Assembly: GCF_000425145.1 (NCBI RefSeq)
Contig: NZ_AULF01000006.1
Location: 1-64,000 of the forward strand
Direction of reading: 5' to 3'
Length of the DNA stretch: 64,000 bases
Source: Pedobacter glucosidilyticus DSM 23534
GTDB taxonomy: Bacteria; Bacteroidota; Bacteroidia; Sphingobacteriales; Sphingobacteriaceae
Both the position numbers and the translations under genes were made by a program. Position 1 is the stretch's first letter. Each line of letters starts with the position of its first letter. This document shows, piece after piece, positions 1 through 64,000 of the stretch. The notes beneath the pieces were generated by a model that was not told where the DNA came from, searched no databases, and saw only the letters and a list, made by a program, of their open reading frames with translations.

Positions 1-180
1 ATAGGATGATGTGCCTTTAGTCTGATAAGCTGATAATAAAGGTTCTACATTGATGCGATTGATAACCTCATTGACTACTCTAACTGTATGACTTTCAGGT
101 ATAAGCTCCTCTAAGGATGGAGGAAGCATCATGATTTGATGCTGATTATAGGGCTTGAAAACAGGTACTTTATTTGGCAT
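1..180 (-). CDS. IS1182-family transposase, 5' part only
   Basis: The first 60 codons of a transposase, read on the minus strand from ATG at 178-180 and cut by the window edge. The segment around FKPYNQHQIMMLPPSLEEL, then IPESHTVRVVNEVI and a conserved GTSSY, is the usual N-terminus of Bacteroidota IS1182-type (DDE) transposases. The catalytic residues lie outside the window, so whether the copy is intact cannot be judged. It sits about 200 bp from the 3' end of glgC, the only clear mobile-element gene seen here. Confidence 0.85.
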   Translation of the reverse strand, partial: MPNKVPVFKPYNQHQIMMLPPSLEELIPESHTVRVVNEVINRINVEPLLSAYQTKGTSSY

Positions 181-189
181 TACATCTTA

Positions 190-219
190 TTGATTTACAC
201 TTAAATATAAGTAAATCAA
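190..219. repeat. Inverted repeat just upstream of the transposase start
   Basis: Nine-base arms TTGATTTAC (190-198) and GTAAATCAA (211-219) flank a 12-base spacer, ending 10 bases before the transposase ATG. In RNA it could form a hairpin near the start codon, as some insertion sequences use to block translation from outside transcripts; as DNA it could be an operator or part of the element end. Function is inferred only. Confidence 0.4.
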
Positions 220-280
220 GTATTTATACCAAAAAAAATATGAAATTTATCTACTAAATTAACTCATTATTATCAAACAA

Positions 281-311
281 AAAGAGACTGCCTTTTTGAG
301 ACAGCCTCTTT
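281..311 (-). terminator. Intrinsic terminator after glgC
   Basis: Near-perfect hairpin with arms AAAGAGACTGCCT and AGACAGCCTCTTT. Read on the minus strand it is followed by a T run, and it lies 66 bp past the glgC stop. The TGAGACAGCCTC half also resembles ends of some Bacteroidota insertion sequences, so it could instead mark an IS boundary. Confidence 0.6.
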
Positions 312-376
312 AATTTTGTTAAAGTGCTACCGAAGGGACACTCCTTTTAAGGACAAGGTTGAAAGTGAAACGCTCT

Positions 377-1648
377 CTAGCCTATAACCGTTCCATCAGC
401 AATAACGGCTTTTTTCTTGATAACAATAATACCATCTTTACAGGTATGGGTATCAAAATCTCCATCTTGCAAATGCGGACCACCATTAATGACAACATTA
501 TTACCAATAAAACAATTTTTATCCAAAATTGCATTGCTAATGGTACAATTTTCACCAATACCGGTTAAAGGTTTGTGGGTTTGTTTTAAACCTTCAATTT
601 CTTCAAGGGTTTGGTAATAATCGCTACCCATTACATAACAGTTAGAAATTTTTGTGCCTGCGCCAATTCTGGTTCTGATACCTATCACCGCTCTGGTAAT
701 TTCTTCTGCATGGATGATGCAACCATCGGCAATAACGGTATTGGTTAGTTTTGTTCCTGATATTTTAGATGGAGGAAGCATCCTAGCTCTTGAATAAATA
801 GGATTAGTACCAAATAAGTTAAACTGTGGGACCTCATCAGTAATACCCAAATTGGCTTCAAAGAAAGAGTCTATATTTCCAATATCTGTCCAATAACCTT
901 CGTACTGATAACTTACAATCTTGTTAACGCCAACCGCTTGTGGGATAATTTCTTTACCAAAATCATGACGCTCGTTACCCTCTAACATATTGATTAAAAC
1001 ATCTTTATTAAAAAGATAAATACCCATAGAAGCCAGGTAATGTCTGCCTTGTTTGGCCATTTCCTCGCCTACCTCAGACTCCCACCCTATAATTTTCTCG
1101 GCATTGGGTTTCTCTGTAAATGCTGTTATAGCTAGGTTTTCATCAGCTTTTAAAATTCCAAAACTGGTTCCGTCTTTGGCATTAACCGGTATGGTAGCAA
1201 TAGAAATATCAGCTCCTTTTTCTATATGCGAATCAACCATCGCTTCAAAATCCATCTGGTAAAGCTGGTCGCCAGATAAGATTAACACATATTCAAAATC
1301 ATGCTGTTTTACATGATGTAAACTTTGCCTTACAGCATCAGCCGTACCTTGGTACCAAGTTGTATTTAAAGGAGTTTGCTCTGCTGCCAAAATATCAACA
1401 AAAGCATCGCTAAAAACGCTAAAATGATAGGTGTTTTTAATGTGTTTATTTAAAGATGCCGAGTTAAACTGTGTTAAAACGAAAATTCTTTTTAAGTTAG
1501 AATTGATACAGTTAGATATTGGAATATCAACCAAACGATATTTACCTGCTATAGGAACTGCAGGTTTAGAACGTGTTGCTGTAAGAGGATAAAGACGAGA
1601 GCCTTGCCCGCCACCTAGGATAATTGAAATGACTTTAGATGGTACCAT
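377..1648 (-). CDS. glgC: Glucose-1-phosphate adenylyltransferase (ADP-glucose pyrophosphorylase)
   Basis: Makes ADP-glucose from ATP and glucose-1-phosphate, the committed step of bacterial glycogen synthesis. The 423-residue protein has the usual family length. The N-terminus carries the nucleotidyltransferase signature GGGQGSRLYPLT (about residues 12-23) followed by KPAVPIAGKYR; later come the sugar-phosphate site segment AFTEKP and a C-terminal left-handed beta-helix part with isoleucine-rich hexapeptide-like repeats. The ATG start overlaps the end of glgA by 14 bp, so the two are co-transcribed and probably translationally coupled. A hairpin terminator follows. Confidence 0.96.
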   Translation of the reverse strand: MVPSKVISIILGGGQGSRLYPLTATRSKPAVPIAGKYRLVDIPISNCINSNLKRIFVLTQFNSASLNKHIKNTYHFSVFSDAFVDILAAEQTPLNTTWYQGTADAVRQSLHHVKQHDFEYVLILSGDQLYQMDFEAMVDSHIEKGADISIATIPVNAKDGTSFGILKADENLAITAFTEKPNAEKIIGWESEVGEEMAKQGRHYLASMGIYLFNKDVLINMLEGNERHDFGKEIIPQAVGVNKIVSYQYEGYWTDIGNIDSFFEANLGITDEVPQFNLFGTNPIYSRARMLPPSKISGTKLTNTVIADGCIIHAEEITRAVIGIRTRIGAGTKISNCYVMGSDYYQTLEEIEGLKQTHKPLTGIGENCTISNAILDKNCFIGNNVVINGGPHLQDGDFDTHTCKDGIIVIKKKAVIADGTVIG

Positions 1649-3065
1649 GTTGTTGTATTAAGCTGTTGTATAACTGTATGTATTGCTGTGCCGATTTATT
1701 CCATGAAAAGTCTAAACTCATCATAGATTTTCTTATTTGTGTTAGTTTTTTATTGTCTTGATAGAGGTAGATAGCCCTTTCGATTGCTTTTACAATATCA
1801 CTTACCTCACAATTATCAAATCTTATACCATAGCCATCAGTATCATCAATATCAATAATAGAATCTTTTAATCCGCCGGTTGCCCTTACGATAGCTACTG
1901 TGCCGTATTTTAAAGCATATAATTGGTTTAAACCGCAAGGTTCTACTCTTGATGGCATCAAGATAAAATCTGCCCCAGCATAAATCTGATGTGAAAGCTC
2001 CTCATTATAACCGATATAAACATTATAGTCTTTAAATTCTTCTTTTAAATCTACCAGTTGTTGCTCTATATGTTTCTCGCCAGAACCCAAAACCAAAACG
2101 CTAATTTGTCCATCAAAAGCTTTTAAGCTATCCCTTATGGCATCGGCAAGTTTATCTGCCCCTTTCTCTAAAACTAACCTACCTATAAATGTAAATAGTG
2201 GTTTTGTTTCATCTAAACCGAAAGCTCTGCAAATTTCTGCCTTATTAAAAGCTTTACCTTGCACCACACTAGCAGCGGTATAAGTTTTGGCAATCATTTT
2301 ATCTTTAGCAGGGTTCCAAACCGCTGGATCTATACCATTTAAAATACCTATTCCTTTTTGCTGCTCCAACTCAAATAAAAATTCTAGTCCGTTAGCTTGA
2401 TGTTTTAACTCGGCCAAATAACTTGGCGAAACTGTAGTGTAAGCCCAGCAACATTTTACTGCTGCGGCCAAAGAATTAATACAGCCACCCCAATCTAAAA
2501 GCCCTGTTTTGCTCGTATCAGCATCTGGTAAATAGTAAAATTTATCCCAACCTAACCAGCCTTGGTATTGCCCATTATGGATAGTTAAAACAGTTGGTAT
2601 ATCTTTTAAAGTGTTAAATCTGGATGAATGCTGCATGAGAAAAGGCACTAAACCGGCATGATGATCATGACAATGTACCAAATCTACTTCAACATTGGCT
2701 TTTACCAGCCAATCTACAACAGCAATTTGATAAGCTACAAACTGCTCTATTTCATCAGGGTAGCAATATATTTCTTCGCGGTCTAATAAACTTGGTATTT
2801 TAACTAAATAAAGCTCAAAACCTAGTACATCTTTTTCTTCTTTCAGGATTTCATAATCAAAAACCCTTTGCCCTAAATTAGAAGAACTGCTAAAAACGTT
2901 TATTAAATGATGCTCTTGCGTAAATTTCCGATTATAAAAAGGCATTACCACGCTTGCCTGTACACCTTCTTGCTTTTGATATTTTGGAAGTGCACCCACA
3001 ACATCGCCCAAGCCGCCTGCTTTGGCTACCGGATAACATTCTGCACTTAAATGTAATACATTCAT
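1635..3065 (-). CDS. glgA: Glycogen synthase, GT5 family
   Basis: Transfers glucose from ADP-glucose to the growing alpha-1,4-glucan chain. The 476-residue protein starts with the GT5 signature: AECYPVAKAGGLGDVVGALP contains the ADP-glucose binding K-x-G-G-L motif (residues 16-20). The C-terminal Rossmann half holds FIGRLVLEKGAD and the E-x7-E type segment MPSRVEPCGLNQLYALKYG. It lies between polA (73 bp upstream) and glgC (14 bp overlap), giving a minimal glycogen module; no branching enzyme or phosphorylase gene is in the window. Confidence 0.95.
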   Translation of the reverse strand: MNVLHLSAECYPVAKAGGLGDVVGALPKYQKQEGVQASVVMPFYNRKFTQEHHLINVFSSSSNLGQRVFDYEILKEEKDVLGFELYLVKIPSLLDREEIYCYPDEIEQFVAYQIAVVDWLVKANVEVDLVHCHDHHAGLVPFLMQHSSRFNTLKDIPTVLTIHNGQYQGWLGWDKFYYLPDADTSKTGLLDWGGCINSLAAAVKCCWAYTTVSPSYLAELKHQANGLEFLFELEQQKGIGILNGIDPAVWNPAKDKMIAKTYTAASVVQGKAFNKAEICRAFGLDETKPLFTFIGRLVLEKGADKLADAIRDSLKAFDGQISVLVLGSGEKHIEQQLVDLKEEFKDYNVYIGYNEELSHQIYAGADFILMPSRVEPCGLNQLYALKYGTVAIVRATGGLKDSIIDIDDTDGYGIRFDNCEVSDIVKAIERAIYLYQDNKKLTQIRKSMMSLDFSWNKSAQQYIQLYNSLIQQHGTI

Positions 3066-3138
3066 TAAAGATAAATTGGTGCTTTAATTTAGTATTTTGT
3101 TATTTAAATGAAGAATTATTTCTTAATAAATTATGAAT

Positions 3139-5940
3139 CTAATGTGCCTCTAGCCAGTTTTGCCCTTCGCCAATTTCTACCACAATTGGTACAGTTGTTT
3201 TTAAAGCATTTTTCATCCTGTTTTGGATAATGGTTTTCATTTGCTCTTTCTCAGAAATCAGAACATCAAAAACCAACTCATCATGTACCTGCATGGTCAT
3301 TTTAGATTGTAGCTTTTGGCTGATGATATCTTGATGTATTTGAATCATGGCAACCTTAATCATATCTGCCGCAGAACCTTGTATAGGTGCATTAATAGCA
3401 TTTCGCTCTGCAAAACCTCTTACAGTTTGGTTGGCCGAGTTGATATCTCTTAAATATCTTCTACGCCCCATAATGGTTTCTACGTAACCATTTTCACGAG
3501 CAAAATTCATGGTATCTGACATATATCTTTTGATACCTGCGTATTGCGTGAAGTAGTTTTCTATAATTTCTGCCGCTTCTTTTCTTGGGATGCCTAAATT
3601 TTGAGATAAACCAAAAGCAGATTGCCCATAAATAATTCCAAAGTTTACCGCCTTAGCATTTCTTCTTTGTTCTGATGTTACTTCTGATAACGCTACACCA
3701 TAAACCTTAGCTGCGGTTGCGGTATGGATATCTAAACCATTTACAAAAGCTTCCATCATGTTTTCATCTTTACTGATTTCTGCAATGATACGCAGCTCTA
3801 TTTGAGAATAATCGGCAGATAAAAGGATATGATTTTCATCTCTAGGGATAAATGCTTTTCTTACTTCTCTTCCTCTTTCTGTTTTAATAGGGATATTTTG
3901 CAAGTTTGGATTATTAGAACTTAACCTACCTGTTGCAGCTACCGCTTGATTATATGAAGTATGCACCCTATTGGTTTTAGGATTTATCATCAGCGGAAGC
4001 GCATCTACATAAGTAGATTTTAACTTACATAACTGGCGGTAATCTAATATATCTCTAACAATGTCTGATTTATTGGCGAGTGCAAGTAAAACATCTTCAC
4101 CAGTTTGGTATTGCCCAGTTTTGGTTTTCTTAGCTTTATCATCAAGCTTAAGCTTATCAAATAAAACTTCGCCTAGTTGTTTTGGCGAGCCGATATTGAA
4201 TTTAACACCCGCTTTATCAAAAACTGTAGCTTCTAAACGGTTTATCTCTACCTCTAAATCTTTAGAATAGTTTTGAAGTTGCTCAACATCTATCCTTACC
4301 CCTTCTTTCTCCATATCTGCCAAAACGTAGATTAATGGATTTTCCAAGTTTTGAGCTAAATTATCAGCTTGAACATCTTTAAGCAAAGGCTCAAAAACTT
4401 CTTTTAGTTGTAGGGTAATATCGGCATCCTCAGCAGCGTAATCTTTTGCTTTCTCCAGCTCAACATCACGCATATTACCTTGGTTTTTTCCTTTTTTACC
4501 AATCAACTCGGTAATAGAAACAGGCGTATAACCCAAATAATTTTCTGCCAATACATCCATATTATGGCGAGTGTCTGGGTCTAGCAGGTAATGGGCTAGC
4601 ATGGTATCAAACAATTCGCCTTTTAGGTTAATGTTGTACCATTTTAAAATGAGTAAATCGTATTTAATATTCTGACCAATTTTTCTGATGTTTTCATTTT
4701 CAAAAACAGGTCTAAACTCTTCTAAAACAGCTTTACATTCTTCCTGATTTTCTGATAGCGGAATATAATAACCCTCACCAACTTTAAAACTAAAAGATAA
4801 ACCCACCAACTCGGCTTCATGGGCATCTAAACCAGTAGTTTCTGTATCAAAACAAATTTCTTTTTGTTTTAATAGTTCTTGAATAAGGTTTTGCCTACTT
4901 GCTGCATCATTAACCAAATGATACTCGTGTGGTGTATTATCAATATTTTTTGATGGTATTATAGCTTCTGCTAGCTCTGTAACTGGCTTTTGTACCAAAT
5001 TACTTGCAGCCGGACTACCAAATAAATCCATTTGTCCGCTGCTGTTGGTTTTAGCATCATTTACAGAAAAATCTTCTCCGAAAACACGTTTTCCTAAAGT
5101 TCTAAATTCTAACTCGGCAAATAAAGGCTCTAAAACCTCCTTATTGGGCTTATCTAACCTAAAGCTTTCTTCATGAAATTCTACTGGAGCATCTAATAAA
5201 ATTGTTGCTAACCTTTTAGAAAGTAAACCTTGAGCTGCAAAAGTCTCCACATTTTCTCTTTGTTTGCCTTTAAGCTCGTGACTATTGGCTATGATATTTT
5301 CCATAGAGCCATATTGCTTAATTAAAGCTTTAGCGGTTTTTTCTCCAATACCCGGTATACCTGGGATATTATCAACAGCATCGCCCCAAAGGCCTAAAAT
5401 ATCTATCACTTGGTGGATATGCTCTATTTCCCATTTTGCCAATACTTCTTTCACCCCTAATATCTCCATATCATTACCCATTCTAGCGGGTTTGTAAATG
5501 AAAATGTTTTCTGATACAAGTTGGGCAAAATCTTTATCCGGAGTCATGCAGAAAACTGTAAAACCTTCTTTTTCTGCCTTTTTAGCTAGGGTTCCAATTA
5601 CATCATCAGCTTCGTAACCATCAGAAGTAATTACTGGGATGTTAAAACCTTCTATCATTTTTTTTACATAAGGCAGGGCAAGAGATAAATCCTCTGGCAT
5701 GGCTTGCCTATTGGCTTTATAAGCTAAAAAATCAGTATGCCTTTCTGTTGGTGCTTCAGTATCAAAAACTACCGCAATATGAGATGGATTTTCTTTCTTT
5801 AAGACTTCTAACAAAGTATTAGCAAAACCCATTACTGCCGAGGTATTGATACCTGTTGAAGTAAAACGCGGGTTTTTACTTAATGCAAAATGGGCTCTGT
5901 AAATTAAAGCCATCCCATCTAAAAGAAAGAGTTTTTTCAT
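3139..5940 (-). CDS. polA: DNA polymerase I
   Basis: Repair and Okazaki-fragment polymerase of 933 residues with all three activities. The N-terminal 5' nuclease runs to about residue 290 (FDTEAPTERH, DGYEADDVIGT, helix-hairpin-helix DNIPGIPGIGEKTA). A 3'-5' proofreading domain has Exo I FDTETTGLD, Exo II QNIKYDLL and Exo III YAAEDAD, so proofreading looks intact, unlike some polA homologues. The polymerase core shows motif A DYSQIELR, motif B RRNAKAVNFGIIYG and motif C VHDELVFDV. It lies upstream of glgA on the same strand. A promoter -7 element sits about 50 bp before the ATG. Confidence 0.97.
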   Translation of the reverse strand: MKKLFLLDGMALIYRAHFALSKNPRFTSTGINTSAVMGFANTLLEVLKKENPSHIAVVFDTEAPTERHTDFLAYKANRQAMPEDLSLALPYVKKMIEGFNIPVITSDGYEADDVIGTLAKKAEKEGFTVFCMTPDKDFAQLVSENIFIYKPARMGNDMEILGVKEVLAKWEIEHIHQVIDILGLWGDAVDNIPGIPGIGEKTAKALIKQYGSMENIIANSHELKGKQRENVETFAAQGLLSKRLATILLDAPVEFHEESFRLDKPNKEVLEPLFAELEFRTLGKRVFGEDFSVNDAKTNSSGQMDLFGSPAASNLVQKPVTELAEAIIPSKNIDNTPHEYHLVNDAASRQNLIQELLKQKEICFDTETTGLDAHEAELVGLSFSFKVGEGYYIPLSENQEECKAVLEEFRPVFENENIRKIGQNIKYDLLILKWYNINLKGELFDTMLAHYLLDPDTRHNMDVLAENYLGYTPVSITELIGKKGKNQGNMRDVELEKAKDYAAEDADITLQLKEVFEPLLKDVQADNLAQNLENPLIYVLADMEKEGVRIDVEQLQNYSKDLEVEINRLEATVFDKAGVKFNIGSPKQLGEVLFDKLKLDDKAKKTKTGQYQTGEDVLLALANKSDIVRDILDYRQLCKLKSTYVDALPLMINPKTNRVHTSYNQAVAATGRLSSNNPNLQNIPIKTERGREVRKAFIPRDENHILLSADYSQIELRIIAEISKDENMMEAFVNGLDIHTATAAKVYGVALSEVTSEQRRNAKAVNFGIIYGQSAFGLSQNLGIPRKEAAEIIENYFTQYAGIKRYMSDTMNFARENGYVETIMGRRRYLRDINSANQTVRGFAERNAINAPIQGSAADMIKVAMIQIHQDIISQKLQSKMTMQVHDELVFDVLISEKEQMKTIIQNRMKNALKTTVPIVVEIGEGQNWLEAH

Positions 5941-5990
5941 TTTTATTGATTTGAGTGATGATACCTTCTTGGTTTAAAAGAGGCATCATC

Positions 5991-5998
5991 CAAATTTA
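5991..5998 (-). promoter_or_regulatory. Promoter -7 element for polA
   Basis: The minus strand reads TAAATTTG, a full match to the Bacteroidota -7 consensus TAnnTTTG, about 50 bp upstream of the polA ATG. No clear TTG -33 element is seen at the usual 19-base spacing, so support is moderate. Confidence 0.45.
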
Positions 5999-6031
5999 TA
6001 AATATATTAAAGATTATGGCTGTTGCCGATG

Positions 6032-6601
6032 CTATTTATGTGTACAAGTAATTAAATGATCATTTACCATACCAGTTGCCTGCATGTGTGCATAGCAAAT
6101 GGTTGTACCAAAAAATTTAAAGCCTCTTTTTTTCATATCCTTAGCAATGGCATCTGATATTTCTGTACGGGCAGGAACATCTGCCATGCTTGAAGGAAAA
6201 TTTATAATGGGCTTTTGGTTAGGCATAAAGGAATATAAGTAGGTATCAAAAGAGCCAAACTCTTGCTGCACCTTCAAAAACAGCTTTGCATTGTTAACTG
6301 CCGAAACTACTTTTAAACGATTACGAATGATGCCCGGGTCTTGTAAAATATGTTCTATATCGGCATCAGTAAATTGGGCTACTTTTTCTGCATCAAAATT
6401 GGCAAAAAGCCTGCGGTAGTTTTCTCTTTTACGTAATACAGTTATCCAACTTAAACCTGCCTGTGCTGCTTCAAGAATTAAAAATTCAAAAAGTATTTTA
6501 TCATCATGAACTTCTTTTCCCCACTCTTCATCGTGGTATTTTACATAAAGTGGATCTGTGCCACACCATGGGCAACGAGGGTTTAATTGGGTTTGGTTCA
6601 T
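6032..6601 (-). CDS. tag: DNA-3-methyladenine glycosylase I
   Basis: Excises 3-methyladenine from alkylated DNA as the first step of base excision repair. The 189-residue protein matches Tag end to end: RCPWCGTDPLYVKYHDEEWG at the N-terminus holds the zinc-ligand Cys and His, GLSWITVLRKRENYR forms the substrate pocket, and NDHLITCTHK at the C-terminus gives the other His/Cys zinc ligands. Its ATG comes only 2 nt after the stop of the toxin gene, so it is probably co-transcribed with the toxin-antitoxin pair, an unusual setting for tag. Confidence 0.95.
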   Translation of the reverse strand: MNQTQLNPRCPWCGTDPLYVKYHDEEWGKEVHDDKILFEFLILEAAQAGLSWITVLRKRENYRRLFANFDAEKVAQFTDADIEHILQDPGIIRNRLKVVSAVNNAKLFLKVQQEFGSFDTYLYSFMPNQKPIINFPSSMADVPARTEISDAIAKDMKKRGFKFFGTTICYAHMQATGMVNDHLITCTHK

Positions 6602-6603
6602 GT

Positions 6604-6882
6604 TTATAATTGCTGTTCTTGTCTGTTATCCCAAAATAATAAAATGTTTATGTAGTTATTATTAACTTGATATAGAATTGAGGTTTGCTTAGTCACAAAA
6701 GCTTTTCTAACAAACGGAACATTAGTTTTGGGATACAAATAAGGGTTATTTGAAATAGATGTAATGACTTTATAAGCTTTATCGATAAATTCATCAGCAA
6801 CTTTTTCATTCCAATTAGTTTCAATGAATAGAACGATACCTAAAAAGGTATCCTCTGCTTCAGGAGAGAATCTAATTTCCAC
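6604..6882 (-). CDS. RelE/ParE-superfamily toxin
   Basis: A 92-residue protein with the ParE/RelE fold pattern: beta strand IRFSPEAEDTFLGIVLFIE, two helices, NPYLYPKT, a basic strand VRKAFVTKQTSILYQV and a final strand NNYINILLFWDNRQ. Family members either poison gyrase (ParE) or cleave mRNA at the ribosome (RelE); the sequence does not decide which. It starts with GTG, and that codon shares one base with the antitoxin TAG stop (TAGTG), a tight coupling typical of toxin-antitoxin pairs. The next gene, tag, begins 2 nt after its stop. Confidence 0.85.
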   Translation of the reverse strand: MEIRFSPEAEDTFLGIVLFIETNWNEKVADEFIDKAYKVITSISNNPYLYPKTNVPFVRKAFVTKQTSILYQVNNNYINILLFWDNRQEQQL

Positions 6883-7103
6883 TATTTTCTTTTACTTATT
6901 ATAGCTTTCATTTCATCCAAGCTAATAAACTTACCTTCAGCAATTTGCTGTTGACTTTTCTTTACTTTTTGTACAACAATATCTGGAAGTTGTTCTTCTA
7001 CACCAGCTTTTAGACACTCAAAATCTACTTTAAGCGCCTCTAAAACCGCTTTTAATGCCTTTTCTTGAGCTTTAGTTTGAGGATGTATGATATAAGAATC
7101 CAT
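6882..7103 (-). CDS. Antitoxin-like protein upstream of the RelE/ParE toxin
   Basis: A 73-residue, helix-rich protein with acidic and basic patches. The N-terminus TKAQEKALKAVLEALKVDFE and the ending FISLDEMKAIISKRK resemble short Bacteroidota antitoxins (DUF2683-like) that accompany ParE/RelE toxins. No helix-turn-helix or ribbon-helix-helix can be assigned with certainty, so whether it represses its own promoter is unknown. The antitoxin call rests mainly on size, gene order and the one-base stop/start overlap with the toxin. Confidence 0.7.
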   Translation of the reverse strand: MDSYIIHPQTKAQEKALKAVLEALKVDFECLKAGVEEQLPDIVVQKVKKSQQQIAEGKFISLDEMKAIISKRK

Positions 7104-7146
7104 AAATTAAATTTAAGCTTTTATAGTAAAAGAAACAAACAGTGTA

Positions 7147-7491
7147 CTAACCCGCATTCAACTCGTCCCAATACTCTACTGCCCTTCTATAGTGTGGAAT
7201 TACAATAGAACCGCCAACCAAATTAGCAATCATAAATATTTCATTCATTTCGGCATGGTTTACACCAGCTTCATGGCATTTTCCTAAATGATATTTGATA
7301 CAATCATCACAACGTAAAACCATAGAGGCAACCAAACCCAACATTTCTTTGGTTTTTACATCTAAAGCACCCTCTGCATAGGTTGTAGTATCTAGCGCAA
7401 AAAAACGCTTGATATTGGTATTTGCACTTTCCATTATCCTATCGTTCATTTTTGTACGATAGCTATTAAAATCATCAACCAGTTTTCCCAT
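7147..7491 (-). CDS. Carboxymuconolactone decarboxylase/AhpD-like protein
   Basis: A 114-residue all-alpha protein of the CMD/AhpD superfamily. The redox motif RCDDCIKYHLGKCHEAG has the C-x-x-C then His pattern used by AhpD-type disulfide reductases, followed by NEIFMIANLVGGSIVIPH. Such proteins support peroxide or thiol redox chemistry, but the substrate cannot be told here. It lies between the alkyltransferase-like gene and the toxin-antitoxin pair on the same strand. Confidence 0.85.
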   Translation of the reverse strand: MGKLVDDFNSYRTKMNDRIMESANTNIKRFFALDTTTYAEGALDVKTKEMLGLVASMVLRCDDCIKYHLGKCHEAGVNHAEMNEIFMIANLVGGSIVIPHYRRAVEYWDELNAG

Positions 7492-7564
7492 GTTATTTTT
7501 TTATTACGAATATAAAGATGCTAGCTACTAACCTTGCTATAGCTTTGTGTAAAAAAGACGATGC

Positions 7565-7906
7565 TTATTTTTCTAAATCAATTTCTACTGCCGGATCCCA
7601 AAAAAACTGCTTAAAATTTATAATTTGATCGTTTTCTACTTTAATACCCTCTTCTTCTAATAACTCTTGCATCGCGGTAGCTGTACCAAAATAAAACTTA
7701 CCGGTTAGTAAACCATTTCTATTCACTACCCGATGCGCTGGAACTGGCGGATGTGCCGTAAAAGAACTGTTCATGGCGTAACCTACCATTCTGGAAGAAC
7801 CTTTCGCCCCTAGAAAAGCTGCAATAGCACCGTAAGAAGTAATCCTACCTTTTGGAATAAGCCTCACTACCTGATAAACCTGTTCAAAAAAAGTAGCTTT
7901 TTCCAT
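7565..7906 (-). CDS. Alkyltransferase-like (ATL) protein
   Basis: A 113-residue relative of the DNA-binding domain of O6-methylguanine-DNA methyltransferase, with IPKGRITSYGAIAAFLGAKGSSRMVGYAM (HTH and arginine finger). The active-site region reads PVPAHRVVNRNG: the Cys of the methyltransferase PCHRV motif is replaced by Ala, as in ATL proteins (which often have Trp). It therefore cannot transfer the alkyl group. Known ATLs bind O6-alkylguanine and hand the lesion to nucleotide excision repair. The ATG directly follows the trmB stop, indicating co-transcription. Confidence 0.9.
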   Translation of the reverse strand: MEKATFFEQVYQVVRLIPKGRITSYGAIAAFLGAKGSSRMVGYAMNSSFTAHPPVPAHRVVNRNGLLTGKFYFGTATAMQELLEEEGIKVENDQIINFKQFFWDPAVEIDLEK

Positions 7907-8557
7907 TTAAGAAAATTTAAACCTTACGTAATTGATGTTTTTTCCTTTTTGAAGGTATAAACGCTCGTAATGTGTTTTGATAGATAAAATCTCATCTCCG
8001 GGATGCGTTTTATAAACATCAGTAGTTTGTTCTTCTATAGGAAATTTTAGCTCCGCTATTTTTTCTAACGTGTAATCGTAAAAACCATCATTATCGGTTT
8101 TTAGATGCATAGCACCGTTGGCTTTGGTTACGGTTTTATACTTTTCTAAAAATGTAGGATTGGTTAATCTTTTTCGTTCTAAAGGACTTTGCGCTTGAGG
8201 GTCTGGGAAGGTAAGCCAAATTTCATCAACCTCACCAGCCTCAAAATAATCTAGTAAATTCTGAATCTGTATTCTTAAAAAACCTACATTATCTAAATTT
8301 TCATCAAGAGCCATTTTTGCTCCAACCCAAATTCTATTACCCTTATAATCTATTCCTAAAAAATTCTTATCTGGGTATTTACGACCTAAATTAACGCTAT
8401 ACTCGCCTTTTCCACAGGCAAGCTCTAATATCAAAGGATTATTGTTTTTAAAAAATTCTTTCTTCCAGTTTCCTTTAAAAGGCTTTCCGTTTTCTAGCTG
8501 CACCACATTTTTAAAAGTGCCTATCTCTGCAAAGCGCTGTAATTTTCTTTTTGCCAC
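7907..8557 (-). CDS. trmB: tRNA (guanine-N7)-methyltransferase
   Basis: Methylates N7 of G46 in the tRNA variable loop using S-adenosylmethionine. The 216-residue protein shows the SAM-binding segment LELACGKGEYSVNLGRKYP and the family motif WLTFPDPQAQ. The usual catalytic-pocket residues follow (THYERLYLQKGKNI at the C-terminus). Its stop abuts the start of the ATL gene with no gap. A TATTTTTG promoter element lies upstream on the minus strand. Confidence 0.95.
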   Translation of the reverse strand: MAKRKLQRFAEIGTFKNVVQLENGKPFKGNWKKEFFKNNNPLILELACGKGEYSVNLGRKYPDKNFLGIDYKGNRIWVGAKMALDENLDNVGFLRIQIQNLLDYFEAGEVDEIWLTFPDPQAQSPLERKRLTNPTFLEKYKTVTKANGAMHLKTDNDGFYDYTLEKIAELKFPIEEQTTDVYKTHPGDEILSIKTHYERLYLQKGKNINYVRFKFS

Positions 8558-8573
8558 GTAATTAGTATTTGCA

Positions 8574-8581
8574 CAAAAATA
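8574..8581 (-). promoter_or_regulatory. Promoter -7 element for trmB
   Basis: The minus strand reads TATTTTTG (consensus TAnnTTTG), 17 bp upstream of the trmB ATG. No convincing -33 partner is seen. Confidence 0.4.
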
Positions 8582-8633
8582 ACCTTTCTTTAAAATTTAG
8601 CGCTAATAATCATAGCAACTGCCAAAAGAATTA

Positions 8634-8641
8634 TATTTTTG
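8634..8641 (+). promoter_or_regulatory. Promoter -7 element for GDP-fucose synthase
   Basis: TATTTTTG on the plus strand, 21 bp before the TTG start, matching TAnnTTTG. It points away from the trmB element in the same 105-bp divergent region. No clear -33 element. Confidence 0.4.
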
Positions 8642-8662
8642 CACACATCTTAATATAAAGTT

Positions 8663-9592
8663 TTGGAAAAATCAGCAAAAATTTATGTAGCAGGTCACCG
8701 TGGTATGGTAGGCTCTGCCATTACCAGAAAACTTCAAAAAGAAGGTTATACCAATATCATCACCAGAACATCTGCTGAACTTGATTTAAGAAACCAGCAA
8801 GCAGTTACTGATTTTTTTGCTACCGAAAAGCCTGAATATGTTTTCTTAGCAGCAGCAAAAGTAGGCGGCATTGTAGCTAATAATACTTACCGGGCTGAGT
8901 TTTTGTATGATAATTTGCAGATACAAAACAATATCATCCACAATTCTTATTTAAATAACGTTAAGAAATTATTGTTCTTAGGTTCAAGCTGTATTTATCC
9001 AAAAATGGCTCCTCAACCTTTAAAAGAAGAATATTTATTGAGTGGCTATTTAGAAGAAACCAACGAGCCTTACGCTATAGCTAAAATTACAGGTATTAAA
9101 ATGTGTGATGCTTACCGCAGCCAATATGGTTGTAATTATATATCTGCAATGCCAACCAATTTATATGGTTATAACGATAATTATCATCCACAAAACTCGC
9201 ATGTTTTACCTGCTTTGATTCGTAAATTTCATGAGGCAAAAGTTAATGGTTTAAAGGATGTTACCATTTGGGGAACCGGAAGCCCCATGCGTGAGTTTTT
9301 ATTTGCTGATGATTTAGCCGATGCTTGTTATTACCTGATGTTAAATTACAATGAGCCACATTTAATTAATATTGGTACTGGTGAGGATATTACCATTAAA
9401 GATCTAGCTTTAACTATTAAAGAAATTGTAGGTTTTGATGGTGAATTAAAATTTGATACCTCTAAACCAGATGGTACGCCGCGTAAACTGATGGATGTAA
9501 GTAAACTACACAGCAAAGGCTGGAAACATAAAATAGAGCTAAAAGAAGGTATTAAATTAGCTTATGAAGATTTCTTAAGCAAACATGCTTAA
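8663..9592 (+). CDS. fcl: GDP-L-fucose synthase
   Basis: NADPH-dependent epimerase/reductase that turns GDP-4-keto-6-deoxy-mannose into GDP-L-fucose for surface polysaccharides. The 309-residue protein has the SDR nucleotide motif [11 protein letters not shown] near the N-terminus, SSCIYP, and the catalytic Y-x3-K in [10 protein letters not shown]. The start is TTG; no ATG lies closer to the conserved N-terminus. GDP-mannose dehydratase (gmd), the usual partner, is not next to it. A strong bidirectional terminator follows. Confidence 0.93.
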
Positions 9593-9596
9593 AACA

Positions 9597-9629
9597 AAAA
9601 AGGTGGTTGAAAATTTCAACCACCTTTTT
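9597..9629. terminator. Bidirectional terminator
   Basis: Perfect hairpin with arms AAAAAGGTGGTTGAAA and TTTCAACCACCTTTTT (one-base centre) between two convergent genes, with A/T tails on both sides, so it can stop transcription from either direction. Confidence 0.9.
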
Positions 9630-9644
9630 AATGCTTTTAACAGT

Positions 9645-10394
9645 TTAAACTGCAACGTTTTTAATATCCTCAGACATAGTCTCGTCAATTAAAATACGTC
9701 CGCAATGCTCGCAAACAATAATTTTCTTACGTTGACGGATATCAGACTGGCGTTGAGGTGGAATTTTATTGAAACAACCAGAGCAAGAATCTCTCTCGAT
9801 AGTTACTACTGCTAAGCCATTTTTAAAGTTTCCTCTTAAACGGTTATAAGCAAATAATAAACGTTCTTCGATTTTTTCTTTAGCTTTCTCTGCTTGACTT
9901 AATAAAACTTCCTCTTCTTTCTGAGTTTCAGAAGTTATGGTTGCTAACTCTGCTTTTTTTACTTCTAAGTCCTTTTTACGGTCTTCTAAGTTTTGTGCAG
10001 CACTTTCATAAACATCAGTTTTAGTTTTAATCTCATACTGATGCTCTTTAATCTTCTTCTCGCAAACTTGTATTTCTAAACCTTGGATTTCAATCTCTTT
10101 AGCAAGAGCATCAAACTCACGGTTGTTTTTTACATTATTTTGCTGAGTTTCGTATTTTTTGATTAAAGCCTGAGCTTCTTTAATCATATTTTTACGATTT
10201 ACAATCGCATCTTCCAGATCATCAAGCTCTGCTTTGATTTTTTGTATGCGGGTTTCTAAACCAGCAACATCATCTTCTAAATCAGCCACTTCCATTGGAA
10301 GCTCGCCTCTTGTCTGACGAATTTTATCAACTTTAGTATGAATTGTCTGCAGTTCGTATAAAGCTTCAAGCTTTTGTTCTACGGTTTGTTCCAT
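9645..10394 (-). CDS. Coiled-coil protein with C4-type zinc ribbon
   Basis: A 249-residue protein of the DUF164/zf-RING_7 type. The first ~190 residues are a long charged coiled coil (repeated E/K/L heptads). The C-terminus carries CSGCFNKIPP and, about 20 residues on, CEHCGRIL: four cysteines able to bind zinc. Its function is not established; a role as nucleic-acid-binding or protein scaffold is proposed for the family. The ATG shares one base with the Nif3 gene stop (TAATG), the conserved pairing seen in many bacteria. Confidence 0.88.
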   Translation of the reverse strand: MEQTVEQKLEALYELQTIHTKVDKIRQTRGELPMEVADLEDDVAGLETRIQKIKAELDDLEDAIVNRKNMIKEAQALIKKYETQQNNVKNNREFDALAKEIEIQGLEIQVCEKKIKEHQYEIKTKTDVYESAAQNLEDRKKDLEVKKAELATITSETQKEEEVLLSQAEKAKEKIEERLLFAYNRLRGNFKNGLAVVTIERDSCSGCFNKIPPQRQSDIRQRKKIIVCEHCGRILIDETMSEDIKNVAV

Positions 10395-11491
10395 TAAGAC
10401 AAATATTTTATTGGGTTTGTATTATGTACAGTTAAACGGAGTGCAAAGTTAGGAAAATTATTTTGAATTATTTCCAATAGTAACTCTTGCGTAAATTGCT
10501 CACTTTCAAAATGTCCGATATCGGCAATGATAATTTTACCATCGGCGTCAAAAAACTCGTGGTATTTAAAATCTGCGGTTATAAATATATCGGCCCCAGC
10601 CTGTATAGCTTGTTGCAACAAAAAGCTTCCAGAACCTCCGCAAACAGCTACTTTACTGATTTTTTTCTCTAAAAGTGTAGTATATCTAATCACAGAAACT
10701 TGCATATTTTGCTTCAGTAACTGTAAAAATTCTAGCTCATCCATAGGTGCTTTTAATTCTCCAAGCATTCCTGCGCCTACTGTTTTTAGGGTGTTTGAAA
10801 GTAAAAATAAATCGTAAGCTACTTCCTCATAAGGATGCGCTTGCAACATAGCCGCTACAATTTTATGCTCTAAATGTGCTGGAATTAATACCTCTAAACG
10901 ATACTCTTCTTCTGTATGTCGTTTATTTTTTTCGCCTAAAAACGGGTTAGCACTTTCATTGGCCTTATAATTCCCTTGCCCTGCTTGTTCAAAACTACAC
11001 TCGGTATAATTACCAATACTGCCAGCACCAGCATTAAATAGGGTTTCTTTTACTTGTTCTTTATACTGTGAAGGCACAAAAACAACCAGTTTTTTTAAAA
11101 GTGCTTCTTTAGGAGCTAATATTTGGGTGTTTATTAAACCTAGCTTATCGGCTATTTTTTTATTTACACCATTGTAAACATGGTCCAAATTGGTGTGGAT
11201 AGCATATATAGCAATATCATGTTTAATAGCCTGCATAACTACACGCTCCACATAATTTTTACCATTAAATTTCTTTAATCCTTTAAAAACTATGGGATGA
11301 TGAGCAATAATAATATCACATTGCTCATCAATAGCTTCTTGTACAACAGCTTCTGTACAATCTAAACATATTAAAGCTTTTTTTATTTCTTGATGAGGAT
11401 GACCAACTATTAAACCTGCATTATCATAAGCCTCCTGATAAGAAGCTGGTGCTATGCTTTCTAAAAAAGAGCTAAGTTCTATAATCTTCAT
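10394..11491 (-). CDS. Nif3-like dinuclear metal-centre protein (DUF34)
   Basis: A 365-residue Nif3/YqfO-type protein. The N-terminal half has ALICLDCTEAVVQEA, IIIAHHPIVFKGLK (metal-binding HH) and AIYAIHTNLDH; a PII-like insert (HPYEEVAYDL) follows; the C-terminal half has FITADFKYHEF and IADIGHFESE with more metal ligands. This is the usual long Bacteroidota/Firmicutes form. Its substrate is unknown; GTP cyclohydrolase-like roles have been proposed. A GTG six bases upstream is possible, but ATG at 11489-11491 is preferred. It overlaps the zinc-ribbon gene by one base. Confidence 0.9.
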   Translation of the reverse strand: MKIIELSSFLESIAPASYQEAYDNAGLIVGHPHQEIKKALICLDCTEAVVQEAIDEQCDIIIAHHPIVFKGLKKFNGKNYVERVVMQAIKHDIAIYAIHTNLDHVYNGVNKKIADKLGLINTQILAPKEALLKKLVVFVPSQYKEQVKETLFNAGAGSIGNYTECSFEQAGQGNYKANESANPFLGEKNKRHTEEEYRLEVLIPAHLEHKIVAAMLQAHPYEEVAYDLFLLSNTLKTVGAGMLGELKAPMDELEFLQLLKQNMQVSVIRYTTLLEKKISKVAVCGGSGSFLLQQAIQAGADIFITADFKYHEFFDADGKIIIADIGHFESEQFTQELLLEIIQNNFPNFALRLTVHNTNPIKYLS

Positions 11492-11566
11492 AAGCACTAA
11501 GTTAGCTTTTTATGGCAAATCATCGGCAATAAAAGCTCATCCAACGCTTATGATGCAATCAAAAAA

Positions 11567-11935
11567 TTATACGGTAGCCATCCCAACAAAATGACGACTT
11601 TCTAATGCCATTTTATGGTTGTACTCGTTTGCTAAGCTTTTATAATTGATTAAATCTACAATAGTACCTATAAAGCATAAACCTGCTGTTAAGAAATATA
11701 GAATACCCATACCCATTTGGTTGGTTACAAAACGTTGTATACCTGCTATCCCAAAAAAGCCTAGAATAGTAAATAATAAAACGTGTTGCGGGTCGCGGCG
11801 TTTACCTGTATAAACTAACTCGAAGTTTCTTACTTGGTTTTCATTTAAGTCTTTCGTTATCTCTTGTATGAAGATCATTTCTTCAGTAGTAACGTTAGCC
11901 AAGTGGAAAAGGAAATTATGTTTCATTTGCTCCAT
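11567..11935 (-). CDS. TM2-domain membrane protein
   Basis: A 122-residue protein with a hydrophilic N-terminal half and a TM2 domain: two membrane helices (VLLFTILGFFGIAGIQRF and GILYFLTAGLCFIGTIVDL) joined by a short loop. TM2 proteins are common and mostly uncharacterised. The gene is the last of three small membrane-protein genes spaced 1-3 bp apart, suggesting one transcript. Confidence 0.85.
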   Translation of the reverse strand: MEQMKHNFLFHLANVTTEEMIFIQEITKDLNENQVRNFELVYTGKRRDPQHVLLFTILGFFGIAGIQRFVTNQMGMGILYFLTAGLCFIGTIVDLINYKSLANEYNHKMALESRHFVGMATV

Positions 11936-11938
11936 TTT

Positions 11939-12226
11939 TTAAGGTTCAGAAAAGTATGTTTTTCTAATTAGAGTGTAAATGCGAACAATTATTACAAAAA
12001 AAGCAAAAAAACCTAAAGGGTGCATTTTCCATGATGCCGAAAACTGAAAATGTAACAGGTAATAAATAGAACGCCCTAAGCCACAGCCCGGGCAAAAACC
12101 TATCTCAAAATAGGCTAAAGGACAAATAGAATGATGCTCTTGACTTGGATTTAAAAAGTACAAGGCAATAATTGCAGTAGAAAAAAATAAAAGCTCGAGC
12201 GGAATTTTTACTATTTTTTTAATCAC
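11939..12226 (-). CDS. DUF2752 membrane protein
   Basis: A 95-residue protein with the DUF2752 signature CPLAYFEIGFCPGCGLGRS, a cysteine-rich loop between two predicted membrane helices, then the short HPLGFFAFF segment. Function unknown. The conserved CPxCG could bind metal or form a disulfide. It lies 1 bp after the DUF4199 gene and 3 bp before the TM2 gene. Confidence 0.85.
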   Translation of the reverse strand: MIKKIVKIPLELLFFSTAIIALYFLNPSQEHHSICPLAYFEIGFCPGCGLGRSIYYLLHFQFSASWKMHPLGFFAFFVIIVRIYTLIRKTYFSEP

Positions 12227-12227
12227 T

Positions 12228-12641
12228 TTACAACTGCTTTGGCTTTGTCATTAATAACAATGAGCTAGCTAAGGTAACTAAGAAACCTATAATTGCAGCA
12301 CCAAAAATACGCTCCATATAATCAGAAGAAAACTCTATGTTTAAAAAACTAAAATAAAGCGAGCTAAAAGCACCTGCAATTAAACCACTAATAGCCATTA
12401 TTTTAAAGCCTTCAAATACGCCCTCAAAAAAAGTTAAGCTATTATTGTTTCTATTTTTAAAGCCTCTAATTCCTAAATATAAACCAATTATTGGGATAAT
12501 AACAGAAGTATATTCTAGCCATCTATTATCGCTTTCTTTTACATTTTCTGGGTTAATACCTGCATAATGCATGATGATTACCCATAATACTGAAACTACA
12601 CCAATGATAATTCCTGATAATATTGCGTTTTTCATTTTCAT
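12228..12641 (-). CDS. DUF4199-type membrane protein
   Basis: A 137-residue protein with about four membrane helices (starting AILSGIIIGVVSVLWVIIMH; ending AAIIGFLVTLASSLLLM) and a central GLYLGIRGFKNRNNN..FFEGVFEGFKI segment typical of DUF4199, a family largely limited to Bacteroidota. Function unknown. It is the first gene of a three-gene membrane cluster. Confidence 0.8.
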   Translation of the reverse strand: MKMKNAILSGIIIGVVSVLWVIIMHYAGINPENVKESDNRWLEYTSVIIPIIGLYLGIRGFKNRNNNSLTFFEGVFEGFKIMAISGLIAGAFSSLYFSFLNIEFSSDYMERIFGAAIIGFLVTLASSLLLMTKPKQL

Positions 12642-12723
12642 AATAAGATGTTTTAATGTTAAAAGGTATTGATGATTGAAGAAGCTAATTTAATGCCATT
12701 TCTAGATTATAAGTCTGCTTTGG

Positions 12724-12731
12724 TATATTTG
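12724..12731 (+). promoter_or_regulatory. Promoter -7 element for mfd
   Basis: TATATTTG, an exact TAnnTTTG match. It overlaps the GTG at 12731, an upstream in-frame start that therefore cannot be used; transcription would begin near 12737 and translation at GTG 12749. Confidence 0.6.
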
Positions 12732-12748
12732 TGGCAAGAGATTGTAAA

Positions 12749-15700
12749 GTGAACATCAGAGAAATTCTAGAAAGATATAAGCAAGATAGCCGGGTTGAGC
12801 AATTAACCCATGCTTTGCAGCAAAAAAAATCGCGTATACATTTAAAAGGTTTAATTGGCGCACAGGATGCTTTTGTAGTAGCTGCCAATTATTTTCTTAC
12901 GCACAGAAATATGGTTTTTGTACTTCCGGATAGAGAAGAAGCCAACTATTTCCAAGCTGATTTAGAAAACCTCATGGATAAAGATATCCTGCTTTTTCCA
13001 TCTTCCTACCGTAAATCTTTTGATTTTACCCAAACAGATTCTGCCAACGTACTTTTAAGAGCCGAAGTACTAAACGAGCTTAATCATACACAGGAGTATG
13101 GAAATTTAATTGTTACCTACCCAGAAGCCTTAGCAGAAAAAGTTATTGATAGAAACGCACTCGAGAAAAACACACTTGAAATTGTTCTAAACAATAAGCT
13201 CAGCATTGATTTTATCAACGAGTTTTTAATAGAATATGATTTTGAACGTACCGATTTTGTATATGAACCAGGACAATTTTCTATTCGCGGTGGCATCGTA
13301 GATATCTTCTCTTTCTCTAACGATTTACCTTACCGGATAGAATTTTTTGGCGACCATGTAGAATCTATCAGAACTTTTGAGATAGAAAGTCAGCTTTCTG
13401 TAGAACAAGTAAAATCTGTTACGATTGTTCCAAACGTACAAGCTAAGTTTCTTACAGAAAGTAACATCTCTTTATTAGAGTTTATTGATGATGATGCCGC
13501 TATTTGGTTTAAAGATGTAGTTTTCACTTTAGATACCATCAAAACAGGATACAAAAAAGCTACAGAACTATGGAAAGCTTTATCAGCAAATGATAAACAA
13601 ACCAACCCAGATTGGCTAGACCCTAAGTTTTCTTTTACTGATGAAAAACTACTGGCAGACCAACTCAGCGATTTCCCTATCGTAGAATTTGGCAAACAGT
13701 TTTTTTATCCGGCAACGCAAACTATTTTGTTTGATACCAAGCCGCAGCCATCTTTTAATAAAGATTTTAATCTGCTTATCCACAACCTAAAAGAAAACGA
13801 AAAGCAAAAAATAGAGAATTTTATCCTGACAGATTCTTCTAAACAACAAGAACGTTTATTTGCCATTATAGAAGATTTAGGCAAACAAATTACTTTTACG
13901 CCTATCAATATCTCTATTAGAGAGGGCTTTATAGATTACGAGCAAAAACTGGCTTGTTATACAGACCATCAGATATTTGACCGATATTATAAATACAAGC
14001 TTAAAAGAGGCTATACCAAATCTCAAGCCATCACCCTTAAAGAACTTAGAGATTTAAAACCTGGTGATTTTATCACCCATATAGACCATGGAGTTGGTAA
14101 ATACGGCGGCTTAGAAAAGGTTGAAGTAAACGGTAAAATACAGGAAATGATTAGGCTTATTTATGCTGATAATGATTTGCTGTATGTAAATATCAACTCG
14201 TTAAACCGTATTTCTAAGTATTCTGGTAAAGATGGGCACATTCCTAAAATGAATAAATTAGGAACCGATGCTTGGGATAAACTCAAGAAAACCACAAAAA
14301 AAAAAGTTAAAGACATTGCCCGCGACCTGATAAAACTTTATGCCCTGCGTAAAGCACAAGAAGGTATGGCTTTCTCGCCCGATACTTACTTACAAAACGA
14401 ACTGGAAGCTTCTTTTATTTATGAAGATACGCCAGACCAAGAAAAGGCTACCGCCGATGTAAAAAAAGACATGGAATCGCCACACCCTATGGACCGTTTA
14501 GTTTGTGGCGATGTTGGCTTTGGAAAAACAGAAGTAGCTATCAGGGCAGCTTTTAAAGCCGCTACAGATGGTAAGCAGGTTGCTATTTTGGTACCTACAA
14601 CCATTTTGGCTATGCAACATTACAAAACCTTTAATGAGCGTTTAAAAGATTTCCCGGTAAGGATAGATTATATCAACCGATTTAAATCTACCAAGCAAGT
14701 AAAAGACACTTTAGAAGCTTTAAAAGCCGGAAAAGTAGATATCATTATTGGCACCCATAAATTGGTGAGTAAAGATGTTAAGTTTAAAGATTTAGGCCTT
14801 TTAATTATAGATGAGGAGCAAAAATTTGGTGTTACCGTAAAAGAAAAATTAAAACAATTTAGGGCTAATGTTGATACGCTTACACTAACTGCAACGCCAA
14901 TTCCTAGAACGCTCCATTTTTCTTTGATGGGCGCTCGAGATTTATCTATCATCCAAACGCCACCACCAAACCGCCAACCTGTTTTAACAGAACTACATGT
15001 TTTTAACGAGAAACTGATTAAAGAAGCTGTGGAGTTTGAGTTGGATAGAGATGGGCAAGTTTTCTTTATCCATAACCGTGTTGCAGATTTACGTCAGTTG
15101 GGCGGTTTAATACAAAAGCTGGTGCCTAAAGCAAGAATAGCAATTGCACATGGCCAGTTAGAAGGTGATAAGCTTGAAGATATCATGCTTGATTTTATTG
15201 ATGGAAAGTATGATGTTTTAGTTGCCACCACCATTATTGAAGCCGGATTAGATGTACCAAACGCCAATACTATGCTTATAAACCACGCACACATGTTTGG
15301 CTTAAGTGATTTGCACCAAATGCGTGGACGTGTTGGTCGCTCTAACAAAAAAGCATTTTGTTATTTGTTAAGCCCGCCTTTGTCTACCCTTACACCAGAA
15401 GCCAGAAAGCGTTTAAGTGCCATAGAAGAGTTTTCTGATTTAGGTAGCGGATTTAACGTGGCTATGCGAGATTTAGACATCCGCGGAAGCGGAAACCTTT
15501 TAGGTGCAGAGCAAAGCGGTTTTATTGCTGAAATTGGTTTTGATATGTACCACAAAATCTTGGATGAAGCTATACAAGAATTGAAAGAAGATGAGTTTAA
15601 AGGACTGTTTCAGGATGAAAAACCTCGTCCTTTTGTAAGCTTTACGCAAATAGAAACCGATATGGAACTGCTTATTCCTGATGAGTATGTAACCAATATC

Positions 15701-16099
15701 CAAGAACGTTATAATTTATATACCGAGCTTTCTAAAATCGAGAATAAAATAGTTTTAGATGCTTTTGAAAAAGAACTTCACGACCGTTTTGGACCACTGC
15801 CAAGACAAGTGAAAGACCTGCTTAGAACGGTAGAATTACAATGGATTGGGAAAGAAATTGGCTTAGAAAAAATAAGCTGGAAAAAAGGTACTTTAAGGGG
15901 TTATTTTATTACCGATAAACAATCTAAATATTTTGAAACCGATATGTTTGGGCGTATCCTTCAATATGCGCAGCAGCATCCACGTAAAGTAAACCTGAAA
16001 GAGGTTAAAAATACTTTGCGTATTGCTGTTGAAGACATCAAAAATATTGATGAAGCTATATGGGCTTTAGAGCAAATGAGAGACCCAGTTTTGATATAA
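12749..16099 (+). CDS. mfd: Transcription-repair coupling factor
   Basis: Translocase that removes stalled RNA polymerase and recruits UvrA for strand-specific repair. About 1116 residues: UvrB-like N-terminal module, RNA-polymerase-interacting domain (GDFITHIDHGVGKYGG), then RecG-like helicase with Walker A GDVGFGKTEVAIRAAF, DEEQ box, TATPIPRTLHFSLMGARD, motif VI QMRGRVGRSNKKAFCY, and a C-terminal TRCF domain. Start chosen at GTG 12749 (giving MNIREILERYK), because the earlier GTG overlaps the -7 promoter element. Divergent from the DUF4199 cluster. Confidence 0.96.
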   Translation: MNIREILERYKQDSRVEQLTHALQQKKSRIHLKGLIGAQDAFVVAANYFLTHRNMVFVLPDREEANYFQADLENLMDKDILLFPSSYRKSFDFTQTDSANVLLRAEVLNELNHTQEYGNLIVTYPEALAEKVIDRNALEKNTLEIVLNNKLSIDFINEFLIEYDFERTDFVYEPGQFSIRGGIVDIFSFSNDLPYRIEFFGDHVESIRTFEIESQLSVEQVKSVTIVPNVQAKFLTESNISLLEFIDDDAAIWFKDVVFTLDTIKTGYKKATELWKALSANDKQTNPDWLDPKFSFTDEKLLADQLSDFPIVEFGKQFFYPATQTILFDTKPQPSFNKDFNLLIHNLKENEKQKIENFILTDSSKQQERLFAIIEDLGKQITFTPINISIREGFIDYEQKLACYTDHQIFDRYYKYKLKRGYTKSQAITLKELRDLKPGDFITHIDHGVGKYGGLEKVEVNGKIQEMIRLIYADNDLLYVNINSLNRISKYSGKDGHIPKMNKLGTDAWDKLKKTTKKKVKDIARDLIKLYALRKAQEGMAFSPDTYLQNELEASFIYEDTPDQEKATADVKKDMESPHPMDRLVCGDVGFGKTEVAIRAAFKAATDGKQVAILVPTTILAMQHYKTFNERLKDFPVRIDYINRFKSTKQVKDTLEALKAGKVDIIIGTHKLVSKDVKFKDLGLLIIDEEQKFGVTVKEKLKQFRANVDTLTLTATPIPRTLHFSLMGARDLSIIQTPPPNRQPVLTELHVFNEKLIKEAVEFELDRDGQVFFIHNRVADLRQLGGLIQKLVPKARIAIAHGQLEGDKLEDIMLDFIDGKYDVLVATTIIEAGLDVPNANTMLINHAHMFGLSDLHQMRGRVGRSNKKAFCYLLSPPLSTLTPEARKRLSAIEEFSDLGSGFNVAMRDLDIRGSGNLLGAEQSGFIAEIGFDMYHKILDEAIQELKEDEFKGLFQDEKPRPFVSFTQIETDMELLIPDEYVTNIQERYNLYTELSKIENKIVLDAFEKELHDRFGPLPRQVKDLLRTVELQWIGKEIGLEKISWKKGTLRGYFITDKQSKYFETDMFGRILQYAQQHPRKVNLKEVKNTLRIAVEDIKNIDEAIWALEQMRDPVLI

Positions 16100-16102
16100 A
16101 CT

Positions 16103-16180
16103 GACTGAATTTACGTAAATTGAGTTAGTTGATTGACTGAATTTACGTAAATTCAGTCAGTTGATTGACTGAATTTACGT
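16103..16180. repeat. Palindromic 32-bp tandem repeats (2.4 copies) before DUF4143 ATPase gene
   Basis: Unit 1 is 16103-16134, unit 2 16135-16166 (two differences), and a third partial unit is 16167-16180. Each full unit is centred on AATTTACGTAAATT. Unit 2 contains a perfect 26-bp palindrome at 16134-16159; unit 1 is the same dyad with two mismatches over 16-base arms. The array fills the whole gap between mfd and the ATPase gene and ends 8 bp before the gene's -7 element, as expected for an operator. It could alternatively be a recombination or replication site. Confidence 0.8.
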
Positions 16181-16188
16181 TTTTTTGC

Positions 16189-16196
16189 TATCTTTG
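16189..16196 (+). promoter_or_regulatory. Promoter -7 element for DUF4143 ATPase
   Basis: TATCTTTG matches TAnnTTTG. It ends only 3 bases before the ATG at 16200, so the message would be leaderless or nearly so. The -33 region falls within the palindromic repeat array. Confidence 0.5.
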
Positions 16197-16199
16197 AGT

Positions 16200-17354
16200 A
16201 TGAAAATTCAAAGATTAGCTGCTTTACAACTCACAAAACGTATTCAGCAAAATAAGGTTTTACTTTTATTTGGCACCCGTAGGGTGGGTAAAACGCATTT
16301 ATTAAAATCTATTGAAAGCTCTTTAAATATCCCTTTCCTACATCTTAACGCAGAAGATACGGATACAGCTACCTTATTAGAAAACAGAAGTATAGCCAAT
16401 TATAGGAGATTACTGGGAGAAAATCGTTTATTAATTATAGATGAAGCACAAGTAATTACAGAAATAGGAAAGATATTAAAATTAATGATTGATGAATTTG
16501 AGGATTTAACCATTATAGCCACAGGTTCATCTGCTTTTGATTTATCAAACCAAACTGGCGAACCTTTAACAGGAAGAAGCTATACTTATTATTTGTACCC
16601 TATAGCACAAGCAGAACTTGCAAAACACGAGAACCTGTTACAAACAAAGCAAAATTTGGAAGAAAGATTAATCTATGGCTCTTATCCTGAAATTTTCTCC
16701 TTAGAAAGTCTTAAAGAAAAAGAAGAATATTTAAAAAACCTGGTAAACTCTTACCTTTTAAAAGATATTCTAAGGTTTGAAAACATCCAAAACAGCAATA
16801 AAATTTTCGACTTGATGAAACTTATAGCTTACCAAGTTGGGGCAGAAGTTTCTTTGGATGAGCTAGGTAAGCAATTAGGAATGAGTAAAAACACCGTTGA
16901 GCGGTATTTAGACCTTTTGGCCAAAGTGCAAATATTATTTAAACTAGGTGGCTATAGCTCTAACCTTAGAAAAGAGGTTACAAAATCTTCTAAATGGTAT
17001 TTTTTTGATAATGGAATTAGAAACGCTATCATCAATGATTTTAGGCCTTTAGCGTTAAGACAAGATAGTGGCTTACTTTGGGAAAATTATTGTATTTATG
17101 AACGTATCAAAATAAACCGCTATCAAAAAACAGATGCTGAGTTTTTCTTTTGGAGAACTTATGATCAACAAGAAATAGATTTAATAGAAAAAGTAGGTCA
17201 GAAGATTGAAGCTTTTGAGTTTAAATATAATAGCTCAAAAAAAGTAAAAGTACCTGTGTTTTTCCAAAAAAATTATCCCGATGCTGAGTTTAGCCTCATC
17301 CATCGGGATAATTATATAGATTTTATTGTGGCGGAGTTACTTAAAAAAAGCTAA
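16200..17354 (+). CDS. AAA ATPase with DUF4143 domain
   Basis: A 384-residue ATPase: Walker A LFGTRRVGKTHLL near residue 30, Walker B RLLIIDEAQV, sensor-like IIATGSSAFDLSN, the family segment EPLTGRSYTYYLYPIA, a winged-helix-like part (LDELGKQLGMSKNTVERYLDLL) and a C-terminal DUF4143 region whose IDLIEKVGQKIEAFEFKY looks like a PD-(D/E)xK-type nuclease core. Such genes are patchily distributed and their role is unknown. ATG 16200 is preferred over an upstream TTG that lies before the -7 element. Its 3' end overlaps the convergent gltX by 18 bp. Confidence 0.9.
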   Translation: MKIQRLAALQLTKRIQQNKVLLLFGTRRVGKTHLLKSIESSLNIPFLHLNAEDTDTATLLENRSIANYRRLLGENRLLIIDEAQVITEIGKILKLMIDEFEDLTIIATGSSAFDLSNQTGEPLTGRSYTYYLYPIAQAELAKHENLLQTKQNLEERLIYGSYPEIFSLESLKEKEEYLKNLVNSYLLKDILRFENIQNSNKIFDLMKLIAYQVGAEVSLDELGKQLGMSKNTVERYLDLLAKVQILFKLGGYSSNLRKEVTKSSKWYFFDNGIRNAIINDFRPLALRQDSGLLWENYCIYERIKINRYQKTDAEFFFWRTYDQQEIDLIEKVGQKIEAFEFKYNSSKKVKVPVFFQKNYPDAEFSLIHRDNYIDFIVAELLKKS

Positions 17355-18848
17355 AGCATTTTTAATCCTGCTTATTGTTTCTGCTTTACCTAACATTAAA
17401 GCAATATCAAACACTTGTGGACCAAATTTTCCTCCTACCAACATCACTCTAAAAGGTAACATAACTTCGCCAACTTTTAAGTTTTTATCAGCAGCTAAAG
17501 CTTTAAACAAAGTTTCTAAAGTAGCGCTATCTTGAAACTCAATTTCCTCGAATTTTTCTATTAAGCTAGAGAAAAATGCTGCTTTTTCTTCGTTCCATTT
17601 TGGTTTAACAGCATCTTCATCATAAGTAGTTGGTGCTGTGAAAAAGAAAGCACTTTGCTGATAAAAATCTGGTAATAAAGTGCAGCGTTCTTTTACGGCA
17701 TCAATAACTTTTTCTAAGTAAATGTCCTCTGCTGTGATACCTTTTTCGATTAAAATTGGCTTTACATAAGGTAACAAATGACTTGCTGTACTTCTTTTTA
17801 TCCACTCGGCATTGTACCATTTAGCTTTCTCGTAATCAAATTTTGCACCGCCTTTATGGATACGGTCTAAAGAGAATTTTGAAATCAATTCATCTAAAGA
17901 AAATAATTCTTGGTCGGTTCCATCGTTCCAACCTAGCATAGCCAAAAGGTTTATCATGGCTTCTGGCAAGAAACCTACATCTTTAAAACCATCTGCTTTT
18001 TCTTGAGTTTTTGGGTCTATCCAATCTATAGCGTAAACAGGAAAACCTAATCTCTGTCCATCACGCTTGCTTAATTTACCGTGGCCATCGGGCTTTAATA
18101 TTAAAGGTAAATGTGCCCATTCTGGCATATCTGCCTCCCAACCTAAATATTTCCATAATAGAATATGAACCGGGGCAGATGGTAGCCACTCTTCGCCTCT
18201 AAAAGCATGAGATATCTTCATCAGATAATCATCAACCACAACGGCTAAATGATAGGTTGGCATACCATCGGCTTTAAGCAAAACTTTATCGTCAACATCG
18301 TTACTGTTAAAACTTACATCGCCACGTATTAAATCTTTAAAATAAACCTGCTCGTCTTTTGGCATTTTTATTCTGATCACATGTGGTGCTCCTTCTTTGA
18401 TTAGGCTTTCTGCTGCTTCATGAGGTATGGTTAAAGAATTTCTCATTTGCATACGATGGTTATGGTCGTACTTAAAGTTTTCTATAACCTGTCTTTTACT
18501 TTCTAATTCTTCTGGCGTATCAAAAGCATAATAAGCATAACCGTCTTTTACCAGTTGCTCTGCATAAGCTCTATAAATTTCTTTACGTTCGCTTTGTCTG
18601 TAAGGGCCATAAGCGCCACCAACATGCGGACCTTCATCTGGGTTTAGTCCGCACCATTTTAAGCAATTGATGATATAATCTTCTGCACCTTCAACAAAAC
18701 GGGTTTGGTCTGTATCTTCAATTCTTAAAATAAACTCGCCTTGTTGTTGCTTTGCAAAAAGGTAATTAAACAAAATGGTACGTACACCACCTATATGTAA
18801 GCCTCCAGTTGGGCTTGGGGCAAATCTTACCCTAACTTTTTTATCCAT
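17337..18848 (-). CDS. gltX: Glutamyl-tRNA synthetase
   Basis: Charges tRNA-Glu. The 503-residue class I synthetase has the HIGH-type motif FAPSPTGGLHIGG at the N-terminus and the KMSKS-type motif KLSKRDG. An open frame extends 29 codons upstream, but the conserved start MDKKVRVRFAPSPTGG and a promoter -7 element inside the extension support ATG 18846-18848. The terminal 18 bp overlap the 3' end of the convergent DUF4143 ATPase gene. Confidence 0.95.
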   Translation of the reverse strand: MDKKVRVRFAPSPTGGLHIGGVRTILFNYLFAKQQQGEFILRIEDTDQTRFVEGAEDYIINCLKWCGLNPDEGPHVGGAYGPYRQSERKEIYRAYAEQLVKDGYAYYAFDTPEELESKRQVIENFKYDHNHRMQMRNSLTIPHEAAESLIKEGAPHVIRIKMPKDEQVYFKDLIRGDVSFNSNDVDDKVLLKADGMPTYHLAVVVDDYLMKISHAFRGEEWLPSAPVHILLWKYLGWEADMPEWAHLPLILKPDGHGKLSKRDGQRLGFPVYAIDWIDPKTQEKADGFKDVGFLPEAMINLLAMLGWNDGTDQELFSLDELISKFSLDRIHKGGAKFDYEKAKWYNAEWIKRSTASHLLPYVKPILIEKGITAEDIYLEKVIDAVKERCTLLPDFYQQSAFFFTAPTTYDEDAVKPKWNEEKAAFFSSLIEKFEEIEFQDSATLETLFKALAADKNLKVGEVMLPFRVMLVGGKFGPQVFDIALMLGKAETISRIKNALAFFK

Positions 18849-18892
18849 AGCCTTTGAAAATTTAAGCAAATGTTGATGCTTTTCTCTGAAAC

Positions 18893-18900
18893 CAAAGTTA
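18893..18900 (-). promoter_or_regulatory. Promoter -7 element for gltX
   Basis: The minus strand reads TAACTTTG, matching TAnnTTTG, 44 bp upstream of the chosen gltX ATG. A TTG lies about 15 bp further out, closer than the normal 19-bp spacing. Its position argues against the longer gltX frame. Confidence 0.5.
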
Positions 18901-18934
18901 AGAGATAAGCTTGTACAAACCAGCTTTTTTATCA

Positions 18935-19957
18935 TTAATCGGGATTTTTAAGTCCTAAACCTGGTTCATCGCTTAAAATATATTTACCGTCAATAAAATC
19001 TGGTGTTTTAAAAGGGTTATTGGTGGTCATGAAAGGCCCGTCTAAATCGGCCCAATCACATAAAGGAGCCAAAGCCGCCCCGGCTAAGGTAGCCACGCTG
19101 GTTTCACTCATGCAACCAATTAGTATTTTCAAATCATTTGCTCTGGCCATTTTTATCATTTCATAAGCTTCATACAAACCGGCCGATTTCATTAATTTGA
19201 TATTAATACCATGATAAACACCTTTAGCTTTTGTAACATCTGCTAAGCGTTGTATGGCTTCATCGCCGATAATTGGGATAGGACTGCCAGCAGTTATCCA
19301 AGCGTTACCATCTATATTTTCTTTAGGCATAGGTTGCTCTATTAAAATGATGCCTTGTTCTTGCAGCCAAAAAGCCATATCTAAACCTTCATTTTTATCT
19401 GTCCAACCTTGATTAGCATCCACATATAAAGGTAAATCTGTAATATTTCTTATGGTTTGGATGATTTGCTTATCGTTCTCTCTACCTAATTTTACTTTTA
19501 ATAGTTTGAAATCATATTGTAAAGCATCTTCAACTTTTTTGATAATCATTTGAGACTCATCAATACCAATAGTATAAGTTGTTTCTGGTATATTTTGAGG
19601 TATAGAGCCAAAGAAACTGTAACAAGGCTTTTGAGCTATTTTACCAGCCAAATCATACAGAGCAATATCAACTGCGGCTTTTACGGCTGGCATTCCGGCT
19701 GATATTTCATCCATATATTGATGAATAGCGGCAAAATCAAAAGGATAAGTAAAGTTTGATAAATCTAATTTAGATAAAAAAGAACTGGCAGTTTCTTCAT
19801 TTTCGCCCATATAAGGTACCATAGAAGCTTCTCCAATACCGGTATATCCTTCATAAAAAATCTCTACCAGCATGATTGGTGTACTGGTTCTAGAAAATTT
19901 AGCTATGGTAAAAGGAAATTTTAGTAAAAGATTAAAACTCTTGTAACTTATTTTCAT
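18935..19957 (-). CDS. Dipeptide epimerase (L-Ala-D/L-Glu type)
   Basis: Enolase-superfamily, muconate-lactonizing subgroup, 340 residues. Visible active-site elements: the K-x-K base in LLKVKLGREND, metal ligands in YVDANQGW, IEQPMPK and IGDEAIQ, and the second Lys in GINIKLMKSAG. Relatives epimerise L-Ala-D-Glu from murein tripeptide during peptidoglycan recycling, or other dipeptides; specificity is inferred. Its stop lies 86 bp before the gltX ATG on the same strand. Confidence 0.9.
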   Translation of the reverse strand: MKISYKSFNLLLKFPFTIAKFSRTSTPIMLVEIFYEGYTGIGEASMVPYMGENEETASSFLSKLDLSNFTYPFDFAAIHQYMDEISAGMPAVKAAVDIALYDLAGKIAQKPCYSFFGSIPQNIPETTYTIGIDESQMIIKKVEDALQYDFKLLKVKLGRENDKQIIQTIRNITDLPLYVDANQGWTDKNEGLDMAFWLQEQGIILIEQPMPKENIDGNAWITAGSPIPIIGDEAIQRLADVTKAKGVYHGINIKLMKSAGLYEAYEMIKMARANDLKILIGCMSETSVATLAGAALAPLCDWADLDGPFMTTNNPFKTPDFIDGKYILSDEPGLGLKNPD

Positions 19958-20010
19958 GTATTTTCGTCTAAAAATTAAATGTAAAAAATTACCCTTTAAT
20001 TCAACCTTAA

Positions 20011-21147
20011 ATGATAAAGAAATACGCTCTAAATATTGTTCTTATTCTGCTCATTACCATTATAGGCGCTTGTAGCAGTGGAAAAAAACTATTAGAACAG
20101 GGTGATTATGACCGAGCTGTTTATACTGCCGTTGACCGTTTAAAAAGCAGCCCTAGCAACAGAAAAGCCCGCCAAACCTTAGATGCAGCCTTTTCTTACG
20201 CTGTCCAAAGACACTTAAAAAGAATTGATGAAGCTAAAATGAGTACAACTCCTTTTAAATGGGAAAGTGTAGTAAGTGATTATTCTGCTTTAAATAATTT
20301 AGCTAATGCTGTAGAAAATTGTCCGGCTTGTTTAGAGCAAATTCCTAATACTAGAAAATTTATTAGAGAATTAGATGATGCCAAGTTTAATGCCGCCGAA
20401 GAGCGTTACAATGCTGGAAAAAAATTGTTAGCACAAGGAACAAGAGAATCTGCCAGAACTGCTTATGATCATTTCGATAGAGCAAATCTGTTTTATCCTG
20501 ATTTTAAAGATGTTAGAAAACTTTTAGATGATGCTTATTTAGCTGCTGTTTTAAAAGTTATTGTTGAACCTGTACAAGTGAACTCTAGACTATACCAATT
20601 GAGTAATGAGTTCTTTCAAGGTAAAATAGCCGAGTTTATGGCTTCTTATGAAGAACGTAGCTTTATTAAATTCTACAGTCCTGAAGAAGCAAAAAAAATG
20701 AAATTAAAAGCAGATCATTTGTTAAGTTTAAGCTTTGATGATTTTGTTGTTGGACAAACTTATGTGAAGGAACGCATTCAAGATGTAAAAAGAGACAGCG
20801 TAAAACTTGGCGAAACTACACAGAAAAGACCTGTATATGGAACAGTAAAAGCCCGAGTTACTACATTTGAAAAAACTATTAGCTCATCTGGCTTATTAGA
20901 TTTTAGAATAAGAGACTTTAATAATGGCAGAATTATATCGCAAGAGAAAATGCCTGGAACTTTTATCTGGAGAGATATTTGGGGTACTTTTAATGGTGAT
21001 GAAAGAGCACTTTCTGATGAAGAAAGAAGAATTTGCAGAAGAAGAGAAATTATGCCTCCGCCACCTCAAGATTTATTTATAGAGTTTACAAAACCTATTT
21101 ACAGTCAATTAACTACCAAAATAAGAAGTTTTTATAACCGCTATTAA
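20011..21147 (+). CDS. Lipoprotein with TPR-like helical region, function unknown
   Basis: A 378-residue lipoprotein: signal peptide IVLILLITIIGAC with lipobox Cys at residue 21, followed by SSGKKLLEQGDYDRAV, a tetratricopeptide-like helix pair, and a second similar segment (AEERYNAGKKLLAQGTRESARTAYDHF). The C-terminal half is mixed and includes PGTFIWRDIWGTFNGDERAL. It resembles hypothetical lipoproteins of Bacteroidota; no enzyme motif seen. Divergent from the epimerase gene. Confidence 0.8.
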   Translation: MIKKYALNIVLILLITIIGACSSGKKLLEQGDYDRAVYTAVDRLKSSPSNRKARQTLDAAFSYAVQRHLKRIDEAKMSTTPFKWESVVSDYSALNNLANAVENCPACLEQIPNTRKFIRELDDAKFNAAEERYNAGKKLLAQGTRESARTAYDHFDRANLFYPDFKDVRKLLDDAYLAAVLKVIVEPVQVNSRLYQLSNEFFQGKIAEFMASYEERSFIKFYSPEEAKKMKLKADHLLSLSFDDFVVGQTYVKERIQDVKRDSVKLGETTQKRPVYGTVKARVTTFEKTISSSGLLDFRIRDFNNGRIISQEKMPGTFIWRDIWGTFNGDERALSDEERRICRRREIMPPPPQDLFIEFTKPIYSQLTTKIRSFYNRY

Positions 21148-21207
21148 TTTTGGTATAATTTTATATTTAAACTTGTAAAAAATTAACGTACATAAATAAA
21201 CACATAT

Positions 21208-21981
21208 ATGGAATGGATTACTAATCCAGAAATCTGGATTTCACTTTTAACCTTAACAGTTTTAGAAATCGTATTAGGTATAGATAATATTGTATTTATA
21301 TCTATTCTTGCTGGTAAATTACCAGTAGACCAACAAAAGAAAGCCAGGTCTGTAGGTTTGGCCTTAGCCATGATTACTAGAATATTATTGCTTCTTTCTT
21401 TAAGTTGGGTGATGTCTCTAACAGCTACACTATTTAACATGGCTGAATGGTTTGGAGTTAACGATAGTAATTTATTATCTAAATTTGCAATCTCTGGTAG
21501 AGATCTCATTTTACTTCTGGGAGGCTTGTTTTTAATTTATAAAAGCACCCACGAAATTCATGAAAAGTTAGAAGGCGATGAAGGAGACCATTCAGTAAAA
21601 AAAGTGTACTCTTTTACCGGGGTTATCATCCAAATTTTAATTCTAGATATAGTATTCTCTTTAGACTCAGTTATTACAGCAGTGGGTATGGCTGATGAAA
21701 TTATGGTCATGATAGCCGCTGTGACTATAGCTGTAATTGTAATGATGTTTTCAGCAGCTTCTATTTCTAACTTTGTTAATAAGCATCCAACAGTTAAAAT
21801 GTTAGCATTATCTTTCTTATTACTCATAGGTTTTTCTTTAGTAGCAGAGGGCTTAGACCAGCACATCCCTAAAGGATACATTTATTTTGCTATGGCTTTC
21901 TCTGTATTGGTAGAAGTATTAAACCTAAAGTCTAAGAAAAAATCAAACCCGGTAGAATTAAGAAATACCCCGCAAGAATAA
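21208..21981 (+). CDS. TerC-family membrane protein
   Basis: A 257-residue integral membrane protein with about seven helices. The TerC signature is plain: LTVLEIVLGIDNIVFISIL at the N-terminus and ILDIVFSLDSVITAVGM later, each with the acidic residues of the family. Members (TerC, Alx, MeeF/MeeY) export Mn(II) or help metallate secreted enzymes. No tellurite gene cluster is nearby, so a tellurite-resistance role should not be assumed. Ends with a terminator. Confidence 0.92.
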   Translation: MEWITNPEIWISLLTLTVLEIVLGIDNIVFISILAGKLPVDQQKKARSVGLALAMITRILLLLSLSWVMSLTATLFNMAEWFGVNDSNLLSKFAISGRDLILLLGGLFLIYKSTHEIHEKLEGDEGDHSVKKVYSFTGVIIQILILDIVFSLDSVITAVGMADEIMVMIAAVTIAVIVMMFSAASISNFVNKHPTVKMLALSFLLLIGFSLVAEGLDQHIPKGYIYFAMAFSVLVEVLNLKSKKKSNPVELRNTPQE

Positions 21982-21984
21982 TTT

Positions 21985-22012
21985 AAAGCCTCCTTTATGG
22001 AGGCTTTTTTTT
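21985..22012 (+). terminator. Intrinsic terminator after terC-like gene
   Basis: Nine-base-pair stem AAAGCCTCC / GGAGGCTTT with a five-base loop, followed by eight Ts in a row counting the stem end. Confidence 0.92.
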
Positions 22013-22094
22013 GACATCTATTTAAAAACTACTACCTTAATAGCTTGTTATATTGTAAGCTTCAAAAACGCTCCGCATCTTTAACATATTCAAC

Positions 22095-23780
22095 ATGTAT
22101 AAAAAAATTAAGCTTCTAACCGTTTTGCTAAGTATTGCTTTTCTAGCATTCTCTTTCAAAACAGATTTATTTCAAGTTTCTAAGAATCTTGACATTTTCG
22201 CATCGGTATATAAAGAACTTAATCTCAATTATGTGGATGAGGTAAATTCTGCAAAACTTATCAAAACAAGTATTGACGCTATGCTGAGTGATTTAGACCC
22301 TTATACGGAGTTTGTGCCAGAATCTGAGATTGAAGATTACCGAATGAAATATGTAAGCACCCAATATGGTGGTATTGGTGCAGCAGTTATTCATAGAGAT
22401 GGACGTGTTTTTATATCAGACCCATTTGAAGGCTACCCAGCACAAAAAGCAGATTTAAAAGCTGGTGATGAAATTATTGCTATTAACGACCAAATCCTAA
22501 AAGGCAAAAATAACGACCAAGTAAGTTTATTACTGAAAGGACCAAAAGAAACTCCTGTAAAATTAAAACTAGCCAGAGATGGTAAGGTATTTGAAAAAGA
22601 AATTAAAAGAGCAGATATTAAACAACCCAACGTAAGTTATTACGGCATGATTGGTAATACAGCTTATATCAAATTAGACAAATTTTTAGAAAACTCTGCC
22701 CAAGAGGTTAAAGATGCTTTGGTAGAGCTTAAGAAAAATAATCCAACAGGCTTAATCATAGATCTTAGAAATAATGGTGGTGGTATTTTACAAGAAGCCG
22801 TAAAAATTGTAAACTTGTTTGTGGGCAAAGATGTTGAAGTGGTATCTCAGAAAGGAAAAAATCCAGAAAAGAATATCAATTATAAAACATTTTTATCCGC
22901 TCTTGAGCCAGATTTACCTTTAGCTATTTTAATCAATAATAGGTCTGCATCTGCATCAGAAATTGTTGCCGGCTCTTTGCAGGATTTAGACAGAGCAATT
23001 ATTATTGGTCAGCGTAGTTTTGGAAAAGGTTTGGTACAACAAACCTTTAATTTACCTTACAATACGCTGGTAAAAGTAACAGTTGCCAAATACTATACCT
23101 CATCCGGAAGGTGCATTCAGGCTTTGGATTATGCCCACCGTACAGAAGATGGTGTGGTAGAAAAAGTGTCAGACTCTTTAATTAACGAGTATAAAACCAA
23201 AGGCGGTCGTTTAGTTTATGATGGCAGCGGTATCTATCCTGATATCAATATTGAGCCTTATAAGTATCATCAAATTACCCAAACCCTAGTATCTAAATAC
23301 CATGTGTTTGATTTTGGAAATCTGTTTGTAAAAAACAACCCTACTATTACTTCTGCACCAGACTTTAAACTATCTGATGCTGATTATAACAGTTTTTTAA
23401 CCTTTATAAAAGATAAGAATATTACTTATAAAACATCCTCAGAAAGACTTTTAGCCAATTTGAAAGAAGAAGCACAAAAAGAAAAGAAATTAAACGATGT
23501 AAAAGCAGAAATAGAAGCTTTACAAAACACTTTAAGTAATAGTAAAAAGGCAGATTTAACAACCCATAAAGCAGAGATTATGCGAGTTTTAGAATCTGAA
23601 ATTGTACAACGCTATTACTATGAGAAAGGGCGTATTGTACAAACTTTCCAGTACGATGAAGAGATCAAAAAAGCAAAAGAGTTTTTTAACGATAAACAAA
23701 AATACAATGCCGTTTTGGCTGGCTTAGGCAACTATAAAACCATAGGTAAACCAGTAAAAGTTGTAGCGAAAGCTGATTAA
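22095..23780 (+). CDS. S41-family C-terminal processing protease
   Basis: A 561-residue CtpA-type periplasmic protease. N-terminal signal/anchor segment (LLTVLLSIAFLAFSF), helical cap (DLDPYTEFVPESE), PDZ domain (GIGAAVIHRDGRVFISDP to LKGPKETPVKL), then the Ser/Lys catalytic core: LRNNGGGILQEAV, catalytic Ser in RSASASEIVAG, and catalytic Lys in RSFGKGLVQQTF. The C-terminal ~130 residues form a helical extension. It is one of two S41 proteases in the window; the other (50123-52189) is the longer Tsp type. Confidence 0.93.
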   Translation: MYKKIKLLTVLLSIAFLAFSFKTDLFQVSKNLDIFASVYKELNLNYVDEVNSAKLIKTSIDAMLSDLDPYTEFVPESEIEDYRMKYVSTQYGGIGAAVIHRDGRVFISDPFEGYPAQKADLKAGDEIIAINDQILKGKNNDQVSLLLKGPKETPVKLKLARDGKVFEKEIKRADIKQPNVSYYGMIGNTAYIKLDKFLENSAQEVKDALVELKKNNPTGLIIDLRNNGGGILQEAVKIVNLFVGKDVEVVSQKGKNPEKNINYKTFLSALEPDLPLAILINNRSASASEIVAGSLQDLDRAIIIGQRSFGKGLVQQTFNLPYNTLVKVTVAKYYTSSGRCIQALDYAHRTEDGVVEKVSDSLINEYKTKGGRLVYDGSGIYPDINIEPYKYHQITQTLVSKYHVFDFGNLFVKNNPTITSAPDFKLSDADYNSFLTFIKDKNITYKTSSERLLANLKEEAQKEKKLNDVKAEIEALQNTLSNSKKADLTTHKAEIMRVLESEIVQRYYYEKGRIVQTFQYDEEIKKAKEFFNDKQKYNAVLAGLGNYKTIGKPVKVVAKAD

Positions 23781-23784
23781 AATA

Positions 23785-23806
23785 AAAGCGGTTATTAAGC
23801 CGCTTT
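23785..23806. terminator. Bidirectional terminator
   Basis: Hairpin AAAGCGG / CCGCTTT between the convergent S41 protease and TonB-C genes, with A/T-rich flanks on both sides. Confidence 0.75.
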
Positions 23807-23811
23807 ATCAT

Positions 23812-24645
23812 TTATTTTTTCAGCGGTTCTGATATTTCTACAGTTTTAAAGGAGGTAAATTTAAAAGCCATAGTTTTACTACTCCTTACTGGAATTTCAT
23901 TGATAGAACCTGACACCCATTTACGAGATAGAGCTAATAACCTTGTTATTTCCTCATCAAAACCAAAACCGCCAGGTCTTAACACTTTTATATCCGTTAA
24001 ACTACCCTCTTTATCCACAACAAAACTCACGAGCACCACTTTTTCTAAGTCTTTGTTTAATGCTCCAGTAGGATATTGTAAGTTGTTATTTAAGAAACCC
24101 TCAAATTCTTTAAAGCCTTTAGCTGGCTCTGCCTGATTATGGTTTAATTTATAAACTACATCTAAATTTTCAGGTAAGGGAGGGCTAAAAAGCTTAATTT
24201 TAAGGTCTGGATTATTGTTTTCTAAGGAAAATGTAATATTTAATCTTCTATTTACCCGAACTTTTTCGCCGTTTTTTACGCCACTTTTCCATTTTTTAGC
24301 TAAGGATAACAATCTTTTAGCTTCCTCCCCAAGACCAGAACCTTTAACATTTCTAGTTATAGAAATATCACTTAAACTCCCGTCTTTTTCTACTATAAAA
24401 TCCAAATGAATTAATCCTACAATATTATTCTCTAAAGCATTTTTAGGATACTTAAGATTTTCTTTCATCAACTTTTCAAGCCCCTCTAAGCCATCCAGAT
24501 ATACGGGGCTTTCATCTACTTGTACATAAACATAATCGGCTTTATGATTAGCTTCCTTTTGTTGAGCGTAAAAATCATTTGCATAAGAGAAAGTTGACAA
24601 CATAAAACATGTTGTACAAGCTATAGCCTTGATTAAATTTTTCAT
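23812..24645 (-). CDS. Periplasmic protein with two TonB C-terminal domains
   Basis: About 277 residues: a signal peptide ending near STFSYA, then two similar TonB-C-like domains. Each has the pattern (L)KYPKNAL... / LQYPTGAL..., then VEKDGSLSDI or VDKEGSLTDI and a final W-x-x-G (KKWKSG, RKWVSG). There is no proline-rich linker, and the only hydrophobic segment looks like a cleavable signal, so it is not a normal ExbB-linked TonB. ATG 24645 was chosen because it starts directly at the signal peptide. Role unknown; related C-terminal domain occurs in the M56 protein at 27302-28870. Confidence 0.8.
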   Translation of the reverse strand: MKNLIKAIACTTCFMLSTFSYANDFYAQQKEANHKADYVYVQVDESPVYLDGLEGLEKLMKENLKYPKNALENNIVGLIHLDFIVEKDGSLSDISITRNVKGSGLGEEAKRLLSLAKKWKSGVKNGEKVRVNRRLNITFSLENNNPDLKIKLFSPPLPENLDVVYKLNHNQAEPAKGFKEFEGFLNNNLQYPTGALNKDLEKVVLVSFVVDKEGSLTDIKVLRPGGFGFDEEITRLLALSRKWVSGSINEIPVRSSKTMAFKFTSFKTVEISEPLKK

Positions 24646-24736
24646 AAATAGGGTAATTGGTTTAAAAACCAAAGAAACATATTGTTTTCTAAAATATCAA
24701 TAGTTAATACCTAAATTGCTTTTTTAAAAATCAGAT

Positions 24737-26137
24737 ATGAAAATAACTTTTCATGGTGCTGCACAAACAGTTACCGGCAGTAAACATTTATTAGAACTAG
24801 CCAATGGCAAAAAAATTCTTTTAGACTGTGGCATGTTCCAAGGGCATGGAAAACAAACGGGAGAATGGAATTTACACTTCGGTTTTCAGCCTTCTGAGGT
24901 TGATTTTCTGATTTTATCTCATGCACATATAGACCATTCTGGTTTAATGCCTCGCTTAGTTGCGGAAGGTTTTACTGGCGATATTATTTGCACACCAGCT
25001 ACCAGAGAGCTTTGTAAAATCATGCTTCAGGATGCAGCAAAAATTCAAGAGTCAGACGCTAAATTCATCAACAAAAAAAGAACAAAACTGAATAAAAATT
25101 TAGTAGAGCCACTTTATACTATGGAAGATGCTTTGTTAGCCCTTTCATTTTTTAAAAGGGTAAAATACAACCAGCCTTATACGATAACAGATGGTGTTGA
25201 ACTTTTATTTACAGATGCTGGCCACATTATAGGCAGTGCAGCCGTACATTTAGATATTACAGAAAATAATAAAACCACTAAAATAACCTTTAGTGGCGAT
25301 GTTGGCCGTTATAACGATTTACTATTAAAATCTCCAGCACCATTTAGACAAGCAGATTACGTTATCCTTGAAAGCACCTACGGAGATAGTTTACACGATA
25401 CGACCATGCCAACAGAAGGTAAACTATTAGAAGTAATTCAAGACACCTGTATTCAAAGAAGAGGAAAAGTTATTATTCCTGCTTTTAGTGTTGGGCGCAC
25501 TCAAGAAATACTATATGCGCTTAACAGTTTAGAATTAAAAGGCGTTTTGCCTAAGGTAAAATACTATGTAGATAGCCCTTTATCAGAAAAAGCTACTTTA
25601 GTGGTAAAAGCGCATCCTTGGAATTTTAACGATAAAGTACAAGAGGTTTTAAAACATGATGATGATCCTTTTGATTTTGAAGGATTATCTTTTATTGAAG
25701 ATACCGAAGCTTCTATAGCTTTAAATGAAGATCAAACACCCATGGTTATTATTTCTGCATCGGGTATGGCTGAGGCTGGCAGGGTAAAACATCATATCAA
25801 AAACAATATAGAAAATCCAAATTGTACCGTCTTATTAGTGGGCTATAGTGAATCTGGATCTTTAGCTGGGCGGTTAAAAAGTGGTGTTAACCCAGTATCT
25901 ATCTTTGGCGACTACTATCAAGTAAATGCGAAAATAGTAAGTATACAAACTATGAGTGCCCATGGCGATCAAAAAGATTTAATCCGTTTTATCGAAAATC
26001 AAGATAAAATGCTCACTAAAAAAATATTTTTAGTACATGGCGAGCCCGATACACAACAAATTTTTAAACAAAAATTGCATGAAAAAGGCTTTCTAAACAT
26101 AGAAATACCCCATCGCCATCAAAGTTTTGAAATTTAA
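24737..26137 (+). CDS. Beta-CASP metallo-beta-lactamase-fold hydrolase (RNA-processing type)
   Basis: A 466-residue protein. The MBL core has the zinc motif SHAHIDHSG (about residue 60), GHIIGSA and SGDVG; the beta-CASP region contains PAFSVGRTQEILYAL; the C-terminal RMMBL segment has TMSAHGDQKDLIRF and LVHGEPD. This is the CPSF-73/RNase J-related group predicted to act on RNA as exo- or endonuclease. The bacterial stand-alone form has no settled substrate. Single gene, no operon partner. Confidence 0.9.
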   Translation: MKITFHGAAQTVTGSKHLLELANGKKILLDCGMFQGHGKQTGEWNLHFGFQPSEVDFLILSHAHIDHSGLMPRLVAEGFTGDIICTPATRELCKIMLQDAAKIQESDAKFINKKRTKLNKNLVEPLYTMEDALLALSFFKRVKYNQPYTITDGVELLFTDAGHIIGSAAVHLDITENNKTTKITFSGDVGRYNDLLLKSPAPFRQADYVILESTYGDSLHDTTMPTEGKLLEVIQDTCIQRRGKVIIPAFSVGRTQEILYALNSLELKGVLPKVKYYVDSPLSEKATLVVKAHPWNFNDKVQEVLKHDDDPFDFEGLSFIEDTEASIALNEDQTPMVIISASGMAEAGRVKHHIKNNIENPNCTVLLVGYSESGSLAGRLKSGVNPVSIFGDYYQVNAKIVSIQTMSAHGDQKDLIRFIENQDKMLTKKIFLVHGEPDTQQIFKQKLHEKGFLNIEIPHRHQSFEI

Positions 26138-26181
26138 GCCACAGTTTGGTAAAAAATAGATTTCTAAGCACATAACACTAA

Positions 26182-26211
26182 TTGCAATTCAGGCAACAAT
26201 ATTTATATTTG
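26182..26211 (+). promoter_or_regulatory. Consensus Bacteroidota promoter of pdhB
   Basis: TTG at 26182-26184 (-33) and TATATTTG at 26204-26211 (-7) are separated by exactly 19 bases, the best full promoter match in the window. Transcription would start near 26217, giving a leader of about 26 bases. Confidence 0.75.
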
Positions 26212-26242
26212 CGTTCCGTAAATTCAGATTTAAGATATAGTA

Positions 26243-27229
26243 ATGAGAGTAATACAATACAGAGAAGCACTTCGTGAAGCCATGAACGAAGAAATGCGCA
26301 AAGACGATAAAATTTTCTTAATGGGCGAAGAAGTTGCCGAGTACAACGGTGCTTACAAGGTTAGCCAAGGTATGCTTGATGAATTTGGTCCAAAAAGAAT
26401 TATTGATACGCCTATTGCCGAGCTTGGTTTTGCTGGTATTGCTATTGGTGCTGCCATGAATGGCTTACGCCCAATTGTAGAATTCATGACTTTTAACTTC
26501 TCTTTAGTTGCAATAGACCAAATTATTAATGGTGCAGCTAAAATGTTATCTATGTCTGGTGGTCAAATTTCTGTACCAATTGTTTTTAGAGGCCCTACTG
26601 GTAACGCTGGACAATTAGGCGCACAACACTCTCAAAATTTCGAGAACTGGTTTGCTAACTGCCCTGGTTTAAAAGTGGTAGTTCCATCAAACCCTTATGA
26701 TGCAAAAGGCTTATTAAAATCATCTATTATAGATCCAGATCCGGTTATTTATATGGAGTCTGAGTTGATGTATGGCGATAAAGGAGAAGTCCCAGAAGAA
26801 GAGTATTACATAGAAATTGGTAAAGCAAAAGTTGTTAAAGAAGGAACCGATGTAACTATTGTTTCTTTCGGTAAAATGATGAGCAGAGTAATAGAACCTG
26901 CTGTAGAAGCATTAAATAAAGAAGGAATTAATGTAGAAGTAATAGACCTTAGAACCGTAAGGCCAATTGATTTTGAAACCATTTTAACTTCTGTTAAAAA
27001 AACAAACAGACTGGTAGTAGTTGAAGAGGCTTGGCCGCTAGCTTCTATTTCATCTGAAATAGCTTTCCACGTACAAAAAAATGCTTTTGATTATTTAGAC
27101 GCACCAGTTTTACGTATCACTTGTGCTGATGTTCCTTTACCTTATGCTCCTACGCTAATTGCAGCAAGTTTACCAAATGCAGACCGTGTTGTTAAAGCGG
27201 TTAAAGAAGTAATGTACATTAACAAATAA
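26243..27229 (+). CDS. pdhB: Pyruvate dehydrogenase E1 component, beta subunit
   Basis: Beta chain of the thiamine-diphosphate E1 that decarboxylates pyruvate for acetyl-CoA. The 328-residue protein shows MGEEVAEYNGAYKVSQGM, GLRPIVEFMTFNF, GPTGNAGQLGAQHSQ and the C-terminal transketolase domain (VIDLRTVRPIDFETI, VEEAWP). The alpha subunit and E2/E3 are not adjacent, so the complex is encoded at several loci. Strong promoter upstream and bidirectional terminator downstream mark a single-gene unit. Confidence 0.95.
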   Translation: MRVIQYREALREAMNEEMRKDDKIFLMGEEVAEYNGAYKVSQGMLDEFGPKRIIDTPIAELGFAGIAIGAAMNGLRPIVEFMTFNFSLVAIDQIINGAAKMLSMSGGQISVPIVFRGPTGNAGQLGAQHSQNFENWFANCPGLKVVVPSNPYDAKGLLKSSIIDPDPVIYMESELMYGDKGEVPEEEYYIEIGKAKVVKEGTDVTIVSFGKMMSRVIEPAVEALNKEGINVEVIDLRTVRPIDFETILTSVKKTNRLVVVEEAWPLASISSEIAFHVQKNAFDYLDAPVLRITCADVPLPYAPTLIAASLPNADRVVKAVKEVMYINK

Positions 27230-27245
27230 TCTTATTTAAAATTAT

Positions 27246-27284
27246 AAAAAAAGCCGAGTTGTGATGAACGACTCGGCTTTTTTT
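27246..27284. terminator. Bidirectional terminator after pdhB
   Basis: Perfect 14-bp stem AAAAAAAGCCGAGT / ACTCGGCTTTTTTT with an 11-base loop, between convergent pdhB and the M56 gene. Confidence 0.95.
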
Positions 27285-27301
27285 GTGCATTTGGCTCCTA
27301 C

Positions 27302-28870
27302 CTATTGTTTTTCCTTTAAGGTAATGATAACAACTCCATTCTTACCTTGCTCGCCATATTTATCTGTAGCACTTTTATCTTTCAAGACTTCTATTTTATC
27401 GATATTTTCTGGCTTAAGTTTTTTCATCTCTTCTTCCGATATTGCTTTTCCATTTAGCATAAATTGAGGTTTAGGACTATTATCTGTTAGATTAAAAGAA
27501 ATTGGTACAGTAAAGCTTACCCTAACAGTTTTTCCATTTTGTTGACCTGGCTCCCAGTTTGGCGAAAGTTTTATAACTCTTAAAGCTTCTTCATCCAATT
27601 CTTTACTTACACCTCTTAAAATTTTAGCATCACTTAAAGAACCATCTTTCTCTACAACAAAATTTACTATAACCCTTCCTTCTGTTTTTTTTGCTTTCGC
27701 TTCTGCTGGATATTTAATATTTCCAACAAGAAAATCTGTAAATTTTTGATGCCCACCTTTGAACATTGGCAAAACATCAACTTTAGTTAAAACATCCTTT
27801 TTACCTTCTTGCGCAACAATATTTATTTCTTTTGATATTGGAGCTTCTAAAGCAAGGTCCTTTTTTGCTGTATCTATACCATAAGCAGCTTCCTTTTCAT
27901 CAAAATCAGCTATAGTTTTAGAGTTTGACTCTAGCTGCTCTGCTTTACTCTTATACAACGTAGTTTCTTTAAAAGTAGGAATCAAGGTTTGAACTGATTC
28001 TTGAATTTCTATTTCATCAGCAACATTGTTTAATGTTTTATTTTCATTGATTGTAGCAGAAGATAATATCAATGCTAATAGAAATAATGGTGCAGACAAA
28101 CCATACTTTAGAATGGCTACTTTTCTTGATTTTTGTTTTTGTAACATCTTGATTCTCCTTTTTAATAAAGACTGGTTAAAAAATGTGTTGGTTAATTTAT
28201 GTGGATTTATACCGAAACTTTTGCTAAAGATTAACAATGCATAATCTGCTTTACTCGTTTCAGATTGCACAACTACCTCATCAGCAATAAATTCATGAAT
28301 TTGTTTTATAGCGTTTTTATAGAAATATACTATGGGGTTAAACCAATTTATGATGCTGATGATTTCAAAAAATAAGACATCTGCAGAATGTAATTGCTTA
28401 GCATGTATTAACTCATGTTTTAGGATAATATCTTTCTGAGGAAGGCGCTCATCTATTTTAATTCTAAAAAAAAATGAAAATGCCTGCTCACGGTTGTTAG
28501 AATTTAAAAGAACTCGCACTTTTAAAAGTCTATAAAGAAGTCTTGTAAAGAATAATAAAACTCCTGCTAAATAAATAAAAGAAACCATATCACTTAAAGT
28601 GTGATTTGGTGTTGTCAATGGTGTGGCAAAACTTTCTGAAATTGTCAAATAAACGCCTGTCCATCCGGTTTCTACCTTATCGTTCATAAAAAAATTGCGA
28701 ATCCATTCGAGGTAAAACAATGGGATACACATAGAAAGCAAAGCCGAGCCTAAAAGATAAATCCTGTTAAGCTGAAAAAAGGTTTCATTTCTTAAAAATA
28801 AGAAGTAAAATCCGTAAAACAACATCAAGTAAATGTTGATTTGAATGAGGTAGTTTGCCCAGTTCATCAT
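27302..28870 (-). CDS. BlaR1-type M56 metallopeptidase with TonB C-terminal domain
   Basis: A 522-residue membrane sensor-protease. N-terminal membrane helices, zinc site HELIH at residues 152-156 (LKHELIHAKQLHS), further helix APLFLLALILSS, a periplasmic linker, a TonB-C-like domain (about 365-455: KYPAEAKAKKTEGRVIVNFVVEKDGSLSDAKI in part) and a final plug-like tail KIEVLKDKSATDKYGEQG..GVVIITL. Family logic: an envelope signal triggers cleavage of the BlaI repressor encoded just upstream (ATGA overlap). No beta-lactamase is nearby; the Bacteroidota version probably senses envelope or TonB-linked cues. Confidence 0.9.
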   Translation of the reverse strand: MMNWANYLIQINIYLMLFYGFYFLFLRNETFFQLNRIYLLGSALLSMCIPLFYLEWIRNFFMNDKVETGWTGVYLTISESFATPLTTPNHTLSDMVSFIYLAGVLLFFTRLLYRLLKVRVLLNSNNREQAFSFFFRIKIDERLPQKDIILKHELIHAKQLHSADVLFFEIISIINWFNPIVYFYKNAIKQIHEFIADEVVVQSETSKADYALLIFSKSFGINPHKLTNTFFNQSLLKRRIKMLQKQKSRKVAILKYGLSAPLFLLALILSSATINENKTLNNVADEIEIQESVQTLIPTFKETTLYKSKAEQLESNSKTIADFDEKEAAYGIDTAKKDLALEAPISKEINIVAQEGKKDVLTKVDVLPMFKGGHQKFTDFLVGNIKYPAEAKAKKTEGRVIVNFVVEKDGSLSDAKILRGVSKELDEEALRVIKLSPNWEPGQQNGKTVRVSFTVPISFNLTDNSPKPQFMLNGKAISEEEMKKLKPENIDKIEVLKDKSATDKYGEQGKNGVVIITLKEKQ

Positions 28871-29247
28871 TTATTGGTTTTAAGTTTTTCAATAAGTTTT
28901 AATATCTCATCTGCTTCTTTAACATCAATTTTTTGTTTCTTCACAAAGAAAGAAAACATGCTCTCTACAGAATTTTCAAAATATCCATTCAGTAGTTTAT
29001 CAGTTGCATAGTTTTTATACTCCTCTTTTGTGATAGCAGGTAAATACTGGTGACTTTTACCAAAAGCCTGATGTTTAACAAAGCCTTTAGTTTCTAAAAT
29101 CCTGATGATAGTAGACACTGTATTATAAGCAGGCTTAGGTTCTGGCAAATGCGCTATCACATCTTTAACAAAACCTTGCTGTATTTCCCATATCACCTGC
29201 ATGATTTGTTCTTCTGCTTTTGTTAACTCTTTAAATTCCTTTTCCAT
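28867..29247 (-). CDS. BlaI/MecI-family transcriptional repressor
   Basis: A 126-residue winged-helix regulator (LTKAEEQIMQVIWEIQQGFVKDVI, PAYNTVSTIIRILETKGFVKHQ is the DNA-recognition region, AITKEEYKNYATDKLL the start of the dimerisation helices). It is the partner of the M56 protease, whose start overlaps its stop. Regulation: a double-dyad operator lies 31-66 bp upstream of the ATG, fitting autorepression relieved by M56-dependent cleavage. Confidence 0.93.
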   Translation of the reverse strand: MEKEFKELTKAEEQIMQVIWEIQQGFVKDVIAHLPEPKPAYNTVSTIIRILETKGFVKHQAFGKSHQYLPAITKEEYKNYATDKLLNGYFENSVESMFSFFVKKQKIDVKEADEILKLIEKLKTNK

Positions 29248-29277
29248 TTTTATATACTTATGTTTAATCTAATGTAT

Positions 29278-29313
29278 AACTAATTTTTTAGTTATACAAC
29301 TAAAAAATTAGTT
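29278..29313. promoter_or_regulatory. Double-dyad operator upstream of blaI-like gene
   Basis: AACTAATTTTTTAGTT (29278-29293), spacer ATAC, and AACTAAAAAATTAGTT (29298-29313). The two 16-base halves are exact reverse complements, and each half is itself a dyad AACTAA-N4-TTAGTT, so two adjacent dimer sites are offered. Position just upstream of the repressor gene makes BlaI the likely binder. Confidence 0.75.
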
Positions 29314-29475
29314 AATCAAAATAAAAAATTGAAAATCAGGTTATTAAAATAATTACTTAGAAAAGCAAAGCTGCTTATTTAAACTCTAGAAAATAATTAT
29401 AGGTATAAGATTAATACAAACAAGATCCAAATAACAGCCAAAATTTTGTTTACATTTATATGAAACCTGTTTGAT

Positions 29476-29892
29476 ATGCAAGAAATGAACAGACCAGTAA
29501 GAGTTTTAGTTGCCAAAGTTGGCTTAGATGGGCATGACCGTGGAGCAAAAATAATAGCCACTTCTTTAAGAGACGCCGGTATGGAGGTTATTTATACAGG
29601 CTTAAGGCAAACGCCAGAAATGGTTGTGAATGCTGCTTTACAAGAGGATGTGGATGCCATAGGAGTATCTATATTATCTGGTGCACACATGACTGTTTTT
29701 CCTAAAATCATCAGTTTGATGAAAGAAAAAGGTATGGATGATGTATTGGTTACAGGTGGTGGCATTATTCCGGATGAAGATATGCAAGCGCTCAGGAAAA
29801 TAGGTGTTGGCGAGTTGTTTCCGCCTGGGACCAATACCCTAGCCATTGTAAATTATATTAAAAATTGGGTTGTAACACACAGAGACTTTTAA
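29476..29892 (+). CDS. Stand-alone cobalamin-binding domain protein (methylmalonyl-CoA mutase C-terminal type)
   Basis: A 138-residue B12-binding domain and nothing else. The DxHxxG motif is [11 protein letters not shown] (His is the lower axial cobalt ligand); SILSGAH and [11 protein letters not shown] are the other cobalamin contacts. In known enzymes this domain pairs with a TIM-barrel mutase subunit; none is encoded here. It is followed 2 bp later by a crotonase gene, so the pair is probably one transcript linked to acyl-CoA metabolism. Confidence 0.9.
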
Positions 29893-29894
29893 TC

Positions 29895-30671
29895 ATGAAA
29901 AACTATATTAATCTACTTACCGATATACAAAACAACATTCTTTATTTAACCATCAATAGAGAAGAGAAACTTAATGCACTTAATAAAGATACTTTAGCAG
30001 AAATACATGATTGTTTGATAGCCGTATTAAATAATGATTTAATAAAAGGTATCATCATTACCGGTAAAGGTGAAAAAGCTTTTGTTGCTGGTGCCGATAT
30101 TAAAGAATTTTCTGATTTTAATGAAGAACAAGGTAAAAATTTAGCTAAAGAAGGTCAAACAAAGGTTTTTGATTTAATTGCTAACTGTAAGAAACCTGTT
30201 ATCGCAGCCATTAATGGCTTTGCTTTGGGTGGCGGGTTAGAATTAGCTATGGCTTGCCATATCAGAATAGCATCGCAAAATGCTAAACTTGGGCTTCCGG
30301 AAGTTAGTTTGGGATTAATTCCAGGTTATGGAGGAACACAAAGACTAACAGAACTGGTTGGTAAAGGAAAAGCTTTTGAAATGATTTTAACTGCTGATAT
30401 GGTTTCGGCCGAAGAAGCAGCAAAAATTGGTTTAATTAATCACACAGTAGTATCAACAGATTTATTGCCTCAGGCAACAGCTATGATGGAAAAAATTCTG
30501 AGTCGTTCGCCAGAAGCTATTGCAGCAGCCTTAAAAGCTATAAATGCTTTTAACCATAGCCAAAGTGGTTATGACGCAGAGATACAAGCTTTTGGAAACT
30601 GCTTCTCTAGCCAAAACTTTAAAGAAGGCGTAACAGCATTTTTAGAAAAGCGTAAGCCTAAATTTTACTAA
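29895..30671 (+). CDS. Enoyl-CoA hydratase/isomerase (crotonase family)
   Basis: A 258-residue crotonase. AFVAGADIKEF and ALGGGLELAMACHIRIA form the oxyanion hole and CoA site; the two catalytic glutamates sit in GGLELA and LGLPEVSLGLIPGYGGTQRL. Converts trans-2-enoyl-CoA to 3-hydroxyacyl-CoA in beta-oxidation-like routes. An in-frame ATG 10 codons upstream lies inside the B12-domain gene; ATG 29895 gives the normal family start. Probably co-transcribed with the B12-binding protein. Confidence 0.92.
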   Translation: MKNYINLLTDIQNNILYLTINREEKLNALNKDTLAEIHDCLIAVLNNDLIKGIIITGKGEKAFVAGADIKEFSDFNEEQGKNLAKEGQTKVFDLIANCKKPVIAAINGFALGGGLELAMACHIRIASQNAKLGLPEVSLGLIPGYGGTQRLTELVGKGKAFEMILTADMVSAEEAAKIGLINHTVVSTDLLPQATAMMEKILSRSPEAIAAALKAINAFNHSQSGYDAEIQAFGNCFSSQNFKEGVTAFLEKRKPKFY

Positions 30672-30812
30672 TGAGATTTTAAATATTTTTATAATTAAAA
30701 ATAAAGTACCTAAAATTAATTATGTAGAATTATTTTCCCATTTAAAATAAATATCTATATTCGCTTATAAGAAACTTGTTAAGAGTTGCTATTCTGGTAA
30801 GTAAATACAGAT

Positions 30813-32243
30813 ATGAAAAAAATACTAATCGTTGATGATGAAGTTAACATTGGACTACTTCTCTCTAAATTCCTATCAAGAAACGGTTTTGAGATAAAGA
30901 CTGCAACTTCAGGAACTTCAGCATTTGATATCCTCAGTAAAGAAACCTTTAACCTAGTACTTTGCGATTTTAGGTTAGAAGATACAGATGGAAGAGAAGT
31001 ATTAAAAAAAATCAAATTACTTTATCCTAGAACAGGTGTTATCATCATCACCGGTTATTCTGATATAAAATTAGCTGTAGAACTTATTAAAATGGGTGCT
31101 TATGATTATATCACAAAGCCACTTTATCCTGATGAGATTTTAAACACCATCAATAAAGCCATTGAAACTCAGCAAGCTTTAAATGAGGAATTAGACAATC
31201 CTACACCTGTTACTACTGAAACCTCTAAATCAAAGGAACCTAAAAAAATTTCGGGAGGTTTTGATGAATATGTAATAGGACAAAGCTCTGCAGCTAAAGA
31301 ATTAATGAGGCAAATAGAACTTGTAGCCCCTACCAATTATAGCGTTATTTTAATTGGAGAAAGCGGAACGGGTAAAGAGTCTGTAGCTAAAAGCATCCAC
31401 ATGAAAAGTAATAGAAGAGATAAGCCTTTTATTGCCATGGATTGCGGTTCTTTAACCAAAGAGTTAGCAGGTTCAGAATTTTTTGGACACGAAAAAGGTT
31501 CTTTCACAGGTGCGTTATACACCAAAATTGGTCATTTTGAAATGGCAAATGGAGGCACTTTATTTTTAGATGAAGTGGGAAACCTTTCCTATGAAATACA
31601 AGCCGCCTTATTAAGAACTGTACAAGAAAGAAAAGTAAAAAGAATTGGCTCTACAAAAGAAATAGATTTAGACGTAAGAATCATAGTAGCTACCAATGAA
31701 AACTTAATTGATGCTATAGCTAAAGGTAAATTTAGAGAAGATTTATACCACAGATTTAATGAGTTTGGTATTTATATGCCTCCTTTAAGAGAAAGAGGCA
31801 AAGATATACTCATTTTTGCTGAACACTTTTTAAGTGCCGCCAATGCAGAACTTAATCGTGATGTTAAAGGTTTTAGTGAAGAGGTAGAAGAATGTATTCT
31901 TACCTACACCTGGCCAGGCAACGTAAGAGAGCTTAAAAATGTGATGCGAAGAGCTGTTTTACTAACAGAAGGAGACTATATTTTACTTAAAGCTTTACCG
32001 CTAGAAATATCCACTTTTACAAAGTTATCAGCACTAGAAAATATTTTAGATAAACCAGCAGGTGGCGGAGAAGGTAGAAGAGAAAGAAAACTCGACTTAA
32101 AAAATGCTGCCTTAGAAGCTGAATACGAAACCATATTAAAAGTACTTAAGGAAGTAAATTTTAACAAAACCAAAGCTGCTAAACTTTTAAATATTGATAG
32201 GAAAACGCTTTATAATAAAATGAAAGCCATTAATCTAGAATAA
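30813..32243 (+). CDS. Sigma-54-dependent response regulator (NtrC family)
   Basis: A 476-residue activator: receiver domain (residues 1-120, acceptor Asp52 in LVLCDFRLED, Lys in ITKPLYPDE), AAA+ domain with Walker A IGESGTGKES, the sigma-54 contact loop written GSFTGA instead of GAFTGA (a tolerated variant), GGTLFLDEVGNLS Walker B and R-finger region FREDLYHRFNEF, then a Fis-type HTH (KTKAAKLLNIDRKTLYNKM). Activates RpoN promoters when phosphorylated. First gene of a four-gene phosphorelay; its stop abuts the next start. Confidence 0.95.
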   Translation: MKKILIVDDEVNIGLLLSKFLSRNGFEIKTATSGTSAFDILSKETFNLVLCDFRLEDTDGREVLKKIKLLYPRTGVIIITGYSDIKLAVELIKMGAYDYITKPLYPDEILNTINKAIETQQALNEELDNPTPVTTETSKSKEPKKISGGFDEYVIGQSSAAKELMRQIELVAPTNYSVILIGESGTGKESVAKSIHMKSNRRDKPFIAMDCGSLTKELAGSEFFGHEKGSFTGALYTKIGHFEMANGGTLFLDEVGNLSYEIQAALLRTVQERKVKRIGSTKEIDLDVRIIVATNENLIDAIAKGKFREDLYHRFNEFGIYMPPLRERGKDILIFAEHFLSAANAELNRDVKGFSEEVEECILTYTWPGNVRELKNVMRRAVLLTEGDYILLKALPLEISTFTKLSALENILDKPAGGGEGRRERKLDLKNAALEAEYETILKVLKEVNFNKTKAAKLLNIDRKTLYNKMKAINLE

Positions 32244-35057
32244 ATGTTTAAAATTAACCTCTCATTTTTAAAATCTAGAAAAGGGTTTGATATTCCTATT
32301 CCCTATTTTCTTGCGGTTTTTACTTTATGTATCATCCCGTTTGTACTCTCGGTATTGCAACTAGATATTAATTTGCTGGGTTATCATATCATCTCTTTTG
32401 AAAACAATCAAAATTTTAAAAATATTCAATTAGGCAAAGCCTTTAACACTGCTTGGATTTTATTTAGCGTTGCAACAGGTATTTTTACTTGCATTTTAAC
32501 ACTTATTGATTTTAAAGTTAAAAAAGATATATCCGCCCCTATCATTGGGTTGGTTTTAATAAGTACAGCTATCATAGACCTTTTACACCTTTTGGTTGCA
32601 GCAAATCTTATTAAATTATCTATCAATTATAACGAAGCTTTATATGTTACCTGGTTTGCAAGCAGGTTATTACAGGTTGTATTACTAATTTTAGGTACTA
32701 GCTTAATTCTAACCATTAAAACAAAAACCATTAGAAAATTAGAACAAAAAGCTAAACTATTACAATTATTAGCACTCTTGTTTGCGGTTATAACTATTCT
32801 GGTTATTTGCTATTTATTCACTTTAACATCAGTATCAAACTATTTTATTTCAACAAGTTCTTTTCTTATACACCCAACAGAATTATTCATCATAGGGTTG
32901 TTTTTTTTATGGGGCTCTGTTATCATGCCTAATGTTATAAAAGCAAATCCAAGTATTTTTTCTCAACTTTTAGTTTTAAGCATGATACCTGCAATTTTTG
33001 CAGCTGTACACATGTCTATTGCTGCCTTTCCTTTTGATGCTAACTATAATGTAGCGCAGTTTCTAAGGCTAATTACTTATTTTATCCCTTTAACTGGTAT
33101 TAGCTTAAACTATTCTAGAAGTATTTCTAAACAACATCAAATCAATTTAAAACTGGATAGAGAAATTCAAGAAAAGAAAAAAATACAGCAAGACTTAGAA
33201 AGCAGACAAAATTTATTAAAATATGCCGAGTCTATGGCAAATATGGGTAGCTGGGAGATACAAATAGCTACTGATAAAATGATGTGGTCTGATGCTCTTT
33301 ATGATGTCTTAAATTTGCATCCTCTAAAAACAAAACCCACCATACAGGCTATTCTTTATTTGCTACAAGAAACTGATAAAAGCAATTTTTTACAAACTTT
33401 AGAAAACTGTAAGAAAAAGCATGGCTCTTTTCAATTAGAGTATCAAATATTAGATAAAAAAACAGAAAAACTACGCTTTTTACAAATAAAAGGGCAATAT
33501 ATCCAAACGGAAAATAAAATTATAGGAACTATTTTAGATGTTACTAAACTTAAAGAAGCAACTTTTAAACTAGAACAAAATGAAGCTATTTTAAAAGAAG
33601 CAGAATCTATCTCTCATAACGGAAGTTTTGAATGGAATGAAAGTACAAACGACATCTTTTGGTCTGATGAGCTTTACAGAATACATGGTTTAGACCCTGA
33701 AAATATAAAACTAGATTTTGGATTTTATCAAACATTAATCCATCCCGAAGACCTTGAGCGTTGCAAATCTGTCATTGAAAAAGCCTATAATCTAAAGCGT
33801 AATTTTGTTATCGAGTATCGTGTAATTAGACCTAATAAGGAAGTAAGATTTTTATACGGAACAGCAAAAATTATTACAGATGATAAAACACCTTTAACTA
33901 AAGTTTTAGGTACCATACAAGATATTACTGAGCTTAAAAATACTGCTATCTTACTAGAAAAAACAGAAAGTATTTATAAGACTATTGCTAAAAATGTTCC
34001 AGACTCGGCCGTTATTATGTTTGATAAGGATTATAAACTCATCCTATTAGATGGCCCAATAGTAAAAGATTTAAATTTTAAAACACAACCCATCATTGGC
34101 ATTTCTGTAAAAGATTTATATCATGATGATTTTGCAGAAAAAATCAAAAAATCTCTTGACAAAGCCTTTTCAGGTCTTGAAATTTCTTTTGAAAAAGAAG
34201 AAAATAATAGATTTTATAAAATAGACTATGTGCCTGTTAAAAACATTGCCGGAGAGATTTTTAGCGTTATGGTAGTTAAACACGATATTTCGGAGATTAA
34301 AGCTACCCAAAAAGATTTAGAGTCTAAAGTAGAAGAATTAAATAGGTCTAACCAAGATTTAGAGCAATTTGCCTACGTAGCCTCTCATGATTTACAAGAA
34401 CCTTTAAGAAAAATTAGAGCCTTTGGAGATCGTCTTCAAAATAAATATGCTCAAGAAATTTCTGAAGAAGGCTTAGATTATATCAAAAGAATGCAAAACG
34501 CATCTGAAAGGATGCAGATACTTATAGATGATTTACTAACCTATTCTAGAGTAACGCGTGGAGACGAAGGCTTTATCCAGGTAGATTTATATGAGCAAAT
34601 TCAAATGACATTAGAAAATTTAGAATATGCCATTGAAAAAAAGGGTGTAACTATAGATATTATGGTAAATCATGCTGTAAAAGGTATTCCAAGCTTAATA
34701 AGACAGCTTTTCCAAAACCTATTTAGCAATGCCATTAAATTTAGTAAAGAAAATGTTAAACCTGTTATAGAAGTAAAATCAGAAATTATAAACGGAATTT
34801 CACTAAAACTACCTGGCATTTATCCTCATAAAGATTATTGTGTAATTAAAATAAAAGATAATGGTATTGGTTTTAACCCTGAATATGCCGATAAAATTTT
34901 TGCACTCTTTCAAAGGCTTCATACCAGAAATGAATATGAAGGAACAGGCATAGGCTTAGCCGTTTGTAAAAAAATAGTGGAAAAACACGAAGGCTTTATA
35001 CTTGCAGATAGCAAGCCTGATGAAGGAACCATTTTTACCATTATATTACCTTATTAA
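32244..35057 (+). CDS. Membrane PAS-domain sensor histidine kinase
   Basis: A 937-residue kinase. Roughly residues 1-290 form a multi-helix membrane module (about eight helices, MASE3-like, e.g. AIIDLLHLLVAANLIKLS), followed by three PAS segments (about 325-430, 445-555, 565-680), a coiled coil, the phospho-acceptor His715 in FAYVASHDLQEPLRKI, and an HATPase domain (QNLFSNAIKFSKEN, IKDNGIGFNPEYADKIF, EGTGIGLAVCKKIVEKHEG). Stimulus unknown; the membrane part suggests a lipophilic or membrane signal. Starts at the base after the sigma-54 regulator stop. Confidence 0.93.
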   Translation: MFKINLSFLKSRKGFDIPIPYFLAVFTLCIIPFVLSVLQLDINLLGYHIISFENNQNFKNIQLGKAFNTAWILFSVATGIFTCILTLIDFKVKKDISAPIIGLVLISTAIIDLLHLLVAANLIKLSINYNEALYVTWFASRLLQVVLLILGTSLILTIKTKTIRKLEQKAKLLQLLALLFAVITILVICYLFTLTSVSNYFISTSSFLIHPTELFIIGLFFLWGSVIMPNVIKANPSIFSQLLVLSMIPAIFAAVHMSIAAFPFDANYNVAQFLRLITYFIPLTGISLNYSRSISKQHQINLKLDREIQEKKKIQQDLESRQNLLKYAESMANMGSWEIQIATDKMMWSDALYDVLNLHPLKTKPTIQAILYLLQETDKSNFLQTLENCKKKHGSFQLEYQILDKKTEKLRFLQIKGQYIQTENKIIGTILDVTKLKEATFKLEQNEAILKEAESISHNGSFEWNESTNDIFWSDELYRIHGLDPENIKLDFGFYQTLIHPEDLERCKSVIEKAYNLKRNFVIEYRVIRPNKEVRFLYGTAKIITDDKTPLTKVLGTIQDITELKNTAILLEKTESIYKTIAKNVPDSAVIMFDKDYKLILLDGPIVKDLNFKTQPIIGISVKDLYHDDFAEKIKKSLDKAFSGLEISFEKEENNRFYKIDYVPVKNIAGEIFSVMVVKHDISEIKATQKDLESKVEELNRSNQDLEQFAYVASHDLQEPLRKIRAFGDRLQNKYAQEISEEGLDYIKRMQNASERMQILIDDLLTYSRVTRGDEGFIQVDLYEQIQMTLENLEYAIEKKGVTIDIMVNHAVKGIPSLIRQLFQNLFSNAIKFSKENVKPVIEVKSEIINGISLKLPGIYPHKDYCVIKIKDNGIGFNPEYADKIFALFQRLHTRNEYEGTGIGLAVCKKIVEKHEGFILADSKPDEGTIFTIILPY

Positions 35058-35062
35058 TTTAA

Positions 35063-35470
35063 ATGAGTAAAGAAAATATAAGCAATGCTATTTGGATTGT
35101 TGAAGACGACCCAGATGATAGATTGATGCTAAAAGAGGCATTTAAAGAGTTTAATTATATCAAACCTTTGGTGTTTTTTGAAGATGGAGAGAAGATTATT
35201 GAAATTCTTAAAAAAAAGCGTCATAAGCCAAGGCCAAATCTTATTCTTCTTGATTTAAATATGCCCAAGATTAATGGCCACCAAGTATTAGCCTTTATCA
35301 AAGAGCATGAAAAAACAAAAAATATACCGGTAGTAATTTTTACGACCTCCAGAAGTGAACAAGAAAAAACAGATAGTTTAAAAATGGGCGCTAGTGATTT
35401 CATCACTAAACCTTACAAGTTTAACGAAATGCTTAAAATAGCCGGAGATTTAATAAAATCATACGGATAA
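35063..35470 (+). CDS. Single-domain response regulator (Rcp1-like)
   Basis: A 135-residue receiver without an output domain. Acidic pocket WIVEDDPDDRLML, phospho-acceptor Asp64 in LILLDLNMPKINGHQVL, Thr/Ser in VVIFTTSRSE and Lys in ASDFITKPYKFNEM. Such proteins shuttle phosphate between kinases or act by protein binding. It lies 5 bp after the membrane kinase gene and 11 bp before the receiver-PAS-kinase gene. Confidence 0.94.
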   Translation: MSKENISNAIWIVEDDPDDRLMLKEAFKEFNYIKPLVFFEDGEKIIEILKKKRHKPRPNLILLDLNMPKINGHQVLAFIKEHEKTKNIPVVIFTTSRSEQEKTDSLKMGASDFITKPYKFNEMLKIAGDLIKSYG

Positions 35471-35481
35471 TATATAATAAT

Positions 35482-36942
35482 ATGAAAGCTGTAAAAGTAT
35501 TATTAATAGATGATGATGAGGATGATTATATCCTTACCAAAGAAATATTTAACGATATCCCACAAAAGGAAATTTATAGCCTAAGCTGGATAAATAACTA
35601 CGAAGAAGGCATTAATGCCATGCTTAAAAGTCATTATGATATTTATTTGGTTGATTATCGATTGGGTAAATATACAGGATTAGATCTTTTAAAAGAGGCT
35701 ATCAAATCAAACGTTGGAGAACCCATCATCATTTTAACTGGTAAAGGAGATTCTAAAGTAGACGATGAAGCACTTCAAATAGGTGCAGCAGATTATCTTA
35801 TTAAAGATAAAATAGACCCTTATACCATAGAGCGCTCTATACGTTATGCTTTAAAGCACACTTTCACCCTAAAAGCACTAAAAGAAAGTGAAAATAAATT
35901 TAAGATTATTTTTGAGCGCTCTAAAGAACCATTTTTAATTATAGACTCACTGGGTACTATTAGAGATATTAATGAGGCTGGATTAAAATTCTTTAAATAT
36001 ACCCGAGAAGAACTAAGTCTTATTAAAGGAGCAGATTTATATGCAAACCGCAAAGACAACGCCTTATTTGTACAGCTTATGGATGAAAAAGGCTCAACTC
36101 ATGATTTTGAGACTCAATTGATTACCAAAAATAAAGAGTTAAAAACAGTAGCTATCTCTGCATTTTTACAAATAGACCAACACGCTACAGAAGAACTTTA
36201 TTATTGTATTGTGCATGATATAACCAATAGGAAAAAAGAAGAAAAAACTATTGTTGATATGGAGAAGCTTGCAGTAACAGAAAGAATAGTTAAAGGCTTG
36301 TCCAATGAGATTAGAAATCCATTATCAAATATTAATTTATCACTAGAACAACTTAAGTTAGATTTAAACACCAATGATGAAACTATAAATCTTTACTTAA
36401 ACATTATAAAAACCAATTTTGATAAAATAAATCTATTGGTTTCTAATCTAGTAAGCTCAACCCAAAACAGAGAACTTAATATCCAAACCAAAGTATTAAA
36501 CCACATACTTGAAGAGGTCATCATCAAAACCGAAGATCAATTAAACAACAATCTATTAAAAATTGATAAAGAGTTTAACACAACAGATATTACTATTGAT
36601 GTTGACGAAGAACAAGTTATACAAGCTATACAAAATGTTTTCATAAACGCTGTTGAGGCGGGGGCTAACTATATTACTGTAAAAACAGAAACTCACAACA
36701 ACGAAATACAAATTTTAATTACAGACAATGGTTCTGGCGTAGCCGTAGAAGATCAAAAAAGAATTTTTGAACCTTTTTATAGCTCAAAACCTAAAAGTTT
36801 GGGAATGGGCTTAGCTAACGCTCAAAAAATCTTAATTAATCATAAAGGGAAAATAAACTTAGATAAAAGTTCAAACCAAGGTTCTACTTTCTCTATATAT
36901 ATTCCTATAAGCAATCAGATTCATTTATGGAATTCTTTATAA
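35482..36942 (+). CDS. Receiver-PAS-kinase hybrid lacking the phospho-acceptor His
   Basis: A 486-residue soluble protein: N-terminal receiver (acidic LLIDDDEDDYILT, Asp58 in IYLVDYRLGKYTG, Lys in AADYLIKDK), a PAS domain (about 140-255), then a HisKA-like helix reading KGLSNEIRNPLSNINLSLEQ where the H of the usual H-E-x-R-N-P-L box is Asn275 (codon AAT at 36304-36306). The ATPase half keeps its motifs: N box VFINAVEAGA, G1 ITDNGSGV, F box FEPFYSSKP, G2 LGMGLANAQ. So ATP binding looks intact but autophosphorylation at the normal site is not possible. Could be a pseudokinase, regulator or phosphatase in the relay. Confidence 0.9.
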   Translation: MKAVKVLLIDDDEDDYILTKEIFNDIPQKEIYSLSWINNYEEGINAMLKSHYDIYLVDYRLGKYTGLDLLKEAIKSNVGEPIIILTGKGDSKVDDEALQIGAADYLIKDKIDPYTIERSIRYALKHTFTLKALKESENKFKIIFERSKEPFLIIDSLGTIRDINEAGLKFFKYTREELSLIKGADLYANRKDNALFVQLMDEKGSTHDFETQLITKNKELKTVAISAFLQIDQHATEELYYCIVHDITNRKKEEKTIVDMEKLAVTERIVKGLSNEIRNPLSNINLSLEQLKLDLNTNDETINLYLNIIKTNFDKINLLVSNLVSSTQNRELNIQTKVLNHILEEVIIKTEDQLNNNLLKIDKEFNTTDITIDVDEEQVIQAIQNVFINAVEAGANYITVKTETHNNEIQILITDNGSGVAVEDQKRIFEPFYSSKPKSLGMGLANAQKILINHKGKINLDKSSNQGSTFSIYIPISNQIHLWNSL

Positions 36943-37009
36943 TTAAATTTTTAATACATCATGTTAAATAAACAGATTTTCATTAACATTGTAATTCAAA
37001 ATAATAGAA

Positions 37010-37996
37010 ATGAGAAAAAACATTAAATTTTTTTTAGCATTAACGCTATTTGTGTCTAGCACAACGCTAACCTTTGCACAGGAAACAACTAACTCTACAG
37101 CTAAAACTTTTGGTGGCAGAGACCAATATAGAACTTGGTCTGTAGGTATTCATGGTGGAGCTTTAACTCCAGTAGTACTTATTGGTGGTTCAGACGATTA
37201 TACCAACTGGGATGCTAATTTTGGTTATGGCATTAGCTTAAATAAACAAGTTGCACATGCTTTTAGCTTGCAATTAAACGCAGTATTTGGTACTCTATCT
37301 GGTAATAATGCTGATGCCCCAGGAGGAAGAATAGGTGATTACAGATCTTTTGATACCCAAATTGGTTTCGGTATTGATTTAAGAGGAGTAGCTAATGTTG
37401 CAACTATTGATTTCTTAAAAAGAGAAAATGCTTTAAATTTTAACATTTCTACTGGTATGGGTACTTTAGCTTACGCACCAAGCTATATCAACCAAGCAAA
37501 TGCTTTGGTTGATTGGAAAGGCAGAGCAGGCTCTTCTGGAGACAAAGACTTTATTAAAAGTGTTTATATTCCTGTAGGTGTTGGTGCAAAATTTAAAGTT
37601 TCAGAAGTTGTTAGTTTTAACATCGGTTATACCATGAACTTCTTAGATGCAGATAATTTAGACGCTACTTACGGAAAAGAAAACTCAAAAGATAAATTTT
37701 CTTACACACATGCAGGTTTAGAATTTGCACTAGGTTCTAAAACAAAACCAAATTTAACTTGGGCAAACCCAGTAGCAACTATGTATGATGAGCTTAAAGA
37801 CTCTACTTTACGTGAGGACGTTAATAAATTAAAAGATCGTACAACTAAAGCAGAACAAGATGTGCAAGATCTTAAAAAAGATAGCGATGGTGATGGTGTT
37901 GCAGATCATTTAGATAAATGTCCTAATACTCCTGCGGGTACTAAAGTAGATGGCTCTGGTTGCGCTTTAGTAATACCTCAAGCAAAAGCACAGTAA
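37010..37996 (+). CDS. Outer-membrane beta-barrel protein with a thrombospondin-3 repeat, no OmpA domain
   Basis: A 328-residue outer-membrane protein: signal peptide ending near LTFAQ, a barrel region (VGIHGGALTPVVLIGG, VSFNIGYTMNF), a short coiled coil (DELKDSTLREDVNKLKDRT) and one calcium-binding type-3 repeat DSDGDGVADHLDKCPNTPAG followed by TKVDGSGCALVIP. Relatives normally continue into an OmpA peptidoglycan-binding domain; here a stop follows within 10 residues and a terminator lies beyond, so that domain is absent rather than frameshifted. Confidence 0.87.
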   Translation: MRKNIKFFLALTLFVSSTTLTFAQETTNSTAKTFGGRDQYRTWSVGIHGGALTPVVLIGGSDDYTNWDANFGYGISLNKQVAHAFSLQLNAVFGTLSGNNADAPGGRIGDYRSFDTQIGFGIDLRGVANVATIDFLKRENALNFNISTGMGTLAYAPSYINQANALVDWKGRAGSSGDKDFIKSVYIPVGVGAKFKVSEVVSFNIGYTMNFLDADNLDATYGKENSKDKFSYTHAGLEFALGSKTKPNLTWANPVATMYDELKDSTLREDVNKLKDRTTKAEQDVQDLKKDSDGDGVADHLDKCPNTPAGTKVDGSGCALVIPQAKAQ

Positions 37997-38016
37997 ATTC
38001 TAAAAAGAAATTATTA

Positions 38017-38050
38017 AAAGCTTCGGAATATCATTTTCGGAGCTTTTTTT
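38017..38050 (+). terminator. Intrinsic terminator after the barrel gene
   Basis: Stem AAAGCTTCG / CGGAGCTTT (one G-T pair) with a 12-base loop, then a run of Ts. Confidence 0.8.
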
Positions 38051-38077
38051 GTTTTAAAAGCTTTTATATATTTAGAT

Positions 38078-39118
38078 ATGTCGGTTTTTACATTTAAGCA
38101 AAGAAATTCTATTGTTCTTATCGTATTACTACTTCTTGCGGTAATTATATTGTATAGTTTAAGAGACTTATTTACCGCATTCTTAGGCGCCATTGTTATC
38201 TACACTATTTTTAAACCGTTATATATTTATTTGTGCAAGAAAGTTAAAAAATACGTTGCCGCAAGTGCCATCATTTTACTATCATTCCTTATTATAATTT
38301 TACCATTTTTTGTGCTGAGCTATATGATTATTGATAAAGTGAGTAGCCTCAAACAAGATCAATTTCAATTAAAAGCTCTTATTTCAAGATTAGATGATTT
38401 TGTAGGTCTTAAACTAAACCAGCCTCATTTGGTAGAAAAATATGTAAATAAATTATCTCTATTCATTCAAGAACTATTTCCCACATTTGTTGGTGGGGCA
38501 TTTTTTATCTTCCTAGCGCTTACGCTGATGTATTTTGTACTTTATTTTATGCTGGTACAAATGGATACTTTTGAAAATATCTTGTTAAAATATGCTCCTT
38601 TAAGAGAGCATCATGCTAAAAAATTTGCTGTTGAACTAAGAAACACCACTTATTCAAATATTTTAGGGCAAGGTTTAATAGCTATTGTGCAAGGTTTGTT
38701 AGTAAGTATATCATTTTTTCTAGTTGGTATAAATGATGCTATTTTCTGGGGAGTATTAGGTACTTTCCTATCCTTCTTGCCTGTAATAGGCGCTCCACTT
38801 ATTACTTTACCCGCAGCTATTATACTTTTTTTAAATGGAGATACCGGAAATGCTATTTTTTTAAGTGTTTTTACTTTAACCATACTCATCAATATAGATA
38901 ATGTAATACGCTTCATCATCAATAAAAAAGTGGCCGATACACATCCTATTATTACAGTTATTGGAGTGATTATAGGTATTCCAATGTTTGGCTTCGTAGG
39001 TTTAGTTTTTGGACCCTTACTATTATCATGGTTCATACATTTAGCAGAAATTTATGAAATAGATATTATTGCTACAGAACGATTAGAAAGTCATCTGGAA
39101 AACAAAAATTCAAATTGA
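38078..39118 (+). CDS. AI-2E/PerM-family membrane transporter
   Basis: A 346-residue membrane protein with the family layout: two N-terminal helices, KPLYIYLCKK, a soluble middle (LISRLDDFVG), then paired C-terminal helices with LGQGLIAIVQGLLVSI, WGVLGTFLSFLPVIGAPLITLPAAI and IGVIIGIPMFGFVGLVFGPLL. The substrate of this family is mostly unknown (AI-2 export, Na+/H+ exchange or others reported). Stands alone, then leads into the YtxH cluster. Confidence 0.9.
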   Translation: MSVFTFKQRNSIVLIVLLLLAVIILYSLRDLFTAFLGAIVIYTIFKPLYIYLCKKVKKYVAASAIILLSFLIIILPFFVLSYMIIDKVSSLKQDQFQLKALISRLDDFVGLKLNQPHLVEKYVNKLSLFIQELFPTFVGGAFFIFLALTLMYFVLYFMLVQMDTFENILLKYAPLREHHAKKFAVELRNTTYSNILGQGLIAIVQGLLVSISFFLVGINDAIFWGVLGTFLSFLPVIGAPLITLPAAIILFLNGDTGNAIFLSVFTLTILINIDNVIRFIINKKVADTHPIITVIGVIIGIPMFGFVGLVFGPLLLSWFIHLAEIYEIDIIATERLESHLENKNSN

Positions 39119-39189
39119 TAGCTTATAAAATATATTTTGGCAAGGTATTTTCTTACTTAAAATTATATTTACATTAAAACACAATCATC

Positions 39190-39456
39190 ATGACAGACAA
39201 TTCAAAAACAGTAATAGCACTTTTAGCCGGATTAGCTGCTGGTGCTGCTTTAGGTTTATTATTTGCTCCAGAAAAAGGTTCAGATACGAGAGATAAACTT
39301 GCCGAATCTTTAAAAAATTTAGGCGATAGCATCAAAGAAAAAGCTGCTGAAGAAATAGATAACCTAACAGATTTAAAAGAAAAAATTGTAGGAAATATAA
39401 AATCTAAAATTAAACAGGCAGAAGACGAATATGCTAATGACACAGAGCATGCCTAA
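39190..39456 (+). CDS. YtxH-domain protein
   Basis: An 88-residue protein: hydrophobic N-terminal helix [20 protein letters not shown], then the YtxH signature [19 protein letters not shown] and a long lysine/glutamate-rich amphipathic helix. YtxH proteins are small stress-linked membrane-anchored proteins, often co-located with holin-like ones. Start at ATG 39190. Forms a small cluster with the next two genes. Confidence 0.9.
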
Positions 39457-39498
39457 AAATTTGATGAAAATTATAAAATGACAGACCCACGCTAAGTT

Positions 39499-39834
39499 AT
39501 GGAAGAACTAATAGAAAAAATCAAAGAGCATCTTCATACAAGAATGAAACTTGCTAAGTTGACCCTTGTAGAAAAAGGAGTACTGCTTTTTGCCAACTTA
39601 ATTACTGACGGTTTAGTAATTATATTTCTGGTACTTGCATTTCTTTTCGTGAGTTTGGCATTTGGCTTTTATATATCAGAATTATTGGGTAACAGCTACG
39701 GAGGATTTTTCCTAGTTTCTCTTTTCTATTTTTTAATAGCGGTAATTGTATACGCTATCAAAGATAAATACCTAGAAAAACCGATAGTTAACAATATGAT
39801 AAGGAAAATTTTCAAAAAACAGGAGGAGGAATAA
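39499..39834 (+). CDS. Holin-X/Phage_holin_3_6-type membrane protein
   Basis: A 111-residue protein with two membrane hairpin helices (LLFANLITDGLVIIFLVLAF and GFFLVSLFYFLIAVIVYAI), preceded by an amphipathic helix (MKLAKLTLVEKG) and ending in a charged tail. It matches the chromosomal holin-X-like family, which despite the name is not phage-linked. The purine-rich 3' end (AGGAGGAGG at 39822-39830) doubles as a Shine-Dalgarno-like site for the next gene. Confidence 0.82.
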   Translation: MEELIEKIKEHLHTRMKLAKLTLVEKGVLLFANLITDGLVIIFLVLAFLFVSLAFGFYISELLGNSYGGFFLVSLFYFLIAVIVYAIKDKYLEKPIVNNMIRKIFKKQEEE

Positions 39835-39836
39835 TA

Positions 39837-40301
39837 GTGGTAAATCAAACTAACATAGAAAATATTCAACAGTTAAGAGCGCAAATAAAATCCTTGCGCT
39901 TGCAACAAGCAGAACAAGAACTTTACTTCTTAAAAAAGAAACAAAGTTTTAAAGATGCTATAGAATCTCCGTTTACTTTCTTAAAAAAAATTGGCTCTTT
40001 CTTAGGTTTCAATACTCCAAAACAACACGGAATAAATCCTAAAAATGCTGATTGGGTAACCTCTTTAGCAAGAATACTTGTCCCAATGGTGCTTAATAAA
40101 ACTTTATTGAGAGGCAATGGTTTATTTCTAAAATCTGTATTAACCTTATTATCTCAAAGAGTTATCAACCCCCAAAATGTTAACCAAAACAAGTTAAGCA
40201 GTTTAATAGATAAAGCAAGTTCATGGATAAACTCAACTCTAAAAAGTAAAAAGAAGCCAACCATAGATTATGGCATTCCGCCAGATAGCGAAACTTTTTA
40301 A
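39837..40301 (+). CDS. Small basic protein, function unknown, third gene of the YtxH cluster
   Basis: A 154-residue lysine-rich protein with GTG start (bases 39837-39839), two codons past the previous stop. N-terminal coiled coil (IENIQQLRAQIKSLRLQQAEQELYFL in part), then FTFLKKIGSFLGF and a hydrophobic middle (LARILVPMVLNKTLL, KSVLTLLSQRV). No recognised domain. The start is supported by AGGAGGAGG 6-14 bases upstream, unusual for this phylum. Likely acts with its two membrane-protein neighbours, by position only. Confidence 0.72.
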   Translation: MVNQTNIENIQQLRAQIKSLRLQQAEQELYFLKKKQSFKDAIESPFTFLKKIGSFLGFNTPKQHGINPKNADWVTSLARILVPMVLNKTLLRGNGLFLKSVLTLLSQRVINPQNVNQNKLSSLIDKASSWINSTLKSKKKPTIDYGIPPDSETF

Positions 40302-40424
40302 TCACTAAGACTTTTAGAATATCATTTAGTATTCTATATGCCAAAAGCTGCAGCCTTTTCTGGAGATATCAAAAAGTATTTTACTTTGTTTAAAATAATG
40401 AATACAATTTTAGGAAGCCTCTTT

Positions 40425-41507
40425 TTAAAATTTATATACTACCGTATTAATATTCATACCTGCACCTACTGAAGTAAATAATACAACATCGTTTTTCTTA
40501 ATCTCATGTCCTTCATATTTAGTTTTTAATATCAAATCTAACAATGTTGGAACTGTAGCTACAGATGAATTACCCAATTTAGCAATAGACATAGGCATTA
40601 TATCCATTGGTGCATCATCAATATCATATAGCTTAAAAAATCTTTTCAAAATAGCCTCATCCATTTTTCCGTTAGCTTGGTGTACTAGTACTTTCTTTAC
40701 ATCGTCTGGATTTAAATTGGCTTTTTCTAAAGCTGCTTTCATTACTAACGGTACATTTTTCAAAGCGTACTCATAAACCTTACGCCCATCCATTTTTAAG
40801 AAAATATCAGTGTAAGCGGCATAATCTTCTTTGCTGCTACCTTCCATTCTTAAAAACCAAGCTTCATTTTGGGTATGCGTTTGCGTTTTGTGCGATAGTA
40901 TACCCACATTTTCATCGGTTTCTAATGCACTCAATATCACTGCTCCGGCACCATCAGCATAAATCATACTATCTCTATCATGCGGATCAGTAATTCTTGA
41001 CAAGGTTTCTGAACCTATAATCAAAACATTTTTAGCATCGCCAGCTTTAATATAATAGTTGGCTTGTATTAAGCCTTGCACCCATCCTGGGCAACCAAAA
41101 GGTAAATCATAAGCTACGCAATCTGGATTTTGAATTGCTAACTTATGTTTAATACGACTTGCCAAAGTAGGCACCATATCAGAACGGTTTGTACCGTGAG
41201 TAATATCTCCAAAATTGTGTGCTACAATGATATAATCTAAAGATTCAGGATCTATCAAAGAAGATTGTAAGGCATCTTGGGCGGCTAAAAACCCTAGTTC
41301 AGAAGCTGTTTGCTTAGGTGCTGCATATCTTCTCTCTTCTATATCAGTTATGGAAACAAATTTCTTAATGATATCTGCATTACTGCGATTGATGCGTTGC
41401 CCATCTCGCTCAAAGAATTCGTGGTTAATAAAATCTTCATTCTTAACTATAACACCAGGGATATAACTTCCGGTTGCAGTAATAACAGCTTTAATTGATT
41501 TGGTCAT
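40425..41507 (-). CDS. 3-oxoacyl-ACP synthase III-like protein (KAS III family)
   Basis: A 360-residue thiolase-fold condensing enzyme. Catalytic Cys139 in LPFGCPGWVQGL, His in VLVHQANGKMDEA and Asn in LGNSSVATVPTLL complete the Cys-His-Asn triad of KAS III. It differs from housekeeping FabH in length and in the active-site sequence (FGCPG rather than ACAG-like), and no other fatty-acid gene is nearby, so it may act on a special acyl starter. Not assigned as fabH for that reason. Confidence 0.85.
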   Translation of the reverse strand: MTKSIKAVITATGSYIPGVIVKNEDFINHEFFERDGQRINRSNADIIKKFVSITDIEERRYAAPKQTASELGFLAAQDALQSSLIDPESLDYIIVAHNFGDITHGTNRSDMVPTLASRIKHKLAIQNPDCVAYDLPFGCPGWVQGLIQANYYIKAGDAKNVLIIGSETLSRITDPHDRDSMIYADGAGAVILSALETDENVGILSHKTQTHTQNEAWFLRMEGSSKEDYAAYTDIFLKMDGRKVYEYALKNVPLVMKAALEKANLNPDDVKKVLVHQANGKMDEAILKRFFKLYDIDDAPMDIMPMSIAKLGNSSVATVPTLLDLILKTKYEGHEIKKNDVVLFTSVGAGMNINTVVYKF

Positions 41508-41568
41508 GCGTTAGATTTGTACTATATACCAAATTAGTATAAAGTATTGGGATTAGGAAATATTTATT

Positions 41569-42636
41569 TTAAAACAAGCTTGTTTGCCTATTAAAATCAT
41601 TTCTAAAAAGATCTAATCTTTGGATTTTCATTGATCTTCCTTTTAGATATTTCTTAACAGCTAAATTAAAAAGCTGATGTATAGCCTGCGCCTCTATCCC
41701 ATCTCCAGAAATACGTTTTCCCCATCTAGAATCATTTAACTTACCATCATGGCAAGCTTGTATTTGGTGCAATACTTTTTGGGCAGCATCTGGAAAAGCT
41801 TTTGCTATCCAATCTGTAAAAATATGAGCTATAGCACCATTTAAACGTACAATGGTAAAAGCAGCAGCTTGCGCCCCGTTAGATGCAGCTACTTTAACAA
41901 TATCCGTAATTTCATGACTATTTAAACTTGGTATAATGGGGGCAATCATTACTCTTACAGGTATATCATGCTTTGCTAAAGTTTCTACAACTTTTAATCT
42001 GCCTTTGCCTGTTACAGTTCTAGGTTCTAATTTTAACCGCAAATTTTCATTTAATGAAGTAATAGAGATATTTACATGTAATAAGTCATGCTTGTTTAAT
42101 TCTTGTAATAAATCTAAATCTCTAAGGATAAGATTATTTTTAGTGATGATGCTAACCGGATGCTTATATTTCAGAAATACTTCTAAAATCGCCCGTGTTA
42201 TTTTAAATTTTCTTTCTGCAGGCTGGTAGCAATCTGTATTTCCGGATAGTAAAATAACTTTAGGTTGATAGTTTGGTCTGTTCAATTGCTGTTCTAATAA
42301 CTTAGCAGCATCGGGTTTGATGATGATTTTACTCTCAAAATCTAAACCTGCATCAAAACCCCAATACTCATGCGAGTTTCTGGCATAACAATAAATACAA
42401 CCATGCTCGCAACCATGATATGGATTAATTGATGCTACAAAAGATAAATCTGGGCTATTGCTTTCGCTGATGATTTTCTTTGGGTATTCTTTGATGAATT
42501 CTGTTTTGATTTCATCAATAAAAGGTTCATCTAACCCTTCAATATGTTCTAAACTATATTTTAAATTTTGGAATTTATTATTGATATTTCCTTGCGCACC
42601 ACGACCTTTTAGGTAAGATTCTTCATTATTCAACAT
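41569..42636 (-). CDS. PA0069-type radical SAM protein
   Basis: A 355-residue radical SAM enzyme with cluster motif CEHGCIYCYARN (C-x3-C-x2-C, near residue 76), SNSPDLSFVASINPYHG before it, and LLSGNTDCYQPAE, ITKNNLILRDLDLL and EPRTVTGKGRL typical of the PA0069/Rv2578c group (spore photoproduct lyase-like barrel). Substrate unknown; DNA-lesion repair has been suggested for relatives. A 27-bp dyad ends 6 bp before its ATG. Confidence 0.9.
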   Translation of the reverse strand: MLNNEESYLKGRGAQGNINNKFQNLKYSLEHIEGLDEPFIDEIKTEFIKEYPKKIISESNSPDLSFVASINPYHGCEHGCIYCYARNSHEYWGFDAGLDFESKIIIKPDAAKLLEQQLNRPNYQPKVILLSGNTDCYQPAERKFKITRAILEVFLKYKHPVSIITKNNLILRDLDLLQELNKHDLLHVNISITSLNENLRLKLEPRTVTGKGRLKVVETLAKHDIPVRVMIAPIIPSLNSHEITDIVKVAASNGAQAAAFTIVRLNGAIAHIFTDWIAKAFPDAAQKVLHQIQACHDGKLNDSRWGKRISGDGIEAQAIHQLFNLAVKKYLKGRSMKIQRLDLFRNDFNRQTSLF

Positions 42637-42641
42637 AACTT

Positions 42642-42668
42642 AAAAATACTAAAATTTTTAGTATTTTT
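42642..42668. promoter_or_regulatory. Dyad between the LUD and radical SAM genes
   Basis: Perfect 13-base arms AAAAATACTAAAA and TTTTAGTATTTTT with one base between, 5 bp upstream of the radical SAM ATG and 14 bp past the LUD stop. It could be a weak A/T terminator, but as DNA it looks like an operator at the start of the radical SAM gene. Function not decided. Confidence 0.55.
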
Positions 42669-42681
42669 TAGAGAAAACTAA

Positions 42682-43326
42682 CTATTGATAAGAATCATCT
42701 AACAAGAAAACAAAAAGTTCTTTGGGGCCATGGGCACCTATAACCAATGTTTTTTCAATATCAGCAGTACGACTTGGACCAGTAATGGTACTAATCATTG
42801 TAGGTAAATTATTACCGTATTTATCTTTTAATAATTTAAACCCGTCTTTTAAATCCATCACCATTTGTGAAGTATAAGCTATCACTACATGAAAATGGGG
42901 GTATATGCTTAACCTCCTGCCAGCTGCACTGGCATTGCTTACTAAAATAGAACCATTTCTGGCTATAAGTGCTTCGCACAAGGTAAAGCCAACTTCTGCC
43001 AGTTCAAAATCTTTATCGCTTTCGTAAAACGGATATCCGTATTTGCTTAATAAATCTTGTAAAGGTTTTTCCCAGCAGTAAATTTTTCGCCACTTTTTCT
43101 CATCCGCCAAAAGCAAGATATTTTCTATAAGTTGTATTTCATCCTCACAAAAAACAAACTGACCGCTTACGTTTATAAATTGTTCAGCAAATACCACTTC
43201 AGGTAGTTCCTCTACCGGCGGATATAAAGGAAGATCTTCCAAGTTAGGATATGGATTATCTCTTTTCTCTAATAAAGCTTTTCGTATTTTTTTAAGTAAT
43301 TTCTCTTTAGAAGTACTTTCCTTCAT
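42682..43326 (-). CDS. LUD-domain protein (LutC/YkgG-like)
   Basis: A 214-residue protein of the LUD/YkgG family: AEVGFTLCEALIARNGSILV, ASAAGRRLSIYPHFHVVIAY and STITGPSRTADIEKTLVIGAHGPKE in parts. In other bacteria the domain is in the LutABC lactate-oxidation complex, but no lutA/lutB lies nearby, so that role is not shown here. Probably its own transcript: ftsH's terminator and a new -7 element lie just upstream. Confidence 0.82.
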   Translation of the reverse strand: MKESTSKEKLLKKIRKALLEKRDNPYPNLEDLPLYPPVEELPEVVFAEQFINVSGQFVFCEDEIQLIENILLLADEKKWRKIYCWEKPLQDLLSKYGYPFYESDKDFELAEVGFTLCEALIARNGSILVSNASAAGRRLSIYPHFHVVIAYTSQMVMDLKDGFKLLKDKYGNNLPTMISTITGPSRTADIEKTLVIGAHGPKELFVFLLDDSYQ

Positions 43327-43344
43327 TTCCTATGTTATAAGCTG

Positions 43345-43352
43345 CAAATTTA
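43345..43352 (-). promoter_or_regulatory. Promoter -7 element for LUD gene
   Basis: The minus strand reads TAAATTTG, an exact TAnnTTTG match, 18 bp upstream of the ATG and directly past the ftsH terminator. Confidence 0.5.
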
Positions 43353-43361
43353 GGATATAAA

Positions 43362-43384
43362 AAATCCCCTGAAACAGGGGATTT
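43362..43384 (-). terminator. Intrinsic terminator after ftsH
   Basis: Nine-bp stem AAATCCCCT / AGGGGATTT with a five-base loop, followed on the minus strand by a T run, 5 bp past the ftsH stop. Confidence 0.92.
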
Positions 43385-43389
43385 AAAAT

Positions 43390-45474
43390 TTATATTTCAG
43401 ATGATTCTGATTTAAGTGGTTCTGTACTATCGCCAACAGGTTCTGGATGTATATTTTCTGCAATTACACCTTGCTCTCCACCCTCTTTACCATTCACAAA
43501 TTCATCGTAGGTGGTTCTGTGGTCAAATGGTCTTTTACCTAAAATTTCTTCTAAATCACTTTGGAACAAGATTTCTTTCTCCAAAAGCTTTTGAGCTAAT
43601 AACTCTAAACCTTCTCTTTTTTCGGTAAGTAATTCTTTAGTTCTGTTATAAATACCTTCTATCAATAACCTAACTTCAATATCAATCAATTCAGCAGTTT
43701 TATCAGAATAAGGCTTGCTAAAATTGTACTCGTTATTAGGGTCGTGGAAAGAAACATTGCCTACTTTAGGGTTCATACCATAAATGGTAACCATTGCGTA
43801 AGCAAGTTTAGTGATACGCTCTAAGTCATTTTGTGCGCCTGTAGAGATTTTACCAAAGATGATATCTTCTGCAACACGACCACCCATTGTCATACATAAA
43901 CCATCAGAAAGTTGCTCTGTAGTATACAAAAATTGTTCTTTTGGTAAGTATTGTGCATAACCTAAAGCAGCTACTCCGCGTGGCACAATAGAAACTTTAA
44001 CCAATGGATCTGCATGTTCTAAAAACCAACCTGCAATAGCATGACCAGCCTCGTGATAAGCAACAATTTTCTTTTCTTCTGGAGATATGATTTTATTTTT
44101 TTTCTCTAAACCACCAATTACACGGTCAATAGCATCCTGAAAATCTTGCATATCAATAGCTTCTTTGTTTCTTCTAGCTGCAATAAGAGCAGCTTCATTA
44201 CAAACATTTGCTATTTCTGCACCAGCAAAACCTGGGGTTTGTGCCGATAATTTTTTAGGATCTATCTCTTTAGCAAGTTTTAAGGGTTGCAAATGCACTT
44301 TAAAAATTTGCTCTCTACCTACTAAATCTGGCTTATCAATAGAAATTTGTCTATCAAAACGACCTGGACGTAATAAAGCGCTATCCAATACATCTGGTCT
44401 GTTGGTTGCCGCCATAATGATGATACCAGAATCGGTACCGAAACCATCCATTTCAACCAATAACTGGTTTAAGGTATTTTCACGCTCATCATTACCGCCT
44501 ACCATACTATTTTTACCTCTTGCCCTACCTATAGCATCAATCTCATCAATAAAAATAATACAAGGTGCTTTTTCTTTAGCTTGCTTAAATAAATCTCTTA
44601 CTCTTGATGCACCAACCCCAACAAACATCTCCACAAAATCTGAACCCGATAGAGAGAAGAAAGGAACCTGCGCTTCACCTGCAACAGCCTTAGCCAACAA
44701 AGTTTTACCTGTACCGGGCGAGCCAACTAATAAAGCTCCTTTAGGAATTTTACCACCCAAATTGGTGTATTTTTTAGGATTTTTGAGGAAATCTACAATT
44801 TCCATTACCTCTTGTTTAGCTTCTTCTAAACCAGCAACATCATTAAAAGTAACGGTTACTTGAGATTCTTTATCAAAAAGTGTAGCTTTTGATTTGCCAA
44901 TATTAAAGATTTGACCACCAGCTCCGCCTCCGGCACCACCACCCATTCTTCTCATGATAAATATCCACAGTAAAGCAAAAAGGATAATTGGGAATATCAC
45001 ACTCCAAAACCATCCAGAGATTGGGTTACTTCTGGTTTCTGGAAGAACATTTACTCGCTGCCCCTCTGGAACACCTTCTTGCGAAGCTTGCAAACGCTTC
45101 TCTAAAGCTTCAAAAGAACCATCTTTAAAATAATATTGCGGACTGGTTCCTGTTACAGAAAAATTAGAGTTATCTCTAACATCTTTAAACTTATCCTTTT
45201 TTAAACTATCTTTTTTAATATAAACTTCAGCAATGTAAAGGTCTTCTTGTTTGTAACCTACCAATTTATCTACATCGCCGGTTCTTAGCATTTCTTGCTC
45301 AAATTTTTGGTAAGTAATTAACTTAGAATTATTACCACTCATGAAAAACTGAACTGCTAAAATGGCTAGTATAATCACACCGTAAATCCACATGATATTG
45401 AATTTTGGTGGCTTTGGAACTACACGTTTGCCGGGAACTTTTTTTATTGATTTTTTATTTTGATTTTCTTTCAT
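43390..45474 (-). CDS. ftsH: ATP-dependent zinc metalloprotease FtsH
   Basis: Membrane AAA+ protease of 694 residues. N-terminal anchor IMWIYGVIILAILAVQFFM, periplasmic segment, second helix IFPIILFALLWIFIMRRM, AAA+ domain with Walker A GSPGTGKTLLAKA, FIDEIDAIGRARG and second region of homology (ATNRPDVLDSALLRPGRFDR), then zinc protease HEAGH at residues 474-478. The acidic 40-residue C-terminal tail is typical of Bacteroidota. Co-transcribed with rsfS (27-bp gap). Confidence 0.97.
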   Translation of the reverse strand: MKENQNKKSIKKVPGKRVVPKPPKFNIMWIYGVIILAILAVQFFMSGNNSKLITYQKFEQEMLRTGDVDKLVGYKQEDLYIAEVYIKKDSLKKDKFKDVRDNSNFSVTGTSPQYYFKDGSFEALEKRLQASQEGVPEGQRVNVLPETRSNPISGWFWSVIFPIILFALLWIFIMRRMGGGAGGGAGGQIFNIGKSKATLFDKESQVTVTFNDVAGLEEAKQEVMEIVDFLKNPKKYTNLGGKIPKGALLVGSPGTGKTLLAKAVAGEAQVPFFSLSGSDFVEMFVGVGASRVRDLFKQAKEKAPCIIFIDEIDAIGRARGKNSMVGGNDERENTLNQLLVEMDGFGTDSGIIIMAATNRPDVLDSALLRPGRFDRQISIDKPDLVGREQIFKVHLQPLKLAKEIDPKKLSAQTPGFAGAEIANVCNEAALIAARRNKEAIDMQDFQDAIDRVIGGLEKKNKIISPEEKKIVAYHEAGHAIAGWFLEHADPLVKVSIVPRGVAALGYAQYLPKEQFLYTTEQLSDGLCMTMGGRVAEDIIFGKISTGAQNDLERITKLAYAMVTIYGMNPKVGNVSFHDPNNEYNFSKPYSDKTAELIDIEVRLLIEGIYNRTKELLTEKREGLELLAQKLLEKEILFQSDLEEILGKRPFDHRTTYDEFVNGKEGGEQGVIAENIHPEPVGDSTEPLKSESSEI

Positions 45475-45501
45475 TTTCTTCTTGATAATACCTTTGTGGT
45501 T

Positions 45502-45876
45502 TTAGGCGCTTTGATAAAATTTAACTTCTGCGTCTCCCCATAAATCTTCTATACCGTAGAAAGCTCTTTTATCTGTTTTAAAGATGTGCACTACAACATC
45601 TGAATAGTCTAGAATTACCCACTCAGCATGTATTAAACCTTCTTTTCTTGAAGGCTCTTGCCCAGTTGCTTTGTAAACTTCTTCTTCTACACTATCTGCT
45701 ATAGCTCTTATTTGGGTAGATGATTCTGCATGACAAATCACAAAAAAATCTGCAACAGAACTATGAATATTTCTAAGATCTAACCGCACTATTTCATTCC
45801 CTTTTTTTTCCTGAATTCCGTGAACTACGAAAGCAGATATGTCTGTAGATGGGATTTCTATTTTATTTTTTACCAT
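45502..45876 (-). CDS. rsfS: Ribosomal silencing factor RsfS
   Basis: A 124-residue Iojap/RsfS protein that binds L14 and blocks 50S-30S joining in stationary phase. Signature pieces: VRLDLRNIHSSVADFFVICHAESSTQIRAIA and WVILDYSDVVVHIFKTDKRAFYGIEDLW in shorter stretches. Upstream partner of ftsH, divergent from birA, as in many Bacteroidota. Confidence 0.95.
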   Translation of the reverse strand: MVKNKIEIPSTDISAFVVHGIQEKKGNEIVRLDLRNIHSSVADFFVICHAESSTQIRAIADSVEEEVYKATGQEPSRKEGLIHAEWVILDYSDVVVHIFKTDKRAFYGIEDLWGDAEVKFYQSA

Positions 45877-45886
45877 TAAAAAATTT

Positions 45887-45894
45887 TAGTTTTG
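45887..45894 (+). promoter_or_regulatory. Promoter -7 element for birA
   Basis: TAGTTTTG fits TAnnTTTG, 18 bp upstream of the TTG start. No clear -33 element; it lies in the short 36-bp divergent gap to rsfS. Confidence 0.4.
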
Positions 45895-45912
45895 GATTTT
45901 AATTAAAACATA

Positions 45913-46677
45913 TTGCAAAATAACACTTTTTCATCACTATTTGTTGGACAAAATATTGTAAAATTAAAGGAGATTGATTCTACAAACAATTACCTTAAAC
46001 AATTACTTTCAAATTGCGAGCCACTTCAAGAAGGTACTGTTATTATGGCAGATGAACAATTTGCCGGAAGAGGACAAAGGGGCAATGTTTGGCTTAGTGA
46101 AGCTGGTAAAAACCTTACCATAAGTGTCCTTTTAAAACCGACTTTCCTAGCTGCATCAGAACAGTTTGAACTTAATAAAGTTATTTCTTTGGGTGTTACA
46201 GATTGTTTAACGAAATTACTAGGTGAAGATTGTAAAGTTAAATGGCCTAATGATATTTATGTTAGAAACAAAAAAATTGGTGGCATCCTGATAGAAAACA
46301 CCCTTAAAGGCACTTTTTTGAAAGAAAGTGTGGTGGGTATTGGTTTAAATGTTAACCAAAATACTTTTACTGATAGCCTTAAAGCCACCTCTGTTGCTAA
46401 TATTTTACAAAGGGAATATCATCTTAACCAGTTATTATCAGAACTTTGTTACTGCATAGAAGGCAGGTACTTACAACTTAAAACCAATAAAAAAGATTTA
46501 CTTTATGCTGATTATATGAACAAACTATTTAGGTTTAACCAGTTGGCAGATTTTATCATTAATCATGAAAAAGTGTCTGCCAGAATTATTGATGTTAACC
46601 CCAATGGCAAACTTGTCGTAAGTATAGCTGGAGATATACAAGCATTCGATTTTAAAGAAATTGCTTTTGTAATTTAA
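45913..46677 (+). CDS. birA: Biotin--[acetyl-CoA-carboxylase] ligase
   Basis: A 254-residue biotin protein ligase without the N-terminal DNA-binding domain, so it does not repress biotin genes. Motifs: EIDSTNNYLKQL, the adenylate loop FAGRGQRGNVWLSEAG, and KWPNDIYVRNKKIGGILIE. It starts with TTG; the first in-frame ATG is far inside the domain. The dsbD gene starts 7 bp downstream. Confidence 0.93.
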   Translation: MQNNTFSSLFVGQNIVKLKEIDSTNNYLKQLLSNCEPLQEGTVIMADEQFAGRGQRGNVWLSEAGKNLTISVLLKPTFLAASEQFELNKVISLGVTDCLTKLLGEDCKVKWPNDIYVRNKKIGGILIENTLKGTFLKESVVGIGLNVNQNTFTDSLKATSVANILQREYHLNQLLSELCYCIEGRYLQLKTNKKDLLYADYMNKLFRFNQLADFIINHEKVSARIIDVNPNGKLVVSIAGDIQAFDFKEIAFVI

Positions 46678-46684
46678 TATCACA

Positions 46685-48736
46685 ATGAAAAAAAATATTT
46701 TATTTACCCTCATCTTTTTCAGCTTAACTGTTACAAGCTGGGCTCAAATTTTAAAACCTGTAAGTTGGTCTTTTTCAACAGAGGCTATCAATGACAAAGA
46801 GGCTTATGTGGTTGCTACAGCTAAAATTGATAAAGGATGGCATGTTTATTCTTTAAATATTGAGGATGGTGGACCTATTGCCACATCATTAACGTTAAGC
46901 CCAAGCAAAAGCTATACGTTGGTGGGTAAAACCACAGAAGCACCAGAAGCAGAAAAGGCTTTTGACCCCAACTTTAACATGAACATTGCTTGGCATGAAA
47001 ACCGAGCTGTTTTTAAACAAAAAGTTAAACTTAACACCCAAGAAGCTATCATAAATGGTGTTTTAGAATTTATGGTTTGTAATGATAAACAATGTCTTCC
47101 GCCAGAGGAAATAGAATTTAAAGTTACAGCCTCATTAACATTTAAAGCAGTGGCTGTTACACCCGCAACTCCGGTTGTTGATAAAGCGACAGAAAGTCTA
47201 GATACGGCAAAAAATGAATCAATAGATAGCGCTGTTACTGATACTACTTCTAAACAAGTTTTTGTTAATGCAATTGATACAAAACCTTTAGCGCAAGAAG
47301 AGCAAAGCTTATGGGCAATCTTTTTAGCAGGTTTTATTGGGGGTTTCTTAGCGCTTATTATGCCTTGTATTTTCCCTATGTTACCTTTAACAGTGAGTTT
47401 TTTCACTAAAAAGGCAGGCAGCAGGGCAAAAGCAGTTACGCAAGCTGGCTTATATGGGCTATTTATTATTGTGATTTATGTAGCACTAGGCTTATTGGTT
47501 ACGATAATTTTCGGTTCTGATGCTTTAAATGAAATGGCCAGTAATGGTATTTTTAACTTTGTATTTTTCTTGATGCTGGTGATATTTGCTATCTCTTTCT
47601 TTGGTGCATTTGAGCTTACTTTACCATCAGCATGGGTAAACAAGGTTGATGAAAAATCAGATAAAGGAGGCTTAGCCGGATTATTTTTTATGGCATTTGC
47701 TTTGGCTTTAGTTTCTTTTTCTTGTACAGGCCCAATCATAGGAACTTTATTAGTACAAGCTGCCTCAATGGGAGAATTGATGGGCCCTGCCATAGGTATG
47801 TTTGGTTTCTCTCTTGCTTTAGCTATTCCATTTACACTTTTTGCAGCTTTTCCATCTTTACTTAAATCTTTACCAAAATCTGGTGGGTGGTTAAACAGCG
47901 TAAAAGTTGTTTTAGGTTTTATTGAGCTTGCTTTAGCTTTCAAATTTTTGTCAAATGTAGATCTAGCTTACCATTGGGATATCTTAGACCGCGAAGTTTT
48001 TTTAGTACTTTGGATTGTTATTTTTGCTTTATTAGGATTATATCTGTTAGGAAAAATCAAATTCTCGCATGATGCTGATTTACCCTTTGTAAGTGTCCCT
48101 CGTTTATTTTTAAGCATTATAGTATTTTCTTTTACCCTATACATGGTGCCTGGTTTATGGGGTGCGCCACTAAAAGCCATTAGTGCTTGGTTGCCTCCGC
48201 AAACCACTCAAGATTTTGACCTTTACACAAATAGCTTATCTTCGCCTTCTGAAAAAAGTAATGTAGCTAAAAAATACGCTGGTTTATTTGAAGCACCGCA
48301 TAACTTAGATGCCTTTTTTGATTATGAAGAAGGTATGGATTATGCAAAAAGTGTAAATAAACCAGTTCTTATAGATTTTACAGGACATAGCTGTGTAAAT
48401 TGCCGTAAAATGGAAGCAAGTGTTTGGAGCGACCCAGAGGTATTGAATATCCTGAAAAAGGATTATGTTTTAATTTCACTTTACGTGGATGATAAAACTG
48501 CTTTACCAGAAACAGAACAATACACTTCTACTTTTTCTGGCAAAAAGGTTAAAACTTTAGGTAATAAATGGAGCGATTTTCAAGCTTCTAAATTTAAAGT
48601 AAACTCGCAACCTTATTATGTTATTGTAAATGATAAAGAAGAGCTACTTACCAAACCAGAGGCTTTTAACTTAGATATCAGTAATTATATCAGATTTCTT
48701 AATGAAGGGAAATCTAACTATCAAAACAAAAAATAA
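46685..48736 (+). CDS. dsbD: Thiol:disulfide interchange protein DsbD-type
   Basis: Moves electrons from cytoplasmic thioredoxin to the periplasm. 683 residues: signal peptide, an N-terminal DsbD-alpha-like domain (VCNDKQCLPPEEIEF carries the C-x4-C type pair), eight-helix membrane core (LIMPCIFPMLPLTVSFF and VSFSCTGPIIGTLL hold the two core cysteines), and a C-terminal thioredoxin domain with active site GHSCVNCRKME (Cys570, Cys573). The stop is immediately followed by the pfkA ATG. Confidence 0.93.
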   Translation: MKKNILFTLIFFSLTVTSWAQILKPVSWSFSTEAINDKEAYVVATAKIDKGWHVYSLNIEDGGPIATSLTLSPSKSYTLVGKTTEAPEAEKAFDPNFNMNIAWHENRAVFKQKVKLNTQEAIINGVLEFMVCNDKQCLPPEEIEFKVTASLTFKAVAVTPATPVVDKATESLDTAKNESIDSAVTDTTSKQVFVNAIDTKPLAQEEQSLWAIFLAGFIGGFLALIMPCIFPMLPLTVSFFTKKAGSRAKAVTQAGLYGLFIIVIYVALGLLVTIIFGSDALNEMASNGIFNFVFFLMLVIFAISFFGAFELTLPSAWVNKVDEKSDKGGLAGLFFMAFALALVSFSCTGPIIGTLLVQAASMGELMGPAIGMFGFSLALAIPFTLFAAFPSLLKSLPKSGGWLNSVKVVLGFIELALAFKFLSNVDLAYHWDILDREVFLVLWIVIFALLGLYLLGKIKFSHDADLPFVSVPRLFLSIIVFSFTLYMVPGLWGAPLKAISAWLPPQTTQDFDLYTNSLSSPSEKSNVAKKYAGLFEAPHNLDAFFDYEEGMDYAKSVNKPVLIDFTGHSCVNCRKMEASVWSDPEVLNILKKDYVLISLYVDDKTALPETEQYTSTFSGKKVKTLGNKWSDFQASKFKVNSQPYYVIVNDKEELLTKPEAFNLDISNYIRFLNEGKSNYQNKK

Positions 48737-49717
48737 ATGACAAGTACCATAAAAAAGATAGGCGTTTTTACATCAGGAGGTGATTCACCAGGTATGAATG
48801 CAGCCATAAGAGCTGTAGTACGTACTGCTTTATTTTATAATATAGAAGTTGTTGGTATCAGAAGAGGTTATGAGGGGATGATCAATGCTGAGTTTCAGGA
48901 TATGGATCGTAAATCTGTTGCTAATATTATCCAACGTGGTGGAACTATTTTAAAAACAGCCAGAAGTAAGGCTTTTTTAACTCCAGACGGTAGACAAATT
49001 GCTTACAACAACCTTAAAAAAATAAATGTTGACGCTTTGATTGCCATTGGCGGAGATGGTACTTTTACAGGTGCTAAAGTATTTGGCGAGGAGTTTGACA
49101 TGCCAATTTTAGGCTTACCAGGCACAATAGATAATGACTTATTTGGCACAGATTTCACTATAGGTTATGATACGGCTATTAATACTGTTATAAATGCGGT
49201 AGATAAAATTAGAGATACAGCAGAATCTCATGACCGTTTATTTATTGTAGAAGTAATGGGCCGCGATTGTGGTTTAATTGCTTTAAGAAGTGGTATAGGC
49301 GTAGGTGCAGAATCTATTTTAATACCCGAAACCAAAACAGATATCAATGCGATTATCCATAGGTTAGAGATTAGTAGAAAAGACAAATCTTCTAAAATTA
49401 TTATGGTTGCCGAAGGTGATGATGCTGGTGGCGCTTTTGAAGTAGCAGAAATTATTAAAGCTCGTTTCCCTAACTACGATACTAAAGTTTCTATTCTTGG
49501 ACACATACAACGTGGCGGAACACCAACTTGTATGGATAGAGTTTTAGCAAGCCGTGTTGGTGTTGCTGCTGTGGAAGGATTATTAAAAGGAGAAAAAGCT
49601 CAAATGGTTGGTTTAATAAACGGTAAAATAGCTTTTACACCCTTTGACCATGCTATTAAACACAACGTTGAAGTAAATGAGCATTTATTAAAAATTGTAG
49701 AGGTACTTTCTTTATAA
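48737..49717 (+). CDS. pfkA: ATP-dependent 6-phosphofructokinase
   Basis: Phosphorylates fructose-6-phosphate in glycolysis. 326 residues, normal bacterial length, with TSGGDSPGMNAAIRAVVRTA, ATP site GGDGTFTGA, catalytic PGTIDNDL, VEVMGRDCGLIAL and LGHIQRGGTPTCMDRV. Its start abuts the dsbD stop without a gap (TAA ATG), so it is the distal gene of birA-dsbD-pfkA. Confidence 0.96.
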   Translation: MTSTIKKIGVFTSGGDSPGMNAAIRAVVRTALFYNIEVVGIRRGYEGMINAEFQDMDRKSVANIIQRGGTILKTARSKAFLTPDGRQIAYNNLKKINVDALIAIGGDGTFTGAKVFGEEFDMPILGLPGTIDNDLFGTDFTIGYDTAINTVINAVDKIRDTAESHDRLFIVEVMGRDCGLIALRSGIGVGAESILIPETKTDINAIIHRLEISRKDKSSKIIMVAEGDDAGGAFEVAEIIKARFPNYDTKVSILGHIQRGGTPTCMDRVLASRVGVAAVEGLLKGEKAQMVGLINGKIAFTPFDHAIKHNVEVNEHLLKIVEVLSL

Positions 49718-49736
49718 ATCAAAAATAGAAATCATA

Positions 49737-49774
49737 AAAAAGCCGTAAGAAAATAATACATCTTACGGCTTTTT
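49737..49774. terminator. Bidirectional terminator after pfkA
   Basis: Perfect 14-bp stem AAAAAGCCGTAAGA / TCTTACGGCTTTTT with a 10-base loop, between convergent pfkA and the SMR gene. Confidence 0.95.
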
Positions 49775-49793
49775 ACGTTTTTAAATCTGCTAT

Positions 49794-50120
49794 TTAACTT
49801 GATACAAACTTTAATCCTATAATAGAACCTATAAGAGTGATGATAAAAAATATCCTCCAAAAAGTAGCTGGCTCTTTAAATATAAATATCCCAACTAGTA
49901 CCGTTCCTACAGCACCAACACCTGTCCAAACGGCATAAGCAGTGCCAATGGGTAAAGTTTTGGTTGCTAAATACAATAAGTACATGCTGATGGATAAACA
50001 GATAAAAAATCCAGCTATCCACCATAAAGCAACATTCCCTGATGTTTCTTTCGCTTTTCCTAAACAAGATGCGAAACCAACTTCAAATAAACCTGCAATA
50101 ACCAATATAAGCCAATTCAT
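49794..50120 (-). CDS. SMR-family efflux transporter (Gdx/SugE-like)
   Basis: A 108-residue four-helix proton antiporter. The essential Glu is in LVIAGLFEVGFASCLGKA (residue 13), and LPIGTAYAVWTGVGAVGTVLVG matches the SugE/Gdx subgroup, whose members export guanidinium or quaternary ammonium. There is no room for a guanidine riboswitch: the upstream S41 protease gene ends 2 bp before this start, indicating co-transcription. Confidence 0.88.
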   Translation of the reverse strand: MNWLILVIAGLFEVGFASCLGKAKETSGNVALWWIAGFFICLSISMYLLYLATKTLPIGTAYAVWTGVGAVGTVLVGIFIFKEPATFWRIFFIITLIGSIIGLKFVSS

Positions 50121-50122
50121 GC

Positions 50123-52189
50123 TTATTTTACTTTAGCTACTTTATTAAAGCCTATAAAATCGGTAAGAATTTGTAAAGCCTCTTGTTGCATAAAGTCAAA
50201 TGCTTCTTCTTTTGCAGGTTTAGATTCGCCTTTCTTTAAAGCTGGCAACCCTCTGCTAACTCTTCTGGCGTTTTCTTGTGCAAAATTCTTTTGCTCTAAA
50301 TCTTCACGTTGCTTTTTAAGTGCTTCTTCATTTAAAGGAACGGAGTTTTCTTTATCTCTTCTTTTAAATTCTTCAATATCTTCTAACAAAAACTTAAATT
50401 CCTGACTGGTTTTCATTCTTTGCTGATGCATTACTTTTAGCGAGCTAATATCTTTACTTAAATCTTTAATTTTCACATAATTGCTACTCTTAATCTCATC
50501 CCAAGGTAAAGCAGCAGGTTCTGCACTTTCACCATACTTATCAGCTGGAAAAATTGCAGGAAACTCGATATCTGGCGTTACACCTTTATGCTGAGTTGAA
50601 CTACCACTAACTCGATAGAATTTACCCGTTGTGAGGTTAATTTGTCCACCTTTCTCGCCCAAATTAGGGTTCACCCTTCTCATATCAATAGCAGATTGTA
50701 CAGTACCTTTACCATAAGTTGTATTTCCTATCACAATACCGCGACCATAATCTTGTATAGCACCAGCAAATATTTCTGATGCTGATGCGCTAAATCTATC
50801 TACCATAACAGCTAGCGGACCATCCCAAGCCACACTCGGGTTATCATCGCTATCTACTTCTATTTTATTTCTCAAATCTCTAACCTGTACTACCGGACCA
50901 GTTGTGATAAATAATCCCGTTAAATCTATAGCTTCTACCAAAGAGCCCCCTCCATTTGTTCTTAAATCTACTACCACAGCATCAACATTTTGTTGTTTTA
51001 AGGTATCTAAAAGCAATTTTACATCTCTTGTGGTTGATTTATAATTAGGATCTCCGGCTTGCATAGCTTTCCAATCTGCATAAAAAGCTGGAATTTCTAT
51101 GATACCATATTTATAAGTTTTACCATCTCTGATAACCGTTTTTATTGATTTTTTTGCAGACTGGTCTTCCAATATAATTTTCTCACGAACCATTTCTACA
51201 ATTTTTGGTTTGGCAGACATGTCTTGCTCTTTGGATAAGATTTTCAGCCTTACAACAGTACCCTTTTTACCTCTAATTAATGCAATGGCATTGTCCAATC
51301 TCCAACCAATCACATCTACAAACTCTTCATTCCCTTGGGCTACGCCAATAATTTTGTCATCAATTTTTAATTGCTTGCTTTTATCCGCAGGTCCTCCGGT
51401 AACAATACTTTTTATGGTAACAAATTCGTTTTCAGAGGTAAGAGTAGCTCCTATCCCTTCCAATGATCTAGACATATCAATATTAAAATTAGCAGCATTT
51501 GCTGGATTAAAATAGCTGGTATGTGGATCTATAGACTCGGTAAAAGCCGTCATAATTACCTGAAAAGCATCCTGATTATTAATTTTTGAAGATTGTGTAA
51601 TTAAGTTTTCATAACGCTTTTTCAAGGATGATTTAATAGCTGTATCTGCTTTTTGAGTAAGTTTCAGATTCAAATAATCATACTTTACTTTTTTTGTCCA
51701 ATTGGCGTCGCTTTCTGCGATATCTTTAAACCAAGGCAACTTTTCGCGACTAAAGATGTAGTCTTCTTTTTTAGTAAAATCAAAACTGTTGTTTAGATTT
51801 TTGATTGAGAAATTCATCCTTTCATTATATCTTTTCTGATATACATTAAACATGTAAAAGGGTGCTGTTAAGTCGCCAGCTTTTAAATCATCATCAAAAG
51901 TGGATTTAAACTGAGCGAACTCTGCAATATCAGCAGCTAAAAAATAATTACGATTAGGGTCTAAACTCTGTAAGTAGTTATCATAAATAACACCACCCAA
52001 AGAATCATTTAAGCTTAACTTTTTATAATTGAAACTGGTAACCAGCTCGGCAATTTCTTTAGTAATTAAAGCTTGTTGCTCATCAGGTTTTAGGTTATTA
52101 GAACCCGGAACATCTTTTATAATTCTAGGTGTTGCGGTACAAGCTATGGTAGCCGCTATTAAAATCCCTGAAAAAATTCTTCTTAACAT
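50123..52189 (-). CDS. Tsp/Prc-type carboxy-terminal processing protease
   Basis: A 688-residue S41 protease of the long Prc type: N-terminal signal/lipoprotein-like segment (LRRIFSGILIAATIAC), helical domain (LDPNRNYFLAADIAEF), PDZ (SLEGIGATLTSENEFVTIKS), catalytic core VDLRTNGGGSLVEAI, Ser in RFSASASEIFAGA, Lys in TTYGKGTVQ, and a C-terminal DUF3340-like region. The frame extends further upstream; ATG 52189 was chosen since MLRR begins the signal segment (ATG 52228 possible). Followed directly by the SMR gene. Confidence 0.92.
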   Translation of the reverse strand: MLRRIFSGILIAATIACTATPRIIKDVPGSNNLKPDEQQALITKEIAELVTSFNYKKLSLNDSLGGVIYDNYLQSLDPNRNYFLAADIAEFAQFKSTFDDDLKAGDLTAPFYMFNVYQKRYNERMNFSIKNLNNSFDFTKKEDYIFSREKLPWFKDIAESDANWTKKVKYDYLNLKLTQKADTAIKSSLKKRYENLITQSSKINNQDAFQVIMTAFTESIDPHTSYFNPANAANFNIDMSRSLEGIGATLTSENEFVTIKSIVTGGPADKSKQLKIDDKIIGVAQGNEEFVDVIGWRLDNAIALIRGKKGTVVRLKILSKEQDMSAKPKIVEMVREKIILEDQSAKKSIKTVIRDGKTYKYGIIEIPAFYADWKAMQAGDPNYKSTTRDVKLLLDTLKQQNVDAVVVDLRTNGGGSLVEAIDLTGLFITTGPVVQVRDLRNKIEVDSDDNPSVAWDGPLAVMVDRFSASASEIFAGAIQDYGRGIVIGNTTYGKGTVQSAIDMRRVNPNLGEKGGQINLTTGKFYRVSGSSTQHKGVTPDIEFPAIFPADKYGESAEPAALPWDEIKSSNYVKIKDLSKDISSLKVMHQQRMKTSQEFKFLLEDIEEFKRRDKENSVPLNEEALKKQREDLEQKNFAQENARRVSRGLPALKKGESKPAKEEAFDFMQQEALQILTDFIGFNKVAKVK

Positions 52190-52396
52190 ATCTTTTATCT
52201 TTTCAAATCCCGTAAGAGAAGTATTCATTACAACGTATTTTTTTGCAAAATAATGCTTTAAAGCTAAACAAAAAACATAGAATACAAAGCTTACAATAAA
52301 AGGAAAAACCAAATACAAATACTATAATTTTTAGCTTAAAACTGGGTTAATATGCTATCTTGTACGATATTTGTTACTTATCAAAAAAATAAAAAA

Positions 52397-53674
52397 TTGG
52401 CTATAACAGACCCTTTAGCAGAGCGGATGCGCCCAACATCATTAGACAATTATACCGGACAGCAACATTTGGTTGGCCAAGGAGCTGTTTTGCGTAAGGC
52501 TTTGGAGAATGGGAATATACCAAGTATGATATTTTGGGGCCCTCCAGGGGTGGGAAAAACTACCTTAGCTTATATTATTTCTAAAAGTTTAGATAGGCCT
52601 TTTTTCTCTTTAAGTGCTATTAATTCGGGCGTTAAAGATGTTAGAGATGTGATAGAAAAAGCTGCTCAATACAAAAAAGGAGGCATTGTACCGGTTTTGT
52701 TCATTGATGAGATTCATAGGTTTTCAAAATCTCAGCAAGATTCTTTGTTAGGGGCGGTAGAACGTGGCTTGGTTACTTTGGTGGGTGCTACAACAGAAAA
52801 CCCTTCTTTTGAGGTGATATCAGCTTTACTATCCAGATGCCAGGTTTATATTCTTAAAAATTTAACTGAGGATGATTTGCTTCAGCTCTTAAAAAGGGCA
52901 TTAGAAAACGACGAAATTTTAAAAACCAAACATGTTGATTTAAAAGAAACAGAAGCTTTATTTAGATTATCAGGAGGCGATGGAAGAAGACTACTTAACG
53001 TTTTTGAGTTAGTGATAAATGCGGCAGAAGATGATAAAATAAGTATCACCAATGAATTTGTATTAAAGCATGTACAACAAAACATGGCTTTATATGATAA
53101 AACTGGCGAACAACATTATGACATCATATCAGCCTTTATCAAGTCTATCCGCGGAAGCGACCCTAACGCAGCTGTTTATTGGCTTGCCCGTATGATTGAG
53201 GGTGGCGAAGACCCTTCTTTTATTGCCAGGAGGTTACTCATTCTAGCCTCAGAAGATATTGGTAATGCAAACCCTAATGCTTTATTATTGGCCAATAATT
53301 GTTTTCAAGCGGTAAATGTGATTGGTTGGCCCGAGTCTAGAATTATCCTCTCCCAAACGGTTACTTATTTGGCAAGTTCGGCCAAAAGCAATGCCTCTTA
53401 TGAAGCTATTGGTAAAGCACAACAATTGGTTAAACAAACTGGAGATTTACCAGTACCCTTACACCTTAGAAATGCCCCAACTAAACTGATGAAAAACATT
53501 GGCTATGGCGAAGATTATAAATACGCCCATGCTTATGAAGGCAATTTTGCCGACCAAGAGTTTTTCCCCGAGCAGTTAAGTGGTACTACGCTTTATGACC
53601 CTCAGAACAATCCTGCTGAAATCAAGATTAAAGAGCGCTTAAAAAGCTTATGGAATAAACGCTACAAGTATTAA
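52397..53674 (+). CDS. rarA: Replication-associated recombination protein A
   Basis: A 425-residue AAA+ protein (RarA/MgsA), clamp-loader-related, acting at stalled forks. Walker A WGPPGVGKTTLA, LFIDEIHRFSKSQQDSLLG, VGATTENPSFEV, and the MgsA C-terminus (GSDPNAAVYWLARMIEGGED). An ATG at 52352 gives 15 extra residues without family match and overlaps a near-consensus -7 element (GATATTTG, 52366-52373); TTG 52397 (MAITDPLAERMRP) fits the family start better. Confidence 0.93.
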   Translation: MAITDPLAERMRPTSLDNYTGQQHLVGQGAVLRKALENGNIPSMIFWGPPGVGKTTLAYIISKSLDRPFFSLSAINSGVKDVRDVIEKAAQYKKGGIVPVLFIDEIHRFSKSQQDSLLGAVERGLVTLVGATTENPSFEVISALLSRCQVYILKNLTEDDLLQLLKRALENDEILKTKHVDLKETEALFRLSGGDGRRLLNVFELVINAAEDDKISITNEFVLKHVQQNMALYDKTGEQHYDIISAFIKSIRGSDPNAAVYWLARMIEGGEDPSFIARRLLILASEDIGNANPNALLLANNCFQAVNVIGWPESRIILSQTVTYLASSAKSNASYEAIGKAQQLVKQTGDLPVPLHLRNAPTKLMKNIGYGEDYKYAHAYEGNFADQEFFPEQLSGTTLYDPQNNPAEIKIKERLKSLWNKRYKY

Positions 53675-53713
53675 AATTATTGATAATTTTGCAACCGCAA
53701 AACGGATTGAATA

Positions 53714-54262
53714 GTGAAAAAGAAACTGAAAAGAAGTTATCGCGTTGCTAAATATGTTGTTTATAAACAAACCATTATAGACCCTATTGACCATTTCTGG
53801 ACATTTATTGGTGCCTTTTTAGGTATTGCTACCATAGGTTTTTTCCATAGCCAAAGGTTTGATCATTTAGATAATGTTTTCTTGATAGGCTCATTTGGTG
53901 CCTCGGCTGTATTGGTTTTTGGAGCAGCCAATAGTCCTTTAGCACAGCCCAGAAATCTGGTAGGTGGGCATTTACTATCGGCTATTATAGGCGTAATTGT
54001 TTATAAATTTTTACCAGATCAAATCTGGATTTCAGCAGCTCTAGCTGTAGCCCTATCCATAGTAGCCATGCAAATAACGATAACCATGCACCCGCCTGGC
54101 GGAGCAACAGCCTTAATAGCTGTTATTGGTTCAGAAAAAATAAAAAACCTTGGCTTTAGCTATGTTATATCTCCGGTTTTAAGCGGTATCATCATTTTAT
54201 TATTGATAGCTTTGGTGGTTAATAATATCCCAAAAGGAAGAAATTACCCCTATAAAGGATAA
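53714..54262 (+). CDS. HPP-family membrane protein
   Basis: A 182-residue protein with four membrane helices and the HPP motif TMHPPGGATALIAV, plus NSPLAQPRNLVGGH. Members include chloroplast nitrite transporters; the bacterial role is unproven. GTG start. Its stop is 2 bp from the convergent pepT stop. Confidence 0.88.
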   Translation: MKKKLKRSYRVAKYVVYKQTIIDPIDHFWTFIGAFLGIATIGFFHSQRFDHLDNVFLIGSFGASAVLVFGAANSPLAQPRNLVGGHLLSAIIGVIVYKFLPDQIWISAALAVALSIVAMQITITMHPPGGATALIAVIGSEKIKNLGFSYVISPVLSGIIILLLIALVVNNIPKGRNYPYKG

Positions 54263-54264
54263 TT

Positions 54265-55503
54265 TCAAGCTTTTTCTTCCCAAATAAGTGCCAAATGAAT
54301 AATGGTTCTTACTGCCGCTTCCATATCTTGAACGCTAATCCATTCTTGTTTGCTATGGAAAGCATGCTCGCCAGCAAAAATATTTGGGCAAGGCAAACCC
54401 ATAAAAGATAAACGAGAACCATCTGTTCCCCCTCTAATGCTTTGAGCTTTTGGTTTAATTCCTGCTCTCTCAATAGCTTCTAGCGCATAGTTGGTCACTT
54501 TTGGATATTGCGCAATAATATTTTTCATGTTGCGATATTGCTCTTTTACCGTAAAAGTCGCGTTAGCAGAAGGATAGTTTTCTAATACTTTTAAAGAGAT
54601 TTTCTTCACCAATTCTTCATGGGTTAGCAACATAGTATCATCAAAATCTCGGATGATAAATTCTATCAAAGCTTCTTCAACTTCGCCTTTTATAGCTACG
54701 GGATGCACAAAACCTTGTTTACCGCTGGTGTGCTCTGGCGATAAATCTTTAGGCAATGCAGCTACTATTTCGGCAGCTATTTTAATGGCGCTTTCCATCT
54801 TATTTTTTGCAAAACCTGGATGTGCACTTACACCTTGAATATGAACTGTCATGCCATCAGCAGAGAAGGTTTCATCTTCAAAAGAACCCAAGGTTTCACC
54901 ATCAATGGTATAACCAAAATCAGCTTTAAGCTTAGCTAAATTTACATAGTCTACTCCTCTACCAATTTCTTCATCGGGGGTAAATAAAACCTTAATTTCA
55001 CCATGTTTAAGTTCAGGATGATTTACCAAAAAGTTAACTGCATCCATAATTTCAGCAAGACCGGCTTTATTATCCGCACCTAACAAAGTTTTTCCGCTTG
55101 CAGTGATGATATCATTCCCAATTTGTTGAGCTAAATCGGGGTGTTCTGTCACTTTTAAGACAACTGATGGGTCATCAGGTAAAATAATATCCTCACCTTG
55201 ATAATTTTTATGAATAATAGGTTTTACATTTTCGCCTGAACAATCAGGAGAGGTATCCATGTGCGAGCAAAAAAATATAACCGGCACTTGCTTATGAGTA
55301 TTCGCAGGGATACTGGCATATACATAGCCATTTTCATCCATTTCAGCATCCCGAAGGCCTATTTCTAATAATTCTCTAACTAATAAACTCCCTAAATTCT
55401 TTTGTTTTGCTGTAGATGGTACAGTTTGAGAATAAGGGTTAGACTGTGTATCTATTTGAGCATATCTCAAGAATCGCTCTACAACTTGATAGCGTATATC
55501 CAT
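54265..55503 (-). CDS. pepT: Peptidase T (tripeptide aminopeptidase)
   Basis: A 412-residue M20 dizinc peptidase removing N-terminal residues from tripeptides. Visible: FCSHMDTSPD (zinc His), LLGADNKAGLAEIM (bridging Asp), TPDEEIGRGVDYV (Glu base), TIDGETLG, HAHPGFAKN-like SAHPGFAKN, and IRGGTDGSRLSFMGLP with FAGEHAFHS at the C-terminus. Full family length. No operon partner. Confidence 0.95.
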   Translation of the reverse strand: MDIRYQVVERFLRYAQIDTQSNPYSQTVPSTAKQKNLGSLLVRELLEIGLRDAEMDENGYVYASIPANTHKQVPVIFFCSHMDTSPDCSGENVKPIIHKNYQGEDIILPDDPSVVLKVTEHPDLAQQIGNDIITASGKTLLGADNKAGLAEIMDAVNFLVNHPELKHGEIKVLFTPDEEIGRGVDYVNLAKLKADFGYTIDGETLGSFEDETFSADGMTVHIQGVSAHPGFAKNKMESAIKIAAEIVAALPKDLSPEHTSGKQGFVHPVAIKGEVEEALIEFIIRDFDDTMLLTHEELVKKISLKVLENYPSANATFTVKEQYRNMKNIIAQYPKVTNYALEAIERAGIKPKAQSIRGGTDGSRLSFMGLPCPNIFAGEHAFHSKQEWISVQDMEAAVRTIIHLALIWEEKA

Positions 55504-55620
55504 TTTAATGATTAATATTTTGATAAGCCAATTTTTTGCAATATTTTTAACCTGATTGCAGAAAGCCTTATATCTGGTTTAAATTGCATAAAAGTATGAT
55601 TTAAGATTCAAAACAATACT

Positions 55621-56406
55621 TTGAAAAAGATATTAACAATCATTTTACTTCTAAGTTCATTTTCTGGCTTCTCTCAATCTAGTTTTTACAGGTTTGGGTT
55701 TGGTGTACAAGGTGGAGCTACTACGGCTTATACAGGTCTTAGCTATGAGGGTGCTCCTGTACAAAGCAATCCAAATGCTGAAAAAAGCTTAGGAACTAAT
55801 AAATCTATATTTTACGGAGTTTCTGCTGATTATTATATTACCCCTTTTCTTTCTGCCGGATTAGAATACAATATGGTGGAACTTAAAGATGGTCCAGACC
55901 AATATAACAGGCAATTTGTTTCTAATTTCTCTAATATAGAAATAAGAGGAAATGTAGCTGCTGGGCAGTTTTTAGATAATAATTATGCTTTTAACCCCTT
56001 TATTTATGCTTTAAGAAATTTAAACCTTTCACTGGGTTTAGGTATTATAAGTGGTAAAAATAATGTTCTTCCTTATGATCCAACTTTAGATAAAAGAGCA
56101 GACGGAGGAGAAAATATTCAATTACCTTTTAGTAGACAACATCCTAATGATATAGGTAAAAGTAAATTTAGTACCGTTTTTAACATCCCAACAACTATAG
56201 GTTACAGATTAAACCTCTACAATGCTTACGATGAAGCATTTATTCAATTAGGTATCAATTATAAAATGGTTTTTACATTTTCTGATGATATTGATGGTTA
56301 CAACGATAATCCTGCCGTTTTCCAAAATAATTCTAAAGACGTATACACAAGCTTAGGAATATCTATTAAATACCTTTTTGGTTCTAAAGGTATATTTTAC
56401 AAATAA
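55621..56406 (+). CDS. Predicted outer-membrane beta-barrel protein
   Basis: A 261-residue protein with TTG start, signal peptide (ILTIILLLSSFSGFSQ) and alternating hydrophobic strands (FGFGVQGGATTAY, GVSADYYITPFLSAGLEYN, TIGYRLNLY, TSLGISIKYLFG). Aromatic-rich last strand at the C-terminus fits an outer-membrane barrel. No specific function visible. First gene of a close trio with MmcQ and rhomboid genes (5- and 8-bp gaps). Confidence 0.78.
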   Translation: MKKILTIILLLSSFSGFSQSSFYRFGFGVQGGATTAYTGLSYEGAPVQSNPNAEKSLGTNKSIFYGVSADYYITPFLSAGLEYNMVELKDGPDQYNRQFVSNFSNIEIRGNVAAGQFLDNNYAFNPFIYALRNLNLSLGLGIISGKNNVLPYDPTLDKRADGGENIQLPFSRQHPNDIGKSKFSTVFNIPTTIGYRLNLYNAYDEAFIQLGINYKMVFTFSDDIDGYNDNPAVFQNNSKDVYTSLGISIKYLFGSKGIFYK

Positions 56407-56411
56407 TTTTC

Positions 56412-56765
56412 ATGAATATTGAAAGCTTAAGAAATTATTGTCTTCACAAAAAAGGAGTAACAGAATCTTTTCCTTTTGGAGATGATACTTTGGTTTTTAA
56501 AATAGCAGATAAAATATTCTTATTAGCCGGTTTAACAGCTCCTATCAGTTTTAACGTGAAATGCGAACCTGAAAAGGCCATTCAACTAAGAGAATCTTTT
56601 ACTGAAGTTGTACCCGGTTACCACATGAATAAAAAACACTGGAATACCGTTTATTATAACGGTAGCCTTTCTGATAAACAACTTACAGAAATGATAGACC
56701 ATTCGTACGAATTGGTTTTGAAAAGTTTACCCAAAAAACAACAAGAAGAAATTTATAATCTTTAA
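56412..56765 (+). CDS. MmcQ/YjbR-family protein
   Basis: A 117-residue single-domain protein: LRNYCLHKKGVTESFPFG, LVFKIADKIFLLAGL, VKCEPEKAIQLRE, MNKKHWNTVYYNG and the ending SYELVLKSLPKKQ are all typical. The fold is a cyaY-like DNA-binding domain; biological role unknown. Likely co-transcribed with its neighbours. Confidence 0.92.
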   Translation: MNIESLRNYCLHKKGVTESFPFGDDTLVFKIADKIFLLAGLTAPISFNVKCEPEKAIQLRESFTEVVPGYHMNKKHWNTVYYNGSLSDKQLTEMIDHSYELVLKSLPKKQQEEIYNL

Positions 56766-56773
56766 TTTATAGC

Positions 56774-57397
56774 ATGTTGGATATACTAAATGAAACACCT
56801 GTAGCGACCATTATATTTATTTTCACAATTGTTACCAGTATTTATGCTTTTAATAACGATGCGCTTTATGGTAAGTTCATGCTTCATCCATATAGCGTTG
56901 CAAAAGGAAAGAATTTGTACCAACTTATTAGCAGTGGCTTTATTCATAAAGATTGGTCGCACCTGATATTTAACATGCTTTCTTATTATTTCTTCGCCTT
57001 TAACCTAGAAAAAATAATTGGGCATTGGCAATTTGGCTTGCTCTATATGGTGAGTTTAATTTTGAGCGATTTACCTACCGTACAAAGACATAAAGACCAC
57101 TTTTGGTACAATAGCTTAGGTGCATCTGGGGCAGTTTGTGCAGTGGTTTTTAGTTTTATCGTTTTTGCTCCGCTTACCAAGATGATTATTTTCCCGCTGC
57201 CCATCCCAATACCTGCAGTTATTTACGGTTTCTTGTTTTTAATTTATACTTCTTATGCAGGTAGAAGATCTAATGACGGGATAAACCATGATGCCCATTT
57301 TTACGGCGCTATAACCGGAGTTTTAATTACCATTATTTTATACCCAAGAGCTATTGGGCATTTTATAAATAGCATCTCGGCTGGTTTAGCTTCTTAA
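56774..57397 (+). CDS. Rhomboid intramembrane serine protease
   Basis: A 207-residue six-helix protease. Rhomboid motifs: FIHKDWSHLIFNMLSYYFFAF, catalytic Ser118 in SLGASGAVCAVVF, and catalytic His in NHDAHFYGAITG (His175). Substrates unknown. The stop overlaps that of the convergent kinase-like gene by 4 bp. Confidence 0.93.
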   Translation: MLDILNETPVATIIFIFTIVTSIYAFNNDALYGKFMLHPYSVAKGKNLYQLISSGFIHKDWSHLIFNMLSYYFFAFNLEKIIGHWQFGLLYMVSLILSDLPTVQRHKDHFWYNSLGASGAVCAVVFSFIVFAPLTKMIIFPLPIPIPAVIYGFLFLIYTSYAGRRSNDGINHDAHFYGAITGVLITIILYPRAIGHFINSISAGLAS

Positions 57398-58122
57398 GTG
57401 AGTAAATAATAACTTGCTGCGGCAGCGCTTAATTGCATGGTAAGATTATCTAAACCATGATTGCTAAAAGCTTCAACCAATGTGGCTACAAAAGCACAAA
57501 CCATAGCATAAATAATTGCACTTTGTAGTTGATATCCATAAAAGCGGTATATCAAAAAACAAATAAGTGTGCTTACAATAAAAATAGCCAAAGAACCTTC
57601 ATAAGTTCTGGTAGCTTTTATACCAAATAAAGTGGGTACTTGGTAAGGATGTTTGCCCCATCTAGAGCCTACAGGTTCGCCAATAGCATCGCCCCAGCCA
57701 CCTACCAAGTAACCTATAAAAGCAAAACCCGGAAAAAATAAATTGCTTAAAACACCGCCAATAGCTGTAGCAAATAAAGGTATTATAATGAATCTATCGG
57801 CATAAGGTTCATCTTTCTCTCGGGCTAAAGCCTGATAGAAAAAACTTTTTTTACCCTTTAAAACGGCAAATATCACCCAAAGGAAAACAATAACACCCAT
57901 TAAAACAGCTGCCGGCAAACCATATAAAACTTGTAAAACGGCTGCCGCAGTAAAAATGAGAAAATGGTATATTTTACGTGAATAGGCTGTTTTGATATTG
58001 AACTTAGCTTTAAGTATAGATACCAATAAAACAGCTAAAGCAACATAAGCTAATAGGTATAATCCTAAATGGTAGATTAAATCTAATGATGGGATGAATT
58101 TTTCTATATCTGGTACATTCAT
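57394..58122 (-). CDS. Dolichol/phytol kinase-like membrane protein (SEC59/DGK1/VTE5 type)
   Basis: A 242-residue membrane protein with about seven helices. The CTP-kinase signature is visible: YSRKIYHFLIF, YLVGGWGDAIGEPVGSRWG and KATRTYEGSLAIFIVS. Relatives phosphorylate dolichol, phytol or diacylglycerol with CTP; the bacterial lipid substrate is unknown. Its stop overlaps the rhomboid stop. Confidence 0.83.
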   Translation of the reverse strand: MNVPDIEKFIPSLDLIYHLGLYLLAYVALAVLLVSILKAKFNIKTAYSRKIYHFLIFTAAAVLQVLYGLPAAVLMGVIVFLWVIFAVLKGKKSFFYQALAREKDEPYADRFIIIPLFATAIGGVLSNLFFPGFAFIGYLVGGWGDAIGEPVGSRWGKHPYQVPTLFGIKATRTYEGSLAIFIVSTLICFLIYRFYGYQLQSAIIYAMVCAFVATLVEAFSNHGLDNLTMQLSAAAASYYLLT

Positions 58123-58160
58123 AAATAGGCTATACCATTAAAGATAGATATTATAGCTTA

Positions 58161-59147
58161 TTATTTTGATAAATTAATGTCTTCTGCATTTATAAGCTCT
58201 TCATTTTCATTAAAAAGATAACTTACTGGCCTTTCGGAGTTTTTAATAATCTCGAGTAAAAGGAAATTCCAACGCTTCCAAAAATTCTCTAAAACCTGAC
58301 CATAAGTTTTGTTGTTCCATAAATCAAAAACTGGTTTTGCTTGCATGCCTCTTAAAGGCATCGCTTCAATATGAAACTCGTCTTCTAAAGGCATAATATG
58401 GTATTCTGGCAACCTGTTAAATAGGTATGCCGAATAAAAAATCTTAGCACATAACTCTTCAAACTGAATGGGATGCAACTTGGCTCCCGCAATTTTCTCC
58501 CAAAGCTCTTCGTGATATTTTTTATTGGCGCCATTATCCTGCAAACAAAGGATGATGCCAAAATCTTGCATCCTTAAAGAAAAAGTAAGCGTATTTATTT
58601 CATCACGATAAGAAAACTCTTCTTCGGCATTATCTACTTCGCATATCCAGATACTCCAAGGTTTAAAACCATCTAGTTTAACTGGTTTAACAACTGCCTG
58701 CAACATGCTATGTAACATGCTAAACTTGTGTATAAGCCCTTGCGACATGTGAAACTGCTCTCCACTAGCATGCTGCTGCCTTACTGCAATTTGCAATTCT
58801 TTGAAAATAATACCGTATACGGTTTTAGCAACCCATAAAAATAGCTGTTGCTCGTCTAAAGCAGTAACTGCTTTATAGCCTTTTAAAAAAGCATTCTCAA
58901 TAGTACTTTCTAATTTCTCAAAAGCATCTGCTGTTTTCACACTACACGGAATTTTAATATCAGCGTAGCTTACCATGCTTTCGTCTAAAAGCTTAAAAGG
59001 CCTTTCATCTAATCTGTACTTATTAATGAGCCAAGGTGCAAAAACATTTAAGGTTTCTTCTGTTGAGTTGAGTTTATCTCCGCTAAGGAAACAAACAGAA
59101 GGCTCAAATCGCATTCTTTGAAAAGGTTGGTACAATTGCTCTTGCAT
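58161..59147 (-). CDS. Conserved Bacteroidota protein of unknown function
   Basis: A 328-residue soluble protein not matched to any known domain. It opens MQEQLYQPFQRMRFEPSVCFLSG, which includes one Cys, then NVFAPWLINKYRLDERPFKLLDE. The middle holds histidine-rich helices (HMSQGLIHKFSMLHSMLQAV) and later DEFHIEAMPLRGMQAKPVFDLWNNK. No signal peptide, no membrane helix. ATG 59147 is preferred over one 7 codons upstream. Divergent from the MFS gene. Confidence 0.65.
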   Translation of the reverse strand: MQEQLYQPFQRMRFEPSVCFLSGDKLNSTEETLNVFAPWLINKYRLDERPFKLLDESMVSYADIKIPCSVKTADAFEKLESTIENAFLKGYKAVTALDEQQLFLWVAKTVYGIIFKELQIAVRQQHASGEQFHMSQGLIHKFSMLHSMLQAVVKPVKLDGFKPWSIWICEVDNAEEEFSYRDEINTLTFSLRMQDFGIILCLQDNGANKKYHEELWEKIAGAKLHPIQFEELCAKIFYSAYLFNRLPEYHIMPLEDEFHIEAMPLRGMQAKPVFDLWNNKTYGQVLENFWKRWNFLLLEIIKNSERPVSYLFNENEELINAEDINLSK

Positions 59148-59243
59148 GCTTGCAAAAATACAAAGCACACCTTAATTAATACTTACCCATACTAATTATT
59201 ACAAAAAGCTGTTTTTATTCATCATCTGTTCATACAGAATGGC

Positions 59244-59251
59244 TAAATTTG
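59244..59251 (+). promoter_or_regulatory. Promoter -7 element for MFS transporter
   Basis: TAAATTTG matches TAnnTTTG and ends 9 bp before the TTG start at 59261, so the 5' leader would be very short. A second TTG at 59270 is possible as start. Confidence 0.5.
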
Positions 59252-59260
59252 CAATAAATA

Positions 59261-60448
59261 TTGTGGGTTTTGGAGGTACAGGAACAAAAATCAATTTACA
59301 CATTACAATTTTCATTAGTTTGCCTAAGCTCTTTTCTCTTCTCGGCCAGCTTTAACATGCTTTTACCAGAATTACCTTCTTATTTAAGTAGCTTAGGTGG
59401 TGCAGAGTATAAAGGTTTAATCATCGCCCTATTTACCATAACGGCCGGAATTTCAAGACCTTTTAGTGGAAAACTAACAGACAAAATTGGTAGAATCCCT
59501 ATTATGGCGGTGGGCTCTTTGGTTTGTTTCGTTTGTGGTTTTTTATATCCTATTTTAACCAGCGTTGCCGGATTTTTATTTCTAAGATTGATACATGGTT
59601 TCTCTACAGGTTTTAAGCCAACCGCAACAGCAGCTTATGTTGCAGATTTAGTTCCCTCAACCCGATGGGGAGAAGCTATGGGTATACATGGTTTAGCTTT
59701 TAGCACAGGTATGGCTATAGGCCCGGCTATTGGTAGTGCTATTACCCTATATTATTCTATTGATATTCTTTTTTACTGCTCTTCTCTATTTGCATTGCTT
59801 TCCATCGTGATTTTATTTAACATGAAAGAAACTTTAGCCACTAAAGAACCTTTCAAGTGGACTTTCATGACCATCAATAAATCAGAAATTATAAACAAAC
59901 AAGCTATGCCTGTATTTTGGGTAACGCTTTTTAGTTATGTAAGCTATGGTGCTTTAATAACGCTTGTCCCCGATTGGAGTGGGCATATTGGAATCGAAAA
60001 CAAAGGTTTGTTCTTTATGGTTTTTACCATTGCTTCTTTATTAATGAGGTTTATTGCAGGTAAAGTTTCTGATCAATATGGCCGAAAACCTGTATTGAGG
60101 GTTTCCATCATCTTACTTTGTATAGCTCTTACTTGGTTAGCTACCTGGCAAACAACTATGGGTTTCATTACAGGATCTATTATTTATGGCATGGCAACTG
60201 GCATGTTCTCGCCCGCTATTTCTGCATGGGCTATTGATTTAAGTGATGATGATAAACGCGGAAAATCTGTAGCCACCATGTATATTGCCTTAGAAGCGGG
60301 TATTGGCTTGGGTGCTTTTTTTGCTGGCTGGTTTTTTAGAGACATCATCACTAGAGTTCCTTTAGTATTTTATGGTGCTGCTTTTTGCAATTTCTTAGCC
60401 CTAATTTATTTATGGACTTACATGAAAAAAGAGCGTAAAGCAATCTAA
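59261..60448 (+). CDS. Major facilitator superfamily transporter
   Basis: A 395-residue 12-helix transporter. Family loop motif LTDKIGRIPIMAVGS after helix 2, second loop KVSDQYGRKPVLRVS, and ARPF-type SRPFSGKLTD. TTG start (59261, or 59270). Substrate unknown; the pattern resembles drug/metabolite exporters of Bacteroidota. The next gene is a GH3 hydrolase about 110 bp away, not clearly linked. Confidence 0.9.
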   Translation: MWVLEVQEQKSIYTLQFSLVCLSSFLFSASFNMLLPELPSYLSSLGGAEYKGLIIALFTITAGISRPFSGKLTDKIGRIPIMAVGSLVCFVCGFLYPILTSVAGFLFLRLIHGFSTGFKPTATAAYVADLVPSTRWGEAMGIHGLAFSTGMAIGPAIGSAITLYYSIDILFYCSSLFALLSIVILFNMKETLATKEPFKWTFMTINKSEIINKQAMPVFWVTLFSYVSYGALITLVPDWSGHIGIENKGLFFMVFTIASLLMRFIAGKVSDQYGRKPVLRVSIILLCIALTWLATWQTTMGFITGSIIYGMATGMFSPAISAWAIDLSDDDKRGKSVATMYIALEAGIGLGAFFAGWFFRDIITRVPLVFYGAAFCNFLALIYLWTYMKKERKAI

Positions 60449-60505
60449 AAGGCTTAATTTTCGTTATCAGTTTAGAATCCAAATCAGCAACAATAATTTA
60501 AGGCT

Positions 60506-60513
60506 TATATTTG
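60506..60513 (+). promoter_or_regulatory. Promoter -7 element for GH3 hydrolase
   Basis: TATATTTG matches TAnnTTTG. It overlaps an upstream in-frame TTG, ruling that out as start and supporting ATG 60556. Confidence 0.5.
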
Positions 60514-60555
60514 TTCATTGGCAAATCAAAAAAAATCTTTAAGCAAAATATATAC

Positions 60556-62268
60556 ATGAAGAAAATAATATGTTTAATTGGCTTAGCGCTGAGTTTTTCT
60601 TTACTAAAAGCACAAACTAAAGTTCCTTATATCAGTACCGTAAATGCTACTAACCGATGGGTAGATTCTGTCTTTAAAAAGCTTAACAGAAATGAAAAAA
60701 TTGGTCAGTTATTTATGGTAAGGGCGCATACCAATCTAGGGCAAGCTTATTCAGATTCTGTTGCTAAAGTTATAGCCAAACAACATTTGGGAGGTGTTGT
60801 TTTTTTTCAAGGTGGGCCAAAAAGGCAAGCCATATTAACCAACCAGTACCAAAGCTTATATAAAAAAGTGCCATTAATGATAGCACAAGATGCCGAGTGG
60901 GGTTTAGGAATGCGTTTAGATAGCACTTTATCTTACCCTTACCAAATGACATTAGGTGCCATCCAAAACAATAATTTAATATATCAGATGGGGCAAATGG
61001 TAGCTAAAGACCTAAAACGCTTGGGTGTACATATCAATTTTGCTCCGGTTATGGATGTTAATAATAATCCAAGAAATCCTGTCATCAACTACCGTTCTTT
61101 TGGCGAAAATAAATATAACGTTGCCGATAAAAGCATCGCCTATATGAAGGGTATGCAAGATGCTGGCTTATTTACAACCGCTAAACATTTCCCCGGTCAT
61201 GGCGATACTGATGTTGATTCTCATTACGATTTACCACAACTTCCTTTTAATAGAGAAAGGTTAGACTCATTAGAAATATATCCATTTAAACAAGCTATTG
61301 CAGCAGGTTTAAACGGCGTAATGGTAGCGCACATGAGCATCCCTGCATTAGATAATACTAAAAATTTACCTTCAACACTTTCTAAACCCATTATTACCAC
61401 TTTACTTAAAAACGATTTAAATTTTAAAGGATTGGTTTTTTCTGATGCCATGGACATGAAAGGCGTAGTTAAATTTTTCCCTAATGGCGAGGCTGATGTT
61501 AAAGCTATTCTAGCAGGTTTAGATGTGATAGAACTCTCTCAAAACTCAGAAAATGCTATTCATCTCATCCGTAAAGCTATTAGAAAACATCAGTTAACTT
61601 GGAATGAAATTGACCAAAAAGTGAAACGCATTTTGGCTGCTAAATATTGGATGAACTTACACCAGTACCAAGCTATAGATACTACAAAACTTATTGAAGA
61701 TTTAAATAGAACAGAATCTAAAGTTTTGATACAAGAATTAACAGATGCTGCCGTAACTGTGCTAAAAGGCTCAGAAAACTTCCCTATCGCAACAGATTTT
61801 GTAAGGAAAATGGCTATCCTAAGTATTGGACCAAAAGACCCAACAACTTTTTCAGAAACCATTAAACGCTTTTTCCCTGATGCTACTTTATTTATCATCC
61901 CAAAAGATATCAGTTTAAAAGAATTAGAAACCGTTAAAACAGAAATAGCAAAATTTGGACAAGTTATAATGGCTATACATGATACCAGGTTACGCCCTGC
62001 TGGTACTTTAGATTATCAGAATAATTTAAAGCTATTTATTGCCGATATGACTAAATTTAAACCTATTACCGCAGTTTTTGCAAATCCATATACGCTAGCT
62101 GGTTTACCCGGTATCGAGCAATCTAAAGCTTTACTTGTAGGTTATCAAAATAGTAAAGAAATGCAATCATCTGCTGCAAGGGTAATTTTAGGAAAGTTAA
62201 ATGCCAAAGGAAAATTGCCTGTAACCATAAATGCTTACTATAAATTTGGCGCTGGCGAGGTAAAATAA
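60556..62268 (+). CDS. GH3 beta-N-acetylhexosaminidase-like (NagZ-type)
   Basis: A 570-residue protein. Signal peptide (CLIGLALSFSLLKAQ), GH3 N-terminal domain with the NagZ signature KHFPGHGDTDVDSH (catalytic His/Asp pair), VFSDAMDMKGV (nucleophile Asp), and a GH3 C-terminal part. NagZ releases GlcNAc from muropeptides. Many Bacteroidota homologues are fused to a serine-hydrolase (beta-lactamase-like) domain; here the protein stops after the GH3 part and a new gene begins 45 bp later. Start chosen at ATG 60556. Confidence 0.88.
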   Translation: MKKIICLIGLALSFSLLKAQTKVPYISTVNATNRWVDSVFKKLNRNEKIGQLFMVRAHTNLGQAYSDSVAKVIAKQHLGGVVFFQGGPKRQAILTNQYQSLYKKVPLMIAQDAEWGLGMRLDSTLSYPYQMTLGAIQNNNLIYQMGQMVAKDLKRLGVHINFAPVMDVNNNPRNPVINYRSFGENKYNVADKSIAYMKGMQDAGLFTTAKHFPGHGDTDVDSHYDLPQLPFNRERLDSLEIYPFKQAIAAGLNGVMVAHMSIPALDNTKNLPSTLSKPIITTLLKNDLNFKGLVFSDAMDMKGVVKFFPNGEADVKAILAGLDVIELSQNSENAIHLIRKAIRKHQLTWNEIDQKVKRILAAKYWMNLHQYQAIDTTKLIEDLNRTESKVLIQELTDAAVTVLKGSENFPIATDFVRKMAILSIGPKDPTTFSETIKRFFPDATLFIIPKDISLKELETVKTEIAKFGQVIMAIHDTRLRPAGTLDYQNNLKLFIADMTKFKPITAVFANPYTLAGLPGIEQSKALLVGYQNSKEMQSSAARVILGKLNAKGKLPVTINAYYKFGAGEVK

Positions 62269-62313
62269 AATCCAAAGCAAACATTTTGGCTTGGTTTTAA
62301 TTCTTCTATACAA

Positions 62314-64000
62314 ATGAGCCCGGGAGAAAAAATCATAAGCAATTGGTACAAGCAAAAAAAATGGCAGCAATTTGTTTTCCAACAAGAAATGATGGATGCC
62401 TATTTAAAAGGCTATTCGGGTTTGTTAAATGCACCAACTGGTAGTGGTAAAACTTTTGCCTTGTTTCTACCATTTCTTGCAGATTATATCAATCAATATC
62501 CCAACGATTATCAAAGCAGAAAAAATAATGGTTTGTTAATGCTATGGATAACGCCATTAAGAGCCCTAACTAACGATATCCAAAAGGCCATGCAAACCGT
62601 TGTTGATGATTTAGGAATCCCTTGGAAAATTGGCACCCGCACTGGCGATACCAGCAGTGCCGATAAGCAAGCCATTAAAAGGAAACCACCAGAAGTTTTA
62701 TTAACTACACCAGAGAGTTTGCACCTTATGCTGGCTCAAAAAGAGTATCCCAAAGCTTTTGAAAAATTAAGAGTAGTGGTAACCGATGAATGGCATGAAC
62801 TCTTAGGCACAAAACGCGGTGTACAAATGGAGCTAGGTTTAAGTAGGTTGAAGGGATTAAGGTCTGAAGACCGAAGACCGAAGACCGGGGATAATACCAG
62901 TCTTCAAACTTTAAAAATTTGGGGTATAAGTGCTACCATCGGTAATCTTGAAGAAGCGGCACAAGTGCTTTTGGGTGTTAACTTCCCTAAAGAGCGGCAA
63001 AAAATGGTCAAAGCTGATATCGATAAAAATCTTGTTATCACTTCTATCATCCCACAAAATATAGAAAATTATAGTTGGAGCGGGCATATTGGTTTAAAGT
63101 TGCTACCAGAGGTAATGGATATTGTAGCACAAAGTAAAACAACGCTCATATTTACCAATACCAGAGCGCAATCAGAAATATGGTATCAAGCTATATTAGA
63201 TAAATATCCAGAATATGCTGGCATTATGGCTATGCACCACGGCTCTTTAGATAACGATTTACGCAACTGGGTAGAACAAGCTTTACATGCCGAGATTTTA
63301 AAAGTAGTAGTATGCACTTCAAGTTTAGATTTAGGGGTAGATTTTAGACCTGTAGATACCATTATACAAATAGGTAGCCCGAAAGGAGTAGCCCGTTTTA
63401 TGCAAAGGGCAGGCAGAAGTGGGCATCATCCTGGTGCAACTTCCAAGGCTTGGTTTGTACCTACACATTCTTTAGAATTACTGGAAGGTGCTGCCTTAAA
63501 ATACGCTATCAAACAAAAAACTTTCGAGAGTAGAGACCCCATCATTTTAGCTTTTGATGTACTTATTCAATACTTGGTTACCCTAGCTGTTTCTGATGGC
63601 TTTAAAGCCAATGAAATCTATAAAGAAATAAAAAGCACTTTCGCTTACGCGGATATTTTGCCTCAGGAATTTGATGATTTACTAGATTTTATCAGCAAAG
63701 GAGGTAAAACACTCTCCCAGTACGATGAGTATTTAAAAGTAGAGTATGAAAACGGTTTATATAAAGTAAACAACCGTAGGATAGCCATGCGACATCGCTT
63801 AAGTATGGGAACTATTACCAGCGAAATAAGCATGCGGGTAAAATTCCAAAGTGGCGGTAGTTTAGGCACTGTTGAAGAAGGCTTTATTGCTAAACTTAAA
63901 ATAGGTGATAATTTTTGGTTTGCAGGCAGAAACTTAGAATTGGTACGGGTAAAAGATATGACTGCTTATGTTAAAAAATCTACTAAAAAGAAGGGTGCTA
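62314..64000 (+). CDS. Lhr-like DEXH helicase, ligase-associated type, 5' part
   Basis: 562 codons of an SF2 helicase running off the window. Walker A NAPTGSGKTFALFLPF, TPLRALTND, TPESL, VVVTDEWHELLG (DEWH, not DEVH), WGISATIGN, MAMHHGSL, VVVCTSSLDLGVDF and the motif VI FMQRAGRSGHHPGA are all present. Members normally sit with a DNA ligase and MBL exonuclease in a DNA-damage module; those would lie beyond the window. A small repeat insertion is present near residue 185. Start ATG 62314-62316; no in-frame stop to the end. Confidence 0.93.
   Translation, partial: MSPGEKIISNWYKQKKWQQFVFQQEMMDAYLKGYSGLLNAPTGSGKTFALFLPFLADYINQYPNDYQSRKNNGLLMLWITPLRALTNDIQKAMQTVVDDLGIPWKIGTRTGDTSSADKQAIKRKPPEVLLTTPESLHLMLAQKEYPKAFEKLRVVVTDEWHELLGTKRGVQMELGLSRLKGLRSEDRRPKTGDNTSLQTLKIWGISATIGNLEEAAQVLLGVNFPKERQKMVKADIDKNLVITSIIPQNIENYSWSGHIGLKLLPEVMDIVAQSKTTLIFTNTRAQSEIWYQAILDKYPEYAGIMAMHHGSLDNDLRNWVEQALHAEILKVVVCTSSLDLGVDFRPVDTIIQIGSPKGVARFMQRAGRSGHHPGATSKAWFVPTHSLELLEGAALKYAIKQKTFESRDPIILAFDVLIQYLVTLAVSDGFKANEIYKEIKSTFAYADILPQEFDDLLDFISKGGKTLSQYDEYLKVEYENGLYKVNNRRIAMRHRLSMGTITSEISMRVKFQSGGSLGTVEEGFIAKLKIGDNFWFAGRNLELVRVKDMTAYVKKSTKKKGA
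62866..62886 (+). repeat. Three tandem 7-bp repeats inside the helicase gene
   Basis: GAAGACC occurs three times in a row, reading 21 bp and so keeping the frame; it encodes EDRRPKT between the DEWH box and the SAT box. An imperfect reverse copy (AGTCTTCAA) lies about 20 bases further. It looks like a low-complexity insertion rather than conserved protein. Confidence 0.75.

Follow-up and report, generated by a model that had tools for sequence, protein, structure and literature searches.

A clade-wide histidine pseudokinase beside an NtrC-like activator in Pedobacter glucosidilyticus and its relatives

In the window, i.e., the whole stretch of 64,000 nucleotides analysed here, an operon headed by an NtrC-like activator (gene B) also encodes a protein with the domains of a histidine kinase in which Asn is found at the position of the phospho-acceptor His (gene E). 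The question raised by this locus is what such a protein could do for the regulator beside it. To our knowledge, only few histidine pseudokinases are understood. No report of the gene E family, or of the free hairpins described below, was found among the titles and abstract openings of the papers listed on pseudo-histidine kinases, free DHp proteins, Pedobacter/NtrC and Spo0B/ChpT, most subscription papers being outside that search. The genes and domains concerned are the following.

30813..32243, + strand: gene B, NtrC-like sigma-54 activator with an intact receiver (Pfam, NCBIfam)
32244..35057, + strand: gene C, membrane histidine kinase with PAS domains and an intact His (Pfam)
35063..35470, + strand: gene D, single-domain receiver (Pfam)
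35482..36942, + strand: gene E, receiver-PAS-DHp-CA histidine pseudokinase, 486 aa (translation, Pfam, AlphaFold2 model)
35482..35817, + strand: receiver domain of gene E, residues about 1-112, with D58, acidic pocket, T86 and K108 present (Pfam, alignment, AlphaFold2)
35920..36219, + strand: PAS domain of gene E, residues about 147-246 (Pfam, AlphaFold2)
36223..36462, + strand: DHp helical hairpin of gene E, residues 248-327 in the model (AlphaFold2, dN/dS)
36304..36306, + strand: codon AAT, Asn275, at the position of the phospho-acceptor His (translation)
36484..36915, + strand: CA (ATPase) domain of gene E, residues about 335-478, missing in some relatives (Pfam, alignment, AlphaFold2)

The translation of gene E gives an H box of N275-E-I-R-N-P-L, which confirms the Asn noted in a preliminary description of this DNA, and the receiver D58 and the N box (N385, N389), G1 (D415, G417, G419), F box and G2 (G441, G443) of the ATP site were all present, as had also been stated there. 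Of the features of a catalytic HisKA kinase, gene E has the CA domain with these four boxes and lacks the phospho-acceptor His. Pfam matched the receiver (residues 6-109), PAS_9 (149-248), HisKA (268-323) and HATPase_c (375-476), the HisKA score of 26.7 bits lying slightly below the cut-off of 26.9 bits. In the AlphaFold2 model (25-row alignment; mean pLDDT 84.9, pTM 0.44) the receiver is followed by a long helix (113-146), the PAS domain, the two DHp helices (248-293 and 299-327), the first of which holds Asn275, and the CA domain from residue 335; a fold search with the whole protein returned low TM-scores, which show the kinase fold and nothing beyond it. All 45 HisKA matches of the same genome were read, and His was found in 44 of them, with gene E as the sole exception. 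A substitute His elsewhere in the DHp was rejected, as the sequence of residues 248-327 contains none.

Matches to gene E were found in 34 of 201 family genomes (at 1e-60), in 12 of 18 genomes of the window genus (at 1e-40) and in 23 of 395 genomes from the class (at 1e-60), and orthologues were taken from these and from a scan of named genome contigs, of which the best 80 of 499 loci were used; among these best 80, the close named relatives were Pedobacter glucosidilyticus (99.6% aa), P. puniceum (86%) and a Pseudopedobacter (61%). The 95 distinct ORFs, minus two broken ones, gave a tree of 93 rows, for which the His column was masked. Excluded from it were 30 cyanobacterial loci (all with His), 9 duplicates, repeat loci of the same genomes, the broken copies L018 and L019, and L104, whose H box lies in no single frame; L208, L224 and L225 were added later and are absent from the tree. 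His was missing in all 40 tree rows of the gene E clade and present in all 53 rows outside it, and the 40 His-less rows made up one side of a single branch with an SH-aLRT of 100, in a tree of the 'quick' kind that carries SH-aLRT support alone and a long-branch warning. At the level of the sequences, a single loss of the phospho-acceptor His in the ancestor of the gene E clade is thereby demonstrated. The clade covers seven genus-level groups, including the window genus, Pedobacter and others.

The residue at the His position varies within the clade (Glu in 21 rows, Asn in 11, Asp in 4, Lys in 2, Leu in 1 and Arg in 1), with a minimum of 10 letter changes on the tree, and the alignment of the His-less rows is anchored by Pro at H+5 (40/40) and Glu at H+1 (38/40). 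A sequencing error was rejected because the copies of P. glucosidilyticus UBA7667 (L038, 99.6% aa) and P. puniceum (L039, 86% identical) also carry Asn, and the alignment of orthologous H boxes, which had been proposed as a check, showed that the gene is not a point-mutation outlier. Rows with His also occur in the same family, i.e., in genus g8 (L155, L156), where the gene order with ntrC is unchanged, in g24, where a membrane kinase and a receiver lie upstream and the contig begins there, and in g5, at another locus.

Comparison of the sequences shows gene E to be under purifying selection. Between the window and P. puniceum, dN/dS was roughly 0.061 for the whole gene and 0.028 for gene B; among the four domains of gene E it was lowest in the DHp (0.014, residues 256-330), followed by REC (0.025) and PAS (0.063), and highest in the CA (0.099), for which it rose to 0.25 in another pair of the genus (L142/L140). 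For the whole gene, eight of nine pairs gave 0.022-0.063, dS being saturated in the ninth, and the least divergent pair (L041/L046, dS 0.76) gave 0.034; these ratios are rough because dS, at 0.76 to 2.7 or saturated, was mostly >1. The gene is labelled a pseudokinase because the loss of His is clade-wide and the gene is maintained, and it combines a histidine kinase fold, a replaced His and a maintained gene in the manner of the histidine pseudokinases of the DivL kind. This assignment, which the preliminary description had offered as one of several options, is well supported.

Gene E follows genes B, C and D with intergenic gaps of 0, 5 and 11 bases along the operon. This order recurs in the window genus and also in Pedobacter, where D is partly missing. 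Gene B has a receiver-AAA-Fis layout according to Pfam, and D52, T80 and K102 of its receiver together with GxFTGA were retained in all 74 rows. The best curated NCBIfam models were AtoC, ZraR and NtrC for gene B and AtoS and ZraS for the PAS-DHp-CA part of gene E, with NtrB within the best 25, all of them below their cut-offs. Gene E differs from these kinases in lying far under the equivalog cut-offs (170.3 vs 646 bits for AtoS, 113.2 vs 479 for ZraS and 70.4 vs 240 for NtrB), in having no His and in carrying an extra receiver. In Chitinophagales (e.g., L063, L065, L066) a His-bearing E directly adjoins ntrC, and at L157, L163, L208, L224 and L225 gene E adjoins ntrC with neither C nor D detected. 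In g5 (two loci read, L311 and L312) ntrC is directly followed by a 930-aa MASE3-PAS protein with an E-type His-bearing transmitter, which is closer to that of E (37%, 1e-54) than to that of C (25%, 3e-11). Over the first 300 residues, this protein resembles C (26%, 3e-36); by these matches it is a natural fusion linking the sensor of C, the transmitter of E and ntrC. The MASE3 match of gene C in the window itself was below the cut-off (23.4 vs 31 bits). The NtrC-like activator, which the preliminary description had not proposed as partner, is likely the ancestral and present partner of gene E, and a more likely one than the single receiver or the membrane kinase.

Several further observations were made around the operon. 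The length of gene C between ntrC and the pseudokinase ranges from about 430 to 950 aa across genera, as if the sensor part were often swapped. At L147 (G108), genes C, D and E are each split over frames and the ntrC before them and the outer-membrane and AI2E genes after them stay open; judging from this locus, these three genes may disappear together. Downstream of gene E in the window, positions 37010-37996 (+ strand) encode a predicted outer-membrane protein that ends shortly past a thrombospondin type 3 repeat and in which Pfam found no OmpA domain. At 27302-29247 (- strand), adjoining genes resemble, by eye, a BlaR1/M56-type membrane protein with a TonB-like tail and a BlaI/MecI-like repressor.

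A different form of the same module was found in a sister lineage. In a scan of 90 loci, all 34 ntrC loci of g15 and all three of g3 had a free DHp hairpin just downstream of ntrC, an ORF of 62-76 aa whose start lies between -11 and +18 bases relative to the ntrC stop, vs none of the 53 other loci, which include repeats of one genome. The search pattern demanded His and Asn at H+4, every g15 and g3 locus passed it, and all 37 hairpins keep both residues; one more, the 38th, occurs in G141, where the adjacent ntrC is split (hairpin loci: L211, L212, L220, L226-L259 and L313). The small ORF matches the DHp model alone. Among the ORFs of the collected loci, the 70 best rows for a model of the hairpin were E-family members scoring 32-49 bits, the first protein outside the family reached 13.3 bits, and a hairpin query against the window genome had the DHp of gene E as its sole match at 1e-6 (40%, 3.7e-8). 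In the tree of gene B, a single group (97) unites the three hairpin rows and stands beside, not within, the 50 rows holding His-less genes (85). The other side of one branch (95) consists of the 20 rows with His-bearing full kinases. Among the pairs listed, dN/dS of the hairpin was 0.095-0.85 in 17 pairs with dS of 0.6-1.2, which is weak evidence. Because of the tree of B and the DHp matches, the hairpin looks like the remainder of gene E's ancestral kinase, kept with its His. It might serve as a minimal protein for phosphotransfer or dephosphorylation that derives from a kinase.

Taken tentatively, and with somewhat more doubt than belief, these data could mean that the kinase partnering one conserved NtrC-like activator gave up its kinase role in opposite ways in two sister lineages, all domains being kept and His lost in that of the window, and only the free His-bearing hairpin being kept in the other. 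If this were true, docking of the DHp hairpin on the activator would be the selected function, and gene E would be an anti-activator resembling NifL that originated within a two-component system. The free hairpins would then represent a minimal class, perhaps the smallest one, of phosphotransfer or phosphatase proteins derived from kinases.

Based on the results of this study, gene E is best explained as a Rec-controlled histidine pseudokinase that arose from the AtoS/ZraS/NtrB-type cognate kinase of the adjacent NtrC-like activator and now serves as a non-catalytic docking regulator, a reading that we believe about as much as we doubt. Because His was lost in the ancestor of the clade, gene E would be unable to autophosphorylate at the usual site or to pass phosphate from there. 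The membrane kinase of the operon would phosphorylate the receiver of gene E at D58, either directly or via the single-domain receiver, and this would reshape the PAS-linker-DHp dimer. The four-helix bundle of the DHp would dock on the receiver of the NtrC-like activator and hold or release it according to phosphorylation state, analogous to NifL holding NifA or DivL binding DivK~P. The ATP site, where retained, might act as a nucleotide-controlled lock, not as a source of phosphate, and phosphatase action on the phosphorylated NtrC-like activator would be one form that this docking could take. Altogether the data suggest that gene E regulates its neighbour by contact and not by phosphorylation. 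Against pure docking, N389, D415, G417 and G441 of the CA are invariant in all 36 His-less rows that possess this domain, and docking does not need them; the first N-box Asn (N385) is kept in 18 of these 36 rows vs 53/53 rows with His. Also against the docking reading, gene E is dispensable, none of its domains is always kept, and dN/dS is highest in the CA.

It is rather unlikely that gene E serves as a dedicated phosphatase acting on the NtrC-like activator or on the single receiver; in that case the DHp would dock on the phosphorylated receiver and N279 (H+4) would position the attacking water with no His needed. The H139N form of NtrB (NRII) is reportedly a precedent for phosphatase action without His. 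At H+4, the 40 His-less rows have Asn in 25, Asp in 13 and Ser or Thr in one each; Asn is found in all 10 tree rows of the window genus (Asp in the broken copy L019, which is not in the tree), as it is in all 37 free hairpins of the sister lineage. Together with the Glu at H+1 this corresponds to E/DxxT/N, given as the HisKA phosphatase motif in PMC5727384; the Asn speaks for a phosphatase and the 15 rows with another residue against it. According to the same text, however, His itself participates in the HisKA phosphatase reaction and the H260A mutant of HK853 had diminished phosphatase activity, and DivL, which has Tyr for His, is described in PMC4211667 as showing no such activity and stabilising the phosphate of its partner. 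The earlier suggestion of a phosphatase for the neighbouring receivers is thus weakened by the HK853 result and by an H+4 Asn in only 25 of 40 rows, and retains as its support the constancy of this Asn in the window genus.

The possibility that gene E is a relic on its way out, with catalysis gone, stepwise decay and no present function in most species, appears improbable. Judged from gene content, gene E is dispensable in relatives: gene B is present in 128 of the 201 family genomes (1e-150) vs 34 for gene E (1e-60, a threshold at which short forms are missed). Among 20 loci chosen for B without E at 1e-60, 13 were without an E-type gene, three had a shortened E, three had only a free hairpin, and at the remaining one (L207) the contig ends inside C, too early to judge. 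An E-type gene after ntrC was absent from all seven Pedobacter (g14) loci, which were chosen for lacking E; AI2E directly follows ntrC in all five g21 genomes read, and two of the 12 copies in the window genus are broken (G108, G065). Six loci without CA (L157, L158 and L159 of g20, L163 of g2, L208 of g25 and L148 of the window genus) have an E frame that stops between residues 320 and 331 in window numbering, where DHp helix 2 ends, and at L148 (G065) remnants of the CA, with stops, lie downstream of the shortened frame. Since the frame ends there in six loci, the stretch retained most often is REC-PAS-DHp, which speaks for docking. None of the domains is retained throughout, because two g20 loci (L224, L225) stop at residue 248-257, after the PAS, and have no DHp, and the receiver Asp is Ser in g2 (L163). 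The broken copies, the missing CA, the g14 and g21 loci and the six different residues at the His position would fit a relic. They are opposed by the low whole-gene dN/dS, by the Asp, Thr and Lys of the receiver (D58, T86, K108), each retained in 39 of the 40 His-less rows, by the four invariant residues of the ATP site, and by the spread of the His-less clade over seven genus-level groups.

Heterodimerisation of gene E with the membrane kinase of the operon, altering the activity of the latter in the style of RetS-GacS, is very improbable: the two share an operon and such heterodimeric control does exist according to a review (PMC12189002), but the 35 matches of gene E in its own genome do not include the membrane kinase, and gene E persists without a detected C at L157, L163 and L208, so this proposal of the preliminary description is poorly supported. 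Continued catalysis by gene E, using a different acceptor or acting in trans on a second DHp, would agree with the invariant ATP-site residues and is hardly credible given that residues 248-327 hold no other His, half of the rows have lost the first N-box Asn, and some lineages have no CA.

The interest of this locus lies in a phospho-acceptor that was lost once and in the intermediates that still exist next to the one NtrC-like regulator: orthologues that have His and an unchanged gene order, pseudokinases of full length, forms without the ATPase domain, a stub of receiver and PAS, and the free hairpins with His. A comparison along this series would reveal the role of a kinase for its regulator once phosphorylation is impossible, and which part is kept by selection, i.e., ATP binding, docking or dephosphorylation.

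Among known systems, ChpT and Spo0B share with the free hairpins a DHp hairpin with His. ChpT does not autophosphorylate, as stated in PMC3433190; it has an atypical CA-like domain, whereas the free hairpins, at 62-76 aa in total, have none. LvrB of Leptospira, presented in PMC13269768 as the prototype Rec-controlled histidine kinase, has an N-terminal receiver that drives the DHp-CA module, and its structure (8vc9) was among the sequence and fold matches of gene E, in which a predicted phosphorylatable N-terminal receiver is likewise joined to DHp-CA. LvrB is Rec-DHp-CA with no PAS and an active His161, whereas gene E has a PAS in between and has lost the His.

DivL of Caulobacter is not known to have an N-terminal receiver. 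It resembles gene E in its PAS-DHp-CA arrangement and in a residue other than His at the acceptor position. According to PMC4211667, DivL has neither kinase nor phosphatase activity and binds DivK~P, i.e., it docks to a receiver instead of carrying out phosphotransfer, and the same is proposed for gene E. DivL acts on CckA, whereas the neighbour of gene E is an NtrC-like activator; moreover, in the gene E family the residue at the His position varies and the CA is lost in some relatives.

NifL, the anti-activator of NifA in Azotobacter vinelandii, is described in PMC11509896 and PMC12540587 as NtrB-like, as neither kinase nor phosphatase, and as binding the sigma-54 activator NifA; its likeness to gene E lies in PAS joined to an NtrB-like module without kinase or phosphatase function and in a sigma-54 activator as partner. 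The NtrB-like module of gene E is also encoded beside a sigma-54 activator, in the same operon with two genes between, and the NifL-NifA complex (9qq6) was at rank 19 of the gene E fold search (TM 0.30). NifL begins with a pair of PAS domains and lacks a receiver, whereas gene E has a receiver and one PAS; NifA is described with a GAF domain, whereas gene B retains a receiver predicted to be phosphorylatable. Gene E was rejected as a NifL proper on account of this receiver and single PAS and of a partner with the layout receiver-AAA-Fis, and by analogy it may nevertheless work like NifL.
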